Of a DNA stretch of 64,000 nt, positions 1 through 64,000 are shown one piece after another (the stretch's first letter is position 1; each line of letters begins with the position of its first letter). The stretch comes from Pseudohongiella spirulinae. Its GTDB lineage: Bacteria > Pseudomonadota > Gammaproteobacteria > Pseudomonadales > Pseudohongiellaceae. Location of the stretch: assembly GCF_001444425.1 (NCBI RefSeq), contig NZ_CP013189.1, positions 1,798,001 through 1,862,000 of the forward strand, given 5' to 3'. Below the pieces are notes generated by a model. The model had not been told where the DNA came from. It did no database searches and saw nothing but the letters and a program-made list of their open reading frames with translations. The translations under genes were made by a program, and so were the position numbers.

Positions 1-1125
1 GCCACTGATTGGCGTGCCGGCAGCATTCAACTTTTGCACAAGCTGCAATGATTGCCTGTCCTCCGGAAAGCCACGGATCAAGGTTTTTTGCCCCGTAGCC
101 AGAGCACCCAGCAGGGCTGCACGGGCACCTTCTGCCCCGGATGACAGCCAACAATCACCCTTTATACAGACTGCCGGCGTCACGCGAAGTGGCCGCGATG
201 ACTCAGGCTCAGGGACATCCAGAGCAGACTGACCGGCCCTGAATCGACGGATAAAATCGTCCCTCACTGATTTGGCGCGCGCGAACCCGGTCTGCAGCGC
301 AACCCCATCGGCCTGCAGCAAAAGACGCTTCATGTCAGTCAACGAGTTCATGTAGGCATCCAGCACAGACACCGTAGCCTCCCGGTTGGCCAGAAATATA
401 TCGCGCCACATCACCGGATCGCTTGACGCGATGCGACTGAAATCGGCGAAGCCACCAGCCGCATAGTCAAACACCTGCTGCGGGCGATCGGGTTCTCCAA
501 CCTTATCGACAAGCGTGTTAACCAGAGCAAACGCAAGTAAATGCGGCAAATGGCTGGTACCGGCAAGGATCCTGTCGTGACGTCCGGCACTCATGGCGTG
601 TACATCAGCCCCAAGACACTGCCAGAGCTGCATTACCGTCTGAACTGCCACTGTCTGGTTTTCTGCCACCGGCGTCAGAATGACTTTGCGCTGCTGATAG
701 AGATCGGCTCTGGAGGCCTGATAACCACTCTGTTCCGATCCGGCAATGGGATGCCCGGCAACAAAGCGTGAGCTGGCTGATCCCAGGATGCGGCGCGCAT
801 CGGCGAGCACGCTGCCTTTGACACTTGCCGCGTCAGTTACGATCGCATCGGCACGCAGCAGATCGCTGATCTGCTCCAGCACACGGGCAACAGTCAGCGT
901 TGGTGTTGCCAGCAGAATAATATCGGCATCCGGCACCAATGTATCTGGCGTAGTGGCATAACCATCGATAACCCCATCCAGCAAAGCCGTCTGTAAAGGC
1001 CCCTCGTCGCGGCCACAGGCCAGGATGCGTCGACAGTGTCGACCGGCCGCCAGTCCACGCGCCACAGAGCCGCCAATCAGCCCCAGACCAATTATAAGAA
1101 CTGTTTTATTTTCAAGAAGATGCAC
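1..1125 (-). CDS. tyrA: Prephenate dehydrogenase fused to an EPSP-synthase-like domain (3' end outside window)
   Basis: Prephenate to 4-hydroxyphenylpyruvate, the tyrosine branch. The frame is open from a GTG at 1125 to the window edge (375 residues seen). An N-terminal Rossmann motif GLGLIGG (13-19), GHPIAGSE (124-131) and TSHLPH (190-195) are the family's NAD and prephenate signatures. The dehydrogenase ends near residue 298. Residues about 312-375 then align with the start of EPSP synthase (AroA), as in Pseudomonas TyrA-AroA fusions. However, the PGSKS motif reads LSSGA, so the position of E. coli Lys22 is Gly330 and Ser23 is Ala331; only the following Arg (335) is kept. The start overlaps the pheA stop by 14 nt, so the two are translationally coupled. 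Dehydrogenase identity is firm. Whether the AroA-like part is active cannot be judged without the rest of the gene. Confidence 0.9.
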   Translation of the reverse strand, partial: MHLLENKTVLIIGLGLIGGSVARGLAAGRHCRRILACGRDEGPLQTALLDGVIDGYATTPDTLVPDADIILLATPTLTVARVLEQISDLLRADAIVTDAASVKGSVLADARRILGSASSRFVAGHPIAGSEQSGYQASRADLYQQRKVILTPVAENQTVAVQTVMQLWQCLGADVHAMSAGRHDRILAGTSHLPHLLAFALVNTLVDKVGEPDRPQQVFDYAAGGFADFSRIASSDPVMWRDIFLANREATVSVLDAYMNSLTDMKRLLLQADGVALQTGFARAKSVRDDFIRRFRAGQSALDVPEPESSRPLRVTPAVCIKGDCWLSSGAEGARAALLGALATGQKTLIRGFPEDRQSLQLVQKLNAAGTPISG

Positions 1126-1966
1126 GAGTATACGAACCCAGGTTCTTGATTTTAACAACACGCTCGGTCAACTGGCTGAAGACCTGTTTAACTGCTGCAT
1201 CGTCGCTGTGCCCCTCGAAATCTATAAAGAATACATAGGACCACATATCATCGCGGGCAGGTCGGGTCTCAAGCCGGGTCAGGCTGACCTGAAATCGGTC
1301 AAACGGCTCAAGCAGGCGAAACAGGGAGCCAGGTTTGTTTTCGGCGTACACGATGATAGAGGTCTTGTCGGCACCGCTCGGCTGCGTATTACGCACACGT
1401 GCAAGCGTCAGAAAACGGGTGGTGTTATTGCGCCTGTCCTGAATGCCCGCCACCACGACGTTCAAGCCATACAATTCGGCAGCTTTCAAACCTGCAATGG
1501 CGGCTGTTGACGGATCTTCGGCAGCAAGTCTTGCCGCCTCAGCGTTGCTGCTCACATCCAGCAATTCAATATCGGGGTAGTGGCTACGCAACCACAAGCG
1601 GCACTGGCCCAGTGATTGCTTGTGGGAAACAATGCGGCGCACATCGACCATATCAGCGCCGGGCTGCAGCAAAAGGTTGTGCTCTATGGGAATAAACACC
1701 TCACCAACGATGCTGAGTGAGGTATCGATAAGGCAGTCCAGGGTCGTATTGACTGCTCCCTCCGTGGAGTTCTCTACCGGCACCACTCCGAAATCTGACT
1801 GCCCGGCTTCCACATCCAGAAATACGTCATCAATGCTGGCAACACTGTGATAATCCAGAGTACGGCCGTCCTCACTGAACGCGCGATCGACGGCAGCGTG
1901 CGAAAACGTTCCGGGCGGCCCGAGGAAGGCCACCCTGATAACATCATCAGTCTTCTGCATCGACAT
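1112..1966 (-). CDS. pheA: Prephenate dehydratase, monofunctional
   Basis: Converts prephenate to phenylpyruvate for phenylalanine synthesis. The 284 residues hold a periplasmic-binding-like catalytic half ([10 protein letters not shown] at 16-25, VPVENSTEG near 63-71, TTRF at 182-185) and a C-terminal ACT domain for phenylalanine feedback (PGSLF at 212-216, ETRP at 233-236 for the usual ESRP). The chorismate mutase domain of about 90 residues that precedes this in typical gammaproteobacterial P-proteins is absent. The ATG at 1966 follows GGAAGG at 8 nt, and an in-frame extension further upstream lies inside gyrA. The gene begins 20 nt inside the 3' end of gyrA and ends inside the start of tyrA. 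The serC and hisC genes that sit around pheA in Pseudomonas are missing. Confidence 0.93.
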
Positions 1967-4520
1967 CCGGCAGACCTTCCGGCTCTTCATCATCAGGGTC
2001 TGCAACCTGCTCTATACCCACCAGTTTTTCATCGTTTTTCAGACGAATCAGCCGTACACCCTGGGTGTTGCGGCTCAGCACAGGCACTTCATCAACACGA
2101 GTTCGCACCAGAGTACCCCGATCACTGATCAACATGATCTGATCTCCATCGCTGACCTGAGCCGCGCCAACCAGGTCACCATTGCGCTCGCTGGTCTGCA
2201 TGGCGATCACACCCTGTCCGCCCCGGCCGTATTGCGGGAATTCGGTTGTATCCGTGCGCTTGCCATAACCATTTTCACTGACGGTCAGCAGTTGCTTACC
2301 CTCTTCAGGAATGATCAGGGCGATCATCTGCTGTCCTTCAGCCAACCGAATACCACGCACGCCGCGTGCGGTCCGACCCATAGCACGCACATCACCTTCA
2401 TTGAAGCGCAGCGCTTTACCGCCGCTGCTCAGCAGCATAATGTCACGCTGACCGTCGGTCAGGGCTGTACCAATCAGCGTATCGCCTTCATCCAGCTCAA
2501 CAGCACGCAAACCAACACTGCGCGGTCGTGAGAAGTTCTCCAGCGGTGTTTTCTTCACCGTGCCGTGAGCCGTAGCCATGAAAATAAAATAGCCTTCGGT
2601 GTATTCACGAATCGGCAACATACTGGTGATACGCTCACCCTCTTCCAGCGGCAGAATATTCACCAAGGGCCGGCCACGGGAAGTGCGGCTCGCCAATGGG
2701 ATGTTGAACACCCGGATCCAGTACACTTTGCCGGCGCTGCTGAAACACAGCAGTGTGTCATGACTGCTGGCAATCAGCAGGTGTTCAACAACATCCTCAT
2801 CTTTAACAGATGCCGCTGCCTTGCCCATACCACCACGGCGCTGCGCCTGATAGTCAGCCAGCGGCTGTGACTTGGCATAACCGCCTCGGGAGATGGTGAC
2901 AACTCGGTCTTCTTCGGTAATCAGGTCTTCCATGCTCAGATCAAGCTGCGAGCCGACAATCTCGGTGCGCCGCTCATCAGCGTAGTTGGCCCGCACCAGA
3001 TTCATCTCTTCGCGCATCACCTCAAACAATCGCGCATCACTGCCCAAAATCTCCAGGAAGTCAGCAATTTGTTTCAGTAACTCTTTGTAATCGTTAATAA
3101 GCTTTTCGTGCTCAAGCCCGGTCAGGCGATGCAGTCGCAGATCCAGAATCGCCTGAGCCTGGGCCGGTGACAGATAATACTCATCGCCCTTCAGACCAAA
3201 CTCTTCTGCCAGCTCCTCGGGACGACAGGCATCGGCGCCCGCCTCTCCCAGCATGGCCAGCACACTGGTGGACTGCCAGGAGCGCGCCAGCAATTTCTCT
3301 TTTGCCTCAGCCGAGGTGGGCGACTCCTTGATCAATTGAATAACGGCATCAATATTAGCCAGCGCGACAGCCAGACCTTCCAGGATATGGCCTTTTTCAC
3401 GCGCTTTGCGCAGCAGATAAATCGTACGGCGCGTCACTACTTCGCGGCGGTGACGAATGAACGACTGCAGAATCTCTTTCAGATTAAGCAGGCGTGGCTG
3501 CCCGTCAACCAGCGCCACCATATTGATACCGAACACTGACTGCATCTGCGTCTGGGCGTAGAGGTTGTTCAGTACGACCTCGCCCACCTCGCCGCGGCGC
3601 AGCTCGATGACCACCCGCAGGCCGTCTTTATCGGACTCATCGCGCAGCTCTGTTATGCCCTCAATTTTCTTCTCTTTCACCAGCTCGGCAATCTTTTCAA
3701 CCAGACGGGCCTTGTTCAGCTGGTATGGAATCTCAGTGACAATAATGGTCTGCTTGCCACTCTTTTCATCTTCGATGATCTCGGCCCGGGCACGCATGTA
3801 AATGCGGCCGCGACCTGTCTTGTAGGCCTCGACAATACCGGCTCGACCATTGATGATAGCCGCCGTCGGGAAATCCGGGCCTTTGACATACTCCATCAGC
3901 TCATCGATGGTGATATCGTCGTTATCCAGCAGAGCCAGGCAAGCGTCGATAACCTCGCCCAGATTGTGAGGCGGAATATTAGTGGCCATGCCCACGGCGA
4001 TACCGGACGAACCATTAACCAGCAGATTCGGGATCTGTGTTGGGAACACATCCGGGATCGTCTCGGTACCGTCATAGTTATCCGAGAAATTAACCGTTTC
4101 CTTGTCCAGATCGGCCATCAGATCGTGGGCAATTTTGGCCATGCGAATCTCGGTGTAACGCATGGCGGCGGCCGCGTCACCATCTATCGAGCCGAAGTTA
4201 CCCTGGCCGTCCACCAGCGGATAACGCAAAGAGAAGTTCTGCGCCATACGGACGATGGTGTCGTAAACCGCTGAATCACCATGCGGGTGATATTTACCGA
4301 TCACGTCACCGACCACACGGGCCGACTTTTTATAGGGCTTGTTGTAATCGTTGGAGAGCACATTCATCGCGAACAGCACACGCCGGTGAACCGGCTTCAG
4401 ACCATCGCGAACATCCGGCAACGCCCGGCCAACAATAACGCTCATGGCATAAGCGAGGTAGGACTCACGCATTTCGCTTTCAAGCGAAACCGGCAAGACC
4501 TGATTGGTAGATTCCGTCAT
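1947..4520 (-). CDS. gyrA: DNA gyrase subunit A
   Basis: Breakage-reunion subunit of the ATP-dependent type II topoisomerase that introduces negative supercoils. The 857 residues start [14 protein letters not shown]. The catalytic tyrosine is Tyr122 in RYTEIRM. The quinolone-resistance region reads [10 protein letters not shown] with Ser83 and Asp87, in E. coli numbering, so no classic resistance substitution is present. The C-terminal beta-pinwheel carries a GyrA box (QRRGGMGK) and the protein ends in an acidic tail (DDEEPEG...DVDAED), as in other gammaproteobacteria. The start ATG is divergent from mtaD. The 3' end overlaps pheA by 20 nt. Confidence 0.98.
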
Positions 4521-4556
4521 AGATTTTCCATTTTGTAGGTCCGGAAAAATTACGCG

Positions 4557-4562
4557 ATTCTA
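4557..4562 (-). promoter_or_regulatory. Possible -10 element for gyrA
   Basis: Read on the minus strand this is TAGAAT, 37 nt upstream of the gyrA start in the 151-nt gyrA/mtaD divergent region. No convincing -35 hexamer is seen at 16-18 nt, so this is a weak prediction. Confidence 0.35.
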
Positions 4563-4633
4563 CCACAAACACCAACCTGCCGGACAGATAAATACCAAGT
4601 GATAACAGGCTGCAGCTTTGGCCCCCAATTCGT

Positions 4634-4639
4634 TATAAT
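4634..4639 (+). promoter_or_regulatory. Possible -10 element for the mtaD operon
   Basis: A perfect TATAAT lies 32 nt upstream of the mtaD ATG. The sequence at the expected -35 position is poor, so the promoter may need an activator or may be weak. Confidence 0.45.
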
Positions 4640-4671
4640 CGCGGGCTGAACCCGCCAGATCAGGAGTGCGC

Positions 4672-6009
4672 ATGACCGCCACCGAGACGCCAGCCCGGAT
4701 CGACCTGTTGATCCACGCCCGCTGGATATTACCCATGAATGAGCAGCAATCAGTGCTGGAGCATCACTCTCTGGCCGTTCATCATGGCCGCATCGTCGCT
4801 CTGTTGCCAACAGAGGAGATCAACCAGCACTTCAGCGCTGAGTCCGTGCAGCAGTGTGACGATCACATCCTCATGCCGGGTCTGGTCAACACTCATGGGC
4901 ATGCTGCCATGAGCCTGCTGCGTGGTATTGCTGACGACCTGCCGCTGCAGACCTGGCTGGAGAAGCACATCTGGCCATTGGAAGGTCGCTGGGTCAGCGA
5001 AGAGTTTGTGTATCACGGTACGCAGCTCGCCATCGCCGAAATGCTGCGCGGCGGCACGACCTGTTATGCTGACATGTATTTCTTTCCGGAAGCCTCAGCG
5101 CGGGCGGCTTCAGAGGCGGGCATGCGGGTACAACTGGCCTGCCCGATTATAGACTTTCCAACTCCCTGGGCAGCTGATGCCAACGAAGCCATCTGTAAAA
5201 CCCTGACACTACACGACAGCTGGCGCAACAAGCCACTGGTGCACACGGCTTTCGGTCCGCACGCCCCCTATACGGTTTCTGATGAGCCGCTTCGACGCAT
5301 TGTGCCGCTGGCGGAGGAACTGGATATCCCCATCCACATGCATGTGCACGAAACCGAAACCGAGGTGCAGGATTCAATCCGTCAATATGGCGTGCGCCCC
5401 ATCAAACGGCTGCTGGATATTGGCCTGTTCAGTCCACGCCTGATCTGCGTGCATGCGACAGCGCTGGACAATGAGGACATTGCCACTATTCGCGACAATG
5501 GTGCACATATTGTGCACTGCCCGCAGTCCAACCTGAAACTGGCCAGCGGCTTCTGCCAGGTTGAAACGCTGCGTAAAGAAGGCATCAACGTGGCATTGGG
5601 CACCGATGGTGCGGCCAGTAATAATGACCTGGACATGTTCGCAGAGCTGAGCACTGCTGCCATGCTGGCCAAGGCTGTCGCCGGGGATGCCGCGGCGCTG
5701 CCTGCTCATGATGCGCTGCAGATGGCCACTATTAATGGTGCCCGGGCGATGGGGCTGGACCACCTGACCGGTTCTCTGGAACCTGGCAAACAGGCTGATG
5801 TCATTGCTGTCAACATGAATCAGGTCAATGCTCTGCCCATGTATCACCCCGCTTCGCACCTGGCCTATAGCACCCGTAGCGATCAGGTTGAACACGTCTG
5901 GGTCAATGGTAAACAGTTACTCGCTCACGGAAAATTAACCACCATCGATCCAGGCAGCCTGATAGAAACCACCCGCCAATGGCAAAACAAACTGCAGGAA
6001 TTCGCATGA
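4672..6009 (+). CDS. mtaD: 5-methylthioadenosine / S-adenosylhomocysteine deaminase-type amidohydrolase
   Basis: TRZ/ATZ-type cytosolic amidohydrolase. The group deaminates methylthioadenosine or S-adenosylhomocysteine to inosine derivatives, which is an inference here from family and synteny. The 445 residues show the metal motif HGH (75, 77), HMHVHETE (222-229) and GTDG with Asp312. The ATG at 4672 is preceded by AGGAG at 5 nt; a GTG six bases earlier is less likely. First gene of mtaD-ubiG-mupP-yciK, in which each stop overlaps the next start by ATGA. This order next to gyrA is the Pseudomonas arrangement. Substrate within the family is not provable from sequence. Confidence 0.85.
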   Translation: MTATETPARIDLLIHARWILPMNEQQSVLEHHSLAVHHGRIVALLPTEEINQHFSAESVQQCDDHILMPGLVNTHGHAAMSLLRGIADDLPLQTWLEKHIWPLEGRWVSEEFVYHGTQLAIAEMLRGGTTCYADMYFFPEASARAASEAGMRVQLACPIIDFPTPWAADANEAICKTLTLHDSWRNKPLVHTAFGPHAPYTVSDEPLRRIVPLAEELDIPIHMHVHETETEVQDSIRQYGVRPIKRLLDIGLFSPRLICVHATALDNEDIATIRDNGAHIVHCPQSNLKLASGFCQVETLRKEGINVALGTDGAASNNDLDMFAELSTAAMLAKAVAGDAAALPAHDALQMATINGARAMGLDHLTGSLEPGKQADVIAVNMNQVNALPMYHPASHLAYSTRSDQVEHVWVNGKQLLAHGKLTTIDPGSLIETTRQWQNKLQEFA

Positions 6010-6716
6010 CACAGACGCACACCAACCGAGACGACGCCGAAATCCGCAAATTTGAGGCGCTGGCCGCCCGCTGGTGGGACCCCAACAGCGAGTTTCGGCC
6101 ACTGCACGAAATCAACCCCCTGCGTATGGGTTTTATCAGCCGCAAGATCAATCCGGCCGGTCAGAAATGTGTCGACATCGGCTGCGGGGGCGGCATCCTC
6201 AGTGAGGCACTTGCCCGCCAGGGTGCACAAGTCACGGCTATTGATCTTGCTGAGGCCTCGCTGTCAGTCGCGCGCCTGCATCAGCTGGAAAGTGGCCTGG
6301 ACAGCATACGCTACGAGAATATTTCCGCTGAGGCGCTGGCGGAACAGGAGCCGGAGCAGTATGACATTGTCACCTGCCTGGAAATGCTCGAGCACGTGCC
6401 CGATCCGGAAGCGGTTGTTGCCGCCTGCGCGCGCCTGGCGAAGCCGGGTGGACAATTGTTTTTCTCCACCATCAACCGCAATCCCAAAGCCTGGCTATTC
6501 GCCATCGTTGGCGCTGAATATGTATTGAATCTGCTGCCACGTGGCACACATGACTATGCCAAGTTCATCAAACCTTCAGAACTGGCAAATTGGTGCCGCC
6601 ATCAGCAGCTGGAACAGGGCGAGTTGATTGGCATGACCTACAACCCGCTGACTCGCAAGTACAAGCTGGAAGCCGATGTAACAGTCAACTACCTCGCACA
6701 TTACATCAAACCATGA
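6006..6716 (+). CDS. ubiG: Ubiquinone biosynthesis O-methyltransferase
   Basis: SAM-dependent methyltransferase for both O-methylation steps of ubiquinone synthesis. The 236 residues match the family length (about 240). Motif I VDIGCGGGILSE (56-67) binds SAM, and the N-terminal WWDP...LHEINPLR block is specific to UbiG. The ATG lies in the ATGA overlap with mtaD; an in-frame extension to 5979 runs inside mtaD and is not a start. Confidence 0.96.
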   Translation: MTQTHTNRDDAEIRKFEALAARWWDPNSEFRPLHEINPLRMGFISRKINPAGQKCVDIGCGGGILSEALARQGAQVTAIDLAEASLSVARLHQLESGLDSIRYENISAEALAEQEPEQYDIVTCLEMLEHVPDPEAVVAACARLAKPGGQLFFSTINRNPKAWLFAIVGAEYVLNLLPRGTHDYAKFIKPSELANWCRHQQLEQGELIGMTYNPLTRKYKLEADVTVNYLAHYIKP

Positions 6717-7399
6717 TGCTCAAACGCCCCCTGCCCGCCAGCGTGCTGTTTGATCTGGATGGCACACTGATTGACACGGCACCCGACTTTGTCAGCGTTA
6801 TCAATCAGCTGTGCGCCCAGTTTGATATCAATCCGCCCTCACCAAAGGCCATCCATGCGACCGTCTCCAGCGGCGCCCGTGCTCTGACTCAACTGGCCTT
6901 TGGTCTGAGTCCGCAAGATGACGGATTTGAGATCCGACTGCAGGCACTGCTTGATCTGTACGGACAACAGATCAACGCCAGTCATGCCCGGCTCTACCCT
7001 CGCATGCAAGCGCTGCTGCTGCGACTGAGTGACCATGCAATTCCCTGGGGTGTTGTGACCAATAAACCGTTACGTTACAGCGAGCCCCTGCTGAGCGTAT
7101 TGGGACTGAGCGAGAACTGTGCGGTGTTGATTTGCCCGGATCATGTTAGCCACAGCAAACCTCATCCGGAGCCATTACTGCTGGCCTGCAAGCGACTGGG
7201 CTGTGAGCCTGAGGCGAGCATTTATGTGGGCGACCACCCGCGAGATATCGAAGCTGGCCGGGCTGCCGGCATGGCCACGATCGCCGCTGCATACGGATAC
7301 CTGCCGCCCGAATCACCCATCGACGACTGGCAGGCGGACTTCATTGCCGCTTCAACTGATGACATTTCCCGCTATATCTGGCAAGAGGATACAAAATGA
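6713..7399 (+). CDS. mupP: HAD phosphatase, N-acetylmuramic acid 6-phosphate phosphatase / phosphoglycolate phosphatase type
   Basis: HAD-family hydrolase of 228 residues. The nucleophile motif FDLDGTLIDT has Asp14 and Asp16, followed by VVTNKP, a conserved Lys in SKPHPEP and the metal motif YVGDHPRDIEAG. Sequence alone would allow Gph (2-phosphoglycolate phosphatase). Position between ubiG and yciK is that of MupP, the MurNAc-6-phosphate phosphatase of the Pseudomonas peptidoglycan recycling bypass, hence the symbol. Two adjacent ATGs (6713 in ATGA with ubiG, 6716) are both possible. A longer in-frame reading from 6590 lies inside ubiG. Confidence 0.8.
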   Translation: MMLKRPLPASVLFDLDGTLIDTAPDFVSVINQLCAQFDINPPSPKAIHATVSSGARALTQLAFGLSPQDDGFEIRLQALLDLYGQQINASHARLYPRMQALLLRLSDHAIPWGVVTNKPLRYSEPLLSVLGLSENCAVLICPDHVSHSKPHPEPLLLACKRLGCEPEASIYVGDHPRDIEAGRAAGMATIAAAYGYLPPESPIDDWQADFIAASTDDISRYIWQEDTK

Positions 7400-8160
7400 C
7401 TGACACACTCAAAGGCAAACTGATCATGGTCACCGGCGCTGGCGACGGCATAGGCAAAGCCGCTGCCATGGCTTACGCCCGCGCAGGTGCCAGCGTGATA
7501 CTGTTGGGACGGACCCAGGAGAAACTGGAAAGTGTGTATGACGCAATAATGGCCGAAAAATTGCCTGAACCGATCATCCACCCCATGGACCTGGCCACAG
7601 CCGATATCGCTGATTATGAGGAGTTGGGCACGTCAATACAGGAGCAATTTCCAGCTTTGGACGGACTGCTGCACAATGCCAGCATTCTGGGCTCATTGGG
7701 TCCCATTGAGTATTTTCCGCCGGAAAGCTGGCTGAAAATCATGCAGGTCAATGTCAACGCCGTGTTTCTGTTGACCCGGGCATTGCTGCCAGCGCTGGCA
7801 CAATCTGCCGATGCCCGAATTCTGATGACGTCGTCCAGCGTTGGCCGACAAGGCCGGGCTTACTGGGGAGCCTACTCGGTCAGCAAATTCGCCACTGAGG
7901 GTTTGATGCAGGTGCTGGCTGACGAGCTTGAGAACACATCCAGTATCCGTGTAAACAGCATTAACCCCGGTGCCACCCGAACCGAGATGCGCCGCAGCGC
8001 CTTCCCTGCAGAAGATCCTGCCACTTTACCGACCGCTGAGTCCCTGATGCCCGCCTATGTTTATCTGATGAGTGCGCAGAGTCAGGCTATTCACGGCCAG
8101 GCTATTGATATTCGGGAAATGCTGGCCCGTGTACAGAACGACCACGCGTCGGCAAACTGA
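7396..8160 (+). CDS. yciK: YciK-family short-chain dehydrogenase/reductase
   Basis: Cytosolic SDR oxidoreductase of 254 residues. The cofactor motif is TGAGDGIG (13-20), followed by HNAS (93-96), the catalytic Ser in TSSSVG (145-150), Tyr160 and Lys164 in YSVSK. The C-terminal half is full length. The physiological substrate of YciK is not established. The start overlaps mupP by ATGA, and this is the last gene of the operon. Confidence 0.9.
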   Translation: MTDTLKGKLIMVTGAGDGIGKAAAMAYARAGASVILLGRTQEKLESVYDAIMAEKLPEPIIHPMDLATADIADYEELGTSIQEQFPALDGLLHNASILGSLGPIEYFPPESWLKIMQVNVNAVFLLTRALLPALAQSADARILMTSSSVGRQGRAYWGAYSVSKFATEGLMQVLADELENTSSIRVNSINPGATRTEMRRSAFPAEDPATLPTAESLMPAYVYLMSAQSQAIHGQAIDIREMLARVQNDHASAN

Positions 8161-8169
8161 CACTGATTG

Positions 8170-8204
8170 CGGCAAAGTGCCGGAATTCCGGCAACTATTG
8201 CCGC
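8170..8204 (+). terminator. Nested hairpin after yciK
   Basis: Outer arms GCGGCAA (8171-8176 with the preceding base) and TTGCCGC (8198-8204) enclose a perfect 16-nt palindrome TGCCGGAATTCCGGCA (8178-8193). The stem is strong, but no U-tract follows, so it may be a factor-dependent terminator or an mRNA end stabiliser rather than an intrinsic terminator. Confidence 0.45.
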
Positions 8205-8261
8205 CACCCGACTGGCTTAGCATGGCAAGTATTTGCCGTTACAACCAGCATCTTATTGATA

Positions 8262-8290
8262 TTGATACACTTTAATACAAAAAATATAAT
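8262..8290 (+). promoter_or_regulatory. sigma70-type promoter of the diguanylate cyclase gene
   Basis: TTGATA (8262-8267) and TATAAT (8285-8290) are separated by exactly 17 nt in an AT-rich stretch 50 nt upstream of the GGDEF gene. One of the best consensus promoters in the window. Confidence 0.75.
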
Positions 8291-8339
8291 CTGGCACGAT
8301 TTTCGCTGGTAACACTGCATACCAATGCAGGAGAACCTT

Positions 8340-9248
8340 ATGGCCGTGCCATTAAGTACCGCGCAAACCATCGATATCAATGTCGCCAGAGCTTCGCTGC
8401 AGGAAGCCGGACAGGATGCTGGTGCAGGTCACGAAACACGCTATCGCCTGTTATCCGCCCTGCAGACAACGCTGGACGCTGAGCGCCTGCTGACCATTTT
8501 CTTTAATGAAGTTAGCACACTGATCACCATCAGCGGCTTGCGCTATGAAAACGAGTCACTGAACCTGCAGGCAAGTCTGGGCAACACCGCAGCACACAGC
8601 AGCTCTTACCGACTGATCATCCAGGGTGATCAACTGGGTGAACTGACTATTACCCGAGAAACGCGGTTTTCTGAATCTGAACTGCATCTGTTTGAAAAAT
8701 TGCTGGGCAATCTGCTGTGCCCGTTACGTAATGCTCTGATATACCAGGCAGCTCTGAATGCTTCACGTACTGATGCCCTGACTGGTGCCGGCAATCGCAT
8801 GGCGCTTATGGAGGCTCTGGAGCGCGAAATCAGCCTGGCACGACGCTACAACCAGGACCTGGCTCTGCTGATTATGGATGTAGACAAATTCAAATCCATC
8901 AATGATGAGCATGGCCATGCGGCAGGTGATCGTGTACTCAAGGAGCTGGTCAGACTTATCGGACAGATCAACCGCAATACTGATCAATGCTTTCGCTATG
9001 GAGGGGAGGAGTTTGTTGTCCTGCTCAGCAACACATCCCGGGGCGGTGCGAGCGTGATAGGTGAGCGTCTGCGCTCAGCCATTGCCAATATGCGCATCTG
9101 TGCTGAGAACGGTCCTCTGCAGCTAACCGTCAGCATTGGTTCAGCCAGTTTCTGCGAAACGGACACCGCCGAATCGCTGCTTAACCGCGCCGACAAGGCC
9201 ATGTATCAAATCAAACAGGGTGGCGGCAATGCCATCGAGTGCGTCTAA
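8340..9248 (+). CDS. GGDEF diguanylate cyclase with an N-terminal sensor domain
   Basis: Makes cyclic di-GMP from two GTP. Of 302 residues, about 140-302 form a GGDEF domain with the active site GGEEF (221-225) and an intact inhibitory I-site RNTD (212-215) exactly five residues before it, so product inhibition is expected. Residues about 35-135 form a predicted soluble sensor domain with no transmembrane segment. The ATG at 8340 has AGGAG at 6 nt; an ATG at 8325 lies upstream of that ribosome site. The next gene encodes a second copy of the sensor domain alone. The signal sensed is unknown. Confidence 0.93.
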   Translation: MAVPLSTAQTIDINVARASLQEAGQDAGAGHETRYRLLSALQTTLDAERLLTIFFNEVSTLITISGLRYENESLNLQASLGNTAAHSSSYRLIIQGDQLGELTITRETRFSESELHLFEKLLGNLLCPLRNALIYQAALNASRTDALTGAGNRMALMEALEREISLARRYNQDLALLIMDVDKFKSINDEHGHAAGDRVLKELVRLIGQINRNTDQCFRYGGEEFVVLLSNTSRGGASVIGERLRSAIANMRICAENGPLQLTVSIGSASFCETDTAESLLNRADKAMYQIKQGGGNAIECV

Positions 9249-9266
9249 CAATCAGAGGAATAAATC

Positions 9267-9689
9267 ATGACGGTCGCCACTACCGGCATTTTGAGTGTCC
9301 GCAGCGAACAGCCCCGGCAGGCTGAGAAAAGCAGCGCGCCGCAGCGCAGCAAAGCGCGCGCGCAGGCGCTGAAACAGCATATGATGGACTCGCTTGCTGA
9401 TACCACCGAGCTGTCTGCATTGCAGGAACGCTTACTCAACAGTCTCACGCAAGGTATCGGGCTGGATGGTCTGCATTACCATAATGAAGCACTGGCACTG
9501 GATATTCAGCTGGGCCAACAGGTTGGCCACAGCTGTGGTTATCGGTTGCTGTGCACCGACGAATACCTGGGGGAGATTATCTTCAAACGCCGTCGTCGTT
9601 TCAGCGAACGCGAACTGGAGCTGATCGAGTCAGTTATTCCCGCCCTGGTCAGCCCGCTGCGCAAATCTCTGCGAAGCCAGCAAGACTGA
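9267..9689 (+). CDS. Stand-alone sensor-domain protein, paralogue of the neighbouring GGDEF N-terminus
   Basis: Uncharacterised 140-residue soluble protein. Residues 66-134 align without gaps with residues 64-132 of the upstream diguanylate cyclase: GLHYHNE against GLRYENE, GYRLL against SYRLI, YLGEI against QLGEL, RFSERELELIE against RFSESELHLFE, and SPLRKSL against CPLRNAL. It has no catalytic domain. The first 40 residues are basic and low-complexity. It lies 18 nt after the cyclase with AGAGGA before the ATG, so the pair is co-transcribed. It may compete with or modulate the cyclase sensor (inference). The stop lies 3 nt from the convergent rluB stop. Confidence 0.82.
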   Translation: MTVATTGILSVRSEQPRQAEKSSAPQRSKARAQALKQHMMDSLADTTELSALQERLLNSLTQGIGLDGLHYHNEALALDIQLGQQVGHSCGYRLLCTDEYLGEIIFKRRRRFSERELELIESVIPALVSPLRKSLRSQQD

Positions 9690-9692
9690 CCG

Positions 9693-10499
9693 CTAACGAC
9701 GCCGTTTCTGCGGCCGGGCCGGACGACGGGTGCTGCCGGAGGGTGGCGTCAGTCCGGCCAATTCATAAAGGCCGACCACTTCAGCCGTCTTCATTTCGTA
9801 AAACTGACCTTTTTTGACCCGACTGGGTATAAATACAGGCCCGTAACGGACCCGTTTCAGGCGGCTGACACGCACGCCCTGCGATTCCCACAGCTTGCGC
9901 ACCTCCCGGTTTCTGCCTTCCATGATCACCACGTGATACCAGCGGTTGCGTCCTTCACCGGCAAAGTATTGAACATCTGTGAATCGGCAAAGATGCTCTT
10001 CAATCATGACGCCCTTTAAAAGCGTCTTTATCATCTCATCGGTCACATCGCCGTTTATTCGCACGGCGTATTCACGATCAATATTGCTGGATGGGTGCAT
10101 CAGTCGGTTGGCCAGTTCACCGTCTGTGGTGAACAGCAGCAGACCGCTGGTGTTGAAATCCAGGCGCCCTACAGCTACCCAGCGCCCATGTTTGATTGGC
10201 GGCAGATGATCATACACGGACGGACGACCCTCGGGATCGCGCATGGAGCAGATTTCATTCTCGGGCTTGTTATATAGCAAAACCCGCGGCATGGCCGCAT
10301 CGTCACCCATATTGGCAACTTTTTTTCCATCCACGTGAATGGTGTCTTCCGGCGTCACACGATCCCCGATCGAGGCCACTTTCCCGTTAACACGCACCCG
10401 CCCCTCATCAATCCATGATTCCATGGTGCGTCGCGAACCAAAGCCCGCCCTGGCCAGCACTTTTTGCAATTTTTCGTCCTGTTGGACTTCTTCACTCAT
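9693..10499 (-). CDS. rluB: 23S rRNA pseudouridine(2605) synthase
   Basis: Isomerises U2605 of 23S rRNA. The 268 residues contain an S4 RNA-binding domain (about 10-60, LQKVLARAGFGSRR) and an RsuA/RluB catalytic domain with the nucleophile Asp114 in GRLDFNTSGLLLF. A basic Arg/Pro tail is common in RluB. The ATG at 10499 lies 8 nt inside the end of scpB, and the longer open frame upstream is scpB sequence. Last gene of the trpS-scpA-scpB-rluB group. Confidence 0.95.
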   Translation of the reverse strand: MSEEVQQDEKLQKVLARAGFGSRRTMESWIDEGRVRVNGKVASIGDRVTPEDTIHVDGKKVANMGDDAAMPRVLLYNKPENEICSMRDPEGRPSVYDHLPPIKHGRWVAVGRLDFNTSGLLLFTTDGELANRLMHPSSNIDREYAVRINGDVTDEMIKTLLKGVMIEEHLCRFTDVQYFAGEGRNRWYHVVIMEGRNREVRKLWESQGVRVSRLKRVRYGPVFIPSRVKKGQFYEMKTAEVVGLYELAGLTPPSGSTRRPARPQKRRR

Positions 10500-11319
10500 C
10501 CGTTTGATCCTGCTTATCCCGACCGTAGCCGAGAATGTCGTCAAGAGGTCGTTTGGCCAACGCCATCGCCTCATCCTCATCAATTAATTTGTCCGGGTCG
10601 ATCGCTTCATCATCGGTATCCGGCCCGGCGTCCTGTTCATCCGGCAGGGTCAGCACCCGTCCTTCCGACCCGTCACCCAGATCCAGCTCGGGATTGAGCT
10701 GATCCAGATCGCGGATTTCGGACAGCGGCGGCAACTCCTGCAGACTTTTCAGATTAAAATAATCCAGAAAGTGACGTGTCGTGGCAAACATGGCTGGTCT
10801 GCCCGGCACATCGCGATGGCCAACCACCCGTATCCACTCGCGGTCCAGCAGCGTGCGGATTATTGTGGAACTGACCGCCACACCCCGTATTTCCTCTATG
10901 TCACCGCGAGTAATCGGCTGACGATAGGCAATAAGACCCAGCGTCTCCAGCAAGGCCCGGGTATAGCGCTGCGGTTTTTCTTCTGACAGCCGCGCAATCC
11001 AGGGGCTCAAATGCTGCCTGACCTGAAAGCGAAAGCCCGAAGCGACCTCTTTCAACTCAAATCCCCGTTCTTCGCAGCCTTCAGCAATCCTGGCCAATGC
11101 GGCACGGATCTGATCATTTGTCGGACGCTCTGCCTCCACAAAGAGTTCGGCCAGTGCCGCCACCGACAGGGGTTTACCCGAAGCCATCAGCAATCCCTCG
11201 ATGATCTGCTGCAGCAGTTTTTCATCGATGTCGCGGGCGGCTTCTTCTACCGTCTCGACAGCCGCCTCATCAATAGGAGTGCCGTCTTCGGGCTCAATAG
11301 GAGTTGAGTTTTCAGTCAT
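10492..11319 (-). CDS. scpB: Segregation and condensation protein B
   Basis: Winged-helix kleisin-interacting subunit that works with ScpA and an SMC protein in chromosome compaction. The core (about 30-190) has the ScpB signature stretches GLLMASGKPLS and YRQPITRGDIEEIRG. A long acidic C-terminal tail (about 195-275, rich in Asp/Glu) follows the core. The gene starts 43 nt after scpA and overlaps rluB by 8 nt. Confidence 0.93.
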   Translation of the reverse strand: MTENSTPIEPEDGTPIDEAAVETVEEAARDIDEKLLQQIIEGLLMASGKPLSVAALAELFVEAERPTNDQIRAALARIAEGCEERGFELKEVASGFRFQVRQHLSPWIARLSEEKPQRYTRALLETLGLIAYRQPITRGDIEEIRGVAVSSTIIRTLLDREWIRVVGHRDVPGRPAMFATTRHFLDYFNLKSLQELPPLSEIRDLDQLNPELDLGDGSEGRVLTLPDEQDAGPDTDDEAIDPDKLIDEDEAMALAKRPLDDILGYGRDKQDQTDE

Positions 11320-11362
11320 TGCATACCTGCATCAGTTTCTTATCCGCCAACTGCCCCACTGC

Positions 11363-12184
11363 TCAGCTGCGCGCCTTGATGTGAATCGGCGCAAATGGTT
11401 CATTTTGTACAATATCAACCAATGAGTCTTTGACCAGCTCCATAACAGCCAAAAAGGTCACGACCACCCCAAGCCGGCCCTCTTCACGCATCAGCAAGGA
11501 GACCAGCGGCACAAAACGCTCACTGGACAGACGCACCAGAATTTCGGCCATTTTCTCACGGGTCGACAGGGTTTCGCGCTGCACCTGATGGTGCTCAAAC
11601 ATGTCCGCCCGTCGGAGTGCACCGGCCAGCGCCGCCAGAATTTCATGTAACTCAACAACCGGATCAGGCGCCGTGCGCTCAAGCTGAGGCCCGGTGGCTC
11701 CGGCTACAAAGATATCACGCTCAATGCGGGGCAGTTCGTCAAGATCTTCAGCCGCTTTTTTGTATCGCTCGTATTCCTGCAGACGTCTTATCAGTCGCGC
11801 GCGCGGATCTTCTTCGTCTTCCTCTTCATCCTTGCTGCGCGGCAGTAGCATGCGCGATTTGATCTCGGCCAGCATGGCGGCCATCACCAGATATTCGGCC
11901 GCCAGCTCAAACTGATGGGACTCCATCAGCTCGACATAAGCCATGTACTGCTCAGTGATCAGCGACACATCAATATCCAGAATATCGATATTTTGACGTT
12001 TGATCAGATACAGCAGCAAATCCAGCGGGCCTTCAAATGCCTCCAGAAAAACCTCCAGAGCATCCGGCGGAATATACAGATCCTGAGGCAGCTCGGTAAT
12101 CGCCTTACCCGCTATATACGCAAAGGGCATCTCATGCTGCGGAGGCTCCTGAGGTGAAATCTGTGTGATCGACGGATCGCTCAT
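11363..12184 (-). CDS. scpA: Segregation and condensation protein A (kleisin)
   Basis: Kleisin subunit bridging SMC heads. The 273 residues carry the family hallmark FEGPLDLLLYLIKRQNIDI near residues 50-68 and the middle block MAAMLAEIKSRMLLP, with an acidic run EEDEEDP after it. The start codon overlaps the trpS stop by ATGA. Encodes the partner of the following scpB. Confidence 0.94.
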   Translation of the reverse strand: MSDPSITQISPQEPPQHEMPFAYIAGKAITELPQDLYIPPDALEVFLEAFEGPLDLLLYLIKRQNIDILDIDVSLITEQYMAYVELMESHQFELAAEYLVMAAMLAEIKSRMLLPRSKDEEEDEEDPRARLIRRLQEYERYKKAAEDLDELPRIERDIFVAGATGPQLERTAPDPVVELHEILAALAGALRRADMFEHHQVQRETLSTREKMAEILVRLSSERFVPLVSLLMREEGRLGVVVTFLAVMELVKDSLVDIVQNEPFAPIHIKARS

Positions 12185-13407
12185 CAGCGGTAGGCCAGCC
12201 CCATTGCTTCGCGCACATCGCGCAATGTTTCGCGGGCTGACTCTCGAGCCTGTTCGCCGCCATCTGCCAGGATTGAACGCACCACATCGGGATCTTTCTC
12301 ATACTGCCGGGCTCGCTCCTGAATCGGCTCCAGCTCGGCAATGACCGCGTCAATCACTGGCTTTTTGCAGGCCAGACAGCCGATGCCCGCATTTCGGCAG
12401 CCATCCTGCACCCAGGCACGTGTACTGTCATCAGAATACACTTCATGCAACTGCCAGACCGGACACTTATCCGGATCACCCGGATCGGTCAGCCTTACTC
12501 GGGCTGGATCGGTTGGCATGGTGTTAATCTTTTTGGCAACCGTATCCAGATCCTCGCGCAGCGCAATGGTGTTGCCATAGGACTTGGACATCTTCTGTCC
12601 GTCCAGTCCCGGCATCTTGGCCGCCGGTGTCAGCAAGGCCTGCGGTTCGGCCAGAATCATTTTACCGCTGCCTTCCAGATATCCGTACAAACGCTCACGA
12701 TCACCCAGGGAAATATTCTGCTGCTCGCGAATCAAGGCCTGCGCCCGCTCCAGCGCCTCATGGTCACCCTTTTCCTGGTAGGCCGTGCGTAGTGTCTGGT
12801 AAAGACGCGCGGCTTTTTTGCCCATTTTTTTAACGGCGGCTTGGGCATTATCCTCAAAACCTGGCTCTCGCCCGTACAGATGATTGAATCGTCTGGCAAC
12901 TTCGCGGGTCAGTTCAACATGCGCCACCTGATCAGCACCGACCGGGACATTTCCGGCACGATAAATCAGAATGTCAGCGCTCTGCAGCAAGGGGTAACCA
13001 AGAAAACCGTAGGTTTCCAGATCGAGATCACGCAACTTTTCCTGCTGATCCTTGTAGCTGGGTACCCGCTCCAGCCAGCCCAACGGAGTCATCATCGACA
13101 GCAGCAGATGCAATTCCGCATGTTCGGGCACACGCGACTGAATAAACAGGGCCGCCGAGCCGGGGTTGACGCCTGCCGCCAACCAGTCAATCACCATGTT
13201 CAGCACATGCTCTTCCAACATTTGCGGCGAGGCATAATGTGTGGTCAGAGCGTGCCAGTCGGCAACAAAAAAGAAGCACTCATACTCGTGCTGTAATTTG
13301 ATCCAGTTCTTCAGAACCCCGTGATAGTGCCCCAAATGCAATTGACCGGTAGGACGCATTCCGGACAGAACACGTTTTTGCGACTCCACTGTAGACAAAC
13401 GACCCAC
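12184..13407 (-). CDS. trpS: Tryptophanyl-tRNA synthetase with a predicted iron-sulfur cysteine motif
   Basis: Class I aminoacyl-tRNA synthetase charging tRNA-Trp. In 407 residues the HIGH-type motif is LHLGHYHG (23-30) and the KMSKS loop is QKMSKSYGNT (271-280). About 75 extra residues between them are an insertion seen in the longer TrpRS type. Cys315, Cys337, Cys344 and Cys347 give C-x21-C-x6-C-x2-C near the anticodon-binding region. This closely matches the C-x22-C-x6-C-x2-C that holds a [4Fe-4S] cluster in Thermotoga maritima TrpRS. The reading starts at GTG 13407 next to GAGGGA; a second GTG 18 nt further in is possible. Confidence 0.95.
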   Translation of the reverse strand: MGRLSTVESQKRVLSGMRPTGQLHLGHYHGVLKNWIKLQHEYECFFFVADWHALTTHYASPQMLEEHVLNMVIDWLAAGVNPGSAALFIQSRVPEHAELHLLLSMMTPLGWLERVPSYKDQQEKLRDLDLETYGFLGYPLLQSADILIYRAGNVPVGADQVAHVELTREVARRFNHLYGREPGFEDNAQAAVKKMGKKAARLYQTLRTAYQEKGDHEALERAQALIREQQNISLGDRERLYGYLEGSGKMILAEPQALLTPAAKMPGLDGQKMSKSYGNTIALREDLDTVAKKINTMPTDPARVRLTDPGDPDKCPVWQLHEVYSDDSTRAWVQDGCRNAGIGCLACKKPVIDAVIAELEPIQERARQYEKDPDVVRSILADGGEQARESARETLRDVREAMGLAYR

Positions 13408-13458
13408 TCCCTCTTGAAAAAATCGGCGCTATTATCGCACGAATTAACAAAGACCATG

Positions 13459-14079
13459 TTACATAAACGGCGCGGGATCACCCTTGCCCGCACGCAGCAG
13501 CTGCGGCGCACCCTCAACCAGATCGACAACCGTGGTCGGCTCCAGTCCGCAGGCCCCGCTCTCAACAATCAGATCCACCAGTTTTCCGACCTGATCTTCG
13601 ATATCGTAGATCTCTGACAGCGGGTGTTCATCATCAGGCAGGATCAGACTGGTGCTCATCACCGGCTCACCTACTGCCTCCAGCAGAGCCAGAGTCACCG
13701 GATGATCCGGAATGCGCAGACCGATGGTTTTTCGCTTGGGGTGCATCAGGCGCCGGGGCACTTCAGCGGTGGCCGGCAGAATAAACGTATAGGCACCCGG
13801 CGTATAGGCCTTGAGCAGACGGTAGGCGCTGTTGCTGACTTTGGCATAGGTGGAGATTTCTGAAAGATCGCGACACATGAGCGTCAGATTATGTTTGTCA
13901 GACAACTGACGAATGCGCCGGATGCGCTCCAGAGCATTTTTATCGCCTATGTGACAGGCCAGCGCATAGGTTGAATCGGTGGGATACACCACGACACCAC
14001 CGCCTATCAGCACCTCGGCGGCACGCTGTATCAGTCGGGGCTCGGGATTTTCGGGATGTATTTGTAAAGTCTGAGTCAT
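13459..14079 (-). CDS. yciO: YciO family protein (YrdC/Sua5 fold)
   Basis: Relative of the threonylcarbamoyl-adenylate synthase TsaC. The 206 residues are the E. coli YciO length. GGVVVYPTDSTYALAC near the N-terminus is the YrdC nucleotide motif, with the KHNLTLMCRDL and KRKTIGLRIPDHP blocks further on. E. coli YciO is thought to have weak or distinct activity compared with TsaC, so its role is uncertain. The ATG at 14079 is preferred over an upstream in-frame extension with no family similarity. Confidence 0.9.
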   Translation of the reverse strand: MTQTLQIHPENPEPRLIQRAAEVLIGGGVVVYPTDSTYALACHIGDKNALERIRRIRQLSDKHNLTLMCRDLSEISTYAKVSNSAYRLLKAYTPGAYTFILPATAEVPRRLMHPKRKTIGLRIPDHPVTLALLEAVGEPVMSTSLILPDDEHPLSEIYDIEDQVGKLVDLIVESGACGLEPTTVVDLVEGAPQLLRAGKGDPAPFM

Positions 14080-14205
14080 GCGCGGCGTTGCGTTCCTGTC
14101 TGTGGTTCTTTTATGATCCCTGTGCCGGGAAAGCGCCAACAATAGCAGGCTGCCCCGGCAAAGTCGACATTCACTCAAGCACCGCAGAAACCTGCCAGGA
14201 GCCCC

Positions 14206-14505
14206 ATGTTATACGCCATTATCAGTGAAGATGTACCCAATAGCCTGCCCATCCGCATGCCGGTTCGTCCCGCACACCTGGAACGGGTAGAGGCACTGCG
14301 CGCCGAAGGCCGACTGATTATTGCCGGGCCACATCCGGCCATCGACAGCGAAGATCCGGGCGAGGCTGGCTTCACTGGCAGCCTGATCATCGCTCGCTTC
14401 GACTCTCTTGAGGATGCTCAAGGCTGGGCTGATGAAGACCCTTATCAAAAGGCCGGTGTCTACCAGCGCGTCACAGTCAAACCTTTCAAGCAGGTGCTGC
14501 CCTGA
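14206..14505 (+). CDS. YciI family protein
   Basis: Small cytosolic alpha/beta-barrel ferredoxin-like protein of 99 residues. Family features are the conserved His of VRPAHLERV near residue 23, [19 protein letters not shown], and DPYQKAGVY at the end. YciI proteins have a proposed hydrolase or lyase active site built on His-Asp, but no settled physiological function. CAGGAG sits 5 nt before the ATG. Divergent from yciO; convergent with the cyclophilin gene 24 nt away. Confidence 0.88.
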
Positions 14506-14529
14506 ACAACCGGATCATTCTCTGGAAAA

Positions 14530-15123
14530 TCAGGGCGCAGGCGCGGGCTTCAGTCCATCGAAATTGCGGTTGAGTATGGTATTCCAGACCAGCAGGTCGG
14601 TAGATTTCCGTTCCCATAACGCCGAGATATCGCCATTGATGGTGACGCTGATCATTGTGTCACCCCGGCGGATTGCGTTCACAACATCCATGCCGCTGGT
14701 CACGTAACCAAACACCGAGTGATTGCCATCCAGATGCGGCGTCGGCAAGTGAGTGATAAAAAACTGGCTGCCATCGGTACCGGGTCCGGCATTGGCAGTT
14801 GAAATTACACCCGGACGATTATGTTTCAGGTTCGTCTCACCGCGAAAGGTATAACCCGGGCCACCACGCCCGGTGCCTTCCGGGTCACCAGTCTGAATCA
14901 TGAAACGTGGCTCAACCCGATGAAAAACCAGTCCATCGTAATAGCCTCGCAGCGCCAGGTTGATGAAATTGGCTGCCGACGTGGGCGCCGCGCCCTCCCG
15001 CAGACTCAGTTCAATCGTTCCCTTGCTGGTTTCAATGGTCGCCGTAATATTCTGAGCCTGCAGGCCCGTGGAACACAACAAGCCCACCAGCAATAAACCC
15101 AGCATCTGCCGCATTTTGATCAT
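14530..15123 (-). CDS. Periplasmic cyclophilin-type peptidyl-prolyl isomerase
   Basis: Cis-trans proline isomerase. The 197 residues begin with a signal peptide (LGLLLVGLLCSTGLQAQ, cleavage probably after residue 22-24). Cyclophilin motifs follow: LVFHRVEPRFMIQTGD, GSQFFIT and LDGNHSVFG. The usual tryptophan of the cyclosporin site is replaced by His, which is common in bacterial forms. The ATG at 15123 follows AGGGG and lies 20 nt after the xthA stop; the upstream in-frame extension falls in xthA. Confidence 0.92.
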   Translation of the reverse strand: MIKMRQMLGLLLVGLLCSTGLQAQNITATIETSKGTIELSLREGAAPTSAANFINLALRGYYDGLVFHRVEPRFMIQTGDPEGTGRGGPGYTFRGETNLKHNRPGVISTANAGPGTDGSQFFITHLPTPHLDGNHSVFGYVTSGMDVVNAIRRGDTMISVTINGDISALWERKSTDLLVWNTILNRNFDGLKPAPAP

Positions 15124-15143
15124 GCAAAAACCCCTGCTCGCTA

Positions 15144-15932
15144 TCATGACTGACTGGTTTGCCAATCCCACTCCAGATCAAGTGTCACCGGGGCGTGATC
15201 GGAAAAATTCTCATCAGTGTAAATTGTAGCATTCTCTACCCGTGAGGCCAGCGCCGGAGTGACTATGTGATAGTCCAGACGCCAGCCAACGTTTTTGGCT
15301 CTGGCCTGGCCCCTGTTTGACCACCAGCTGTACTGATCGGGCTGCTGATTCACCAGCCGGAAAGAGTCCACGTAACCCAGCTCATCGTAAAGTTGATCCA
15401 GCCAGGCCCTCTCCTCGGGCAGAAAACCTGAATTCTTGCGGTTGGCCCGCCAGTTTTTCAGGTCAATTTCCTTATGACAGATATTCCAGTCAGCGCACAG
15501 CACATATTCACGGCCCGACCCGCGAAACTGCTTTAACAAAGGCAGAAAACGATCCAGAAACTCAAATTTGATGGCCTGCCGGGCATCACCGCTGGATCCT
15601 GATGGCATATAAAGAGAAACAATGCTCAGATTACCAAAATCAGCCTGTATGTAGCGCCCTTCCTGGTCAGCCACCGACCAGCCAATGCCACGGCTGATCT
15701 TGTCCGGAGTAACACGGCAATAGATGGCCGTACCGGCATAACCTTTTTTTTCCGCATCGCAGAAAAACCGCTCATAGCCAGCAGGCCTGAACACCTCATC
15801 GTCGAGCTGATGAACCTGCGCTTTGGTTTCCTGCAGACACAGCACGTCAATCTGCTGACGGGAGAACCAATCAAAAAAGCCCTTGCGCGCGGCCGAACGA
15901 ATACCATTGCAGTTAAAGGTGGTGATGCGCAT
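15144..15932 (-). CDS. xthA: Exodeoxyribonuclease III
   Basis: AP endonuclease and 3' repair exonuclease. In 262 residues the EEP-fold motifs are FNCNGIR (Asn7 region), LCLQETKA (Glu35), LYMPSG, CADWNICH and the C-terminal SDHAPVTLDLE. The ATG at 15932 matches the family N-terminus (MRITTFNCNGIR); an upstream in-frame extension to 16016 does not. Confidence 0.96.
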   Translation of the reverse strand: MRITTFNCNGIRSAARKGFFDWFSRQQIDVLCLQETKAQVHQLDDEVFRPAGYERFFCDAEKKGYAGTAIYCRVTPDKISRGIGWSVADQEGRYIQADFGNLSIVSLYMPSGSSGDARQAIKFEFLDRFLPLLKQFRGSGREYVLCADWNICHKEIDLKNWRANRKNSGFLPEERAWLDQLYDELGYVDSFRLVNQQPDQYSWWSNRGQARAKNVGWRLDYHIVTPALASRVENATIYTDENFSDHAPVTLDLEWDWQTSQS

Positions 15933-16030
15933 CTGTACCCCACGTGTAAAAGCGCCCAAGTGTAACCAGAGCGTTCCGGGCTGGCAATCCGACCGATCAG
16001 CGCAGTTTTCAGTCAACTCACCGACATAAG

Positions 16031-16176
16031 GTTACATTTCATCGTGAAAATAAAAATATTTACCTAAAAGTGTTACTTTATTGCGCAACTGTGTTACTAT
16101 ACGCACCGTTACCGAGGCACAAAACGCCAACCGTAACAAACAAAGGTAACAAACCCTGTTTTTAAGATTGAGTAAC
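16031..16176. promoter_or_regulatory. Cluster of seven GTTAC/GTAAC pentamers
   Basis: GTTAC occurs at 16031, 16072, 16093 and 16108. Its complement GTAAC occurs at 16133, 16146 and 16172. All lie in the 264-nt divergent region between xthA and a small hydrophobic ORF. Two copies are preceded by TG (TGTTAC at 16071 and 16092) and lie 21 nt apart, two helical turns. Four forward copies followed by three reverse copies looks like a regulator-binding array. I cannot name the regulator. Confidence 0.5.
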
Positions 16177-16196
16177 CTCAAAAGGAGATGACTTAA

Positions 16197-16298
16197 ATGA
16201 GTGAACTGATCATTAGCGCACGAGCCGCACTGATCACCGCAGCCGTTGTAACAGCCTCAGTTGCTGTTCCTGTGCTGACCATTCTGGCTAACGTGTAA
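16197..16298 (+). CDS. Small hydrophobic peptide, 33 residues
   Basis: Short ORF beginning MSELIISARAALITAAVV and ending LTILANV. AAAAGGAGATGACTTAA directly before the ATG gives a strong ribosome site (GGAG at 9 nt). After a polar N-terminus, residues about 10-31 form one continuous hydrophobic helix rich in Ala, Val and Thr, the right length for a single membrane span. It is framed by the GTTAC cluster upstream and an intrinsic terminator about 90 nt downstream, so it looks like an independent monocistronic gene. I know no homologue and assign no function. Confidence 0.6.
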   Translation: MSELIISARAALITAAVVTASVAVPVLTILANV

Positions 16299-16389
16299 CA
16301 GACTTAACACCGAATTTTTGATGCGTGACTAAACTGGCTGACAGGAAGACGCGCATCTGTAAATGCAAGACCCGCGTGGACGGTTTTTT

Positions 16390-16424
16390 ACGCCGGCTCT
16401 GACCTTCAGAGCCGGCGTTTTTAT
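16390..16424 (+). terminator. Intrinsic terminator of the 33-residue peptide gene
   Basis: A perfect 13-bp GC-rich stem (ACGCCGGCTCTGA, loop CCT, then its complement) is followed by TTTTATT on the plus strand. It lies 11 nt before the convergent moaB stop. The minus strand lacks a U-tract after the stem, so the terminator serves the plus-strand transcript. Confidence 0.85.
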
Positions 16425-16435
16425 TGGCGGGACGA

Positions 16436-16951
16436 TTACACAGACTTAAGTTTGTCGACAAAATGGCAGGGCTTATGACGGCTATCGAGCTGCTGGGCAA
16501 TAATGCCCTGCCAGGCTGTGCGGCAGGCACCGGTAGACCCGGGCATGCAGAATACGATTGTGCCATTGCTCATGCCGGCAAAGGCGCGCGACTGGATAGT
16601 CGAGCTGCCGATCTCGGCGTGAGACAGGTAGCGGAAAATCTCCCCGAAACCATCAATGTGCATATCAAGCAAGGGGGTGACAGCCCGCACTGTATTATCA
16701 CGATGCGTAAAACCGGTGCCGCCGGTCAGTAACACCGCCTGCACCTGATCATCGGCAATCAGCGTGGCTACCAGAGCCCTTAACTTGTACGTATCATCTT
16801 TGACAATATGCCGGGCCAGGACAGTGTGACCCGCCTGCTGCAGGCTGTCGGCCAGATATTTTCCTGAGGTATCGGTCTGCTCGGTGCGAGTATCAGAAAC
16901 CGTCACCACCACCGCATTAACGGGTAAAAAACCAGTACTTTCTTTTGCCAT
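16436..16951 (-). CDS. moaB: Molybdopterin adenylyltransferase MoaB
   Basis: MogA/MoaB-fold protein of molybdenum cofactor synthesis. The 171 residues align end to end with E. coli MoaB: MAKESTGFLP against its N-terminus, then LTGGTGFTHRD, GFGEIFRYLS, GSSTIQSRA and MPGSTGACRTAW. The ATG at 16951 fits the family start. A GTG at 16960 that overlaps the moaA stop is closer to GGAGG but adds three foreign residues. Co-transcribed with moaA. Confidence 0.94.
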   Translation of the reverse strand: MAKESTGFLPVNAVVVTVSDTRTEQTDTSGKYLADSLQQAGHTVLARHIVKDDTYKLRALVATLIADDQVQAVLLTGGTGFTHRDNTVRAVTPLLDMHIDGFGEIFRYLSHAEIGSSTIQSRAFAGMSNGTIVFCMPGSTGACRTAWQGIIAQQLDSRHKPCHFVDKLKSV

Positions 16952-16959
16952 GTTTGGCA

Positions 16960-18039
16960 CTAACCTCCAGTCATGTTCATCAGCCGGACCGGCTGAGCGT
17001 AATCGGCCTCATAAAAATGATGACGCTCCGGCTTCAGATCCATGGCCGCGATGATGGCCTGCTTCAGCGACTCGCTGACCGGCTCTCTTTCCAGGTCTGC
17101 AAGATCGCCCAGTGGTGCCGGCCCCTGCTCTGCTAGCCCGCGCCGCAGTACGCTTCGTAAATCAGATGAATGTTCATTGCCCAGACACAGCAACAGGCGT
17201 CCTTCAACAGTTACCCGGACCCGGTTGCAGTCCGCACAAAAATTATGTGACATAGGTGAGATGAAACCGATGCGACTATCATAACCGGGAACACGGTAGT
17301 ATTTAGATGGCCCGGCGGTTCGCGCATCGCTGGCCTGGAGTGAATAGTGTGCCGAAATCTGTTCTCTGACCCAATCGTTGGTGCAGACAGTGTCTTCACG
17401 CTTGTGGTCAGACGCCTCTCCAAGAGGCATTTCCTCGATGAAGGCGATATCCAGACCCTGGTCAAGCGCGTAGTCGGTCAGTGCCATGACTTCGTCATCG
17501 TTGTACCCTTTCATGATGACGGCATTCAGACGGATACGCTCAAAATCCTCTTGCTGCGCTGCGGCAATTCCGGCCAGCACCCGATCAAGATCGCCAACCC
17601 GCGTGATACGACGAAAACGCTCCGGCTGCAGGCTGTCAATGCTGATATTGATACGAGTAACCCCTGCCCTGCGCAGCGGCGCCGCGAGTTTCTGCAATTG
17701 TGCGCCATTGGTCGTCAACAATAGCTCATTCAGGCCGGGCAATCGCCCCAACGCCTCAATCAGGCTCATAACGTTACTTCGCACCAGCGGTTCGCCGCCT
17801 GTCAATCGCAATCGCTTTACGCCAAGCTCAGTAAAAGCCTTGCCGATTGCATAGATTTCTTCCAGGCTCAGTACCTGTCGGCGTGGCAGAAAAGTCATCT
17901 GTTCGGTCATGCAGTACACACACCGGAAATCACATCGGTCTGTGACTGACAAACGCACATAGTCCACCCGTCGACCAAAACGATCGATCAATGCGGGCGT
18001 TTCACTACCTGCGGACATGGACTTTGCAGCTTCTGTCAT
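16960..18039 (-). CDS. moaA: GTP 3',8-cyclase (radical SAM)
   Basis: First step of molybdopterin synthesis, GTP to 3',8-cyclo-GTP. From the ATG at 18039 the protein has 359 residues. The radical-SAM cysteines are Cys36, Cys40 and Cys43 (CDFRCVYC). The C-terminal second cluster is FCADCNRVR with a further Cys in LLLCLG, and the chain ends in the required Gly-Gly. The start is uncertain: ATG 18039 and ATG 18018 both lack a clear ribosome site, and a GTG at 18069 overlaps ccmI. Last-but-one gene of the ccm operon, overlapping moaB's region by one base. Confidence 0.94.
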
Positions 18040-18052
18040 ATAAACACTATAG

Positions 18053-19324
18053 TCAGGGAACGGGTTCACTGATCATTATCTGAATCCTGGCCGGATTTTC
18101 CGGTTCGGCATCGTGGTCCAGCATAACAGGTGCGGAACGTGCCTGAAAATCGCCGCTCTGAACATCGGCTGTGCCACTCAGGGACACCGTAGCAACCACC
18201 ACGACCTCAGAAGCTGAAGAAAGATTAAAAGGACCCACTGCATCGGCGTCACTCAGGTCGACCACCAGCGGCAAATCGGCCACCGTGAGCAGTCTGGCCG
18301 CAAGAGGCGGACCGGGTCTTGCACTGTCCTGGGCTGACACAAATACCCGGGTATCATCCGGCACATCGAGTTCGGGCGACAGAGACAAACTGACCTGAAT
18401 CTGGGGCGCAGAAGCCATCGGATCGGCGTCAGCAGCCGACTGCTGCGTCATCTGAGCCTGAGCATCGGCGATCATCATACGCAGGAACTCACCATCTTCG
18501 CTGCCGGCCGGGGTCATATTCAGCAATCGTTGCCAATAAGTCAAAGCACTCTGAAAGTCGCGATTGACATAGGCATCGGCACCCAGCAGTTGCAGCACCG
18601 CCGGTTCAGATGGGTTCAGTCGCTGCGCGCTATCAATGATCTGCATGACCTCAGCCGTCATTTGCTGACCGTCAGCAATATACTGAGCCTGGGCATACTG
18701 GCCCAGGACCACCGCGCGATCCTGAGGATGCTCAATGTTTTCAGACGCACGCTCAAAGGCCACTGCCGCCTGCTCAAACTGACCGAGCGATACCAGATTG
18801 CGGGCCAGAAAGTACCAGGCCCAGCCATTTTCACGGTCCCGCTCAATTACCTCGCCGAGTTCAAAAATGATATCCCGGATCTGCTCAGGATCATTCTGCG
18901 CAGCACGGCTGCGATCAAAAATCTGTGCGACCTGCAAATCATTGCTGAAGCCCCACAAGCCGTATAGCCAGATACTCAAAGGCAACACTGCAACAGCCAT
19001 CAACAGGGGAATCAGGCGTAGCGGACTGAACCAGCTGGCTTTAGCCTGTTCCGCAGCAGACTGATCGGTCGCGTCGTCCGAGCCATCTACATCGCTCAGC
19101 AACGTGCGTGACAGTTCTGCCTCCAGCGCATCAAACTCTGTCTGATCAATATGCCCCTCGGACAGTTCAGCCCGAATCTCGCCCAATCGTTCTTTATAAA
19201 TGCTCAGGTTCGCGGCATTACGCTCTTTGAGACCTGCCACCGCCTTGTTGCTGTGCCTGATGACAGGCAGCAGCACAAAAAGCAGGGCCAGTACAAATAA
19301 CAGGGTACTGATTATCCAGAACAA
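18053..19324 (-). CDS. ccmI: Cytochrome c maturation protein CcmI (CycH)
   Basis: Membrane-anchored apocytochrome c chaperone of the CcmFHI ligation complex. The 423 residues begin with a transmembrane helix (2-22), then a cytoplasmic coiled region, a second helix (about 96-117) and a periplasmic TPR domain (about 140-300). A C-terminal beta-rich domain follows. The start is a TTG: it is preceded by GAGG at 7 nt, and the first helix begins immediately after it, so no later ATG would preserve the anchor. Confidence 0.9.
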
Positions 19325-19333
19325 GTGATCACC

Positions 19334-19915
19334 TCATGACGGCTTGGAAGGATTGTCGATATCGTCGCCCAGCAATTGGGCCAGCCGCCGTTTTTCTTCA
19401 GGGCTAAGTGGTGCTGTATGAACGCCGGATGTCTTCGATGCAGCGTCTGGTGCCGACGAAGGCGCCGGGGATATGGCTGCAGGCTCCTCTGAGCCACGAC
19501 CGCTGCGTCGCGTTATATTCCAGGCAATCCATACACCGGCTAACAGAAACAGCACAGGGCCAAACCACAGCAATAGCGTCTGCACGGTTAACCGCGGGCG
19601 ATACAGAATAAAGTCACCGTAACGCTCCAGCATAAAGGATTCAATTTCTTCATCACTCATGCCATCTATGATCATGAGATAAATCTCACGACGCAAATCG
19701 GCGGCCACGCCGCCCGGAGAGCTGCTCAGATTAGCGTTCTGACACATCGGGCAGCGAAAGTCATTGGACAACTGGCGAAAACGTCTCTGCTGCTCATCAG
19801 TTTCAAACTCATACACATCCATCTGGGCATGAGCCGTCGGCACGATCCCGGCGGGCAGCAGCAATACCAGGCCAAAGGCCAGCAGCGCATTCAATGTAAG
19901 GGACCGCAAACTCAT
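19334..19915 (-). CDS. ccmH: Cytochrome c maturation protein CcmH (CcmL-type)
   Basis: Periplasmic thiol oxidoreductase that keeps the apocytochrome haem-binding cysteines reduced. It has a signal peptide (1-30, ending AHA) and the redox motif RCPMCQN (Cys55, Cys58). One membrane helix lies at about 110-130. A polar tail of about 55 residues ends in SPEEKRRLAQLLGDD. ATGA overlap with ccmG; ccmI follows after 9 nt. Confidence 0.93.
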   Translation of the reverse strand: MSLRSLTLNALLAFGLVLLLPAGIVPTAHAQMDVYEFETDEQQRRFRQLSNDFRCPMCQNANLSSSPGGVAADLRREIYLMIIDGMSDEEIESFMLERYGDFILYRPRLTVQTLLLWFGPVLFLLAGVWIAWNITRRSGRGSEEPAAISPAPSSAPDAASKTSGVHTAPLSPEEKRRLAQLLGDDIDNPSKPS

Positions 19916-20475
19916 GAGCTGACACCGGCGGCAGACATATGTTCAGACTGCAGTTGGCGTACAACCGGCATGATCTCTTCTTCCCAGGTTCGGTAATCGA
20001 TAGTGCCAATGTGCTTGAAGCGGATCACGCCACTGGCATCTACGATAAACGTTTCAGGGGCACCATAAACGCCCAGATCAATACCATAACGGCCCGTATC
20101 GTCAATGATGTTAAGGCTGAAAGGATTACCGTTGATATCCAGCCAGTCGCGGGCAAGATGATCCCGATCCTTATAATTCACGCCGATAATGGGCACCAGA
20201 TTCTGTTCGCGGGCTGCCATGAAAATGGGGTTTTCCTGCAGACATGGCAGGCAATAACTGCCCCAGATATTCAGAATGAAGGGTTCATCCGGCAGATCAT
20301 CAATTGTTGCCAGCTGATCGCCCATCTCCAGAGTTCGCAATTCGAACTCTGGCAATGGGCGGTCAATCAACACGGACGGCAGGGTCCGCGAATCAAGATA
20401 GAGACCGCGCCACATAAACACGGCCAGCACTGCGAAGATAATCACCGGGATGTACAGCTTGAGATTTCTCATCAC
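19912..20475 (-). CDS. ccmG: Thiol:disulfide interchange protein CcmG (DsbE)
   Basis: Membrane-tethered thioredoxin-like reductant for cytochrome c maturation, 187 residues. An N-terminal anchor (7-25) leads to a periplasmic thioredoxin fold with the active site SYCLPC (Cys75, Cys78) and the cis-Pro loop YGAPETF. Tyr replaces the usual Trp before the first cysteine. ATGA overlaps with ccmF and ccmH. Confidence 0.94.
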   Translation of the reverse strand: MMRNLKLYIPVIIFAVLAVFMWRGLYLDSRTLPSVLIDRPLPEFELRTLEMGDQLATIDDLPDEPFILNIWGSYCLPCLQENPIFMAAREQNLVPIIGVNYKDRDHLARDWLDINGNPFSLNIIDDTGRYGIDLGVYGAPETFIVDASGVIRFKHIGTIDYRTWEEEIMPVVRQLQSEHMSAAGVSS

Positions 20476-22472
20476 GATTGCTCCCCGACCAGCTGGCCAG
20501 TGGCAGACTTTGAAGCTGTCTCAGCCTGCTGCTTCACTTTGAATCGACGATAGCGTTTATCTGTCACGGCCAGAATACCGCCAAAGGCAATAAACAACGT
20601 GCCCAGCCACACCCAGCGCACAAAAGGCTTCACGTAGAGTGTCATGGACCAGGCACCACTATCCCTGGGATCACCCAGTGTCACAAACAGATCGCGCAGA
20701 AAGCGACCGTCAATGCCCATCTTGGTAGCCGGGGTGTTGCTGGCTGTATACAACTGCTTCTGCGGATACAGATTACGCAGGTATTCACCATCACGCAGCA
20801 CCCGCACCGTCGCCTCGTCAGCAATGTAGTTGGGGCCCTGCACCGGACGCGTCCCTTCAAATACAAAGGTATAGCGCCCCAGATCGGCCTGCTGGCCGGC
20901 CTGCAGCAGCACACTGCGTTCAATACTGTAAATACTGGTCAGGCAGGCGCCCGCCATCGTCACCACGAAACCAAAATGCGCAAGCTGCATGCCCCAGTAG
21001 CTGATCGGCAGACTTTTCAGCCCTTCAGCCACTGATGGTTTGTTGGCTATTTTGTTCAGCACATCCTTGCCCATGCTGAACATGATCCACAGGCCGAGCA
21101 CTGTCACACCAATCGTACCCAGCGGCACATCCATGGTCAGCAAAACCGGGATGGCCACACCCAGCACCAGCGCCGCAATCGCCACCCGGGTCAGTTGCTG
21201 TCGCAGATAGGCTGTTGAGGTGCGCTTCCAGCGGCTGATGGGGCCAATGCCCAACAGCACAATCAGAATGCCCATCAACGGTATGAAAATGGTATTAAAA
21301 TAAGGCGGACCCACCGAGATCAGGTCACCGCCACTGACCGCCTGGTAAACCATGGGATACAGGGTACCCAACAGAATCGCGGCACTGGCAACCACCAGGA
21401 TCAGGTTATTGGCCAGCAGGAATACTTCACGCGACCAGCTGCCAAAGCCGAACTCACTTTTCAGAATTGGCGCACGAATCGCGTAAAGCACCAGTGAGCC
21501 GCCGATGATCACACCCAGGAAGCCCAGAATGTAAACACCGCGTGTCGGATCGGTGGCAAATGCATGCACCGATGTCAGCAGACCTGAGCGCGTAATGAAG
21601 GTACCCAGCAGACTGGAGGCAAAGGCCATAATCGCCAGCAGCACCGTCCAGCTCTTGAACACACCTCGCTTTTCCGTCGCTGCCAGAGAGTGAATCATCG
21701 CAGCACCCAGCAGCCAAGTGATCAGTGGCGGATTCTCCACCGGATCCCAGGCCCACCAGCCACCCCAGCCCAGCTCGTAATAAGCCCACCAGGAACCCAG
21801 CGACAGACCCAGCGTCAGAATCGCCCAGGCAACATTGGCCCAGGGTCGGCACCAGCGCGCCCAGGCAGCATCCAGACGGCCACTGAGCAGTGCAGCAATG
21901 GCAAAGGCAAACACCACAGAGAAACCAACATAACCCATATACAGCGACGGCGGATGCACAATAAAGGCAAAGTCCTGCAGCGCCGCATTCAGATCAGCCC
22001 CATCAGCCGGTGCCAGCGGCAATACCCGGTCAAAGGGGTTGGAGGTTGCCAGCATGAACAGCGTGTAACCCACGCAGATCAGACCCATGATGGCCAGCAC
22101 CCGGGCGATAAACTCTTCAGGTACCGACTTACTGAAAATGGCCACGGCCAGCATCCAGCCGCCCAGCATCCAGGTCCAGAACAGGAAGGAACCTTCGTGG
22201 CCGCCCCACACGGCTGTAATCTTGTATTGCAGGGGCAAGGTGGTGTTAGAGTGGTTAGCAACAAACTGAACCGAAAAGTCATCAGTGACAAAGCTGTAGC
22301 CCAGGATCACCAGACTGATGGACAGGAAAACAAACACGCCGGCCGTGAGCGGTCTGGCCAGTGACATCCAAAGTACATTGTTGCGGGCCGCTCCGATCAT
22401 CGGCACGGTGCCCAGAATAATGCTCAGGCAGAATGCCAGAATCAGCGCAAAATTACCCAGCTCAGGAATCAT
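20472..22472 (-). CDS. ccmF: Haem lyase subunit CcmF
   Basis: Large integral membrane protein that attaches haem to apocytochrome c. The 666 residues hold about 15 predicted helices. The tryptophan-rich WWD motif GWGGWWAWDPVENPP spans about 235-249. Conserved histidines for haem are present (for example HEGS near 92, IVHPPSLYMGY near 171). ATGA overlaps with ccmE and ccmG. Confidence 0.96.
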   Translation of the reverse strand: MIPELGNFALILAFCLSIILGTVPMIGAARNNVLWMSLARPLTAGVFVFLSISLVILGYSFVTDDFSVQFVANHSNTTLPLQYKITAVWGGHEGSFLFWTWMLGGWMLAVAIFSKSVPEEFIARVLAIMGLICVGYTLFMLATSNPFDRVLPLAPADGADLNAALQDFAFIVHPPSLYMGYVGFSVVFAFAIAALLSGRLDAAWARWCRPWANVAWAILTLGLSLGSWWAYYELGWGGWWAWDPVENPPLITWLLGAAMIHSLAATEKRGVFKSWTVLLAIMAFASSLLGTFITRSGLLTSVHAFATDPTRGVYILGFLGVIIGGSLVLYAIRAPILKSEFGFGSWSREVFLLANNLILVVASAAILLGTLYPMVYQAVSGGDLISVGPPYFNTIFIPLMGILIVLLGIGPISRWKRTSTAYLRQQLTRVAIAALVLGVAIPVLLTMDVPLGTIGVTVLGLWIMFSMGKDVLNKIANKPSVAEGLKSLPISYWGMQLAHFGFVVTMAGACLTSIYSIERSVLLQAGQQADLGRYTFVFEGTRPVQGPNYIADEATVRVLRDGEYLRNLYPQKQLYTASNTPATKMGIDGRFLRDLFVTLGDPRDSGAWSMTLYVKPFVRWVWLGTLFIAFGGILAVTDKRYRRFKVKQQAETASKSATGQLVGEQS

Positions 22473-22927
22473 CAGTACGTGCCTCCGGCCGAGGCCCGGG
22501 CCAGTTCAGCCGCATCCAGCGCAGCTTTGACTTCTGGAGACATGTAATTTTCATCATGGCGTGCCAGCACGCGCGAGGCGATAAAGGTGCCGCTGGCATC
22601 AAGTGAACCTTCAGCCACAATGCCCTGCCCCTCACGGAACAGATCAGGCAGAATGCCGCTGTAATAAATCTCTACATCATGGCTGTAATCGGTGGTCACA
22701 AACATGACTTCCAGGTCTTCCTGGTTATGGACAACCGAACCTTCTTTAACCATACCGCCAATGCGAATACGCTGACCCTGGGCAGCCTCTCCCGTGGCCA
22801 CCTGCGTGGGCGTGTAAAACAAATCAATATTACTGCTGAGCGCGTAAAGCGACAGGCCAATGGCCACACTCAGACCGGTGGCAATAAACAGAATAATACC
22901 CAGCTTCTTTCTGCGATGCGGTTTCAT
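22472..22927 (-). CDS. ccmE: Periplasmic haem chaperone CcmE
   Basis: Carries haem covalently from CcmABCD to CcmF. In 151 residues there is an N-terminal anchor (9-30) and a beta-barrel with the haem-linking histidine His124 in LARHDENYMSPEV; Tyr128 is the axial ligand position. The strand GQRIRIGGMVKEGSV is typical of the OB fold. Overlaps ccmD and ccmF by ATGA. Confidence 0.96.
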   Translation of the reverse strand: MKPHRRKKLGIILFIATGLSVAIGLSLYALSSNIDLFYTPTQVATGEAAQGQRIRIGGMVKEGSVVHNQEDLEVMFVTTDYSHDVEIYYSGILPDLFREGQGIVAEGSLDASGTFIASRVLARHDENYMSPEVKAALDAAELARASAGGTY

Positions 22928-23136
22928 GACTGGCTCCTGTTATCTTGGCGGGCGGCCAATTCGGCATCCCGCGCCGCGCGACGCTTTTGTTCGCGAATGA
23001 ATTGCCGGCGCTGAAGTCGCGGCGCCAGCAGGTTGTAAGTGATAAAAATCGTAAACAGCAGATAAACCATCCACACGTGAAAGGTGTAATTGCCCATCTG
23101 CAGAAATTCACTGAGGCTGGAAAACTGAATAGTCAT
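22924..23136 (-). CDS. ccmD: Haem exporter small subunit CcmD
   Basis: Small membrane protein (70 residues) that releases holo-CcmE from CcmABC. One membrane helix (about 17-35, FHVWMVYLLFTIFITYNLL) is followed by a strongly basic cytoplasmic tail, the family pattern. The ATG at 23136 lies in an ATGA overlap with ccmC. Confidence 0.9.
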   Translation of the reverse strand: MTIQFSSLSEFLQMGNYTFHVWMVYLLFTIFITYNLLAPRLQRRQFIREQKRRAARDAELAARQDNRSQS

Positions 23137-23879
23137 ACCGGTTCCTTTGCGACCAGATCCTTCACCCATTGCGACCGGCGTTCACGCACCAGAATTTCAT
23201 TACGGGTGCGTAAAATCAGTGTAATCACAAAAAACACATAAACAGCGCAAATCATGATGACCAGCGGCACCCAGACTTCCGGCGGATTGGGAGCCACCGG
23301 GTCCATTGAAAAACGGCTGGCCGGCTGATGCAGCGTATTCCACCACTCGACCGAGTACTTGATAATCGGCACATTGATGGCGCCAACAATGGCCAGTACG
23401 GCACAGGCTTTAGCGGCATTATCCGGGCTTTCGATGGCAGAACGCAGCGCGATTACACCAATAAACAGAAAGAATTGAATCAGCATGGAGGTCAGACGTG
23501 CATCCCAGGCCCACCAGGTTCCCCAGATCGGTTCACCCCAGATGCCTCCGGTGGCCAACGCCAGACCGGTAAACCAGGCGCCAATTGGCGCTACACATTT
23601 GGCCACCATATCAGCCAGCTTCATTTTCCAGACCAGGGTAATAGCACCGGCCACCGCCATTAGCGGGAAACAGGCCAGTGAAATGCTGGCAACAGGCACA
23701 TGCACATACATGATGCGAATGGTTTCACCCTGCTGATAATCCTGCGGCACGAACAGCAGAGCCCAGGTCAGGCCGGTCACGCCCAGCACTAACATGGCGC
23801 CGTACAACCAGGGCAGCCACTTTCCGGAAAGGTCATAAAACCAGCGCGGCGAACCTAATTTTGAAAACCACAGCCACAT
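23133..23879 (-). CDS. ccmC: Haem transporter CcmC
   Basis: Membrane protein presenting haem to CcmE. The 248 residues hold six helices and the WWD motif IWGTWWAWDARLTS (118-131), with haem-ligand histidines in MYVHVP (His60) and in the C-terminal half. The ATG at 23879 gives the family N-terminus MWLWFSKLGSP; the upstream 18 in-frame codons are not conserved. It is separated from ccmB by 90 nt, unlike the rest of the operon. Confidence 0.95.
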   Translation of the reverse strand: MWLWFSKLGSPRWFYDLSGKWLPWLYGAMLVLGVTGLTWALLFVPQDYQQGETIRIMYVHVPVASISLACFPLMAVAGAITLVWKMKLADMVAKCVAPIGAWFTGLALATGGIWGEPIWGTWWAWDARLTSMLIQFFLFIGVIALRSAIESPDNAAKACAVLAIVGAINVPIIKYSVEWWNTLHQPASRFSMDPVAPNPPEVWVPLVIMICAVYVFFVITLILRTRNEILVRERRSQWVKDLVAKEPV

Positions 23880-23941
23880 GACACTGCCCCACCCCAAGCT
23901 ATTGATTATCCGACTATAACACGAGACTTCCAAGAAGCCCT

Positions 23942-23956
23942 GTTACGCTTTGTAAC
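23942..23956. promoter_or_regulatory. GTTAC-N5-GTAAC palindrome between ccmB and ccmC
   Basis: GTTAC GCTTT GTAAC is a dyad with five-base arms in the only sizeable gap of the ccm operon. The same pentamer is clustered at 16031-16176. It may be an operator for an internal promoter, but no -35/-10 pair is convincing here. Confidence 0.35.
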
Positions 23957-23969
23957 GCCTCTGCGGGCG

Positions 23970-24677
23970 CTAGTTTACACTGATTTTAAGTGCGGCTGCA
24001 GAGGCCAGTGGTGCAACACTGAGCGCCAGCGCCAGAATTGCCCCCAGCAGCGCAAAGTGACTGCCTGTCGGCAGACCAAACATGACATCTGTGACCGCTT
24101 TGGCGCCGATTATAAGCACCGGGGTCGACAGGGGCAAAACAATCACCGCCAGAATCAGTCCGCGACTGCCCAGCCCCACGGTGAGCGCCACCCCGATAGA
24201 TCCGAACAGGCTGAGCACCGGCGTGCCGATCAACAGAGTCAGTACCAGTGTGGTGTAGGCTTCGCCGGGCAGATAGAGCATATAGGCCAGCAGCGGCGAG
24301 AGGATAACCACTGGCAGACCACTGATCAGCCAGTGCGCAATATTTTTTGCCAGCACCAGAAAGTACAGCGGCTGAGGAGAAAGCAGCAACTGCTCCAGAG
24401 AACCATCTTCGTAGTCTGCCCGATACAGATTGTCCAGCGATAGCATGGACGCCAGCAGCGCTGATACCCACACTACCCCGGCAGATATGCGACTCAGCTC
24501 CACCGGATCCGGACTGACACCCAGCGGAAACAGCGTGACCACAATAAGGAAGAACATAATGGGATTCAGCAGGTCATTACGCCGTTTGAAGGCGACCAGC
24601 AGATCACGCTTGAGCGTGGCACGAAAGGCGCCCCAGGTGCTGACCTGCGGGTTTTGATGAGCAGTATGATCAGTCAT
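23970..24677 (-). CDS. ccmB: Haem exporter membrane subunit CcmB
   Basis: ABC-transporter permease of the CcmABC complex. The 235 residues form about six helices. N-terminal LKRDLLVAFKRRNDLLNPIMFF and LYRADYEDGSLEQLLLSP are characteristic blocks of CcmB. ATGA overlap with ccmA. Confidence 0.95.
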   Translation of the reverse strand: MTDHTAHQNPQVSTWGAFRATLKRDLLVAFKRRNDLLNPIMFFLIVVTLFPLGVSPDPVELSRISAGVVWVSALLASMLSLDNLYRADYEDGSLEQLLLSPQPLYFLVLAKNIAHWLISGLPVVILSPLLAYMLYLPGEAYTTLVLTLLIGTPVLSLFGSIGVALTVGLGSRGLILAVIVLPLSTPVLIIGAKAVTDVMFGLPTGSHFALLGAILALALSVAPLASAAALKISVN

Positions 24678-25342
24678 GCGGCGCGATCTACCCCATCAAG
24701 ATTAAGGCTATGCAGCTCGCACGGCACATTCAGAGCATGGTGAGTTGTCACCAGTACAGCACCACCCTGCCCGGCATGCTCTGCAAGCAGCAACTCCAGC
24801 TCACGCACGCCATGCACATCCAGTGTGGTAAACGGCTCATCCAGAATCCACAGCCTGGCAGGACTGATCAGCAGGCGCGCCAAGGCCACACGCTGCGTCT
24901 GCCCGGCAGAAAGATTACGACAGGGAATGTCCTCGTAAGCGCGCAAGCCTACGCGAGCCAGCGCCGCCTCAATACGGGCATCATCAACCGGTGTATGCAG
25001 AGAGGCACTCCAGCGCAGATTTTCACGCGGCGTCAAAATGCGGTTCACACCTGCACGGTGTCCGATATAAAGAAGTGAAGCCAGAAAACGTTCGCGCTGT
25101 TCTTCTACAGGCTGCCCATACCAAAGTATGTCACCTTCATAACTGTCATTCAGACCACAAAGAATGCGCAACAGCGTGGTCTTGCCGCTACCGTTGCTGC
25201 CTTTCACCTGCATCAGCTGTCCGGCATGCAGCTCAAAGCTCAGATTCCTGAACAACACCCGCTCATCCCGCTCACAGAAAAGCTGCTCAGCCCGCAGCAA
25301 CGGGCCAGACGAAGGTATCTCAGTGGAATCAGCGTGTATCAT
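24674..25342 (-). CDS. ccmA: Cytochrome c maturation ABC ATPase CcmA
   Basis: ATPase driving the release of haem-loaded CcmE. In 222 residues the Walker A is GSNGSGKTT (48-56), the signature LSAGQ (144-148) and Walker B LWILDEP (164-170), with the switch His in VTTHH. The start is the ATG at 25342 (MIHADSTEIP). An open in-frame extension to 25465 is an artefact, because it runs into the long inverted-repeat element at 25385-25666. First gene of ccmABCDEFGHI-moaAB. Confidence 0.95.
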   Translation of the reverse strand: MIHADSTEIPSSGPLLRAEQLFCERDERVLFRNLSFELHAGQLMQVKGSNGSGKTTLLRILCGLNDSYEGDILWYGQPVEEQRERFLASLLYIGHRAGVNRILTPRENLRWSASLHTPVDDARIEAALARVGLRAYEDIPCRNLSAGQTQRVALARLLISPARLWILDEPFTTLDVHGVRELELLLAEHAGQGGAVLVTTHHALNVPCELHSLNLDGVDRAA

Positions 25343-25384
25343 CCGCCGGATTATAAACACTTTCCACTGCAAATGGGAGGAAAC

Positions 25385-25666
25385 CGGAGACGGCGTCAGG
25401 CTCTGAGTGCTTTGCGGCCGAAGTCGGCACAAGGGCTGTGGGTTGACCTGCACGGTCGTGACCATTCAGGCCATGTTTTCTTCTTTCCCCACACACCCGA
25501 AAAGCGGGCGGGACTGTCCGAGTCCCGAGCGGCAAAGCCGCGAGGTCGAGTTCCCCCCCGCCGGGGGTGTGGGGAAAGAAGATGGCCGGTCACGACCGTG
25601 CAGGTCAACCCCCAGCCCGCTCCCCAACAGAACCTCTGCAAAGCACTCAGAGCCTGACGCCGTCTC
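25385..25666 (-). repeat. Long hairpin element, copy A, with a perfect 30-bp terminal inverted repeat
   Basis: Nested inverted repeats occupy the whole ccmA-DUF2802 gap. The outermost arms, 25385-25414 and 25637-25666, are perfectly complementary over 30 nt. A second pair, 25439-25462 and 25587-25610, is perfect over 24 nt. A third pairs CTTCTTTCCCCACAC with GTGTGGGGAAAGAAG. The centre (about 25499-25561) contains the family core, read on the minus strand with ACTCGAC...GGGACTCGGACAG. The conserved one-sided motif AAACATGGCCTGAATGG is at 25461-25477 (minus). The right outer arm includes the last codons and stop of the DUF2802 gene, so its inverted copy stands upstream of ccmA. Confidence 0.85.
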
Positions 25667-26045
25667 CTACGCCGCGCGCGGCCATCAGGGAGACAAGTTT
25701 GGCTTCGGCTTCTGAGAGGCCGCAGGATTTGACCAGTTCGGCGGGGTCGGCGCCCATCTGCACAAGCTTGCTGGCCTGGGCATAGGTCAGGCTGCCGCTG
25801 TCCTTGTTTTCAAGGTCCTGCTGGCGTCTCTGGGTCTGAGTGACGCGCTGGTCCAGGGTAATCAAGGATTGTCCAAGCTGACCGACGGCCTGGCCGGTTT
25901 TACGCAACAGAGATTCGTGACGTGAACTGGCGGCGGCAAGGGAGGCCTGCAATTCACGCAACCGACGCATCTGCACAAACTGCATCACGATGAGCACGCA
26001 GCACAGCGTCGCCAGAATTCCTGCAATAATCATTGTTGCCATCAT
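25647..26045 (-). CDS. DUF2802 protein downstream of cheW
   Basis: Uncharacterised membrane-anchored protein of 132 residues often found after cheW in Pseudomonas-type chemotaxis loci. One N-terminal membrane helix (about 4-25) leads to a coiled coil (about 28-80). A C-terminal DUF2802 helix-turn-helix-like segment follows (SLTYAQASKLVQMGADPAELVKSCGLSEAEAKL, seen in two parts). The ATG at 26045 follows GGAG at 7 nt. The last codons (GDGVRL and stop) lie in the terminal inverted repeat of element A, so the C-terminus may have been shaped by that element. Confidence 0.82.
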   Translation of the reverse strand: MMATMIIAGILATLCCVLIVMQFVQMRRLRELQASLAAASSRHESLLRKTGQAVGQLGQSLITLDQRVTQTQRRQQDLENKDSGSLTYAQASKLVQMGADPAELVKSCGLSEAEAKLVSLMAARGVGDGVRL

Positions 26046-26069
26046 GTACATTCTCCGGAACGGCGGCTG

Positions 26070-26540
26070 TCAGTTATCCAGCTCAGCCAGTTCTTCTTCG
26101 GTTAACAGCTTGTCCAGTTCGACCAAGATCAGCAAGGCGTCATCACGATGGCAAACGCCGGTGATAAAGCGAGCGGTTTCGTCTTTGTTCACCTGGGGTG
26201 CCGTTTCGATTTCAGAGCGGCGTAAATAGACAACTTCTGCCACGCTGTCCACAACAATGCCAATCACATGACGGCCTATCTCGATAATCACGATTCGGGT
26301 ATTGTCGTCCGATTCACGATCCGGCAATCCAAAACGCCGCCGGGTATTGATCACCGAGATCACCGTACCGCGTATGTTGATGATACCCATCACATAGTCA
26401 GGTGCACCGGGAACCGGCGCAATATCCTGAAACTTCAGCACTTCTTTGACCGCCATGACATTGACGCCATAGGTTTCATTATCAAGCTGAAATGTGACCC
26501 ATTGCAGGACCTGATCATCCTGTTGTTTAAGTTCCGCCAT
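26070..26540 (-). CDS. cheW: Chemotaxis coupling protein CheW
   Basis: Scaffold linking chemoreceptors to CheA. The 156 residues form a CheW domain (VTFQLDNETYGVNVMAVKEVL, in two parts; PGAPDYVMGIINIRG; VIGIVVDSVAEVV). The ATG at 26540 fits the family start MAELKQQDDQVLQW; an upstream start adds four residues. Confidence 0.95.
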   Translation of the reverse strand: MAELKQQDDQVLQWVTFQLDNETYGVNVMAVKEVLKFQDIAPVPGAPDYVMGIINIRGTVISVINTRRRFGLPDRESDDNTRIVIIEIGRHVIGIVVDSVAEVVYLRRSEIETAPQVNKDETARFITGVCHRDDALLILVELDKLLTEEELAELDN

Positions 26541-26627
26541 TGCTACCCTCAAATCAAAGCGTCAAAAAATTAGCGTTTTGCCTGAATTTACGCAGTATGC
26601 GCGATTCATGCAGAATTCGTGCCGGTT

Positions 26628-27326
26628 TCAGTCGACATCACTGGCAACTTCTGATGCTTCAAGCATGCGGTGAAGTGCAGCAATATCCAGCATAGTACAC
26701 AGACTTTCGAGCAAGGTGCCGGCCTGCCACGGACGAGCGCCGCGCTGCTCTCGCATGCGGATCTTTGAAGACTCCAGGCGCACAGACTGCTGAGCCACAT
26801 CAACTGCCAGCGCCCAATTGGAATCGCCCAGCACCACCACTGACCGATAGCGCTGGCGATGCCCTTCGTCACATTCCCGCTCCGGCATCAGAAACTGATG
26901 GGTGTCAACGACTCTCAGATTACGCCCGTTCCAGCGCATCAACCCCATAAACCACGGTGCCTGACCCGCCAACGGCTGCAAACTGTCATCAATCACACTG
27001 ATGCCGCCCAGATCCTGCAACGGCGCCGCCAGCTCAATGTCCCCCACCTCAAACAATAACGCCGGAATGACGCTGGGGACGGAGGCCGCCTCCGTCCCCG
27101 GTGTAGGTGGTGACGCTGGGGACGTAGACTGTCTCCGTCCCTGGGGACGGAGACAGTCTACGTCCCCAGGGGAACCTTCCCCCGGCCCGGCGGTCTGCCG
27201 ACTGGCGTTGTCAGTAGAAGGGACGGAGACCACCTCGGTCTCCTGAGCAGCCTCCGTCCCCTCGCGCAGCAAAGCATCCAGGTAGTCCTGAACGATATCG
27301 ATCTGCTCAGCCGTATTACTAACCAT
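26628..27326 (-). CDS. parP: CheW-domain protein, ParP-like, with repeat-encoded linker
   Basis: CheW-like domain protein (232 residues) encoded after the ParA-type parC. In Pseudomonas and Vibrio, ParP works with ParC to place chemotaxis arrays at the pole. Residues about 87-232 form the CheW-like domain (LLFEVGDIELAAPLQDLGG, PWFMGLMRWNGRNLRVVDT). Residues 1-20 are a separate N-terminal helix. The linker at about 44-84 is low complexity and is encoded by two copies of the GGGGACGGAG repeat inserted in frame, so it is unlikely to be functional sequence. Overlaps parC by 8 nt. Confidence 0.85.
   Translation of the reverse strand: MVSNTAEQIDIVQDYLDALLREGTEAAQETEVVSVPSTDNASRQTAGPGEGSPGDVDCLRPQGRRQSTSPASPPTPGTEAASVPSVIPALLFEVGDIELAAPLQDLGGISVIDDSLQPLAGQAPWFMGLMRWNGRNLRVVDTHQFLMPERECDEGHRQRYRSVVVLGDSNWALAVDVAQQSVRLESSKIRMREQRGARPWQAGTLLESLCTMLDIAALHRMLEASEVASDVD
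27075..27099. repeat. GGGGACGGAG palindrome inside parP (copy 1)
   Basis: Twelve-base arms GGGGACGGAGGC / GCCTCCGTCCCC around a single C. It is flanked on the left by TGACGCT, like other copies. Part of the REP-like family described at 27116. Confidence 0.85.
27116..27169. repeat. Inverted pair of GGGGAC repeats inside parP (copy 2)
   Basis: Two halves, 27118-27141 and 27143-27167, are exact inverted copies (GGGGACGTAGACTG... against its complement) with CT/AG closing the ends. The whole 54-nt unit is a multiple of three and stays open in the parP frame. TGACGCT precedes it. The architecture is that of paired REP sequences (BIME/REPIN) mobilised in other genomes by REP-associated tyrosine transposases. 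No transposase gene is in this window. Confidence 0.85.
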
Positions 27327-28128
27327 TCGCTGCTACTCCTGCCGTAGACGTCAAAGCTGATTCCGCCTTCAACAAGGTCTTCAGCAGGGAACCGTAGGCC
27401 TGGATGCCGCGACTGTCAGGGTCCAGCGCCAGCGGCGTGACGCCCTGAGAGCTGGCATCTCGCAAGCGGGTATCCACTGGAATGGCGGCGTGCCAGGTGA
27501 CGTCCGGCCAGGTTTTTCGCATGTGGCGGAAGCTGCTCACCGACGCCTGAGTGCGTCGGTCAAAGAGCGTGGGTACCAGCAGGTAAGGCAGCGGTTGACG
27601 ACGGGAGCGATTGACCATATTCAGTGTATTGAGCATACGCTCCACCCCTTTGATGGCCAGAAATTCCGTCTGCACCGGAATAATCAGGCGTTCAGAGGCG
27701 GCGAGCGCATTAATCAGCAGCACACCCAGGGTCGGCGGACTGTCAATCAACACATAATCGTAATCATCCCACAGACGACTCAAGGCGCGCGAAATCGCCA
27801 GCCCCATGCCTTCCTGCGTCACGGCACTGCGCTCCAGAGTAGCCAGTGCCGTGCTGCCCGGTACCAGATGCAGATTCCTGGTATCAGTGTGTCGTATACA
27901 GCCGTTTAAAACATCCTCTGCCAGTTTGCCAGGCGCTGCAAACCAGTGAAAACTGCTTTGAGCTGCCTGCTCTGGAGAATGTCCGAAATAACTGCCCAGC
28001 GAACCCTGTGGGTCCAGGTCCAGCATCAACACACGCTTGCCTTTGTCAGCCAGCAGACAGCCAAGGGCAACTGTGGTCGTCGTTTTCCCGACCCCGCCCT
28101 TTTGATTGGCAACTGACCATACGTGCAT
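27319..28128 (-). CDS. parC: ParA-family ATPase of the chemotaxis locus (ParC)
   Basis: MinD/ParA-type ATPase (269 residues) that positions chemotaxis clusters at the cell pole with ParP, by analogy with Vibrio and Pseudomonas. The deviant Walker A is KGGVGKTT (10-17); LMLDLDPQGSLG and LIDSPPTLG are the other nucleotide motifs. The ATG at 28128 is one base after the cheB stop, and the upstream in-frame extension is cheB sequence. The motCD genes usually found between cheB and parC in Pseudomonas are absent. Confidence 0.9.
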   Translation of the reverse strand: MHVWSVANQKGGVGKTTTTVALGCLLADKGKRVLMLDLDPQGSLGSYFGHSPEQAAQSSFHWFAAPGKLAEDVLNGCIRHTDTRNLHLVPGSTALATLERSAVTQEGMGLAISRALSRLWDDYDYVLIDSPPTLGVLLINALAASERLIIPVQTEFLAIKGVERMLNTLNMVNRSRRQPLPYLLVPTLFDRRTQASVSSFRHMRKTWPDVTWHAAIPVDTRLRDASSQGVTPLALDPDSRGIQAYGSLLKTLLKAESALTSTAGVAANG

Positions 28129-28129
28129 T

Positions 28130-29218
28130 TCAGCTAAACTCCTCACACAAACGCGGCGCCACTTTTTCCAGGCTGAGCACTTCATCAACCAGACCGGCTT
28201 TGGCCACCGCCATCGGCATGCCATAGATGACCGAACTGGCCTCATCCTGAGCCCAGATACTGGCACCCTGTGCTTTTAACAAGCGGGCACCATCGCGGCC
28301 ATCGGACCCCATGCCGGTCAGCACCACGCCCAGCACCTTGCCGCCCAGATCCCGCGATGCCGAACCAAAGGTTACATCCAGCGACGGTTTATAATTGAGC
28401 CGTTCATCTCCATCAACCACCCGCACCCGCATGACGGGCCTGCCCTCCAGCAGCATCTGCTTACCACCCGGTGCCAGATAGGCATGTCCGGGCTTTAACA
28501 CATCGCCATCGACTGCTTCTGCGATGCCAATCTGACAAATGCGATTCAGACGTTCAGCAAAGGCTTTGGTAAAGGTGCCGGGCATATGCTGAACCAACAC
28601 AATCGGCAGTGGAAAATTCGCCGGCAAGGCGGTCAGGACCTGTTGCAAGGCCATTGGTCCGCCTGTCGAAGCGCCAATAATCACTAATTGAACGCCCCGT
28701 GGGGAACTGCGACGCGCCGCAGCCGCCGTGTTTGACGCCGACACAGGCGCAGGGGTCGCAGCCGCTCTCTCGTCGGGCGTGACCACCGAGCCTGACACTG
28801 GCACCGGGCGCCGCCGGGGTCCGCTGCGCGACACCACCACGATGCGCTCACACAAAATCTTTTGCAACTCCTCAGCGTGCCGTGAGATATCTTCGAAATT
28901 CTTTGGCAGATAATCCACCGCGCCGGCTTCCAGTGCATCCAGCGTAACCCGCGCGCCTTCGTAAGTCAGCGAGGAAAACATCAGCACCGGTGTTGGCCGG
29001 ATCTGCTGAATCTGTCGCACAGCCGTGATGCCATCCATTACCGGCATCTCATAATCCATGGTAATCACATCGGGTTTAAGTGCACGAACCTGATCTATAG
29101 CCTCCTGTCCGTTGCTGGCGGTTCCCACCACCTCGAGACGGCTGTCGCCATTGATCAATTCCGTTAATCGCCGACGGAAAAATCCCGAATCATCAACCAC
29201 CAACACCCGAATACGCAT
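28130..29218 (-). CDS. cheB: Chemotaxis response regulator protein-glutamate methylesterase
   Basis: Demethylates and deamidates chemoreceptors when phosphorylated by CheA. The 362 residues contain a receiver domain with Asp55 in VITMDYEMP, a Pro/Ala-rich linker (about 125-172), and a methylesterase domain. Its triad is Ser184 (GASTGGP), His211 (VQHMPG) and Asp306 (GMGSDG). It follows cheA after 14 nt. Confidence 0.96.
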   Translation of the reverse strand: MRIRVLVVDDSGFFRRRLTELINGDSRLEVVGTASNGQEAIDQVRALKPDVITMDYEMPVMDGITAVRQIQQIRPTPVLMFSSLTYEGARVTLDALEAGAVDYLPKNFEDISRHAEELQKILCERIVVVSRSGPRRRPVPVSGSVVTPDERAAATPAPVSASNTAAAARRSSPRGVQLVIIGASTGGPMALQQVLTALPANFPLPIVLVQHMPGTFTKAFAERLNRICQIGIAEAVDGDVLKPGHAYLAPGGKQMLLEGRPVMRVRVVDGDERLNYKPSLDVTFGSASRDLGGKVLGVVLTGMGSDGRDGARLLKAQGASIWAQDEASSVIYGMPMAVAKAGLVDEVLSLEKVAPRLCEEFS

Positions 29219-29232
29219 AACAAGCTATTCCC

Positions 29233-31272
29233 TCAGGCCGCGTAACGCTTCAGCAATCCGGGCACATCCAGAATCACCGCAATACGCCCGTCACCGGTAA
29301 TTGTTGCACCAGCCATGCCCGGCGTGCCATGCAGCATACGTCCCAGCGGTTTGATAACAACTTCTTCCTGGCCAATTAACGTATCAACCACAAAACCGAC
29401 GCGCTGCGCACCAACACTGACAATCACCACATTCGCTTCTGTGGCATTTTCTGCCTGCTGGCTGCCACCCGCACTGAGCCAGCGACGCAGATGGAACAGT
29501 GGCAGAGCTTTATCGCGCACCGTTACCACCTGTTGTCCATCCACAATATGTGTGCGACTCAGGTCCAGATTGAATATTTCATTTACATTAGCCAGCGGCA
29601 AAGCAAAGGTCTGATCGGCCACCACGATCATCAGCGTCGGCATGATGGCCAATGTCAACGGAACCTTGATCTCGATGCGCGAACCTTTACCCGGATTGGA
29701 ATCAATCACCACAGAGCCATTAAGCTGTGAGATCTTGGTCTTGACCACATCCATGCCCACACCACGACCCGATACATCAGAGACCTCGGTTTTTGTTGAG
29801 AAACCAGGCGCAAAAATCAGATCGAAACACTCACTGCGACTCAGACGGTCAGCCGCATCCTTGTCCATCAGACCTTTTTCAACCGCCTTGCGTCGCAACA
29901 CCTCAGGATCCATACCGTTGCCATCATCGCAGATGGTCAGCAGAATATGATCACCCTCCTGCTCAGCAGTCAACAGCACTGTGCCCTGGCGAGGCTTGCC
30001 ATTTTTCTCGCGGACCTCTGGCAGTTCGATGCCGTGATCAACCGCATTTCGCACCAGATGCACAAGGGGATCGGCCAGCGCTTCAACCAGATTTTTGTCC
30101 AGGTCTGTTTCTTCCCCATGCAGCTCAAGCGACACCTCTTTTTTCAGGCTTCGCGCCAGGTCTCTTACAACACGCGGAAAGCGACCAAAGACTTTCTTGA
30201 TAGGCTGCATACGGGTCTTCATGACAGAAGTCTGCAGATCGGCAGTCACAAGATCGAGATTGGCAACCGCTTTAGAGAGCATTTCATCTGCGGCCGTCGA
30301 TCCGATACGCACCAGCCGATTGCGAACCAGTACCAGTTCGCCCACCATATTCATGATTTCATCAAGTCGACGGGTATCAACCCTCACAGTCGTCTCGGGC
30401 GCTTCCTTGGCCGCTGCGGGGGCGGCGGCTGCCTTGCCGGACGAAGGCGGCGGCGATGACGGAACAGCTTTCAGCTCGGGACGCGGTTTGGGGGAAGCAG
30501 ACGAAGACTCAGAAGGTTTGACTGTATTGTCGGCATCAAGGCCTTGCGGAATTCCTTTGTGCGACCCGGCACCATGCAGCTGATCCAACAGCGCCTCAAA
30601 CTCATCGTCGGTAATTTCATCGCTGTCGGAACTGGCCTCTGCCGGTTTCTGCGGGGCCGCTGATGCGTCGCTGGCCGCCGCTTTTCCCTGCAATTGATCA
30701 AGCAAGGCCTCAAATTCTTCTTCGGATATTTCATCGTCAGATGCCGGCTTATCAGCCTCGGCTTCGCTGGCGATATCAGCAGAGTCCAGCGCCGCCAATA
30801 GCTCATCGAACTCCGCATCGCTCATCTCATCATCAGCAGTGGTCGCCGGTTCATCATCAGAACGCACACTGGCGGGCATATCCTCGCCACTGGCCAGCGC
30901 CTGCAGCGCATCCAGCAGGCTTTGCGGCGCCGGGTCCGGTTGATGTCGCTCCTTCACCTGGGCGAACATCTCGTTAACGGTATCCAGCGCCTGCAGCACA
31001 ATGTCCATCAACTCGGGTGTGACATGACGATGACCGTTGCGCAGATTATCAAACAGGTTTTCAGTTACATGACAGCAATCCACCATGGCATTGAGCTGCA
31101 AAAAGCCAGCCCCGCCTTTGACGGTATGGAAACCGCGAAAGATGGCATTCAGCAGATTTTTATCATCGGGCTGCTTCTCCAGATCGACCAATTGCTCAGA
31201 GAGCTGTTCAAGAATTTCGCCGGCTTCAACCAGGAAATCCTCGAGTATCTCTTCGTCATCAAAAAAACTCAT
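29233..31272 (-). CDS. cheA: Chemotaxis histidine kinase CheA
   Basis: Receptor-controlled kinase for CheY and CheB. The 679 residues comprise an HPt domain with His49 in FHTVKGGAGF, a long acidic linker, the dimerisation domain (about 290-350), and an ATPase domain (LVHLVRNAVDHGIE, DDGNGMD, GRGVGMDVVKT). A C-terminal CheW-like regulatory domain completes it. The linker repeats a motif of the form DE[IM][ST]xxEF[DE]xLLxxL three times (about 148-162, 180-194, 218-231). ATG 31272 begins MSFFDDEEIL; an upstream GTG at 31290 is less likely. Confidence 0.96.
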   Translation of the reverse strand: MSFFDDEEILEDFLVEAGEILEQLSEQLVDLEKQPDDKNLLNAIFRGFHTVKGGAGFLQLNAMVDCCHVTENLFDNLRNGHRHVTPELMDIVLQALDTVNEMFAQVKERHQPDPAPQSLLDALQALASGEDMPASVRSDDEPATTADDEMSDAEFDELLAALDSADIASEAEADKPASDDEISEEEFEALLDQLQGKAAASDASAAPQKPAEASSDSDEITDDEFEALLDQLHGAGSHKGIPQGLDADNTVKPSESSSASPKPRPELKAVPSSPPPSSGKAAAAPAAAKEAPETTVRVDTRRLDEIMNMVGELVLVRNRLVRIGSTAADEMLSKAVANLDLVTADLQTSVMKTRMQPIKKVFGRFPRVVRDLARSLKKEVSLELHGEETDLDKNLVEALADPLVHLVRNAVDHGIELPEVREKNGKPRQGTVLLTAEQEGDHILLTICDDGNGMDPEVLRRKAVEKGLMDKDAADRLSRSECFDLIFAPGFSTKTEVSDVSGRGVGMDVVKTKISQLNGSVVIDSNPGKGSRIEIKVPLTLAIMPTLMIVVADQTFALPLANVNEIFNLDLSRTHIVDGQQVVTVRDKALPLFHLRRWLSAGGSQQAENATEANVVIVSVGAQRVGFVVDTLIGQEEVVIKPLGRMLHGTPGMAGATITGDGRIAVILDVPGLLKRYAA

Positions 31273-31323
31273 GCTGTCTAACCTCTTCACCTGCCGCTGT
31301 TCAGCCGACCGCTGTTGCTTGAG

Positions 31324-32010
31324 TCAAAACCCCAGACTGGAGAGCAGATCATCTACATCATCCTGCCCGGAAACCACGTCGCGCTTACTGCCGCTTTTCA
31401 CCTGAGGGCCTTCAGCCCGGATACGGCTTTGCTCGTCATCAAGCTTGAGTACAGTGCTGACACCCGACTCAATGCCAGCTATCTGCTCTACATTACTGGC
31501 CAGTTTCACCAGATTGACCAGACTCTTCTCAACGTCGCTGACCAGCTCGATGACTCGCTTGATGACCTGACCACTCAAGTCCTGAAAACCCTGGGCCATC
31601 AGTATCTCGGTCAGATGCTCGTGAATGCCCGCACCCTGCGTTGATAAGAGGTCCAGCAGTCCGGAAACACGATCAAACAATTGTTGCTGTTCGGCGTCCA
31701 ACTTGCGATCTGCCAGATAGGCAGTCCAGTCAGCCTGCAGAGCTGAGCCCTGATCAACCATATTACGGATCACCGGCGCGGCTTCATCAACCCGGTCCAT
31801 CGTCTTGTTGGCGGCTTCTTCAGTCATCTTGATGACGTAATTCAGACGGCTGCGGGCATCGGCCATCTCGGACAGTTCATGTTCTACCTCTTCACTGGCC
31901 TGCAAACCAATGCCCAGATGGAAATCCCGGATGGCCGTGTGCAGCGCCCGGGTCAGCCGACCCACCTCGTGATACAGTCGTTCGTAACGCTCCTGGTCAA
32001 TCTCAGACAC
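31324..32010 (-). CDS. cheZ: CheY-P phosphatase CheZ
   Basis: Accelerates CheY dephosphorylation. In 228 residues the catalytic segment AQGFQDLSGQVI has Asp144 and Gln148, the pair corresponding to E. coli Asp143 and Gln147. The long four-helix-bundle arms are present. The extreme C-terminus DDVDDLLSSLGF is the CheY-binding peptide. Confidence 0.95.
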   Translation of the reverse strand: MSEIDQERYERLYHEVGRLTRALHTAIRDFHLGIGLQASEEVEHELSEMADARSRLNYVIKMTEEAANKTMDRVDEAAPVIRNMVDQGSALQADWTAYLADRKLDAEQQQLFDRVSGLLDLLSTQGAGIHEHLTEILMAQGFQDLSGQVIKRVIELVSDVEKSLVNLVKLASNVEQIAGIESGVSTVLKLDDEQSRIRAEGPQVKSGSKRDVVSGQDDVDDLLSSLGF

Positions 32011-32022
32011 GCCCCGCCCTCC

Positions 32023-32415
32023 TTAGCCGTTGGCTTCTATGCGTTCAAAGATCTTTTCAATCTTTTCCTGCAGGGCGGCGGCGGTAAACGGCTTGACCAC
32101 ATAACCGTTCACACCGGCCTGCGCGGCGGCGATGATCTGGTCACGCTTGGCCTCGGCGGTGACCATCAACACCGGCAAAGAACGCAGCTTGTCACTGGCG
32201 CGAACCGCCTTGAGCAAATCAATACCGGTCATGCCAGGCATGTTCCAGTCAGTGATCAAGAAATCAAAATTGCCATTCTCCAGCATGGGTAATGCCGAGT
32301 TCCCATCGTCAGCCTCCGCTGTATTGGTAAAGCCAAGGTCCCGCAACAGGTTTTTGATAATACGTCGCATTGTTGAGAAGTCGTCAACAATGAGAATCTT
32401 CATGTTCTTGTCCAA
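32023..32415 (-). CDS. cheY: Chemotaxis response regulator CheY
   Basis: Single receiver domain that binds FliM when phosphorylated. The acid pocket is Asp11/Asp12 (VDD), the phosphorylation site is Asp56 in ITDWNMPGM, and VVKPF carries the conserved Lys. The start is probably a TTG at 32415: GGGAGG lies 5 nt before it and the resulting [12 protein letters not shown] matches Vibrio-type CheY. The internal ATG at 32403 has no ribosome site at a normal distance. Preceded by a sigma28-type promoter. Confidence 0.95.
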
Positions 32416-32482
32416 AACCGCCTCCCGGTCATCGCATCAGTCAAAGGAGCTCCCCGACTGATAAAGGATCTCCCTGGCTAGG

Positions 32483-32509
32483 TTATCGCTTGATTTGAAA
32501 AAATATTTA
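32483..32509 (-). promoter_or_regulatory. sigma28 (FliA)-type promoter for cheYZAB
   Basis: On the minus strand TAAATATT, 11 nt, AGCGATAA, against the enteric consensus TAAAGTTT-N11-GCCGATAA. It lies between the fliA stop and cheY, where a late-class promoter is expected. Confidence 0.65.
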
Positions 32510-32532
32510 GGGGAAAGTTTGCGCCGACGCCT

Positions 32533-33255
32533 TCAGCGCCAGTCTTTGAGTCGGGAACGCAGACGCAGAGCCGCCTGAGAATGGATCTGACTGACACGGG
32601 ATTCGCTGACGCCCAGCACCTCACCAATCTCTTTGAGATTGAGCTCTTCGTCATAATACAGCGCCAGCACCAGCTTTTCACGTTCCGGCAAACCTTCTAT
32701 GGCCTGCGCCAGGTGTTCCCGGAATGTCTCATCCTGCAGTTCGTGAGCCGGCCCATCCGCTTCGCCGGCCAGGGTATCCAGATTACCGTCATCTCCGCCG
32801 CCGGTCAGATCGTCAAAGCTGAACAGACGGCTGCCGGAGGCATCCTGCAGAATCGCGTAGTAGGTCTCCAGATCAATGCCCAGCTCTTCCGCCACTTCAT
32901 GGTCCTTGGCATCTGTTCCGGTACGCGATTCCACCGCTTTCACGGCATCAGCCACCTGCCGTGACTTGCGATGCACTGAGCGCGGCGCCCAGTCGCCCTT
33001 ACGGATTTCGTCAAGCATGGCACCGCGGATACGAATACCGGCATAGGTCTCAAAACTGGCGCCTTTGGACATGTCGTATTTGCGTGCGGCCTCCAGCAGG
33101 CCAATCATGCCGGATTGCACCAGGTCATCCAGTTGCACACTGGAGGGCATGCGCATCAACAAGTGATGCGCAATACGCTTGACTAGGGGCGCGTGACGGT
33201 TCACCAATTCATTGGCGTCCGCCATCTGTGCTTCCTGATACGCCGAGGCACTCAT
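32533..33255 (-). CDS. fliA: Flagellar sigma factor sigma28
   Basis: RNA polymerase sigma factor for late flagellar and chemotaxis genes. The 240 residues hold region 2 (HLLMRMPSSVQLDDLVQSGMIG, in part; SFETYAGIRIRGAMLDE), region 3, and region 4 with the helix-turn-helix LNLKEIGEVLGVSESRVSQIH. It starts 3 nt after fleN. MADANEL at 33225 is an alternative start. Confidence 0.96.
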   Translation of the reverse strand: MSASAYQEAQMADANELVNRHAPLVKRIAHHLLMRMPSSVQLDDLVQSGMIGLLEAARKYDMSKGASFETYAGIRIRGAMLDEIRKGDWAPRSVHRKSRQVADAVKAVESRTGTDAKDHEVAEELGIDLETYYAILQDASGSRLFSFDDLTGGGDDGNLDTLAGEADGPAHELQDETFREHLAQAIEGLPEREKLVLALYYDEELNLKEIGEVLGVSESRVSQIHSQAALRLRSRLKDWR

Positions 33256-33258
33256 TGC

Positions 33259-34065
33259 TCAGTTCATACCCTGCACCAGACGTTCAACAAAAAATTCCAG
33301 ATGGCCACTGGCTTGCGTACGAACCGGCCACTGCACCACCTCTTTAGCGAGTCTGCGATACGCATCGGCGGCTCGCGAGCCGGGATACATATCCAGCAAG
33401 GGCCGCTGCTTCTGACCGGCCTTACGCAGATTTTCATCATAGGGGATGTCACCGGCATAGTGCAGATTAACATCCAGAAAGCGGCCGGCAACTGCCGAAA
33501 AGCGCTGAAACATCAAACGCCCTTCTTCCTGCTTGCGGGTCATATTGGCCAGAATACGGAAATCACGCACCTGACAGTCACGATTCAGGAGCTTGATCAG
33601 CGCGTAGGCGTCCGTCATGGACGACGGTTCGTCACAGACAACAACCAGCACCTCCTGCGCAGCACGCACAAAACTGACCACAGAATCGGAAATACCGGCC
33701 GCTGTATCAATAACGAGCACGTCCAGCTCATCAGCCAGATCACTGAAGGCATGGATAATGCCGGCATGCTGACCGGCCCCCAGATTAACCAGCGACTGAA
33801 CGCCGGATGAGGCAGGAATGATTTTGATGCCGTGAGTTTCAACCAGCACATCGCGCAGTTCACAATCACCCGACATCACATCGGCAATCGTACGTGGTGC
33901 CTTGACGCCCAGCAGAATATCCACATTCGCCAGTCCCAGGTCGGCATCCATCAGCACCACCCGTTTGCCGGCCTGGGCCAATGCCAGACTCAGATTTACA
34001 GAGATACTGGTCTTGCCAACGCCACCTTTGCCGCCGGTCACTGCCAGTACTTGAATGGGATGCAT
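33259..34065 (-). CDS. fleN: MinD-like ATPase FleN (FlhG), flagellar number control
   Basis: Restrains flagellar number, in Pseudomonas by acting on FleQ, and acts with FlhF. The 268 residues carry a deviant Walker A GGKGGVGKTS (11-20), LMDADLGLANVD and VIDTAAGIS. The ATG at 34065 (MHPIQVLAV) is preferred to an in-frame start six codons upstream. Confidence 0.95.
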   Translation of the reverse strand: MHPIQVLAVTGGKGGVGKTSISVNLSLALAQAGKRVVLMDADLGLANVDILLGVKAPRTIADVMSGDCELRDVLVETHGIKIIPASSGVQSLVNLGAGQHAGIIHAFSDLADELDVLVIDTAAGISDSVVSFVRAAQEVLVVVCDEPSSMTDAYALIKLLNRDCQVRDFRILANMTRKQEEGRLMFQRFSAVAGRFLDVNLHYAGDIPYDENLRKAGQKQRPLLDMYPGSRAADAYRRLAKEVVQWPVRTQASGHLEFFVERLVQGMN

Positions 34066-34096
34066 CCCTATACGTCTCCCCAAAATATAATGCAGA

Positions 34097-35245
34097 CTAC
34101 ATCAGAGCCCGATTGGCCAGGGCGGTATTACCCGCCGCCTGGCTGCCATATTCGTTCACTACACGATTACGATCAACCGGTATCGCTGCCTGCGCCCGGC
34201 CCAGAGCAACCGCTCTTTTGACAAGCGCCTGACCGGTCGCCAGAGACAGATCATCCGGAATCGATTGGCCAAAGGTTTCATAAACCACCGGCAATTGCCG
34301 CTCAATACACAGCCCCAGCGCCTCACCCATTACACAGGCTTCGTCCAGATGCGTCAGAATACAGCCTGATATCGCTGCCGTCGAACAACTTTTCCAGGCA
34401 GCATTAAGCACCTGCGCCTGCGTTGTACTGGGCAGGACCAGCCATTTGTGAACCTGCGGCTGAGCCTGCAGCTCTGTCAATTGACGCATCTGTTCCGGAT
34501 GTCGTGACGGCAGCCCGGCTGTGTCTATCAATACTAACTTTTTATGTGACAAACTCTCCAGCGTCTCTGCCAGAGAATGTTGATTATCAACAATCCTGAC
34601 GCTCACGCCAAGTATGCGGCCCAATGTGCGCAGTTGCTCATGCGCGGCCAGCCGGAAGCTGTCGGTGGTCACCAAGGCCACTTCTTCAGCCCCGTGACGC
34701 AGAACGTAGCGCGTCGCCAGCTTGGCAATAGTGGTGGTTTTGCCTGCACCGGTAGGACCCAGCAGTGCAAATATACCACCCTGCTCCACCAGATCCTCAC
34801 CCGCCACCGGTATAATTTTCGAGAGCGTCGCGAGCACCTGACGCCAAAGCTGTTCCAGCGTGCGAGCCTGTCCGGCCTGATCCAGCAGACGCCGGTTCAC
34901 AGATCCGGGCAACCCCATGGTGCTCAGTCGTTCCCAGATCGCCGCCTGTGCAGGTGTCTGACGAGCAAACTGATCCCAGGCCAACCCGTTCAGACGCTGC
35001 TGCAACAAGCTGCGGATACTGTTCAGTTCCGAGCGCATGGCACCGAATTCCGCCTTGCTTACGGAGTCGTCGACGGCCGCCTGGGCGGCGGCCTTGTCCG
35101 GTGCCGGTGGTGACTGGGTGGCCACCACTTCCACACCGCCGGTAACGCTGCGGGTAGACAAGATAGCGGCATCCTCACCCAGGGCATCGCGCACCTGTGT
35201 CAGTGCGCTGCGCATATCCTTAGCCACAAATTTTTTAAGTTGCAT
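34097..35245 (-). CDS. flhF: SRP-like GTPase FlhF
   Basis: Marks the cell pole for flagellum assembly. The 382 residues have an N-terminal basic region (MQLKKFVAKDMRSAL), a variable middle, and an SRP-type NG domain with G1 LLGPTGAGKTTTIAKLA, VTTDSFRLAAHEQL and G3 DTAG. ATG 35245 has GAGAGG at 8 nt; a TTG at 35251 sits too close to it. Confidence 0.95.
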   Translation of the reverse strand: MQLKKFVAKDMRSALTQVRDALGEDAAILSTRSVTGGVEVVATQSPPAPDKAAAQAAVDDSVSKAEFGAMRSELNSIRSLLQQRLNGLAWDQFARQTPAQAAIWERLSTMGLPGSVNRRLLDQAGQARTLEQLWRQVLATLSKIIPVAGEDLVEQGGIFALLGPTGAGKTTTIAKLATRYVLRHGAEEVALVTTDSFRLAAHEQLRTLGRILGVSVRIVDNQHSLAETLESLSHKKLVLIDTAGLPSRHPEQMRQLTELQAQPQVHKWLVLPSTTQAQVLNAAWKSCSTAAISGCILTHLDEACVMGEALGLCIERQLPVVYETFGQSIPDDLSLATGQALVKRAVALGRAQAAIPVDRNRVVNEYGSQAAGNTALANRALM

Positions 35246-35269
35246 GCTCAAGTCCTCTCACCCGCTGAT

Positions 35270-37408
35270 TTATTGGCCAATCGTTGCCACAATTGTGATC
35301 TGTTTGTTGTCCGGAATTTCCTGATAGGAAAGTACCTTGACGCCGGACGTCGTAAACCGGATAAAGCGGCTCAGCATCGGTCGCAACGGCGCCGCTACCA
35401 GCAAAACGGCAGGATTACCGGCAATTTCCTGCCGCTGTGCCGCCTGCACCAGTGCCTGTTGCAGTCGCTCGGCGATACCAGGCTCAATAACCACGTTGTC
35501 ATCGCCGCCTCCGCCTTGCTGAGCTGATTGTTGTACTGCTTTAAGCAATATCTGTTCCAATGCCGGATCAAGGGTGATCACCGGCAACTCCGAACGGTTG
35601 CCGAAGATGCCTTGTACAATGACCCGGGCCAGTGATACGCGAACCGCCGATGTCAGTGCACCGGGATCCTGACTGCGCGCCGAGGCCACTGCCAGCGCCT
35701 CACCGATGGTGCGCATGTCCTTGACCGGTATGCCTTCCTGCAGCAGGTTCTGCAGCACCCGGCGCAGAATATTGGGGTTAATCAGCCCTGGCAGCTCTTC
35801 GGCCAGTTTCCTGGAGGTTTTGCCCAGCATCGCCAGCAGCTCATGCACTTCGTCATGACCCAGCAATTCGTGAGCATGCTGCTGCAGCAGAGTGTTCATA
35901 TGCGTTGCCACCACCGTGCTGGCATCCACTACGGTGTAACCCAGGGCCTGCACCTGCTCGCGCTGTCCAGGCTCTATCCAGATCGCGTCCAGGCCAAAGG
36001 CAGGATCCTTTGCCGCAATGCCCTGCGCCTCGCCATAGACCTGACCCGGATTTATAGCCATCTCACGTTCGGGGTAGATCTCCGCACCGCCGATATTTAC
36101 ACCCATCAGGTTGATGCGATACTCGTTGGGCTGCAGATCCAGGTTGTCGCGGATATGCACAGACGGCACCAGGAAACCCAGATCCTGAGACAACTTTTTG
36201 CGGATACCTTTTATGCGCGCCAACAGAGGGCCGCCCTGCGACTTGTCCACCAGGGGGATCAGGCGGTAGCCAACTTCCAGCCCCACCACATCGACCGGCG
36301 TCACATCATTCCAGCCCAGCTCCTGCGGTTCCGCGTCAGCCTTCTGCTTTTCCGCCTCGGCTTTTTTTGCGACCTCGTCATCAAGCACATCGCCGGTGAC
36401 TTTTTGTTGCCGCCAATAAATAGCGAAGGATCCGACGGCGGCAGCCAGCGCCAAAGACAGGAAGGCAAAATGCGGCATGCCCGGCACCACACCCATCACA
36501 AACAAAACCATGGCAGCGATGCCCAGCGAGCGCGGCGAGGCAAACATCTGTCCCACCACCTGCGCGCCCATCATTTCGGAGTTGTTATTGCGCGTGACCA
36601 TGATGGCCGCTGCCGTCGACAGCACCAGTGCCGGAATCTGCGCCACCAGACCATCACCGATTGTCAGCAGTGCGTAGCGCTCTGCAGCGGTGGCAAAGTC
36701 CAGCCCGTGCTGCATGATCCCGATGGCCAGACCACCGAGAATATTGATCACCAGAATCAGGATGCCGGCGATTGCATCGCCTTTCACAAATTTGCTGGCA
36801 CCATCCATGGCACCATAAAAGTCTGCTTCCTGGGTGATATCCTGGCGACGGACACGAGCCTGTTCCTGATCGATAATGCCGGCGTTCAGGTCCGCGTCTA
36901 CCGCCATCTGTTTACCCGGCATGGCATCCAGGGTGAAGCGGGCGCTGACCTCAGCGATACGGCCGGCACCTTTGGTCACGACCACAAAATTGATGATGAT
37001 CAGGATGAGGAAAACAATCAGACCCACGGCATAGTTGCCGCCAATGACCACCTCACCGAATGACTCGATCACCCGCCCGGCAGCGGCGCCACCCTCATGA
37101 CCATTAAGTAACACAACCCGCGTGGACGCTACGTTCAAGGCCAGGCGCAATAGAGTGGATACCAGTAGAATAGTCGGAAAAACCGCAAAATCCAGCGGCC
37201 GCATGGCGTACACCGCCACGCACAGCACCACCAGAGCGATGGTGATATTGAAGGTGAAAAAGACGTCCAGCAAAAACGGCGGAATTGGCAGCGTCATCAT
37301 CGCAAGGATGAGTAGCAACAACACAGGTATGCCCAGATTACCGTCAGTCAGACTACGGGCATTGGCCACCAGTGTTGTGCGATTCATGTTGCTGCCCAGA
37401 TTCATCAT
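35270..37408 (-). CDS. flhA: Flagellar export apparatus protein FlhA
   Basis: Core of the flagellar type III export gate. The 712 residues hold about eight membrane helices (about 25-330), the FHIPEP-family loop RVRRQDITQEADFYGAMDGA, and a large cytoplasmic nonameric-ring domain. Family comparison suggests translation from the third ATG at 37387 (MNRTTLVANARS); two ATGs at 37408 and 37405 lie directly after GGAG. A sigma54-type promoter lies 112 nt upstream. Confidence 0.96.
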   Translation of the reverse strand: MMNLGSNMNRTTLVANARSLTDGNLGIPVLLLLILAMMTLPIPPFLLDVFFTFNITIALVVLCVAVYAMRPLDFAVFPTILLVSTLLRLALNVASTRVVLLNGHEGGAAAGRVIESFGEVVIGGNYAVGLIVFLILIIINFVVVTKGAGRIAEVSARFTLDAMPGKQMAVDADLNAGIIDQEQARVRRQDITQEADFYGAMDGASKFVKGDAIAGILILVINILGGLAIGIMQHGLDFATAAERYALLTIGDGLVAQIPALVLSTAAAIMVTRNNNSEMMGAQVVGQMFASPRSLGIAAMVLFVMGVVPGMPHFAFLSLALAAAVGSFAIYWRQQKVTGDVLDDEVAKKAEAEKQKADAEPQELGWNDVTPVDVVGLEVGYRLIPLVDKSQGGPLLARIKGIRKKLSQDLGFLVPSVHIRDNLDLQPNEYRINLMGVNIGGAEIYPEREMAINPGQVYGEAQGIAAKDPAFGLDAIWIEPGQREQVQALGYTVVDASTVVATHMNTLLQQHAHELLGHDEVHELLAMLGKTSRKLAEELPGLINPNILRRVLQNLLQEGIPVKDMRTIGEALAVASARSQDPGALTSAVRVSLARVIVQGIFGNRSELPVITLDPALEQILLKAVQQSAQQGGGGDDNVVIEPGIAERLQQALVQAAQRQEIAGNPAVLLVAAPLRPMLSRFIRFTTSGVKVLSYQEIPDNKQITIVATIGQ

Positions 37409-37479
37409 GCTCCGGAGAGTGCTCCCTTGACGGCTGACTGTCAGATTACAGTCACCCCGTCCAAATTCTTGACGCTTTA

Positions 37480-37496
37480 TTGGCCTTTTAGGCCAA
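37480..37496 (-). other. Hairpin in the flhA leader
   Basis: TTGGCC, five bases, GGCCAA form a stem about 75-90 nt before the flhA start codons, downstream of the sigma54-type promoter. On the minus strand the run of T precedes the stem, so it is not an intrinsic terminator. It could affect mRNA stability or leader folding. Confidence 0.4.
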
Positions 37497-37519
37497 AAAA
37501 GTCGTTACCGGGAGGGGTA

Positions 37520-37536
37520 TCGCAAGACTCATGCCA
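37520..37536 (-). promoter_or_regulatory. sigma54-type promoter for flhA
   Basis: On the minus strand TGGCAT, 5 nt, TTGCGA. It has the GG(-24) and GC(-12) pair with the correct spacing, in the 202-nt gap between flhB and flhA. Consistent with FleQ-dependent flhA transcription in Pseudomonas. Confidence 0.7.
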
Positions 37537-37579
37537 AAGCTGCCATCCGTTCGGTGGCACTCTGTCGCTAACAAAGTGA

Positions 37580-37606
37580 GGGGACGGAGACCAGCGCTCC
37601 GTCCCC
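37580..37606. repeat. GGGGACGGAG palindrome between flhB and flhA
   Basis: Ten-base arms GGGGACGGAG / CTCCGTCCCC around a 7-nt loop, followed by AGCGTCA, the complement of the TGACGCT flank of other copies. It lies 4 nt after the flhB stop (minus strand) and upstream of the flhA promoter. Confidence 0.8.
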
Positions 37607-37610
37607 AGCG

Positions 37611-38753
37611 TCAGTGGTCTCTTTTTAGTTCATCAGGTACGGGAAGATCGCTTGCCAGCGTCGGTCGCGGACCAACACCGCGTGTATGCTGGCGTAGCTG
37701 GAAGACATAGGCCAGCACCTGGGCTACGGCTTTGTACAGTCCTTCGGGGATTTCTTCGTCAACTTTGGTGTTGTAATAAATGGCACGCGCCAGAACGGGC
37801 GACTCGACAATGGGGATCTCATGTTTGTTGGCGGCCTCGCGGATACGCAACGCCATAAAGTCGATGCCTTTAGCGATCATCACCGGCGCCGCCTGACCAC
37901 TGCCCTGTTTGTATTTCAGCGCTACGGCGTAATGTTCAGGGTTGGTGATGATGACGTCGGCTTCAGGCAGCGCACCCATCATCTTGTTCTGTGACATCTG
38001 ATATTGCAGTTGGCGGATACGCTGCTTCACCTCAGGTTTGCCCTCGGTGTCTTTCATTTCATCCTTGACCTGCTGGTGAGTCATACGCAACTTCTCTGTG
38101 TGCGAATGAATCTGAAACGGAATATCAACCAGGGTAATCAGAATCATGGCGCAAGACATCGCCAGTACCGACCAGCCGATAATGATCATGGCATTGAGAA
38201 TGGCAGGACCAATGTCCTGCTGGGAAATTGACATGATGCGATCCATGTTGAACATGAACAGCAGCAGTGCGATACCTGCCACCACCAGCACTTTGGCGGC
38301 TGCTTTTGCCAACTCCATCAGCGACTTGGGGCCAAACATGCGCTTGAGCCCGGAGCCCGGATTGAGTCGACTGAACTTGGGCATCACGGCCTTGAAGGTG
38401 AAATTCCAGCCGCCCAGACCAATCGGACCCAGAAACGCCGCCACCAACAAAATACCAAACACCGGCAGCAGCAATATCAGACCTTCCATGGCAGATATAT
38501 CCAGGAATCGGACCATGGCACTGGTATCGAAAATATCCTCACGTGACAGCGAGAAATTCTGATCCATGATTCTGCCCATGGATCTGGCCATCAAACCGCC
38601 GAACATCAGCATGGCGGCCGAACCGGTGAGCAGAATGGCCATGGTATTCAGTTCTTTGGAGCGAACCGTATCCCCCTCTTCCCGCGCTTTTTCAAGTCGT
38701 TTCGGGGTGGGGTCCTGGGTCTTTTCCGCCGAGGAATCCTGTTCTTCAGCCAT
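37611..38753 (-). CDS. flhB: Flagellar export switch protein FlhB
   Basis: Switches export from rod/hook to filament substrates after self-cleavage. The 380 residues have an N-terminal polar segment (EKTQDPTPKRLEKAREEG), four membrane helices, and a cytoplasmic domain. Its cleavage site reads NPEH (271-274) instead of the standard NPTH. Asn, Pro and His are kept, so cleavage between Asn and Pro should still be possible. A Pro-rich C-terminal tail ends the chain. Confidence 0.95.
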   Translation of the reverse strand: MAEEQDSSAEKTQDPTPKRLEKAREEGDTVRSKELNTMAILLTGSAAMLMFGGLMARSMGRIMDQNFSLSREDIFDTSAMVRFLDISAMEGLILLLPVFGILLVAAFLGPIGLGGWNFTFKAVMPKFSRLNPGSGLKRMFGPKSLMELAKAAAKVLVVAGIALLLFMFNMDRIMSISQQDIGPAILNAMIIIGWSVLAMSCAMILITLVDIPFQIHSHTEKLRMTHQQVKDEMKDTEGKPEVKQRIRQLQYQMSQNKMMGALPEADVIITNPEHYAVALKYKQGSGQAAPVMIAKGIDFMALRIREAANKHEIPIVESPVLARAIYYNTKVDEEIPEGLYKAVAQVLAYVFQLRQHTRGVGPRPTLASDLPVPDELKRDH

Positions 38754-38794
38754 GACTTATCGCTCACTGGCAAAAAAGGGTAAATTAAGCGGGC

Positions 38795-39568
38795 TTACTG
38801 CAACAAGGCCCGCATTCGCACGAACATTTCGGCAAAAATGCCTTCGGCCGAGTCCAGAAAAAATCCCATGCTCAGCCAGATAATAAACAGACCAAACATC
38901 AGCGCGATGGGGAAACCCAGCGCAAAAATATTCATCTGTGGTGCCGCCCGGGTCATAATGCCAAAGGCGAAGTTGGTCATCAACAGCGCCGTCAATGCAG
39001 GCAATGCCAACAGCAGCGCGCTGGAAAATGCCCAGCTTATTGTGGTGACCAGTTGATAGTAGACATCCACATCAAGGCCCGAGGTCGAAATCGGAATCAA
39101 CTCAAAACTCTCCGCGATCACCTCAATCATGACCAGGTGCCCGTCAAAGGAGATAAACAGCACAGTAACAAACATCAGATAAAAAGTACTGAGAATGGCC
39201 ACGTTAACGCCATTGCTGGGATCGATCATGGACGCAAAACCCAGCCCCATCTGCATGGCGATCATCTGTCCCAGCAAGACAAACAATTGGAAAAGCATCT
39301 GCAGAAAAAAACCCAGTGCCGCGCCAATCAGTACCTGTTGCCCCACAATGAGCATGGCAGTTAATGAGATGCCTTCCACAGCGGGCACATCTGGCAAGGT
39401 CGGCGCAATCAGCAGTGCGACAGCAACCGCCAGAATCAGTCTTACCCGTTGCGGCACAAAATTTGATCCGAGCACCGGCGCTGCCAGGAAAAAACCCATC
39501 ACACGAAACAGCGGCCAAAGAAAACTTCCGACCATGGCGCCTATCTCTGCGTCGGTAAAGGTCAGCAC
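38795..39568 (-). CDS. fliR: Flagellar export protein FliR
   Basis: Membrane component of the FliPQR export gate. The 257 residues have about six helices (PLFRVMGFFLAAPVLGSNFVPQ; the final VRMRALLQ). The start is a GTG 4 nt after the fliQ stop; no ATG near it would keep the N-terminus. Confidence 0.95.
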   Translation of the reverse strand: MLTFTDAEIGAMVGSFLWPLFRVMGFFLAAPVLGSNFVPQRVRLILAVAVALLIAPTLPDVPAVEGISLTAMLIVGQQVLIGAALGFFLQMLFQLFVLLGQMIAMQMGLGFASMIDPSNGVNVAILSTFYLMFVTVLFISFDGHLVMIEVIAESFELIPISTSGLDVDVYYQLVTTISWAFSSALLLALPALTALLMTNFAFGIMTRAAPQMNIFALGFPIALMFGLFIIWLSMGFFLDSAEGIFAEMFVRMRALLQ

Positions 39569-39572
39569 GGAC

Positions 39573-39842
39573 TCAGCCTATCAGGTTCGGAATACTGAAG
39601 ATGAGCGTCTCGGAGTGATCCAGAATCTTTTGCAGCAACCAGGGACCGGTAACAATAATCACTATCAAAGTGATCAGCAAACGTGGCAAAAAGCTCAGCG
39701 TTTGTTCGTTGATCTGGGTTGCCGCCTGAAAAGTACTGATCAGAAGACCGACGATCAGGCTTGGCATGACAATAACTGCCACCAGCAACACGATCAGCCA
39801 CATGGCTTCGCGCCAGATAGTTACCGCTACGTCAGGTGTCAT
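39573..39842 (-). CDS. fliQ: Flagellar export protein FliQ
   Basis: Two-helix gate protein of 89 residues with the family motif GLLISTFQAATQINEQTLSF in the loop region. It lies 3 nt after the fliP stop and 4 nt before fliR. Confidence 0.96.
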   Translation of the reverse strand: MTPDVAVTIWREAMWLIVLLVAVIVMPSLIVGLLISTFQAATQINEQTLSFLPRLLITLIVIIVTGPWLLQKILDHSETLIFSIPNLIG

Positions 39843-39845
39843 TGT

Positions 39846-40649
39846 CTACACTCCAAAACTCATCGCCAATGTGCCAATCACCATCGCCCAGCCATCCACG
39901 AGCACGAACAACATGATCTTGAACGGCAGTGAAATGATGATTGGCGACAGCATCATCATACCCATGGCCATCAACACACTGGCTACTACCAGGTCAATGA
40001 CCAGAAACGGAATAAACAGCATAAAACCAATCTGAAAAGCCGTTTTAAGCTCGCTGGTCACAAAGGCGGGAATCAGTACCGTCATGGGCACATCATCAAT
40101 ACCGGCGAGATCTGTGTTGTCGGAAAGCTCCAGAAACAACTGCAGATCCGATTCGCGGGTCTGTGCCGCCATGAAGGCACGGAATGGAATCTCCGCCTGC
40201 GCCAGGGCCTGGTCGGCATTCAATTCCTCATTTATGTAAGGCTGCAGGGCATTCTGATTCACCTGTTGAAAAACCGGTGTCATGATAAAAATCGACAGGA
40301 ACAGTGCCAGACCTAACAGAATCTGATTGGATGGTGTGGACTGCAGACCCAGGGCCTGCCTGAGAATCGCAAACACCACAATAATACGGGTAAAAGACGT
40401 CATCATCATGGCCAGTGCAGGCAGCAGGGTCAGCGCCGTCATGATGAAGAGAATCTGCAGCGTGACAGAATATTGCTGCGTGCCGTCGTCGCCGGTGGTC
40501 ACAGCCAGGGCCGGGATGCCGTTCAGGAAGTTATCCTGCACGGCCGTGGTTTCAGCCTGTTCATCTGCGGTGCTGAGCACGTCCTGGGCCAGTGTGTGGG
40601 GGCTGGCCAGGAGGGTCAGCAGCAGAATGATGGGGAGGATCAGGCGCAT
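39846..40649 (-). CDS. fliP: Flagellar export protein FliP
   Basis: Main subunit of the FliPQR gate, 267 residues. It has a cleavable signal peptide ([22 protein letters not shown], in part), then four helices with the conserved [20 protein letters not shown] and [14 protein letters not shown]. The start overlaps the fliO stop by one base (TAATG), which suggests translational coupling. Confidence 0.96.
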
Positions 40650-40969
40650 TATTTGATGCTCTGGGGACGGAGGCGGTCTCCGTCCCTGGGGACGGAGACC
40701 GCCTCCGTCCCCAGCGCCCCCAGGTCACCCAAATAATTAACAGACCCAGGCGCCACGCCCAGCAGCATCTGCCGCTCGCCAACCTGTACAATCACTACCC
40801 GCTCGCGGCTGCCCACCGGCAATGCGCCAACCACTTTCATGTTGTGTCCTGTCATCGGTTTGAAAGCCGAGAACCGCCGCGCTGCCCAGGCCAGCGCCAG
40901 AATCAGGCCGACAATCACACCCAGCCACAACAGTGTTTCTGCAACCGCAGCGGTTCCGCTCTCACTCAT
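40649..40969 (-). CDS. fliO: Flagellar assembly protein FliO with repeat-encoded C-terminus
   Basis: Bitopic protein needed for FliP ring assembly. In 106 residues an N-terminal helix (about 12-31) is followed by the family segment [21 protein letters not shown] and QMLLGVAPG. From about residue 85 to 102 the chain ([18 protein letters not shown]) is encoded by a 54-nt GGGGACGGAG repeat pair, leaving only a few native codons before the stop. Core FliO is intact, but the usual C-terminal tail is replaced. ATGA overlap with fliN. Confidence 0.9.
40661..40714. repeat. Inverted pair of GGGGACGGAG repeats inside fliO
   Basis: Halves 40663-40686 and 40688-40712 are exact inverted copies; each half is itself nearly palindromic. 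CT/AG closes the ends, giving 54 nt, the same size as the unit in parP at 27116-27169 and a multiple of three, so the fliO frame stays open through it. Confidence 0.88.
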
Positions 40970-41334
40970 CGCAGTTTTTTGATCCTTTCCGACGGGCTGA
41001 TAACATCGGTCATACGAATGCCAAATTTGTCGTTAACAACCACCACCTCGCCATGGGCAATGAGTGTTCCGTTCACCAACACATCCAGCGGCTCACCAGC
41101 CAGACGGTCCAGTTCAATCACCGATCCCTGATTCAATTGCAGCAGATTACGGATGGTAATCGCCGTGCTGCCCACTTCCATGGAAATACGTACCGGAATA
41201 TCCAGAATCACATCCAGATCCGGCGATCCCGGTTTCTGCGACGCAGACGCCGGCGCAGGCTCGGCCGATGCATCTTTTTCCTCTTCCATGGCAGCAGCCC
41301 ATTCGTCGGCCATTGACTGTTCGTCTTTGCTCAT
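40966..41334 (-). CDS. fliN: Flagellar motor switch protein FliN
   Basis: C-ring protein that with FliM and FliG sets rotation direction. In 122 residues an acidic N-terminal part leads to a SpoA domain (LDIPVRISMEVGSTAITIRNLL, in part; GTLIAHGEVVVVNDKFGIRMTD). The ATG at 41334 has GAGGAG at 6 nt; earlier in-frame ATGs lie inside fliM. Confidence 0.95.
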   Translation of the reverse strand: MSKDEQSMADEWAAAMEEEKDASAEPAPASASQKPGSPDLDVILDIPVRISMEVGSTAITIRNLLQLNQGSVIELDRLAGEPLDVLVNGTLIAHGEVVVVNDKFGIRMTDVISPSERIKKLR

Positions 41335-41344
41335 CTCTGTCTCC

Positions 41345-42313
41345 TCAGTCATCGGTTTCCCGGTGAATTCCTTCAACTCTTAGCGCCAGATTACCGTTTG
41401 ACATCGCCAGGCGGGTATCAAACAGGGGCACACCATTGGCTTTAAGTACCACCGTTTCCGGCATTTCAACGGGTATGATGTCGCCTTCCTCAAGATCAAC
41501 AACATCTCGCAACGTGATCATGCGCTCAAATACATCACAGGAAAAATCTACAGTCGCATGTTTGATCTGCTCTTTCAGCGCCTTGCCCCAGCGCTCATCA
41601 TGTTCATCCACATCACTCTGCATGCCAGCGTCCAGCAGCTCACGGATCGGCTCGATCATGGAGTAAGGTTGCGTGATGTGGATATCGCCACCGCCACCGT
41701 CCAGTTCAATGTGGAAACTGCTGACCACTACCACCTCGCTGGGACTGACTATGTTGGCCATGGAGGGATTGACTTCGGATCGAATAAGGTCAAACTCCAG
41801 TTTATAAACATTGCGCCAGGCCTCTCCCAGATCTTCAAAAACCTGGTTCAGTACCATCTGCACAACACGCTGTTCAGTGGGTGTGAACTCACGACCTTCA
41901 ATTTTGGCGTGACGCCCATCTCCACCAAAATAATTGTCCACCAGTTTAAAGACCAGTTTGGCGTCAAGCACCACCAGTGCGGTTCCACGCAACGGACGAA
42001 ACTTGACAAGATTGAGACTGGTTGGCACGTAGAGAGTATGCAGGTACTCACCGAATTTAGTGATCTGCACACCCCCAATCGATACGTCGGCTGACCGGCG
42101 TAACAGATTAAACAGACTGATGCGGGTGTGGCGAGCAAAACGTTCGTTAATCATCTCGAGCGTGGGCATACGGCCACGCACAATCCTGTCCTGACTGGTC
42201 AGGTCATAGGAGCGCACCACGCCGGGATCTTCGTCTTCCCCGTCGATCAGATCGTTTTCATCCACGCCATGTAACAGCGCGTCAATTTCGTCTTGTGATA
42301 ACAGATCCTGCAT
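41345..42313 (-). CDS. fliM: Flagellar motor switch protein FliM
   Basis: CheY-P receptor of the C-ring. In 322 residues the N-terminal CheY-binding peptide is LSQDEIDALL (5-14). The CheC-like middle domain (about 45-230) and C-terminal SpoA domain follow. It starts 18 nt after fliL. Confidence 0.96.
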   Translation of the reverse strand: MQDLLSQDEIDALLHGVDENDLIDGEDEDPGVVRSYDLTSQDRIVRGRMPTLEMINERFARHTRISLFNLLRRSADVSIGGVQITKFGEYLHTLYVPTSLNLVKFRPLRGTALVVLDAKLVFKLVDNYFGGDGRHAKIEGREFTPTEQRVVQMVLNQVFEDLGEAWRNVYKLEFDLIRSEVNPSMANIVSPSEVVVVSSFHIELDGGGGDIHITQPYSMIEPIRELLDAGMQSDVDEHDERWGKALKEQIKHATVDFSCDVFERMITLRDVVDLEEGDIIPVEMPETVVLKANGVPLFDTRLAMSNGNLALRVEGIHRETDD

Positions 42314-42331
42314 CAGCGCTTCCCCACTGAG

Positions 42332-42826
42332 CTATTGCATGACAAAGCTGGTAAACAATACTTCTTCGATGCCAGGCCGGCCGATCTCGCGCTCCAGTAC
42401 CTGGTTCACCTCTTCTGTGGCCAACTGACGAAGGTTTTCAATACCAGCCGGGTTTTCAAATACCAGCACCAACTGAGCACTGAAAAGGTTGTTCAACGCA
42501 TGACGAACCACTGGCATATGTTGGCTGATAGCAGCCAGCGCCTGCGCATCCCGGGACATCACGGAAATATCGGCCTGCATAAAACGCTGCCGACCCTGAT
42601 GGGGAAAATTAACGACAAAGGCGGGGGATAGCTGCAAGTATTGTGCTGGCTGTTGTACCGGGGCGGCAGGCTCACTGCTGGCTGCCTGACCTGCATCATT
42701 ACCTGACATCAGGAAAAACCAGGCACCGGCACCGCCGCCGCCCAACACCAAAAGCGCGATCGCAATGATGAACACCAGCTTCATCGAACCGCCATTTTTC
42801 GACCCTGTAGAATTATCGTCTGCCAT
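42332..42826 (-). CDS. fliL: Flagellar basal body protein FliL
   Basis: Inner-membrane protein around the stator. The 164 residues have one helix (about 15-39) with an unusual GGGGAGA stretch and a periplasmic domain (YLQLSPAFVVNF; VNQVLEREIGRPGIEEVLFTSF, in part). First gene of fliLMNOPQR-flhB, directly after a sigma54-type promoter. Confidence 0.93.
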   Translation of the reverse strand: MADDNSTGSKNGGSMKLVFIIAIALLVLGGGGAGAWFFLMSGNDAGQAASSEPAAPVQQPAQYLQLSPAFVVNFPHQGRQRFMQADISVMSRDAQALAAISQHMPVVRHALNNLFSAQLVLVFENPAGIENLRQLATEEVNQVLEREIGRPGIEEVLFTSFVMQ

Positions 42827-42854
42827 AACTGCCTCATTCAGAACTGCAAAGTAT

Positions 42855-42871
42855 AAGCAAAGCCTGTGCCA
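42855..42871 (-). promoter_or_regulatory. sigma54-type promoter for fliLMNOPQR
   Basis: On the minus strand TGGCAC, AGGCT, TTGCTT: a full match to the sigma54 consensus TGGCAC-N5-TTGCW, 29 nt before the fliL ATG, in the 168-nt gap after fliK. Confidence 0.88.
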
Positions 42872-42994
42872 TGCTTAAAACAAGCCAATAACTTATTTCA
42901 ATTCAATTATATAGGCTTATCGCAGACGTGTCGGCAGAAGAATTGCGTCAGTTTATCGACGCATCTCACGACTCAACAGACAAGGCTTTGACGC

Positions 42995-44725
42995 TCAGGC
43001 ATAGAAGTCAATTAAATGACTGGAATGACGCACGGGCGTTTCACCCGCTAAAATTTCTTCATCATTAGCATCCGTCAACCGCTCCCCGCTCCCGCCACGA
43101 CGGTCGTCACCCTGACTGCCGCCTTGTTGCGCCGACTGGTCTGACACCGAGACATCCACCAGATTCAGACCTTCCTGACGGAACTGTTCCTGCAGACGCG
43201 GAATCTGTAACTCCAGCGCATCGCGCACCATGGCATGCTGGCTGACAAAGTTGACGGTCGCCGCCTGATCGATCAGCTTCACCTTGATTGTCAGAGTGCC
43301 CAGTTCCGGAGGGTCCAGGCGAATCTGCGCGCTGTTGACACCGTTGGCGGTCATCATCATCAACTGCCTGCTGACATTCTCGCCCCATTGCGTTTGACCG
43401 AAGCTGCCCATCTGCAGGTTATCGCTGACAGCACGGTTAGCTGGCGACAGTGGCTGACTGGCAACTGTGGCTTCCCGTGCCTGGGCCGCCAACTGACGTC
43501 GCTGGTCGGCACCATATAATTCCTGGGCCAGCTCGCCGGCGGTCGGCACCGCGGTGCTCAACAAGGCTGCACCATCCTGCCGAGAGACCGCTGCATCCGG
43601 GATTCGACCGGAATCCATGGCAGCGCTCTGCAGGGCTGCATCAATAGCGACGGCCAGCGGTCGACGATCAGCCGGCATGACAGAGTCAGTTACTATCAGC
43701 GCATCGCCTGTTGCGGGGCGCGCTCGCGCAAGCTCCCCGGGCATCGCTGACTTTGATTCCGCCACCAGCATAACTGATGAGTCTGAACCTGATTCACCGG
43801 GTTTCGATTCAGCCGATGGCTTCGCAATTATGTTCGGGACGACCGTTGTCGGCGTCGTATTCTGCTCAACAACGGCAGGCTTGATGGCTGTCGGTGAAAC
43901 AGCAGCGGCGGCGAGCTCATTCAGTCCGGACGTCTTATTTTGACTATGAGGCAGAGCCTGATCTTGAGTCTCTCGCTTTATCTGAATCTGCACTGGCTCC
44001 AGCCCCGTCACAACAGCCCGATTGTCTGCCTCAATTGTTCCGTGAGTCATGGGTTGCGACATAAGCTGCCCGCCAGGCGTTGTTGACCGTTCAGAACCAG
44101 TCACTGCCAGTGTCACAGGCTGGGACCAATTTGAGAGCTGCGCCGGTTCATCCGTCACAGCAATGCCCGGTACAAGGTCAGCCAATGCCTGATTGACACT
44201 ATAAGATTGCTTCTCCGGCTGAGCACCATCCTGCAATACCTGACTTTGTAAGGCAGCCAGGGCACTGAGCAACACCTGGGGCAAATTTTGTTCACCCGGC
44301 GGCAAGACACTGCCGCCTTCATCGCTCATCGGACGCTGAGACTGAGACGTCGGCAGAATCTGCTCAGAAAATTTCAGCAGTTCATCGACCGTCCACTGCA
44401 CAGGATTTCCGGACTCAACACTGCCGGATAAATCCAGAGTGGCAGTCGGTTGCAGGGGCTGCTCAGGCGGCAACAGAGCCTGCAGATTATGCACAAAATC
44501 AGCCGCAAAGCTATCGCTCTGCTGCTCAGTCATACCAGATAAAAGCTGATTTATCAAAGATCTGGGGTCAGACTGAGCATTATCCCCATCACCTGATGGA
44601 GCATCCAGCCATGACTGCACAGCCGCCACATCAACCACCGGCAGCACGGCGTGACCGGCACCTTCCGGACGGCCCGATTGCTGGGTGGAACTCAGTGACA
44701 AAAGCAGATCGGCGGGTAGCAGCAT
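42995..44725 (-). CDS. fliK: Flagellar hook-length control protein FliK
   Basis: Secreted molecular ruler that triggers the FlhB switch. In 576 residues a long low-complexity region rich in Gln, Ser and Pro (about 1-440) precedes the conserved C-terminal domain (QIRLDPPELGTLTIKVKLID; VRDALELQIPRLQEQFRQEG). The ATG at 44725 has GAGGAG at 6 nt; the upstream extension lies in the promoter region. Confidence 0.92.
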   Translation of the reverse strand: MLLPADLLLSLSSTQQSGRPEGAGHAVLPVVDVAAVQSWLDAPSGDGDNAQSDPRSLINQLLSGMTEQQSDSFAADFVHNLQALLPPEQPLQPTATLDLSGSVESGNPVQWTVDELLKFSEQILPTSQSQRPMSDEGGSVLPPGEQNLPQVLLSALAALQSQVLQDGAQPEKQSYSVNQALADLVPGIAVTDEPAQLSNWSQPVTLAVTGSERSTTPGGQLMSQPMTHGTIEADNRAVVTGLEPVQIQIKRETQDQALPHSQNKTSGLNELAAAAVSPTAIKPAVVEQNTTPTTVVPNIIAKPSAESKPGESGSDSSVMLVAESKSAMPGELARARPATGDALIVTDSVMPADRRPLAVAIDAALQSAAMDSGRIPDAAVSRQDGAALLSTAVPTAGELAQELYGADQRRQLAAQAREATVASQPLSPANRAVSDNLQMGSFGQTQWGENVSRQLMMMTANGVNSAQIRLDPPELGTLTIKVKLIDQAATVNFVSQHAMVRDALELQIPRLQEQFRQEGLNLVDVSVSDQSAQQGGSQGDDRRGGSGERLTDANDEEILAGETPVRHSSHLIDFYA

Positions 44726-44780
44726 GACTAACTCCTCAGCAAGGCGCAAAGTTGTATAACTCAGACAATTAACAAGAACC

Positions 44781-44797
44781 AAACAAGAACTGTGCCA
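44781..44797 (-). promoter_or_regulatory. sigma54-type promoter for fliK
   Basis: On the minus strand TGGCAC, AGTTC, TTGTTT. The -24 half is perfect; the -12 half has GT in place of GC. It lies between fliJ and fliK, 56 nt before the start codon. Confidence 0.6.
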
Positions 44798-44811
44798 GCT
44801 TGCTGAAGGCT

Positions 44812-45261
44812 TTAATTCCAGGCTTTTTTTGCACCCGCGCCCCGGCGGGCATATTCGTCATGGTTCCGCTGTTCGACTCGCGCTTGCTGCCGGTCAGCTT
44901 CCTGCTGCAGACGTTGCAGCATTTTTTCCAGACTCTTGAAGCGGATATCGAGCTGCTGCCACTGCAGGCGAAATTGCTCGGCCTCCTGCTCACGGGTGGC
45001 GATAACCGTTTTCTGATGAGCGATGGCGCGGTCCAGTTGACCCTGAAAACCATCATAAAGACGCAGTCGGTCCACAGTCATGCCCTGCCGCCCGGCATCG
45101 AGCAGTCGGCGACGGTAGTCGTCCTGATACTCAGCCAGCTGCTGCAATTTCTGTTCTTCCTGCTGTACCAGTTGCTGCGCCTGGGACAGCAGGCGTCCGG
45201 CCTTGTCAGCCTCCAGCTCGGCAATGCGCAAGACCGGCTGCATGCGCTTGACGCGGTTCAT
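44812..45261 (-). CDS. fliJ: Flagellar export chaperone FliJ
   Basis: Coiled-coil stalk protein of the FliI export ATPase, 149 residues, almost entirely helical and rich in Gln, Arg and Glu ([20 protein letters not shown]). The start overlaps fliI by ATGA. Confidence 0.92.
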
Positions 45262-46724
45262 GCGCTTCGCCCGTCAGCCTGCTGTGCGCCTGTCTCACGT
45301 GCGCTACCACCCAGGGTACGGGCTTCACCAGCGTGCAGTGCCGTGACATTGCTGGCCGCCGTCTGGCCATTCTGCAGTCGTCGTTGTGGTGGCGTGATAG
45401 CCTTGCTCAGACGCTCTACAGCCTCCGGCAAAGCGACATTTTCCGTCAGCCCCTGTTGCAGGAACTGACGCAAGTGCGGCATCCGCTCTATGGCAAAGTC
45501 AATGTCTCGGTCCGCACCCATGGTGTAGGCACCCACACTGATCAGATCACGATTCTGCTGATAACGAGAGTAAACCCGCTTGAATAATTGAGCCTTGGCC
45601 AGGTGCTCAGGGGACACCACAGCTGGCATCACCCGGCTAATGGAGGCTTCCACATCAATGGCCGGATAGTGGCCCTGTTCGGCCAGGGTGCGAGACAGCA
45701 CGATATGGCCGTCCAGAATCGCACGGGATGAATCGGCAATGGGGTCCTGCTGGTCATCGCCTTCGGTGAGGACAGTATAAAATGCCGTGATGGTTCCTTC
45801 GCCATTATCAGCGTTACCGGCACGCTCCACCAATTGCGGTATGCGTGCAAACACGGAGGGCGGATACCCTTTGGTGGCCGGCGGCTCGCCTATCGCCAGG
45901 GCAATTTCACGCTGTGCCATGGCGTAGCGCGTTAATGAATCCATCAACAACAGCACATCTTTGCCCTGATCACGAAAACCTTCGGCGATGCGTGTGGTCA
46001 CCGTTGCCGCCCGCAAACGCATGAGCGGCGAATCATCGGCGGGCGAGGCCACCACCACAGAGCGACGCAGCCCTTCTTCACCCAGAATTTCGTCAATAAA
46101 CTCCTTGACCTCTCTGCCACGTTCACCAATCAGTCCTACAACAATCACATCGGCTTCGGTAAAGCGGGTCATCATGCCCAGCAGAACAGACTTACCCACG
46201 CCGGAGCCGGCAAACAGACCGATACGCTGACCACGACCGACCGTCAGCAAACCATTGATGGCCGCTATGCCGACGTCCAGGGTCTGCTTGATGGGCTGGC
46301 GTTTCAGAGGATTGATGCTGCGCTCCGACTCTGCGGGGCGACAGGCGGTGGTATCCAGCGCGCCGCGCCCGTCAATCGGTTCACCAAAACCGTTAAGCAC
46401 GCGGCCCAGCAGTCCATCGCCCACCCACAATGTCTGAGCCTGGGTGGCAGGTATCACACGAGCGCCGGGCTGTAACCCTTCAACGCTGTAAAGCGGCATC
46501 AAAAAAATTCGGGGGCCGTCGAAACCCACCACTTCCGCCTCTATCTCACCGCCATTACTGTGACCGACCAGACAACGCTGACCCAGCGAAACATTGCAAC
46601 CCACGGCTTCCAGTGTCATGCCCACCACGCGCGTCAGGCGTCCGACGATGACCGGCTCAATATCAAGTTCAGCTTGCGGATGATAGGCCCGCAAGCGTTG
46701 CGCAAGGCTCTGCCGCTGAAACAT
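45258..46724 (-). CDS. fliI: Flagellar export ATPase FliI
   Basis: Hexameric F1-like ATPase energising export. The 488 residues have Walker A AGSGVGKS (172-179), Walker [19 protein letters not shown] and the type III ATPase signature [18 protein letters not shown]. Overlaps fliH and fliJ by ATGA. Confidence 0.97.
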
Positions 46725-47719
46725 CAGACCGGCTCCTGCGGATCACTGCCGGGCTGCTGACCAGCCAGAGATTCAGCTTCTTCTGCCAGGCCGCGTCGCG
46801 GCGAATGCCCGGCCGCCTCCTTGATAGCTTTTACCACCGGCTCGGGGGCCTCTTCGAACGACTCGCCCGGCGGCAACCCTTGATGGCGCAGATCACCTTC
46901 CTCGGCAAACTGTTTGCTGACTATCTGTTCAATCGCCTGGCGAAAACGCGCACCGGTCGTAAAGTCCACCGCGCTGTGATCAGTTTCGACCCGACAGCCA
47001 CCGCGTTCAATTTGCGGTGTGCCAATGACCCGCCAATTCTCGCCGCCTTCTTCAGCGGCGCGCATCACCAGTTCCTTATCGGCAGTGTTCACCAGAATTC
47101 GGACATTGTCACGGGTCGGCGGCAGAGTGTTAAGCGCCTGCTGCACAATTTTCATGATGTGGCGGCTGTCTATGCTCAGTTCGCGCGCCACCACCTGCCG
47201 CGCCACCTCACGCACCAGACCCAGCAGCGCCAGTTCTAATTGATAGTCCTGGTCATTCACTGCATGTGTCAGGTGCGTCATGACACTATTCAAGACATTC
47301 AGTTGCTGGCGTACCGTTTGCTGGGCATTAGCGAGACCGGCTTCTTCGCCCATCTGCAGACCCGCCTGTCGGCCTTCTTCAAACCCGGCATCATAGCCGA
47401 GTTTCTGTCCCTGTTCGCGGCCCTCTGCCAGACCTTTTTGCAGTCCCTCTTTGCGACCGGCCAGCAGTCCCTGTTCATAGCCTTCGTCGTACGAAGCGCC
47501 AAAATCTGCTGGCTGCCGGGCAGGACTGTCGTCTGCACCTGCATGACTGGCAGAAGCACTCTGACTGACCGCCTGACGAAACTGAGACTCTTCACGGGGT
47601 TCGGCGTGAATCAATTTGCCACCCTTGTCAATCGTGGGCGGCAGCCAGCGACGCAATGGCTGCGCTTCCGCCTGCTTCTGTGATACCCGATTCACCCCAT
47701 CAAAGACGTGTCGCTGCAT
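46724..47719 (-). CDS. fliH: Flagellar export regulator FliH
   Basis: Peripheral stalk that docks FliI to the C-ring. The 331 residues have the conserved N-terminal RRWLPP. A run of Gly-spaced helices ([16 protein letters not shown], then repeats [23 protein letters not shown]) follows, typical of FliH GxxxG segments. The C-terminal FliI-binding domain is present. It starts 1 nt after fliG. Confidence 0.94.
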
Positions 47720-47720
47720 A

Positions 47721-48716
47721 TCAGATCATTGCCTCGCTGCCACCACCAAGCTGAATTTCGCCGGCGTCGGCCATGCGCCGCGCCACCACCAATATTTCTT
47801 TCTGAGCGGCTTCCACTTCAACGATACGCACCGGCCCTTTGGCTTCCAGGTCATCGCGCAGCAATTCCGCCGCACGCTTGGACATATTGTTGAAGAATTT
47901 TTCTTTAAGAAAGTCATCTGCTCCTTTCAATGCAAGAATCAGCACTTCAGAAGACACTTCACGCAGCAGGGATTGAATGCCACGATCATCCACATCTCGC
48001 ATATTGTCAAAGACAAACATCAGATCCTGAATCTGATTACCCAGATCTTCATCAACGCCTTTAATGGCTTCCATCAGTTCCTGCTCAACCGCACCATCCA
48101 GATTGTTCATGATCTCGGCGGCGGTTTTTGTGCCACCAATCACGGTTGAGGGATTGGACCCCTTGCCCGAGAATTGTTTTTCCAGAATGTGATTGAGTTC
48201 TTTCAACGCTTCCGGCTGAACACTTTCCAGTGAGGCAATGCGCATCATGATTTCAAGGCGCACTTTCTCAGGAAACTGAGCCAGAATATTGGCAGACTGA
48301 TCAGCATCCAGATAACTCAGCACGACAGCCTGTATCTGTGGGTGTTCCAGACGAATCACATCCGCCACCGAGCGCGGATCCATCCATTTCAGACTGTTGA
48401 TACCGGAGCCGGAACTGCCCAGCAGAATCCTGTCCAGAAAACCTCGGGCTCGATCTTCACCCAGCGCTTCGGTGAGCATATTACGGATGTAGTTTTCAGC
48501 GCCAATGCCCAGGCCGCTCTGTGCACCACATTCATTCAGAAATTCGTTAAGCACGCCCGAGACCGTATCTTGTGACACGGACTTGAGGGTAGACATGGCC
48601 GCCCCCACGCGCTGCACTTCCTTTGGCCCCATCTGTTTAAGCACTTCGGCGGCATCTTTCTCGCCCATGCTCATCAGCAGAATCGCGGCTCGCTCAAGAG
48701 AATTCATATCAGCCAT
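47721..48716 (-). CDS. fliG: Flagellar motor switch protein FliG
   Basis: Rotor protein that contacts MotA. In 331 residues N, middle and C armadillo-like domains are recognisable (LERAAILLMSMGEKDAAEVL; EHPQIQAVVLSYLD; the charged torque helix ALKGADDFLKEKFFNNMSKR). The ATG lies 8 nt inside the end of fliF. Confidence 0.97.
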   Translation of the reverse strand: MADMNSLERAAILLMSMGEKDAAEVLKQMGPKEVQRVGAAMSTLKSVSQDTVSGVLNEFLNECGAQSGLGIGAENYIRNMLTEALGEDRARGFLDRILLGSSGSGINSLKWMDPRSVADVIRLEHPQIQAVVLSYLDADQSANILAQFPEKVRLEIMMRIASLESVQPEALKELNHILEKQFSGKGSNPSTVIGGTKTAAEIMNNLDGAVEQELMEAIKGVDEDLGNQIQDLMFVFDNMRDVDDRGIQSLLREVSSEVLILALKGADDFLKEKFFNNMSKRAAELLRDDLEAKGPVRIVEVEAAQKEILVVARRMADAGEIQLGGGSEAMI

Positions 48717-50412
48717 CGTTAGAAATCCAGTTTTTTACCACCTGCGCCACGCGGGCAGGATCCTGTGCAACCAGACCCTTAATGGCACTGAGTTGCCGTT
48801 CATAACTGTCACCGGGGCTGCCCAGCAGCAAATCATCACCACCGCTCAGCGTGACTTTTTCTGCTGCACCATTGCTGTCCGGACGCACGTCAGTATAGCG
48901 CACATCCCCACCCCCCGAGCTGCTGCCCCCAACCGGTGCCACGGCACGACTACCAGAGCCCACTGACGTGAGGCGACGAATTGTGGGCATCAACACGCCA
49001 AACACCAGAATCAACACAAATATGGCGGCTGCGACCTGCTTCAGCGCGCTGGCAAACCAGGGCTCCTGCCAGATCGGAAAGCTGTCGGCGGCGACCATCT
49101 CGGCCTGCGCAAATTGTTTGTTGATGACTGTCACGCTGTCGCCACGTTCCACATCAAAACCAACGGCATCACGCACCAGCGCGGTAATGCGATCCAGATC
49201 ATCGGTCGTCCAGGGTGCCGCCGTTTCGCCCGCCGGTTCATCAATCACAACAGCAACGGACAATCGCTTGACACGAATAGGATCATAGCTGGTGTAGCTG
49301 ATGGTGCGGTCCATTTCATAATTGCGGGTAGCCTGGGTGCGCGAATTGCCCGCCGCACCTGCTGTGTTCCCGCCAGCCGCCGCGTTAGCTGCCACTTCAG
49401 GAGCCACGCCCGCTGCCGGGGGCTGATTGCTGAGTGCACCGGGAATACCTGCTACGATGTCACCCGCGTTGCGCTGCTCATTCAGGGACTGTTCGCTGCG
49501 CAGTACGGTGCTGTCCGGATTATAAACTTCCGCCGCCTGCTCCATACGAGTGAAATCGATATCTGCCGCCACCTCGGCGGTAAAACGTCCAGCACCCAGC
49601 AGCGGCATCAGGATACGATTGATGCGACTGGATAACGTTTCTTCATAGCGGCGGACATACTCAAACTGTTCACCGGCAATAGCCAGCTCGCGGTTCTCGC
49701 CTCTTCGCGACAGCAGATTGCCGGACTGATCCACGACCGTCACACCTTCCGGCGCCATGTCCGGTACGCTGGAGGCCACCAGGTTGGCAATCGCCTGCAC
49801 CTGCACATCAGTCAACTGACGGCCGCTGTTCAACGTCAAAAAGACCGATGCTGTGGGGACACGTGCCTCACGAACAAACACAGTGCGCTCCGGCGTGGCC
49901 AGATGCACCCGCGCGGCCTGTACGTGACGGAAACTGGCGATGGTGCGTGCCAGCTCACCCTCAAGGCTGCGCTTGTAACGGTTATTCTCCATGAACTGGC
50001 TGGTGCCCAGGCCCTGCTCCTGATCCATGAACTCGTAACCGTAGCCATTGTCACGGGAAATACCTGCTGCAGCGACTTGCAGACGAATCTCGTTAACCTG
50101 CGCCGCAGGCACCAATAACACACCGCTGCCGGGATCAATACGATAGGGCTGCGCCGTTGACTCCAGTACTTCGGCCAGCTCGGCCACATTAAAACCCTGC
50201 ATACTGGGATACAGTGGCTGAAAATCTTCGCGTTGCGACCAAAGCACAACAGAGAAACCCAGGGCGATACTGGCTGCCAGCCCCAGTAACAAGCCACCCT
50301 GCCTGAGCAGATCCAGGCGATTGAATCCCGTCAGGAAATTGACACCGCCTCCGGCACCGGCGCCTCCGGACTTTGTCATTGCAGTTGAGCTATCAGCAGT
50401 ATCAGCAGCCAT
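48709..50412 (-). CDS. fliF: Flagellar MS-ring protein FliF
   Basis: Forms the membrane/supramembrane ring. The 567 residues have two membrane helices (about 34-55 and 447-468) around a periplasmic region with YscJ-like ring-building motifs. The C-terminal FliG-binding tail (AAEKVTLSGGDDLLL... to VVKNWISNDG) is present. It starts 45 nt after fliE. Confidence 0.96.
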   Translation of the reverse strand: MAADTADSSTAMTKSGGAGAGGGVNFLTGFNRLDLLRQGGLLLGLAASIALGFSVVLWSQREDFQPLYPSMQGFNVAELAEVLESTAQPYRIDPGSGVLLVPAAQVNEIRLQVAAAGISRDNGYGYEFMDQEQGLGTSQFMENNRYKRSLEGELARTIASFRHVQAARVHLATPERTVFVREARVPTASVFLTLNSGRQLTDVQVQAIANLVASSVPDMAPEGVTVVDQSGNLLSRRGENRELAIAGEQFEYVRRYEETLSSRINRILMPLLGAGRFTAEVAADIDFTRMEQAAEVYNPDSTVLRSEQSLNEQRNAGDIVAGIPGALSNQPPAAGVAPEVAANAAAGGNTAGAAGNSRTQATRNYEMDRTISYTSYDPIRVKRLSVAVVIDEPAGETAAPWTTDDLDRITALVRDAVGFDVERGDSVTVINKQFAQAEMVAADSFPIWQEPWFASALKQVAAAIFVLILVFGVLMPTIRRLTSVGSGSRAVAPVGGSSSGGGDVRYTDVRPDSNGAAEKVTLSGGDDLLLGSPGDSYERQLSAIKGLVAQDPARVAQVVKNWISNDG

Positions 50413-50457
50413 TATTTACAGTCCTGTTTATACAATTCAGTATCAAAGTTGCTTTGC

Positions 50458-50826
50458 TCAGATCGGCATGTTCATGATGTCCTGATAAGCACTGACCAGG
50501 CGATTACGAACCTGGTTCATGGCCTCAAAGGAAACGCTGGCCTTTTGCATCTGAATCATGACCTGAGTGATATCTACACCAGGATCACCGCGTTCAAATG
50601 CGCGTTGCAGTTCACCGGATTTCTGCTGGGTGTCCGCGACGGAATCAACCGCCTGCTTCAACATCTCGCCAAAGCCGGGACCTTCACTGCGACCAACTGC
50701 CTGACCATTGTTAACGGCATTGCTCAGATCCGGCTTATTGGCTTCCGGAGTCTGGATCTGGCCGCGTATTTCGCGCATCTGCATCAGCAGTTGATTGATA
50801 TCTGAACGATCTCCAATAGTATTCAT
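50458..50826 (-). CDS. fliE: Flagellar hook-basal body protein FliE
   Basis: Adapter between MS-ring and rod, 122 residues. The conserved C-terminal half reads GDPGVDITQVMIQMQKASVSFEAMNQVRNRLVSAYQDIMNMPI (in parts). It starts 5 nt after fleR, so it may be read through from fleSR; I see no clear sigma54 site just before it. Confidence 0.94.
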   Translation of the reverse strand: MNTIGDRSDINQLLMQMREIRGQIQTPEANKPDLSNAVNNGQAVGRSEGPGFGEMLKQAVDSVADTQQKSGELQRAFERGDPGVDITQVMIQMQKASVSFEAMNQVRNRLVSAYQDIMNMPI

Positions 50827-50831
50827 ATCAG

Positions 50832-52232
50832 TCAGCTCCCCAGGATTCCAAGATCACGCATACGCGCCAGTTTGTAACGCAAAGTGCGGGCACTGACACC
50901 CAGCACTTCCGCAGTTTCTTTGCGTCGTCCGCCCTGCTGCTTTAATGTTGACAGAATGATCTGAAACTCGCGCTGCTTCAGGTCATTGCCCAGTGCACTC
51001 AGATCAGCATCGCCTTCGTTCTGTTCAATCAGCCCAATCGACTCGGCGGGTACAGACGCGTTTGGCAGTGGTTGATGTTCCGGTGCCGCTGGCGCCTGTC
51101 CAGCGTCCATATTCAGCCCCAGGCAAGAGGCGGTGATTGCCGAGCCGTCCTGAATAATAAGCGCCCGTTGCAACACATTATCCAGCTCTCTTACGTTACC
51201 CGGCCAATCGTGTTGAGTCAGAGCCAGACGCGCTTCACTATCCAGCCTGACAGCAGTGCGCCCCATCCGGCTGGTATGTTGGTCCAGCAGCCGCTCTGCC
51301 AGCGGCACAATGTCCTGGCGGCGGCTGCGCAATGGATGCCAGGCCAGCGGAAATACACTCAGTCGGTAATAGAGGTCTTCGCGGAATTTGCCGTCGCGGA
51401 CATGTTGACGCAGATCGCGGTTGGTGGTGGCAATGACCCGCACATCCAGTTTGATGGTTTTGCGACTGCCCAGACGTTCCACCTCGCGCTCTTGCAGAAC
51501 CCGCAGAATTTTGGCTTGCAGGCCGATGTCCATTTCTGAAATCTCATCCAGCAAAATGGTGCCGCCATCGGCTTGTTCAAATTTGCCCGGGCTGCTTTGA
51601 TAGGCGCCGGTGAATGAACCTTTTTCGTGACCAAACAAGGTCGCTTCCAGCATATTTTCGGGAATGGCTGCGCAGTTGATGGCAATAAACGGGCCGTCGG
51701 CGCGAGCGGACTGTCGGTGAATAAACTGTGCCAGCACTTCCTTGCCTGTCCCGCTCTCGCCGGAAATCAGCACCGTGGCATCCGATCTCGCCACCTTGCG
51801 GGCCAATGACAGCAACTGCTGACTGGCTGGCTCAACGGCTACCGGGTCGTTGCTGCCGTTCACCCGAGGTGCCAGGTACTTCTCAATAGTTGCCAGCAGA
51901 TGCTCCGGTTTGAAGGGCTTCAGCAGATAGTCAACCGCACCTTCCCGCATGGCGCGCACTGAGCTGCCAACACTGCCAAAGGCGGTAATCAGTACAACCG
52001 GCATCACCGGGAACCGCGCGCGCACCTGCTGCAACAGTTCGTGACCGTCCATACCATCCATATTGATGTCTGATATCACCATGTCGACCGGTCTGTCTGC
52101 CAGAGCTTCCAGCGCCGCTTCGCCGGAATCCACAGCCATAACCCTGTAATCCGCGTATTCCAGCGTGTCACTCAGTGCTTCACGCAGCTCCGGATTATCT
52201 TCGACCACCAGAATGGATGCCTTGTCACTCAT
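50832..52232 (-). CDS. fleR: sigma54-dependent response regulator FleR
   Basis: NtrC-type activator of middle flagellar genes. The 466 residues have a receiver with Asp55 in ISDINMDGMD and an AAA+ domain with GESGTGKE. The sigma54-contact loop is GSFTGA (202-207) instead of GAFTGA. A Fis-type helix-turn-helix (RRKETAEVLGVSARTLRYKL) ends the chain. The ATG at 52232 overlaps the fleS stop by one base and has AAGGAG at 8 nt. Confidence 0.95.
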   Translation of the reverse strand: MSDKASILVVEDNPELREALSDTLEYADYRVMAVDSGEAALEALADRPVDMVISDINMDGMDGHELLQQVRARFPVMPVVLITAFGSVGSSVRAMREGAVDYLLKPFKPEHLLATIEKYLAPRVNGSNDPVAVEPASQQLLSLARKVARSDATVLISGESGTGKEVLAQFIHRQSARADGPFIAINCAAIPENMLEATLFGHEKGSFTGAYQSSPGKFEQADGGTILLDEISEMDIGLQAKILRVLQEREVERLGSRKTIKLDVRVIATTNRDLRQHVRDGKFREDLYYRLSVFPLAWHPLRSRRQDIVPLAERLLDQHTSRMGRTAVRLDSEARLALTQHDWPGNVRELDNVLQRALIIQDGSAITASCLGLNMDAGQAPAAPEHQPLPNASVPAESIGLIEQNEGDADLSALGNDLKQREFQIILSTLKQQGGRRKETAEVLGVSARTLRYKLARMRDLGILGS

Positions 52233-53437
52233 CAATTGTACTCCTTCGCAGAATTACCCAGGCACGGCAATACAAATCCAGCACGTACGCCGGTGCCTGT
52301 CTCACTGTCCAGATTTTCAATAAAAAATTGTCCGCCATGAGCGCGGGCGACCACCTGGGCGACTGCCAGACCAAGACCGGTACCCTGTGCGCGCGTGGTA
52401 TAAAATGCCTCGGTTACCTGATCGATGACTGCCGGATCAATACCGGGGCCGTTATCCTGCACAAAAAAGCGCATCTGACCCGGCTGGCAGTTGTGATCAG
52501 CACGCACCGTCAGCTGCACAGCCGGGCCGGCATTCTGCTGGGCGTTTTCTATCAGATTCAGCAAAGCGCCCACCAGCGATTCAGTGTTGCACTCCAGCAC
52601 ACAGTCCGGTGCCAGATTCTGCCACTGACACTGAGTGCGATTGGCCTTCAGCAATACTTCAGCTGCGGTGCGGGTTTCCTCAAACAGCTGCGCCATGCTC
52701 AGACGGGCGTCCAGAACGGCTTCGCCACGAGCGAAAACCAGCATGTCGCGGACCTGTCGCTCCATATTGTGAAGACGTGACATCAGGCGCTCATGAGTAC
52801 GCGTAAAACGCTCGGGTTCCTGCGCAGTGGCGTTGGTCAGGTTACCCGCATACAGCATGGCGGCAGCCAGCGGCGTGCGGATCTGGTGTGCCAGAGAGGA
52901 GACCATCTGACCCATTTCAGTCAGACGTTGATGACGACTCAGACGCTGCTGCAAGCGACGCGTCTCCGTTTGATCGGTGATCAGAATAATCTGCCCCGGT
53001 TCTTCTTCCAGAGAGCGGCTCAACAGACTCACACGCTTACCATTGGCAAGGGATATTTCATGGCCATCGTCACTGCGCGGCGCAAAACGCTGGCGGATGA
53101 TATCGACCCACAACTCCCCTTCCAGCGGTGTGCCCAGCAGCTCTTTTGCCGCGGGGTTGCACTCAGCTATCTGACCGCGGGCATTCAAGACCAAAACCCC
53201 GCCCGGCAGCAGTTGCAACAGTTTGCTCAGACGATGCGCAATGCGCTCTTTTTCCGCCAGCTCCTGCAGACGTTGTGCGTTGGCCGCCTCCAGCTCTGCG
53301 GTCAGATCACGTACCCGCGTTTCCAGCGCATGATAGGTCTGTGTCAACTCACTGGAGAGTTTATTAAAGGCCTGAAACGCCAGCTCCAACGACTGCGCGC
53401 TGGGTTGTTCGACGACTCGTAAAGGGCTTGCTGCCAT
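52232..53437 (-). CDS. fleS: Flagellar sensor histidine kinase FleS
   Basis: Soluble kinase partner of FleR. The 401 residues have an N-terminal coiled coil (about 20-70), a PAS domain (about 72-160), and HisKA with His184 in LAHQIRTPL. The ATPase domain shows NLIENAQQNAGP, DNGPGIDP and GTGLGLAV. The ATG at 53437 is chosen because the longer in-frame reading from 53500 begins inside the sigma54 promoter and so cannot be translated from that transcript. Confidence 0.94.
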   Translation of the reverse strand: MAASPLRVVEQPSAQSLELAFQAFNKLSSELTQTYHALETRVRDLTAELEAANAQRLQELAEKERIAHRLSKLLQLLPGGVLVLNARGQIAECNPAAKELLGTPLEGELWVDIIRQRFAPRSDDGHEISLANGKRVSLLSRSLEEEPGQIILITDQTETRRLQQRLSRHQRLTEMGQMVSSLAHQIRTPLAAAMLYAGNLTNATAQEPERFTRTHERLMSRLHNMERQVRDMLVFARGEAVLDARLSMAQLFEETRTAAEVLLKANRTQCQWQNLAPDCVLECNTESLVGALLNLIENAQQNAGPAVQLTVRADHNCQPGQMRFFVQDNGPGIDPAVIDQVTEAFYTTRAQGTGLGLAVAQVVARAHGGQFFIENLDSETGTGVRAGFVLPCLGNSAKEYN

Positions 53438-53482
53438 GCTTTTGTCCCGTTTTTGGCGGTTATTTGTTTCCGTGCATGAGGC

Positions 53483-53499
53483 AAGCAATGTCCGTGCCA
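53483..53499 (-). promoter_or_regulatory. sigma54-type promoter for fleSR
   Basis: On the minus strand TGGCAC, GGACA, TTGCTT: a perfect sigma54 consensus with correct spacing, 46 nt before the fleS ATG. In Pseudomonas fleSR is driven by FleQ and sigma54; fleQ itself is not in this window. Confidence 0.88.
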
Positions 53500-53570
53500 T
53501 CTAGGTGATATCTTATTTTTCAATAGCTTAGGTAGCGGCAGTGTTTTGCCGTCGACGGGTTTTTGACGCT

Positions 53571-53582
53571 GGGGACGGCTCA
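53571..53582 (+). repeat. Remnant of the GGGGACGGAG repeat
   Basis: TTTGACGCTGGGGACGG has the flank and first eight bases of the repeat but no inverted partner. It lies just left of element B, as if that element interrupted it. Confidence 0.5.
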
Positions 53583-53598
53583 CTGATCTGACTCTGGT

Positions 53599-53815
53599 GT
53601 TTAACGAGTATGCTGACCGCGCGGTGCGGCTGGGCAGGGACTCTGCCGGCCACATCCCTGACGGGAAATTCCGGCGCTGCAGAACTCGACTTCGACGCTG
53701 CGCGTCTCAGGACTCAGACAGGCTTCGCGCTTTTTCGGAATTTCCCGTCAGGGATAAACGTGGCCTGAATGGCAGTGTCCCTGCCCACCCGCACCGCGCT
53801 CACTTCGTAGTTGCC
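53599..53815 (+). repeat. Long hairpin element, copy B
   Basis: Fills most of the 519-nt gap upstream of fleS. Outer arms GCGCGGTGCGG...GGGCAGGGAC (from 53619) pair with GTCCCTGCCC...CACCGCGC (to 53799). Inner arms are 53654-53672 and 53737-53755 (ATCCCTGACGGGAAATTCC and its exact complement). The core at 53673-53736 includes GAACTCGAC, GGACTCAGACAGG and CGCGCTTTTTCGG. AAACGTGGCCTGAATGG at 53756-53772 gives the bulges AAAC and TGAAT around GTGGCC, which pairs with GGCCAC. The right flank CTCACTTCGTAGT is shared with copy D. The rest of 53438-53956 holds the fleS promoter and a short GC hairpin near 53863. Confidence 0.85.
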
Positions 53816-53956
53816 AAGCGTCAGAGCTCCGATCGTAAGGCGGGGCCCAAATAAAACCCGGCAGCGCCGGTTATTTTGTTCTATAAAACATATGCGCCCA
53901 ATCATTTTTATTGGTCGGAGGATAGAAACTCAATTTCTCAGGATGAGGAGGTCAGT

Positions 53957-54049
53957 ATGATTCAGGCTTTAGAGCCCAGACATTATAACCCGCAGGCATG
54001 GTGGGGAGAACTGTCATGTTTGCTGCGGGAGCCACAGGCATGGCAATGA
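53957..54049 (+). CDS. Possible 30-residue peptide
   Basis: Begins MIQALEPRHYNPQAWWG and ends REPQAWQ, with PQAW twice. It has an excellent ribosome site, AGGAGG at 5 nt. No homologue is known to me and no promoter is clear. Base composition does not tell coding from non-coding at this length, so the case rests on the ribosome site alone. Confidence 0.35.
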   Translation: MIQALEPRHYNPQAWWGELSCLLREPQAWQ

Positions 54050-54072
54050 CAATGACCCAACAAGGTTCTTAA
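54016..54072 (+). CDS. Possible 18-residue peptide overlapping the preceding one
   Basis: MFAAGATGMAMTMTQQGS in a different frame from the 30-residue ORF, with GGGGAG 7 nt before its ATG. Two overlapping short ORFs, both with good ribosome sites, might be a translationally coupled leader or chance. No function is assigned. Confidence 0.25.
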   Translation: MFAAGATGMAMTMTQQGS

Positions 54073-54083
54073 AAGCAAATGAT

Positions 54084-54105
54084 GGGACGGAGGAAACTCC
54101 GTCCC
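54084..54105. repeat. GGGACGGAG hairpin with GAAA loop
   Basis: Perfect nine-base arms GGGACGGAG / CTCCGTCCC closed by a GAAA tetraloop, the shortest member of the repeat family. It sits between the small ORFs and the 121-residue membrane protein gene. Confidence 0.75.
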
Positions 54106-54140
54106 GGATTCAGAATTTACTGTTACTCCGCTGAGGTTGC

Positions 54141-54506
54141 ATGATCAAAATTGAACGGCCGCTTTTGTTGATCGGTAAGAATCGCCCCTCTTTCTTGTTT
54201 GAGTCACAGTTGTTGCTGTTCAGGCAATTAGCAGCCAGCTGCTTTGTCTTTCTTGGGTTTGCTGCCGTAATTCTTCTGTCGGCGGGGATATCATCTGTGG
54301 CAAGGAGTGCAGTTCTGATAGCGATGCTTTTTGCGACTTCCCTACCGGGCATTGTGCTTGAGTATTTTCTGGAGAGAAACGTCAAAGCCGGGCGCAAGGG
54401 CCCTTGCGCATATCAAACATGCAAACTCTACAGTACAGAAATATTGCAGTTTGGATTTGTCGCAATACTGGCTGCTTTTGTAATCGGGATTGCTGTGGGT
54501 TTTTAG
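54141..54506 (+). CDS. Hypothetical small membrane protein
   Basis: A 121-residue protein with three predicted membrane helices (about 27-47, 54-73 and 100-120) and a basic connecting loop with a Cys pair (GPCAYQTC). TGAGG lies 5 nt before the ATG. I do not recognise the family. It is in an accessory pocket between repeats and mazEF and may be recently acquired. Confidence 0.6.
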   Translation: MIKIERPLLLIGKNRPSFLFESQLLLFRQLAASCFVFLGFAAVILLSAGISSVARSAVLIAMLFATSLPGIVLEYFLERNVKAGRKGPCAYQTCKLYSTEILQFGFVAILAAFVIGIAVGF

Positions 54507-54542
54507 GACCGCCCTTTGACAAGCGGCAACTTTGTTTAAACA

Positions 54543-54574
54543 TTGTATAACTCAATGCAGATGATAATATACAA
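54543..54574. promoter_or_regulatory. Probable mazEF operator dyad
   Basis: TTGTATA (54543-54549) and TATACAA (54568-54574) are exact inverted seven-base arms with 18 nt between, ending 14 nt before the mazE start in an AT-rich promoter region. MazE-type antitoxins with AbrB folds commonly repress their own operon through such dyads. Confidence 0.55.
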
Positions 54575-54588
54575 GGGGTATAAACTGG

Positions 54589-54858
54589 ATGCTGGCAACT
54601 GACATGCAAACAAATATTCGCAAATGGGGCAACTCAGCGGGGACCATCATACCTGCACCGGTGCTGGCAGAGGCTGGACTGCGTGTGGGTGATGCAATAC
54701 AAATCGAAGTCGTGGATGGAACGATTGTGATCCGGCAGGCTGCTCCTGTTTACCGACTGGAGGACCTTCTGGAAGCGACCCCGTCAGACAAGTTGGCACT
54801 CGACGACGAGGATAAGCAGTGGCTTCATGATGCTCCTGTGGGCAGGGAGTCCGATTAA
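54589..54858 (+). CDS. mazE: MazE-type antitoxin (AbrB fold)
   Basis: Antitoxin and autorepressor of the toxin encoded next. From 54589 it has 89 residues; a second ATG at 54604 is possible. The swapped-hairpin DNA-binding domain shows IRKWGNSAGTIIPAPVL and GDAIQIEVVDGTIVI, and an acidic C-terminal tail (LALDDEDKQWLHD) would wrap the toxin. The stop TAA abuts the mazF ATG. Confidence 0.9.
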   Translation: MLATDMQTNIRKWGNSAGTIIPAPVLAEAGLRVGDAIQIEVVDGTIVIRQAAPVYRLEDLLEATPSDKLALDDEDKQWLHDAPVGRESD

Positions 54859-55188
54859 ATGGCTTATATCCCTGCGCGTGGCGACATTATATGGACAGAC
54901 TTCGACCCGTCCGCCGGGCACGAGCAGGCACGACGGCGTCCTGCGATTGTGCTCTCTCCCGAGGTCTTCAACTGGCAGATCAAACTGGCACTGGTCGCCC
55001 CCATAACCAGTCGGATACGCGGACACGGTTTTGAGGTCCACCTGCAGGGAACCACGACGCAGGGTGCTGTGCTATGTCAGCAGGTCAAAACCATCGACTA
55101 CGACTATCGCGGCGTTAAATTCATTGAGGCCGCTCCCACCGGCGTGTTAAACGAGGTGCTCGCCAAGGTACGCACCCTTGTAACATAG
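54859..55188 (+). CDS. mazF: MazF-type endoribonuclease toxin
   Basis: PemK/MazF-fold mRNA interferase, 109 residues. Family motifs are PARGDIIWTDFDPSAGHEQ (near 4), RRPAIVLSP, APITSRIRG and QVKTIDYDYRG. It pairs with mazE with no gap. Cleavage specificity cannot be read from sequence. Confidence 0.92.
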   Translation: MAYIPARGDIIWTDFDPSAGHEQARRRPAIVLSPEVFNWQIKLALVAPITSRIRGHGFEVHLQGTTTQGAVLCQQVKTIDYDYRGVKFIEAAPTGVLNEVLAKVRTLVT

Positions 55189-55209
55189 GGCTGGCAGGCA
55201 AAAGAGTCT

Positions 55210-55926
55210 TCAGATCAAGCGTCCAACTGCATCCTGAGCAATCAGAAAGCCGGCAATACCCAGTGTCCAGCCCAGAGCCGATTCGGCATTGCGGCAGATC
55301 CAGTCGTCAACCCCGACCAGAATGGGTTGAATGCGCTCGTGCATGATGCGGCGCATAACCAGCAGACACAAAGCCGGCATGATCATCACGAAACAATAGG
55401 ACGCCATGACAATGAACATGGTCAACGCAGACATGTCGGCGGCCGTAATCATTGCAATAGCGCCCAGATACGGCAACATGGTCGCCAGCTCGGCGATACC
55501 TGCGAACAAAGCCAGTCCCATCAACACCCGCGGTGAAGTTGTCGCCTCATGCGCCCTGTCCTTCCAACGTTTTACGCGCTCTGCCGCCCCCGGCTTGCTA
55601 CTGTCAAAGCGCCAGCTGATCGCAAACAGCCAGATGCCCACCAGCAACTGAGCCACGGTCAACGCCATTGCAAACACGCCTGGGGTTGCCTCGGTGTCGG
55701 CGGGCACATCCTCAGCCATGCTGCCCATCACCGCATCAGCCCCAAGTGCCAACACCAGCCCCACTACCAGGTAAAACCCGGCAATGGTGCCCAAATAAAG
55801 CAACATACGCGACAACCGAATCCGCCGATGGTCCAGCAGCAACCAGACCGGAATCAGCAAAGTCCCGATGCTGGTACTGTCAATCAGCGCCAGCCCCACC
55901 AGCGCCAGAATCAAAGCGATGCTCAT
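55210..55926 (-). CDS. GAP-family (Sap, sulfolipid-1-addressing type) membrane protein
   Basis: Six-helix integral membrane protein, 238 residues, related to the LysE-like GAP family first named in mycobacteria, where members help export lipids. The function here is unknown. ATG 55926 (MSIALILALVGLALIDSTS) follows GTGAG; an in-frame start at 55941 would lie in the inverted repeat. Confidence 0.72.
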   Translation of the reverse strand: MSIALILALVGLALIDSTSIGTLLIPVWLLLDHRRIRLSRMLLYLGTIAGFYLVVGLVLALGADAVMGSMAEDVPADTEATPGVFAMALTVAQLLVGIWLFAISWRFDSSKPGAAERVKRWKDRAHEATTSPRVLMGLALFAGIAELATMLPYLGAIAMITAADMSALTMFIVMASYCFVMIMPALCLLVMRRIMHERIQPILVGVDDWICRNAESALGWTLGIAGFLIAQDAVGRLI

Positions 55927-55940
55927 AATCTCACCCTGCA

Positions 55941-56240
55941 CCCGAGCCTGACACGGGGGACGGAGGCGGTCTACGTCCCCAGGGCAATGTCAGTGATTAA
56001 GCGTCTTGGTGGTGAACGCGATTACGGTCAATCAGGCCACGTTTATCCCTTGCGGGAAATTCCGATAAAGCGCGAAGCCTGTCTGAGTCCGGAGCGGCGC
56101 AGCTGCGACGTCGAGTTCTGCAGCGCCGGAATTTCCCGTAAGGGATGTAGCCGACCGTAATCGCGTTCACCACCAAGACGCGCTAACCAATCAATTAAGT
56201 GGGGACGTAGACCGCCTCCGTCCCCCGTGTCAGGCTCGGG
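55941..56240. repeat. Composite inverted repeat: split GGGGAC pair with 40-bp arms around hairpin element C
   Basis: The arms 55941-55980 and 56201-56240 are perfectly complementary over 40 nt. Each contains one half of a GGGGACGGAG pair (55956-55980 and 56201-56225). The right arm also contains the last ten bases of dcd and its stop, so an inverted copy of the dcd end stands just upstream of the GAP-family gene. Between the arms lies element C (56001-56181). Confidence 0.88.
56001..56181 (-). repeat. Long hairpin element, copy C
   Basis: Perfect 29-nt arms at 56001-56029 and 56153-56181. Inner arms at 56045-56063 and 56128-56146 have one mispair, which is G-U in RNA. The core at 56064-56127, read on the minus strand, matches copy B over almost its whole length (GAACTCGAC, CGGACTCAGACAGG, CGCGCTTTATCGG). 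AAACGTGGCCTGATTG at 56029-56044 (minus) provides the bulges. Orientation is opposite to copies B and D. Confidence 0.87.
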
Positions 56241-56799
56241 GCGGAGTGACGCCGGTCTGACCCATGTACTTGCCGCCGCGCTGTTTGTAGGTAACCTCGC
56301 ACTGCTCATCACCCTGATAGAACAGCATCTGCGCCACGCCTTCGTTGGCGTAGATCTTGGCCGGCAGCGGCGTGGTGTTGGAGAACTCCAGCGTGACATG
56401 CCCTTCCCATTCAGGCTCCAGCGGCGTCACATTCACAATAATGCCGCAGCGTGCATAAGTGGATTTGCCCAGGCAGATGGTCAGCACATCCGGCGGGATG
56501 CGGAAATACTCCACCGTGCGCGCCAGTGCGAAGGAATTGGGCGGGATGATGCAGTACGGCTCGTCGATGGAGACAAAACTGGTCTCATCGAAGTTCTTGG
56601 GATCAACTACATTGGTGGTATGCACATTGGTGAAGATCTTGAACTCCGAGGCGCAGCGCACATCATAGCCGTAGCTGGAGGTGCCATAAGAAATCACCTT
56701 GCCGCCATCCACATAGCGGATCTGACCCGGTTCAAACGGCTCAATCATGCCGTGCTCCTGGGCCATTTTACGAATCCATTTGTCTGACTTGATACTCAT
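56230..56799 (-). CDS. dcd: dCTP deaminase
   Basis: Makes dUTP from dCTP for thymidylate synthesis. The 189 residues show the trimeric dUTPase-like fold: [22 protein letters not shown] with the catalytic Glu, and [13 protein letters not shown] near the end. The last bases lie in the 40-bp inverted repeat described at 55941, but the protein end looks normal. Confidence 0.96.
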
Positions 56800-56825
56800 G
56801 GTGCGCGGAACTCCTGCGATGCGTT

Positions 56826-58373
56826 TTAAGGTTGAACCCGGGCCAGTGCGGGCGAGTCAAACAGGCCTTCTGAATACGGGGCCGGAATGCGGTAACGGTT
56901 CAGAATATCCAGTTCGCTGTCGCGTGCCTGCTGATGGTCGACAACAAGCTGGAAGCCCGATTCACTGCGAAACACCACATACGGCTCTTCGTTGTTGTGC
57001 AATTTGCGGCTGAAATCATAAAAGTCACGGATGGGCTCACCGTTGACCGTCTCAACAATCCAGTTGCGCACATCGTGATAACCCAGATTCACATCGGCAG
57101 CCAGCACCTGCAGGGCCACCACCACTTCGCGCTTCTCCGGCGACGCCCACTGACTGCGGGCGTGCAGCATATTCACAGGGGCGCTGCGTGTCCAGTCGTT
57201 ACCCCAGCGTTTGATCAGGTTCATGTTCAGAGGCACAAACAGAATGCCGCCGTAAATATAATACTCAGGCACAGCATCGAACTCTTCAGAGCGCACCAGA
57301 CTATAGCTCTGCTGACGACGCTGGGCAGTGAGTTCCACATCCAGGACCTGACCGTTACGTGCGATGCGCAGTGGCACCGTATCGCCTATCTGTTTCAGGT
57401 CAATAGCATGTTTATAGTTGGTCTGCAGGTCGCGGCTCAGACGGATAGAGCTGTCACCGGCTACTTCAAAACCGTCGATACTCAGCAGCACGTCGTTCTC
57501 CTGCAAAATACCGTCGGCGGGCGATTCCTCAAACACCTTGATAACCAGCACGCCGCTTTGATCCGGCGTCAGGCCATAACGGGACTTGGCTGCCGGACTC
57601 TCAAGGTCCTGGGTGCGAAAACCCAGATCCGGGAATCCGTCGTAGCTGCCGTTGCTGGCATCAGTCAGCATGTGACGCACAATATCCGGCGGCACAAAAT
57701 AACCCAGCGCCTCGGTGCGGCTGCCTCCGGCCGACTGCATGACCACGCCGGCAATCTTGCCATCGGCAATCACCGGGCCACCGCTGTTGCCAGGGTTGAT
57801 GGCCGCGTCAATCTGGCCCGCCAGCAAAAACTCGCCCGAATGCGCATACACCTGCTGTTCCACGCGCGACAGCACGCCTTTGGTCACGCTCAATGTGCGC
57901 CCGCCAATCGGGTAGCCAAACACCAGCACCTCGGTGTTGGGTTCCGGCAGATTGCCGATCTCCAGTGCCGGTGCATCGTCAAAAAATGAACTGTCTTCAA
58001 CGCGGATCAGGGCCAGGTCGGATGCATGTGAGACAAACTCAACACTGGCCAGGTAGCGCTCGGGGTCGTTGTGCTTCTGAACCTGCACGTAGCTGGCGTT
58101 GGCAACCACATGCGCATTGGTCAGGATACGTTGACCCTCAATAACAGCACCGGAGCCGCTGCTTTGTGAAGGGTTCATGAGCCGCCATGGCGTGAAATAA
58201 TCCGGCTCCGCGGACGTGGTGTAGATTTTGATGATGGAATCTTCAATGGCACGGATTTCATCAGTGGTCTGGGCATTGGCGGCGGCGCTGAGCCAGCTCA
58301 GCGCACAGGTGACCACCAACAACGCAGTCCGCGACAACCATCGCCGGGCGGCGACCGGGGCTGCTGCAGTCAT
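56826..58373 (-). CDS. Secreted trypsin-like serine protease with PDZ region (Deg-like)
   Basis: Periplasmic S1C-type protease of 515 residues. The signal peptide ends near residue 34 (AANA). The triad is His88 (TNAHVV), Asp119 (ASDLALI) and Ser197 (GNSGGP). At least one PDZ-like region follows (about 250-330, [21 protein letters not shown]). A second diverged PDZ-like region lies in the C-terminal 150 residues. Longer than classic DegP/DegS; closest in layout to plant-type Deg proteins, so substrate and role are open. Confidence 0.85.
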
Positions 58374-58448
58374 CAGCTATCCTCTTATATTTTGATTATT
58401 GATCCCCGAGTAAACCTGAAAAATTAACCCGGCGTCAAATAATCTTTG

Positions 58449-60542
58449 TCAGACAATACGCATGCCCGGTTGTGCGCCGCTGTCCGGGCTCAGCAGAAAG
58501 ATGTCTTCACCACCGGGACCGGCCGCCAGCACCATGCCTTCGGACAGGCCGAATTTCATTTTGCGCGGTTTCAGGTTGGCCGCAAGCACCGTCAGCCGAC
58601 CCTCCAGAGCCTCCGGTGTATAAGCCGAACGTATGCCGGAAAAGACATTGCGCACCACGCCCTCACCGTTGGCGTCGGGGCCAAGGTCCAGTGTCAGTTG
58701 CAGCAGCTTGTCGGCGCCTTCCACATAGTCAGCCTTGATGATGCGCGCCACACGCAAATCCACCTTGATAAAGTCGTCGAAGGTGATTTCCTCAGCAATC
58801 GGTTCCTTAGCCAGCTGGCTGTCCACGGTTTGCTCTCCTGTCACAGTCGACGCAGCAACCTGATCCACAGGCGCCGCTGTCAATTTACGGGTTTGTTCCG
58901 CTTCTTCGCGGGTGGATGCCAGCAAAGCCTCCACCTGCGCCGCTTCCGCGCGGCGAGCCAGCGGCTTGAAGCTGTCTATCACATGATCAGTCAGCAGGCT
59001 GGCCGCATCACGCCACTGCAGAGGCTGCACCTGTAAAAATGCTTCCACCTTCTCGGCCATCGCCGGCAGCACCGGTTTCAGGTAAATCATCAGCAAGCGG
59101 AACAGGTTGATCCCGGTTGAACAGATGGCCTGTACCTGAGGGTCCTGCGGGTTCTGTTTGGCCAGCACCCAGGGCTGCTGCTCGGCAATGTACGAATTCG
59201 CCTGATCAGCCAGCGCCATGATCTGACGGATGGCGCGGTGATATTCCCGCTCTTCATAGGCCGTGGCGATGCTCTCGGCAGCCTGCTGCGCCTGGGCCAG
59301 CAATTCCGGATTGGCCAGCTCCTCGGCCAGTCTGCCCTCAAAACCCTTGCTGATGAAGCCGGCACAGCGACTGGCGATATTCACCAGCTTGCCCACCACA
59401 TCGGCGTTTACCTTGGCCAGAAAATCATCAAAGCTCAGATCCAAATCGTCAACGCCGCCGCCCAGGCGCGATGCCAGAAAGTAGCGCAGAAATTCGGCAT
59501 CCAGATGCTGCAGATAGGTGTCCGCATTGATGAAAGTGCCCCGTGATTTGGACATTTTCTTGCCATTGACCGTCATAAAACCATGCGCAAACACCGCGGT
59601 GGGCGTTCGGTAGCCTGAATCACTCAGCATGGAGGGCCAGAACAGTGCGTGGAAATTGATAATGTCCTTGCCAATAAAGTGATACAGCTCGGCCTGGCTG
59701 CCCGGCTTCCAGTAGTCATCAAACTGGCGACCTGTTCTGTCACACAGCGCCTGAAAACTGGCCATATAACCGATGGGCGCATCCAGCCACACATAAAAAT
59801 ATTTGCCCGGTGCATCAGGAATTTCGAAGCCGAAATAAGGCGCATCACGGCTGATATCCCACTCCTGCAGGCCGCCTTCCACCCACTCCGCCAGCTTGTT
59901 GGCCACCTGCGGCTGCAGGCTGCCGCTGCGCGTCCATTGCTTGAGAAAGTCAGTGAACTCCGGCAGCTTGAAGAAATAATGCTCGGATTCTTTTTCCACC
60001 GGCGTAGCGCCAGACAAGGTGGAGCGCGGGTTAATCAGCTCCGCCGGACTATAGGTCGCACCGCAGACTTCGCAGTTGTCACCATACTGATCCTCCGCCT
60101 TGCATTTCGGGCAGCTGCCCTTCACAAAGCGGTCAGCCAGAAACAGACCTTTCTCCGGATCAAACAGTTGTTTGATACTGCGCGTGGCGATGCGGTTATT
60201 CGCCCGCAGCGCCTTATAAATCGTTTCCGAATAGTGACGGTTTTCCGGCGAATGCGTGGAATGGTAGTTGTCAAAACCAATGTGGAAACCGGCATAGGAC
60301 GCCATGTGCTCCGCGCGCACCCTGTCAATCAGCTGCTCAGACGTGATGCCCTCGTTCTCGGCACGCAGCATGATAGCTGTGCCATGGGCATCGTCGGCGC
60401 ACACATACACACAGTCATGCCCGCGCATCTTCTGGAAGCGCACCCAGATGTCGGTTTGCACGGCTTCCAGCATATGCCCCAGATGGATAGGTCCATTGGC
60501 GTATGGCAGAGCGCTGGTGACAAGAATTTGGCGTTGAGTCAC
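58449..60542 (-). CDS. metG: Methionyl-tRNA synthetase
   Basis: Charges tRNA-Met. The 697 residues show the HIGH-type motif ANGPIHLGH, a zinc knuckle CPKC...NCEVC, and KMSKS in [13 protein letters not shown]-terminal EMAPII/OB tRNA-binding domain (about 590-697, [15 protein letters not shown]) is fused on, as in dimeric MetRS. The start is a GTG with AAGGA at 7 nt. Confidence 0.97.
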
Positions 60543-60587
60543 GGTGTTTTCCTTTAAGGTCTGGCTGCTGATGCTATCTGTCAGGTT

Positions 60588-60755
60588 TTAATCAATCTCG
60601 ATCATTTCAAAATCTTCTTTCCCCACCCCACACTCCGGACACATCCAGTCCTCGGGCACATCCTCCCAGCGGGTACCCGGCTCAATACCGTCTTCCGGCC
60701 AGCCTTCCGCCTCGTCATAAATAAAACCACAGACAATGCACTGCCACTTCTTCAC
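60588..60755 (-). CDS. rubA: Rubredoxin
   Basis: 55-residue iron-only electron carrier, starting [20 protein letters not shown]. The Fe is held by Cys6, Cys9, Cys39 and Cys42 (CIVCG and CPECG). Aromatic core residues Trp4, Tyr13, Trp30 and Trp38 are typical. The start is a GTG with GGAG at 8 nt. It lies 45 nt before metG on the same strand and is divergent from the RnfB-like gene. Usual partners are alkane hydroxylases or oxidative-stress reductases, none of which are nearby. Confidence 0.94.
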
Positions 60756-60902
60756 GCGGGATACTCCGTTTCTAATCGTGTCGGGCCGTTGGTGATGCCC
60801 GGATTATCGAATGGTCGGCAGCTGAGGCCGGCCTGTTCTGCAAGGCTGCTGATGATACTGGATTGCGCGCCCGGCGGCAAAGTCGTGATAAACTGCGCGG
60901 CC

Positions 60903-61571
60903 ATGACAAGCGCCGACTTTATTGAACTGATCAACGCCCAGCTGCCACAGACCCAATGCACCAAATGCGGGTTTGACGGCTGTCGCCCTTATGCCGAGGC
61001 GATCGCCGCGGGCGAGCTGATCAACCGCTGCCCGCCCGGCGGACCGCAGACCATCGAGCGCCTGGCGGCGGTGACCGGGCAATCTGTGCGCCCCCTGAAC
61101 CCGGAGGTCGGACAACATGTGCCGCAGCAGCTGGCAGTGATCCGCGAAGATGAATGCATCGGCTGTACAAAATGCATTCAGGCCTGCCCGGTCGATGCCA
61201 TCGTTGGCGCGGCCAAACTCATGCATACTGTCATTGCTGATGAATGCACCGGCTGCGACCTGTGTCTGGAGCCCTGCCCGGTGGACTGCATTGACCTGAT
61301 CACCGTCGGTACGCGCATTGAGCCACCGTCACGCGAAACAGCAACACACTGGCGTCAGCGCTATGAACGGCGCGAGGCGAGACTGGCCCGCGACGCAGAG
61401 GCTGCAGACCAGCGCAGATTGCTCAAACTGAAGGATAAGCTGGCGGCACTGGATCGTGGAGAGGAACTGCAGCGCGATTCGGTGGCCAATACGGCACTGG
61501 CCAAAACGCCAGAGCAGCTGAGGGCAGAGATTATGGCGGCGGTGGCGAGGAAGAAGGCCAACAAACCATGA
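60903..61571 (+). CDS. rsxB: RnfB/RsxB-like iron-sulfur protein without membrane anchor
   Basis: Ferredoxin-like protein of 222 residues. An N-terminal cluster motif [16 protein letters not shown]...NRCPPGG is specific to RnfB/RsxB. Two ferredoxin [4Fe-4S] motifs follow ([32 protein letters not shown]). The N-terminal membrane helix of E. coli RsxB is absent in every available start, and a charged helical tail of about 85 residues is added. No rnfACDGE genes are present; only nth follows, with an ATGA overlap. A soluble electron carrier is likely, with unknown partner. Confidence 0.85.
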
Positions 61572-62203
61572 ACCGCCAAAAACGCACAGAAATCTTCCAG
61601 CGCCTGCGCGCCGAGAACCCCAGCCCCACTACGGAGCTGGACTACAGCAGCACTTTTGAACTACTGATCGCCGTGATTCTCTCCGCTCAGGCCACCGATG
61701 TGGGTGTAAACAAAGCCACCCGCAAACTGTATCAAGTTGCCAACACGCCGGAAGCCATTCTCGCGCTGGGTGTCGACGGACTGAAGGAATACATCAAGAC
61801 CATCGGCCTGTTTAACACCAAGGCGGAAAACGTTATCAAGACCTGCCGCGCACTGGTGGAAAAGCACAACAGCATCGTGCCCTCAACACGCGAAGAGCTG
61901 GAAGCCCTGCCCGGCGTCGGACGCAAAACAGCCAATGTAGTGCTCAACACGGCTTTCGGTCAGCCCGCGATGGCTGTGGACACACATATCTTTCGCGTTT
62001 CCAATCGCACCGGCATCGCGCCAGGGAAAACCGTGCTGGAAGTGGAAAAACGTCTGCTGCGACTGGTGCCGGCGGAATTCCTGCTGGACGCCCACCACTG
62101 GCTGATTCTACACGGTCGTTATGTCTGCACAGCGCGCAAACCTCGCTGCGGCGCCTGCGTGATCTATGATCTGTGCGAATATAAAAAGAAGACTGAGGTG
62201 TAA
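61568..62203 (+). CDS. nth: Endonuclease III
   Basis: DNA glycosylase/AP lyase for oxidised pyrimidines. In 211 residues the catalytic Lys120 (GVGRKTA) and Asp138 (VDTH) are at E. coli positions. The [4Fe-4S] cysteines are Cys187, 194, 197 and 203 (C-x6-C-x2-C-x5-C). The HhH motif [12 protein letters not shown] is intact. Confidence 0.97.
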
Positions 62204-62206
62204 TCT

Positions 62207-63025
62207 GTGACCCTTGTCGCCAGCGTCATCATCTCAACTTACAACTCACCGGACTGGCTGGAAAAAGTCCTGCATGGCTATTTCAATCAGAACCGCAGGG
62301 ACTTTGAGATCATCATCGCTGACGATGGATCAAAAGAAGATACGCGCGAACGTCTGGACTCTTTGCGTGACATCAGCCCCGTTCCGATCACCCACGTATG
62401 GCAGCGCGACGACGGATTCCGCAAATGCCGCATACTCAACAAATCTGTACTCCGCGCCAACAGCGACTATCTGATCTTTACCGACGGTGACTGCATCCCG
62501 CGACACGACTTCATAGACACGCAAATGCGTGCCGCAGAACCGGGCTACTTTGTCTCCGGTGGCAGTCTGCTGCTACCCATGTCGACCAGCAAGCTGATCA
62601 CACCAGACGACATCAGGGAACAACGCTGTTTTGATAAGCAATGGCTCTACGCCAACGGCCTGAAACCCACCCGCAAAATCCTGCGCATAACCGCCGGCCC
62701 AAAACTGGGCGCTATTCTGAATCGCTTCTCACCGGCCAACTGCAACTTCAAAGGTTCCAACGCAGCCGCCTGGAAGGCTGATGTACTCAAGGTCAACGGC
62801 TTTGATGAGCGCATGGCCTACGGGGGCGAGGATCGGGAGTTTGGGGTCAGGTTGAACAACATCGGTATAAAAGCGCGCGACGTGAAGTACAGCGCGGTGC
62901 TGGTTCACCTGGATCACGCCAAGGGTTACCGCGACCCGGCGCTGATGGCCTCCAACAAAGCCCTGCGCAAACGCGTCGAGCGCGAGCGCATCACTCGCAC
63001 GGAACACGGGATCGAGCAGCTTTGA
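62207..63025 (+). CDS. Family 2 glycosyltransferase
   Basis: GT-A fold sugar transferase of 272 residues. VSVIISTYNSPDWL-type N-terminus, IIADDGSKE, the DxD-like FTDGDCIPR and the acceptor-side GGEDREFGVRL (ED motif) are present. No membrane segment is seen. Donor and acceptor are unknown; the lack of neighbouring polysaccharide genes gives no hint. The start is a GTG with GAGG at 8 nt, 3 nt after nth. Confidence 0.88.
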   Translation: MTLVASVIISTYNSPDWLEKVLHGYFNQNRRDFEIIIADDGSKEDTRERLDSLRDISPVPITHVWQRDDGFRKCRILNKSVLRANSDYLIFTDGDCIPRHDFIDTQMRAAEPGYFVSGGSLLLPMSTSKLITPDDIREQRCFDKQWLYANGLKPTRKILRITAGPKLGAILNRFSPANCNFKGSNAAAWKADVLKVNGFDERMAYGGEDREFGVRLNNIGIKARDVKYSAVLVHLDHAKGYRDPALMASNKALRKRVERERITRTEHGIEQL

Positions 63026-63043
63026 CGCTGCGGTTAGCCTTTT

Positions 63044-63260
63044 GCGTTTAACGTGTGCGGGGGCCGCGCGGTGATGGTGGTCGGGGGCACGTCCGACCGC
63101 AGCTCCGCCACGGCTTTCCGGCGCTGCGGAACTCGACCTCGCAGCAAGCTGCTCGGGACTCAGACAGGCCTCGCGCTTTTTCGGAAAGCCGTGGCTGCGC
63201 TAAACGCGGTCTGAATGGACGTGCCCCCGACCACCATCACCGCGCTCACTTCGTAGTAAG
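63044..63260 (+). repeat. Long hairpin element, copy D
   Basis: In the 324-nt gap between the convergent glycosyltransferase and argG genes. Outer arms at 63066-63094 and 63217-63245 are perfect over 29 nt. Inner arms are CCACGGCTTTCCG (63108-63120) and its complement (63182-63194). The core at 63121-63181 includes GAACTCGAC, GGGACTCAGACAGG and CGCGCTTTTT. AAACGCGGTCTGAATGG at 63202-63218 gives the bulges AAAC and TGAAT around GCGGTC, which pairs with GACCGC. The right flank CTCACTTCGTAGT equals copy B, and an inverted near-copy of it (CTACGGAGTGAGCGCG) follows at 63301-63316. Confidence 0.87.
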
Positions 63261-63340
63261 CAGCGGCTAAGCAATCCTGACTGATAGTGTTGTGAATCCG
63301 CTACGGAGTGAGCGCGTTGGGCGGCCACCCCAGACGCTAA

Positions 63341-63362
63341 GCGCAAGATTCAGATCTTGCGC
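63341..63362 (-). terminator. Hairpin over the argG stop codon
   Basis: Nine-base arms GCGCAAGAT / ATCTTGCGC with a four-base loop; the argG stop TGA lies in the loop on the minus strand. Only a weak T-stretch follows (CTTAGC), so efficiency as an intrinsic terminator is doubtful. Confidence 0.45.
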
Positions 63363-64000
63363 CCCTTGTTGGCAGCAATACGCAAACGCAGTGCGTTGAG
63401 CTTGATGAAGCCACCGGCATCCGCCTGGTTGTACGCGCCCGCGTCATCCTCAAACGTCGCGATGTTCGCATCAAACAAAGAGTCGGCCGACTCCCGACCC
63501 ACCACTGCCACGCTGCCCTTATACAGCTTCAGACGCACCTTGCCGTTCACGTACTGCTGCGAGTAATCAATCAACGCCTGCAGTGCCTGACGCTCCGGAG
63601 AGAACCAGTAGCCGTTGTAAACCAGTGACGCATAGCGCGGCATCAGTTCATCTTTCAGGTGGGCCAGCTCACGGTCCAGTGTCACGGATTCGATGGCACG
63701 ATGACCTTTCAGCATCACCGTACCGCCGGGTGTTTCATAGCAGCCGCGAGACTTCATACCAACGTAGCGGTTCTCAACGATGTCTGCACGACCGATGCCA
63801 TTGGCACCAGCCACCTTGTTCAGGTGCGCAAGAACCGTAGCAGGTGACATTTTTTCGCCATCAACGGCAACGATGTCACCCTTTTCGTAGGTGAGTTCAA
63901 TATAAGTCGGTGTATCTGGCGCGTTTTCCGGCGAGACTGACCACAACCACATATCTTCTTCCGGTTCCGCCGCCGGGTCTTCCAGCAGATCACCTTCGTA
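63350..64000 (-). CDS. argG: Argininosuccinate synthase, C-terminal part (5' end outside window)
   Basis: Joins citrulline and aspartate in arginine synthesis. The frame is open from 64000 to the stop at 63350, giving the last 216 residues. Recognisable family blocks are [18 protein letters not shown] (an extended LEDPW...EP-type segment), [24 protein letters not shown] and [17 protein letters not shown]. No anomaly is seen in the visible part. Confidence 0.95.

Follow-up and report, generated by a model that had tools for sequence, protein, structure and literature searches.

A dispersed family of hairpins with a conserved internal loop and covarying stems in Pseudohongiella and unrelated bacteria

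Four hairpins in a 64-kb window of the Pseudohongiella spirulinae chromosome

The window, by which we mean the whole stretch of 64,000 nucleotides analysed here (contig NZ_CP013189.1 of P. spirulinae, positions 1,798,001 to 1,862,000), carries four long hairpins, referred to as copies A to D. Copy A lies inside a run of CheW, DUF2802, ABC-transporter and CcmB genes, and copy D sits between a glycosyltransferase gene and an argininosuccinate synthase gene. Copies B and C enclose a PemK-like gene and an SfLAP gene. They face each other (53815-55955) across these two genes, the former of which (54859-55188) encodes a PemK/MazF-like toxin; upstream of it lies an open reading frame of 121 aa (54141-54506) without a Pfam match. 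The interval from B to C is possibly one acquired block. The hairpins and their parts are located as follows, in window coordinates:

53599..53815, plus strand: copy B, the type copy, entire hairpin with flanks
53682..53690, plus strand: first core strand of copy B, GAACTCGAC
53710..53721, plus strand: second core strand of copy B, GGACTCAGACAG
53648..53653, plus strand: left arm GGCCAC of copy B, the partner of the hexamer
53756..53770, plus strand: one-sided block AAAC-GTGGCC-TGAAT of copy B
about 25386..25667, minus strand: copy A, extent of the inverted repeat, with the core at 25514-25553
about 55941..56240, minus strand: copy C, including the flanking REPs and the inverted end of the dcd gene, with the core at 56079-56118
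56201..56226, minus strand: REP repeat at one end of copy C, belonging to a separate repeat family
55955..55980, minus strand: inverted REP at the opposite end of copy C
55941..55951, minus strand: TCAGGCTCGGG, an inverted copy of the final 11 bases of dcd (56230-56240)
about 63044..63260, plus strand: copy D, with core strands at 63129-63137 and 63156-63167
63201-63216, plus strand: bulge block TAAAC-GCGGTC-TGAAT of copy D

An earlier note on this DNA had described four loci with a common core of about 64 nt and, on one side only, a block in which AAAC and TGAAT or TGATT enclose a hexamer that changes together with the opposite arm. All four loci were recovered at E 3.5e-15 or better by a covariance model (R1) that was built from 25 seed sequences, these four copies among them. 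The common core holds in full for copies B, C and D, in which it reads GAACTCGAC-stem-GGACTCAGACAG, but only in part for copy A, which carries GGACTCGGACAG instead of GGACTCAGACAGG and in which CCCGCTTTT replaces CGCGCTTTT. In the window, GGACTCAGACAGG occurs exactly three times, compared to 0.05 occurrences expected with one mismatch allowed. The one-sided block is as described in all four copies: each hexamer is flanked by AAAC and TGAAT or TGATT, and hexamer and partner are GTGGCC/GGCCAC in B, GTGGCC/GGCTAC with one wobble in C, GCGGTC/GACCGC in D and ATGGCC/GGCCAT in A. The bulge motif alone is not specific, as a scan of the window also found AAAC-N6-TGAWT at 29063-29077 on the minus strand, where the hairpin core is lacking. 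Copy B folds with -131.1 kcal/mol, compared to -78.95 ± 4.61 kcal/mol in 200 shuffles (z -11.3).

Spread of the family and its constant core

The earlier note had proposed a genome-wide covariance search, and further copies do exist: on the host chromosome R1 found 31 copies, the four in the window and 27 more. An exact core search of the chromosome returned ten 13-mers, nine of them inside hairpins and one (L005) without the other core strand. About half of the host copies (16/31) fall within 270 kb (1823497-2093735), which is 8% of the chromosome (p 3e-10, an optimistic value because the interval was chosen after being seen). Many REPs, too, fall within this interval. Three convergent pairs of copies lie less than 400 bp apart. 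With the origin assumed at coordinate 1, no replication-strand bias was seen in the host, where 6/11 and 10/20 copies per half are on the plus strand.

Beyond the host, R1 matched in 15 of 15 genomes of the same genus and in 4 of 41 other relatives. A pattern scan over 84,980 species genomes yielded 58 stretches. Apart from a Streptomyces stretch (L041), which looks like a chance match inside a gene, they come from Pseudohongiella, UBA2675, SAT189 and further gammaproteobacterial records, from Exilibacterium and Halieaceae, from Pusillimonas caeni (Betaproteobacteria), from deltaproteobacterial and Desulfobacteraceae MAGs and from one Patescibacteria MAG. In eleven genomes taken from the pattern hits, one of which apparently is already counted among the 15 same-genus and 41 other relatives, R1 found 67, 12, 1, 8, 4, 2, 1, 4, 1, 1 and 6 matches; a deltaproteobacterial MAG (G056, hereafter the MAG) has 67 copies, Pusillimonas 12 and the Patescibacteria MAG 1. 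The distribution of the family across bacteria is sporadic. Among 398 genomes sampled evenly across the phylum, the host alone scored (1/398), at a reduced sensitivity of 12 scored candidates per genome, at which the host itself yielded 12 copies and not 31. Viral contigs gave 0 matches by exact pattern, and plasmids and phages gave none with copy B as the only query.

To describe the family, we used 159 distinct copies, obtained from 312 candidates by filtering and de-duplication, a few of which could be spurious or lie nested in others. AACTC forms the first core strand in 144 of the copies, and the second fits TCRRACAG in 140 (TCAGACAG 63, TCAAACAG 30, TCGAACAG 29, TCGGACAG 18); as the filter permitted one change in the first and two in the second strand, these counts arise partly by construction. 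The closing pair of the stem between the two strands (stem 2) is GC in 88 of 112 distinct cores, AT in 21, and CG, GT and AC in one each. The constant part of the family is an asymmetric internal loop, AACTC-stem-TCRRACAG, accompanied in 103 of the 159 copies by the one-sided bulges around a six-base stem. Across these copies, the bulge block has 19 distinct hexamers. The hexamer is perfectly complementary to its site on the other arm in 63 of the 103 copies and matches in 5/6 bases in 31 more, whereas 200 draws with arms taken from other copies gave 18.6 perfect partners on average and 29 at most. The minimal core also occurs in MAG hairpins with different surroundings (L191, L194, L157). The MAG further harbours a second family of long palindromes (L189-L192, L196), which has the ends GGGCTGTTGCCCAAA...TTTGGGCAACAGCCC and an identical minimal core.

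Covariation was assessed on 25 diverse copies, in which 82.8% of the cells pair, compared to 62.1% in shuffles, and 78 cells carry double changes, compared to 25.6. The test favours the structure, as the latter was drawn from the same 25 sequences. Sliding the partners by one column left 41.1% or 65.3% of the cells paired and 35 or 38 cells changed on both sides. Individual loci display the same behaviour. Three genomes (G002, G005 and G006) share one copy with flanks that are 92-97% alike; where two of them have a C-G pair, the third has T-A. In four genomes the core lies 80-87 bp from the stop codon of a gene that we take, from its protein sequence, to be fba; the arms look unrelated between these genomes and are complementary within each. 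The core with its covarying stems is found in unrelated taxa. The covariation that the earlier note anticipated is therefore present in excess of shuffles, and its picture of a conserved unpaired core, one-sided bulges and co-varying stems is supported by the 25-copy covariation and the 159-copy hexamer count. The note had also taken conserved bases with compensatory stems as the signature of folded RNA or single-stranded DNA. This pattern is real, but in a long palindrome covariation is no proof of such a function, since template switching during replication also makes paired changes.

Turnover, position behind genes and folding strand

In a comparison with 14 relatives, copy A was absent in 12 (10 by alignment of both flanks and 2 by match spacing, with 2 relatives not judged), and copy C was absent within 130 bases behind dcd in all 14. 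Both window sites compared therefore show presence or absence at the same site in relatives, as is the case for bacterial MITEs. The MAG hairpin is bordered on both sides by terminal inverted repeats, and the core was present in 23 of the 30 terminal-repeat loci fetched. Terminal inverted repeats of the MITE type (15-30 bp, no coding capacity) were found in the MAG, and the ends in the host differ between subfamilies. No common ends were found across the host copies, no target duplication could be defined and no fresh insertion was caught. The earlier note had proposed looking for a linked recombinase, reverse transcriptase or RAYT gene. None was seen, either by Pfam among 18 proteins beside the window copies or by eye at the ORF starts in six other loci, and inspection by eye of four of the seven MAG repeat loci without the core revealed no mobility gene. 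From the dispersal of the copies and their presence or absence at given sites we infer that the hairpins are mobile. Beside MAG copy L029, a gene end is present as a large inverted duplication, which we disregarded, as a run of 100 N within it suggests an assembly artefact, probably caused by the palindrome. A further MAG repeat with the ends GGTTTCAAAACC...GGTTTTGAAACCAGTTCTAG (L131, L157) adjoins the terminal repeats of hairpin elements.

Within the genus, the hairpins are mostly placed behind genes. Based on gene calls that are simple open-reading-frame picks, hairpin and upstream gene are co-oriented in 52 of 61 copies (23 of 29 in the host, 29 of 32 in genus relatives), and the distance from the gene's stop codon to the base of the hairpin is usually some tens of bases. 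Such a bias is not seen in the MAG (13:13), and the remaining taxa score 9/13. Some copies hold the same place, behind the same genes, in several species. We also considered that the arms might generally derive from the target. Of the 73 copies that have an upstream gene on the same strand, only 10 showed an inverted repeat reaching at least 6 bases into this gene, several of these ten being due to chance, REPs or artefact, and the rule was rejected.

Mismatches in the arms bear on which strand folds. A G.T mismatch on one strand of a palindrome is an A.C mismatch on the other, and in the absence of selection or strand bias the two should be equally frequent. We counted isolated mismatches with at least 3 pairs on each side, once per sequence context, on the strand read in the earlier note (the reader's strand). 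The 159 copies contain 81 A.C, 30 G.T and 81 other mismatches (p 1.4e-6), spread along the arms. By group, A.C:G.T is 45:16 in genus relatives, 15:4 in the host, 8:0 in the MAG, 3:1 in G066, 1:1 in Exilibacterium, 4:6 in Pusillimonas and 5:2 in others. Merging similar events changed the ratio to 74:29, 65:28, 44:26 (p 0.04) and 25:16 (p 0.21), the last two under the harshest mergings, so that significance is lost at the very harshest. Within stem 2 it is 3:3, and a stricter core finder that required pairing next to the core retained 51 copies with 22 A.C and 6 G.T. The complement also folds better in 120 of the 159 copies, which is partly the same fact as the mismatch asymmetry. The A/G alternation in the core opposite C would become G.U/G-C on the complement; some core-adjacent positions are conserved as G.T on the reader's strand, which counts against the complement. 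The excess of A.C over G.T suggests that the complementary strand folds, and we consider this the probable arrangement. The hairpin described in the earlier note thus stands, but the strand on which it was read is likely not the folded one. In 62 copies, the 75 bases next to one end of the hairpin contained no conserved promoter-like stretch, and transcription of the complement is accordingly hypothetical.

These data also bear on the explanation that the hairpin is a functional RNA element in 3' UTRs or between convergent genes, which would block, end or stabilise transcripts via a bound protein or RNase and be kept because it is useful. The fixed orientation just behind stop codons in the genus and the strong folds, as in copy B, would agree with this, and so would the copies kept at the same place across species, which also fit a useful fixed function. 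The orientation bias is, however, missing in the MAG, and copies A and C are missing behind the same genes in relatives. Furthermore, the sense RNA would correspond to the reader's strand, yet the mismatches favour its complement. Finally, two relatives have a separate T-run terminator, recognised by eye, between the hairpin and a candidate acnB, a name presumed from the protein sequence. Taken together, we regard an RNA element at gene ends as unlikely.

Comparison with known elements and a proposed reading

The family matches no RNA family in Rfam 15, which gave 0 matches in the window at gathering thresholds, and at E up to 1 nothing overlapped the hairpins in 15 other loci, where a tRNA in L167 and weak hits elsewhere in L082 and L161 were the matches. 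In the literature searched we found no description of such an element; judged by titles and the beginnings of abstracts, the letter string of the core returned only off-topic papers, among them one on E. coli small RNAs. The closest likeness is to the palindromic MITE-like repeats ERIC, YPAL, NEMIS and RUP, which PMC3733652 describes as short, non-coding, intergenic, multi-copy, hairpin-forming and often located beside coding sequences, traits that the hairpin family shares. Compared with these repeats by description, the hairpins differ in being united by the loop and bulges rather than by arm sequence, in having the same core across several classes and phyla, and in having common terminal repeats in the MAG only. 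The hairpins are a real family without a description in the Rfam release and literature searched, and are best filed beside the palindromic MITE-like repeats.

Our favoured reading, which we put forward tentatively, is that these are non-autonomous, MITE-like dispersed elements that are recognised by their shape and work as a folded single strand. The element would be roughly 200-300 bp long and its working form a folded single strand, RNA or DNA, more likely the complement of the reader's strand. On this strand the core would read 5'-CUGUYYGA-stem 2-GAGUU-3', where the GA on both sides of stem 2 could form tandem sheared G.A pairs, leaving the 5' side three bases longer; the remaining conserved bulges would be on the same (5') arm. 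A putative trans-acting factor would read this shape and mobilise or copy the element, in the genus mostly to places just behind stop codons. As the arms need only pair, their sequence would drift, and their complementarity would be kept by selection on the fold, aided by template switching and by exchange of arm modules between copies. In a kink-turn, a three-base bulge with tandem G.A would be enclosed by two paired helices; by sequence reading, the complement has GA on both strands beside stem 2 and three extra bases, and CUG against GUU forms no outer-helix pairs.

A possible, though doubtful, extension is that the hairpins form a new class of structure-recognised element, in which the internal loop 5'-CUGUYYGA / GAGUU-3' of the folded bottom strand is the main recognised feature and an attC-like logic is served by another enzyme. 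If so, one kind of trans-acting machine would work on sequence-unrelated hairpins in Gammaproteobacteria, Betaproteobacteria, deltaproteobacteria and Patescibacteria. Free arms combined with a fixed internal loop and bulges would imply a factor that reads shape. It is normally by their sequence that dispersed repeats in bacteria are defined, and a family defined by loop and bulges is easily missed by sequence-based repeat finders. Sets of orthologous hairpins would, in addition, allow compensation driven by selection to be told from template switching, for example via the strand asymmetry of wobble pairs.

The pairing of the arms might alternatively be passive, the hairpin being an old, functionless inverted repeat that stays paired only through template switching in replication. 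According to PMC8794818, template switching creates, repairs and maintains perfect stems and makes paired changes in one step, which the hairpins have in common with the RNA stems treated there. Copy C offers an example in its flank TCAGGCTCGGG, the inverted end of dcd, a coding sequence conserved in relatives, which is likely a trace of template switching. Unlike such stems, the hairpin family keeps a conserved open core and bulges beside freely changing arms; template switching would also pair up the core loop and bulges, yet both remain open in unrelated taxa, and a passive palindrome predicts neither the A.C/G.T asymmetry nor the dispersal. Some of the arm covariation may be due to template switching, but the conserved core is not explained by it, and as a full account we hold a passive palindrome to be improbable.

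We judge it similarly improbable that the hairpins are REP/BIME-type repeats moved by a RAYT (Y1) transposase. Both are intergenic palindromes. One of the host's two Y1 genes (a RAYT-like gene at 1940276, within host positions 1939664-1941736) is flanked on either side by REPs of the GGGGACGGAGGCGGTCTACGTCCCC kind, several host hairpins lie between such inverted REPs, and Y1 genes are present in 18 of 19 hairpin-positive compared to 27 of 37 negative relatives (p 0.08). However, many hairpins are not flanked by REPs, and many REPs occur without a hairpin. Negative relatives frequently have Y1 genes and one positive relative lacks them, and neither Y1 gene of the host adjoins a hairpin copy. 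The core is a different one, and the inverted repeats of roughly 200-300 bp far exceed REPs, which PMC3733652 gives as palindromes of 20-40 bp. The earlier note's statement that the layout is not that of a REP hence holds insofar as REPs are a separate family of different size, with the qualification that some copies are flanked by them. Many genomes of the genus and of the family carry a Y1-domain gene (open frame roughly 325-345 aa long), which possibly encodes a domesticated Y1 protein. The note had likewise set the hairpins apart from IS200/IS605 ends and retrons, and no linked transposase or reverse transcriptase was seen beside the window copies (Pfam) or in six loci (by eye).

It is very improbable that the hairpins are attC-type sites, which an integron integrase would recombine in the form of a folded bottom strand. 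Variable complementary arms, one-sided unpaired bases, a fixed orientation behind a stop codon and a favoured bottom strand are shared, and an integron integrase is encoded by the host (390 bits, cut-off 265). However, the hairpins lack the AAC/GTT end boxes and are dispersed rather than arrayed, and the integrase showed no clear association with them (10/19 positive and 16/37 negative relatives, p 0.58). Loose boxes (TAACA/GCGTTA) were found at the ends of 0 of 159 hairpins and at nine sites in the host's own integron; strict boxes (RYYYAAC/GTTRRRY) occurred together in 0 of 159, and the loose scan is the better test, as the attC sites of the host itself escaped a strict scan with arm pairing. 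Membership, considered seriously in view of the strand result, was rejected on these grounds, in agreement with the earlier note. The host integron itself lies within host positions 183000-202000 (locus L317), at about 9800-18800 of that locus, and consists of the integrase gene followed by small same-strand ORFs with the nine attC-like sites.
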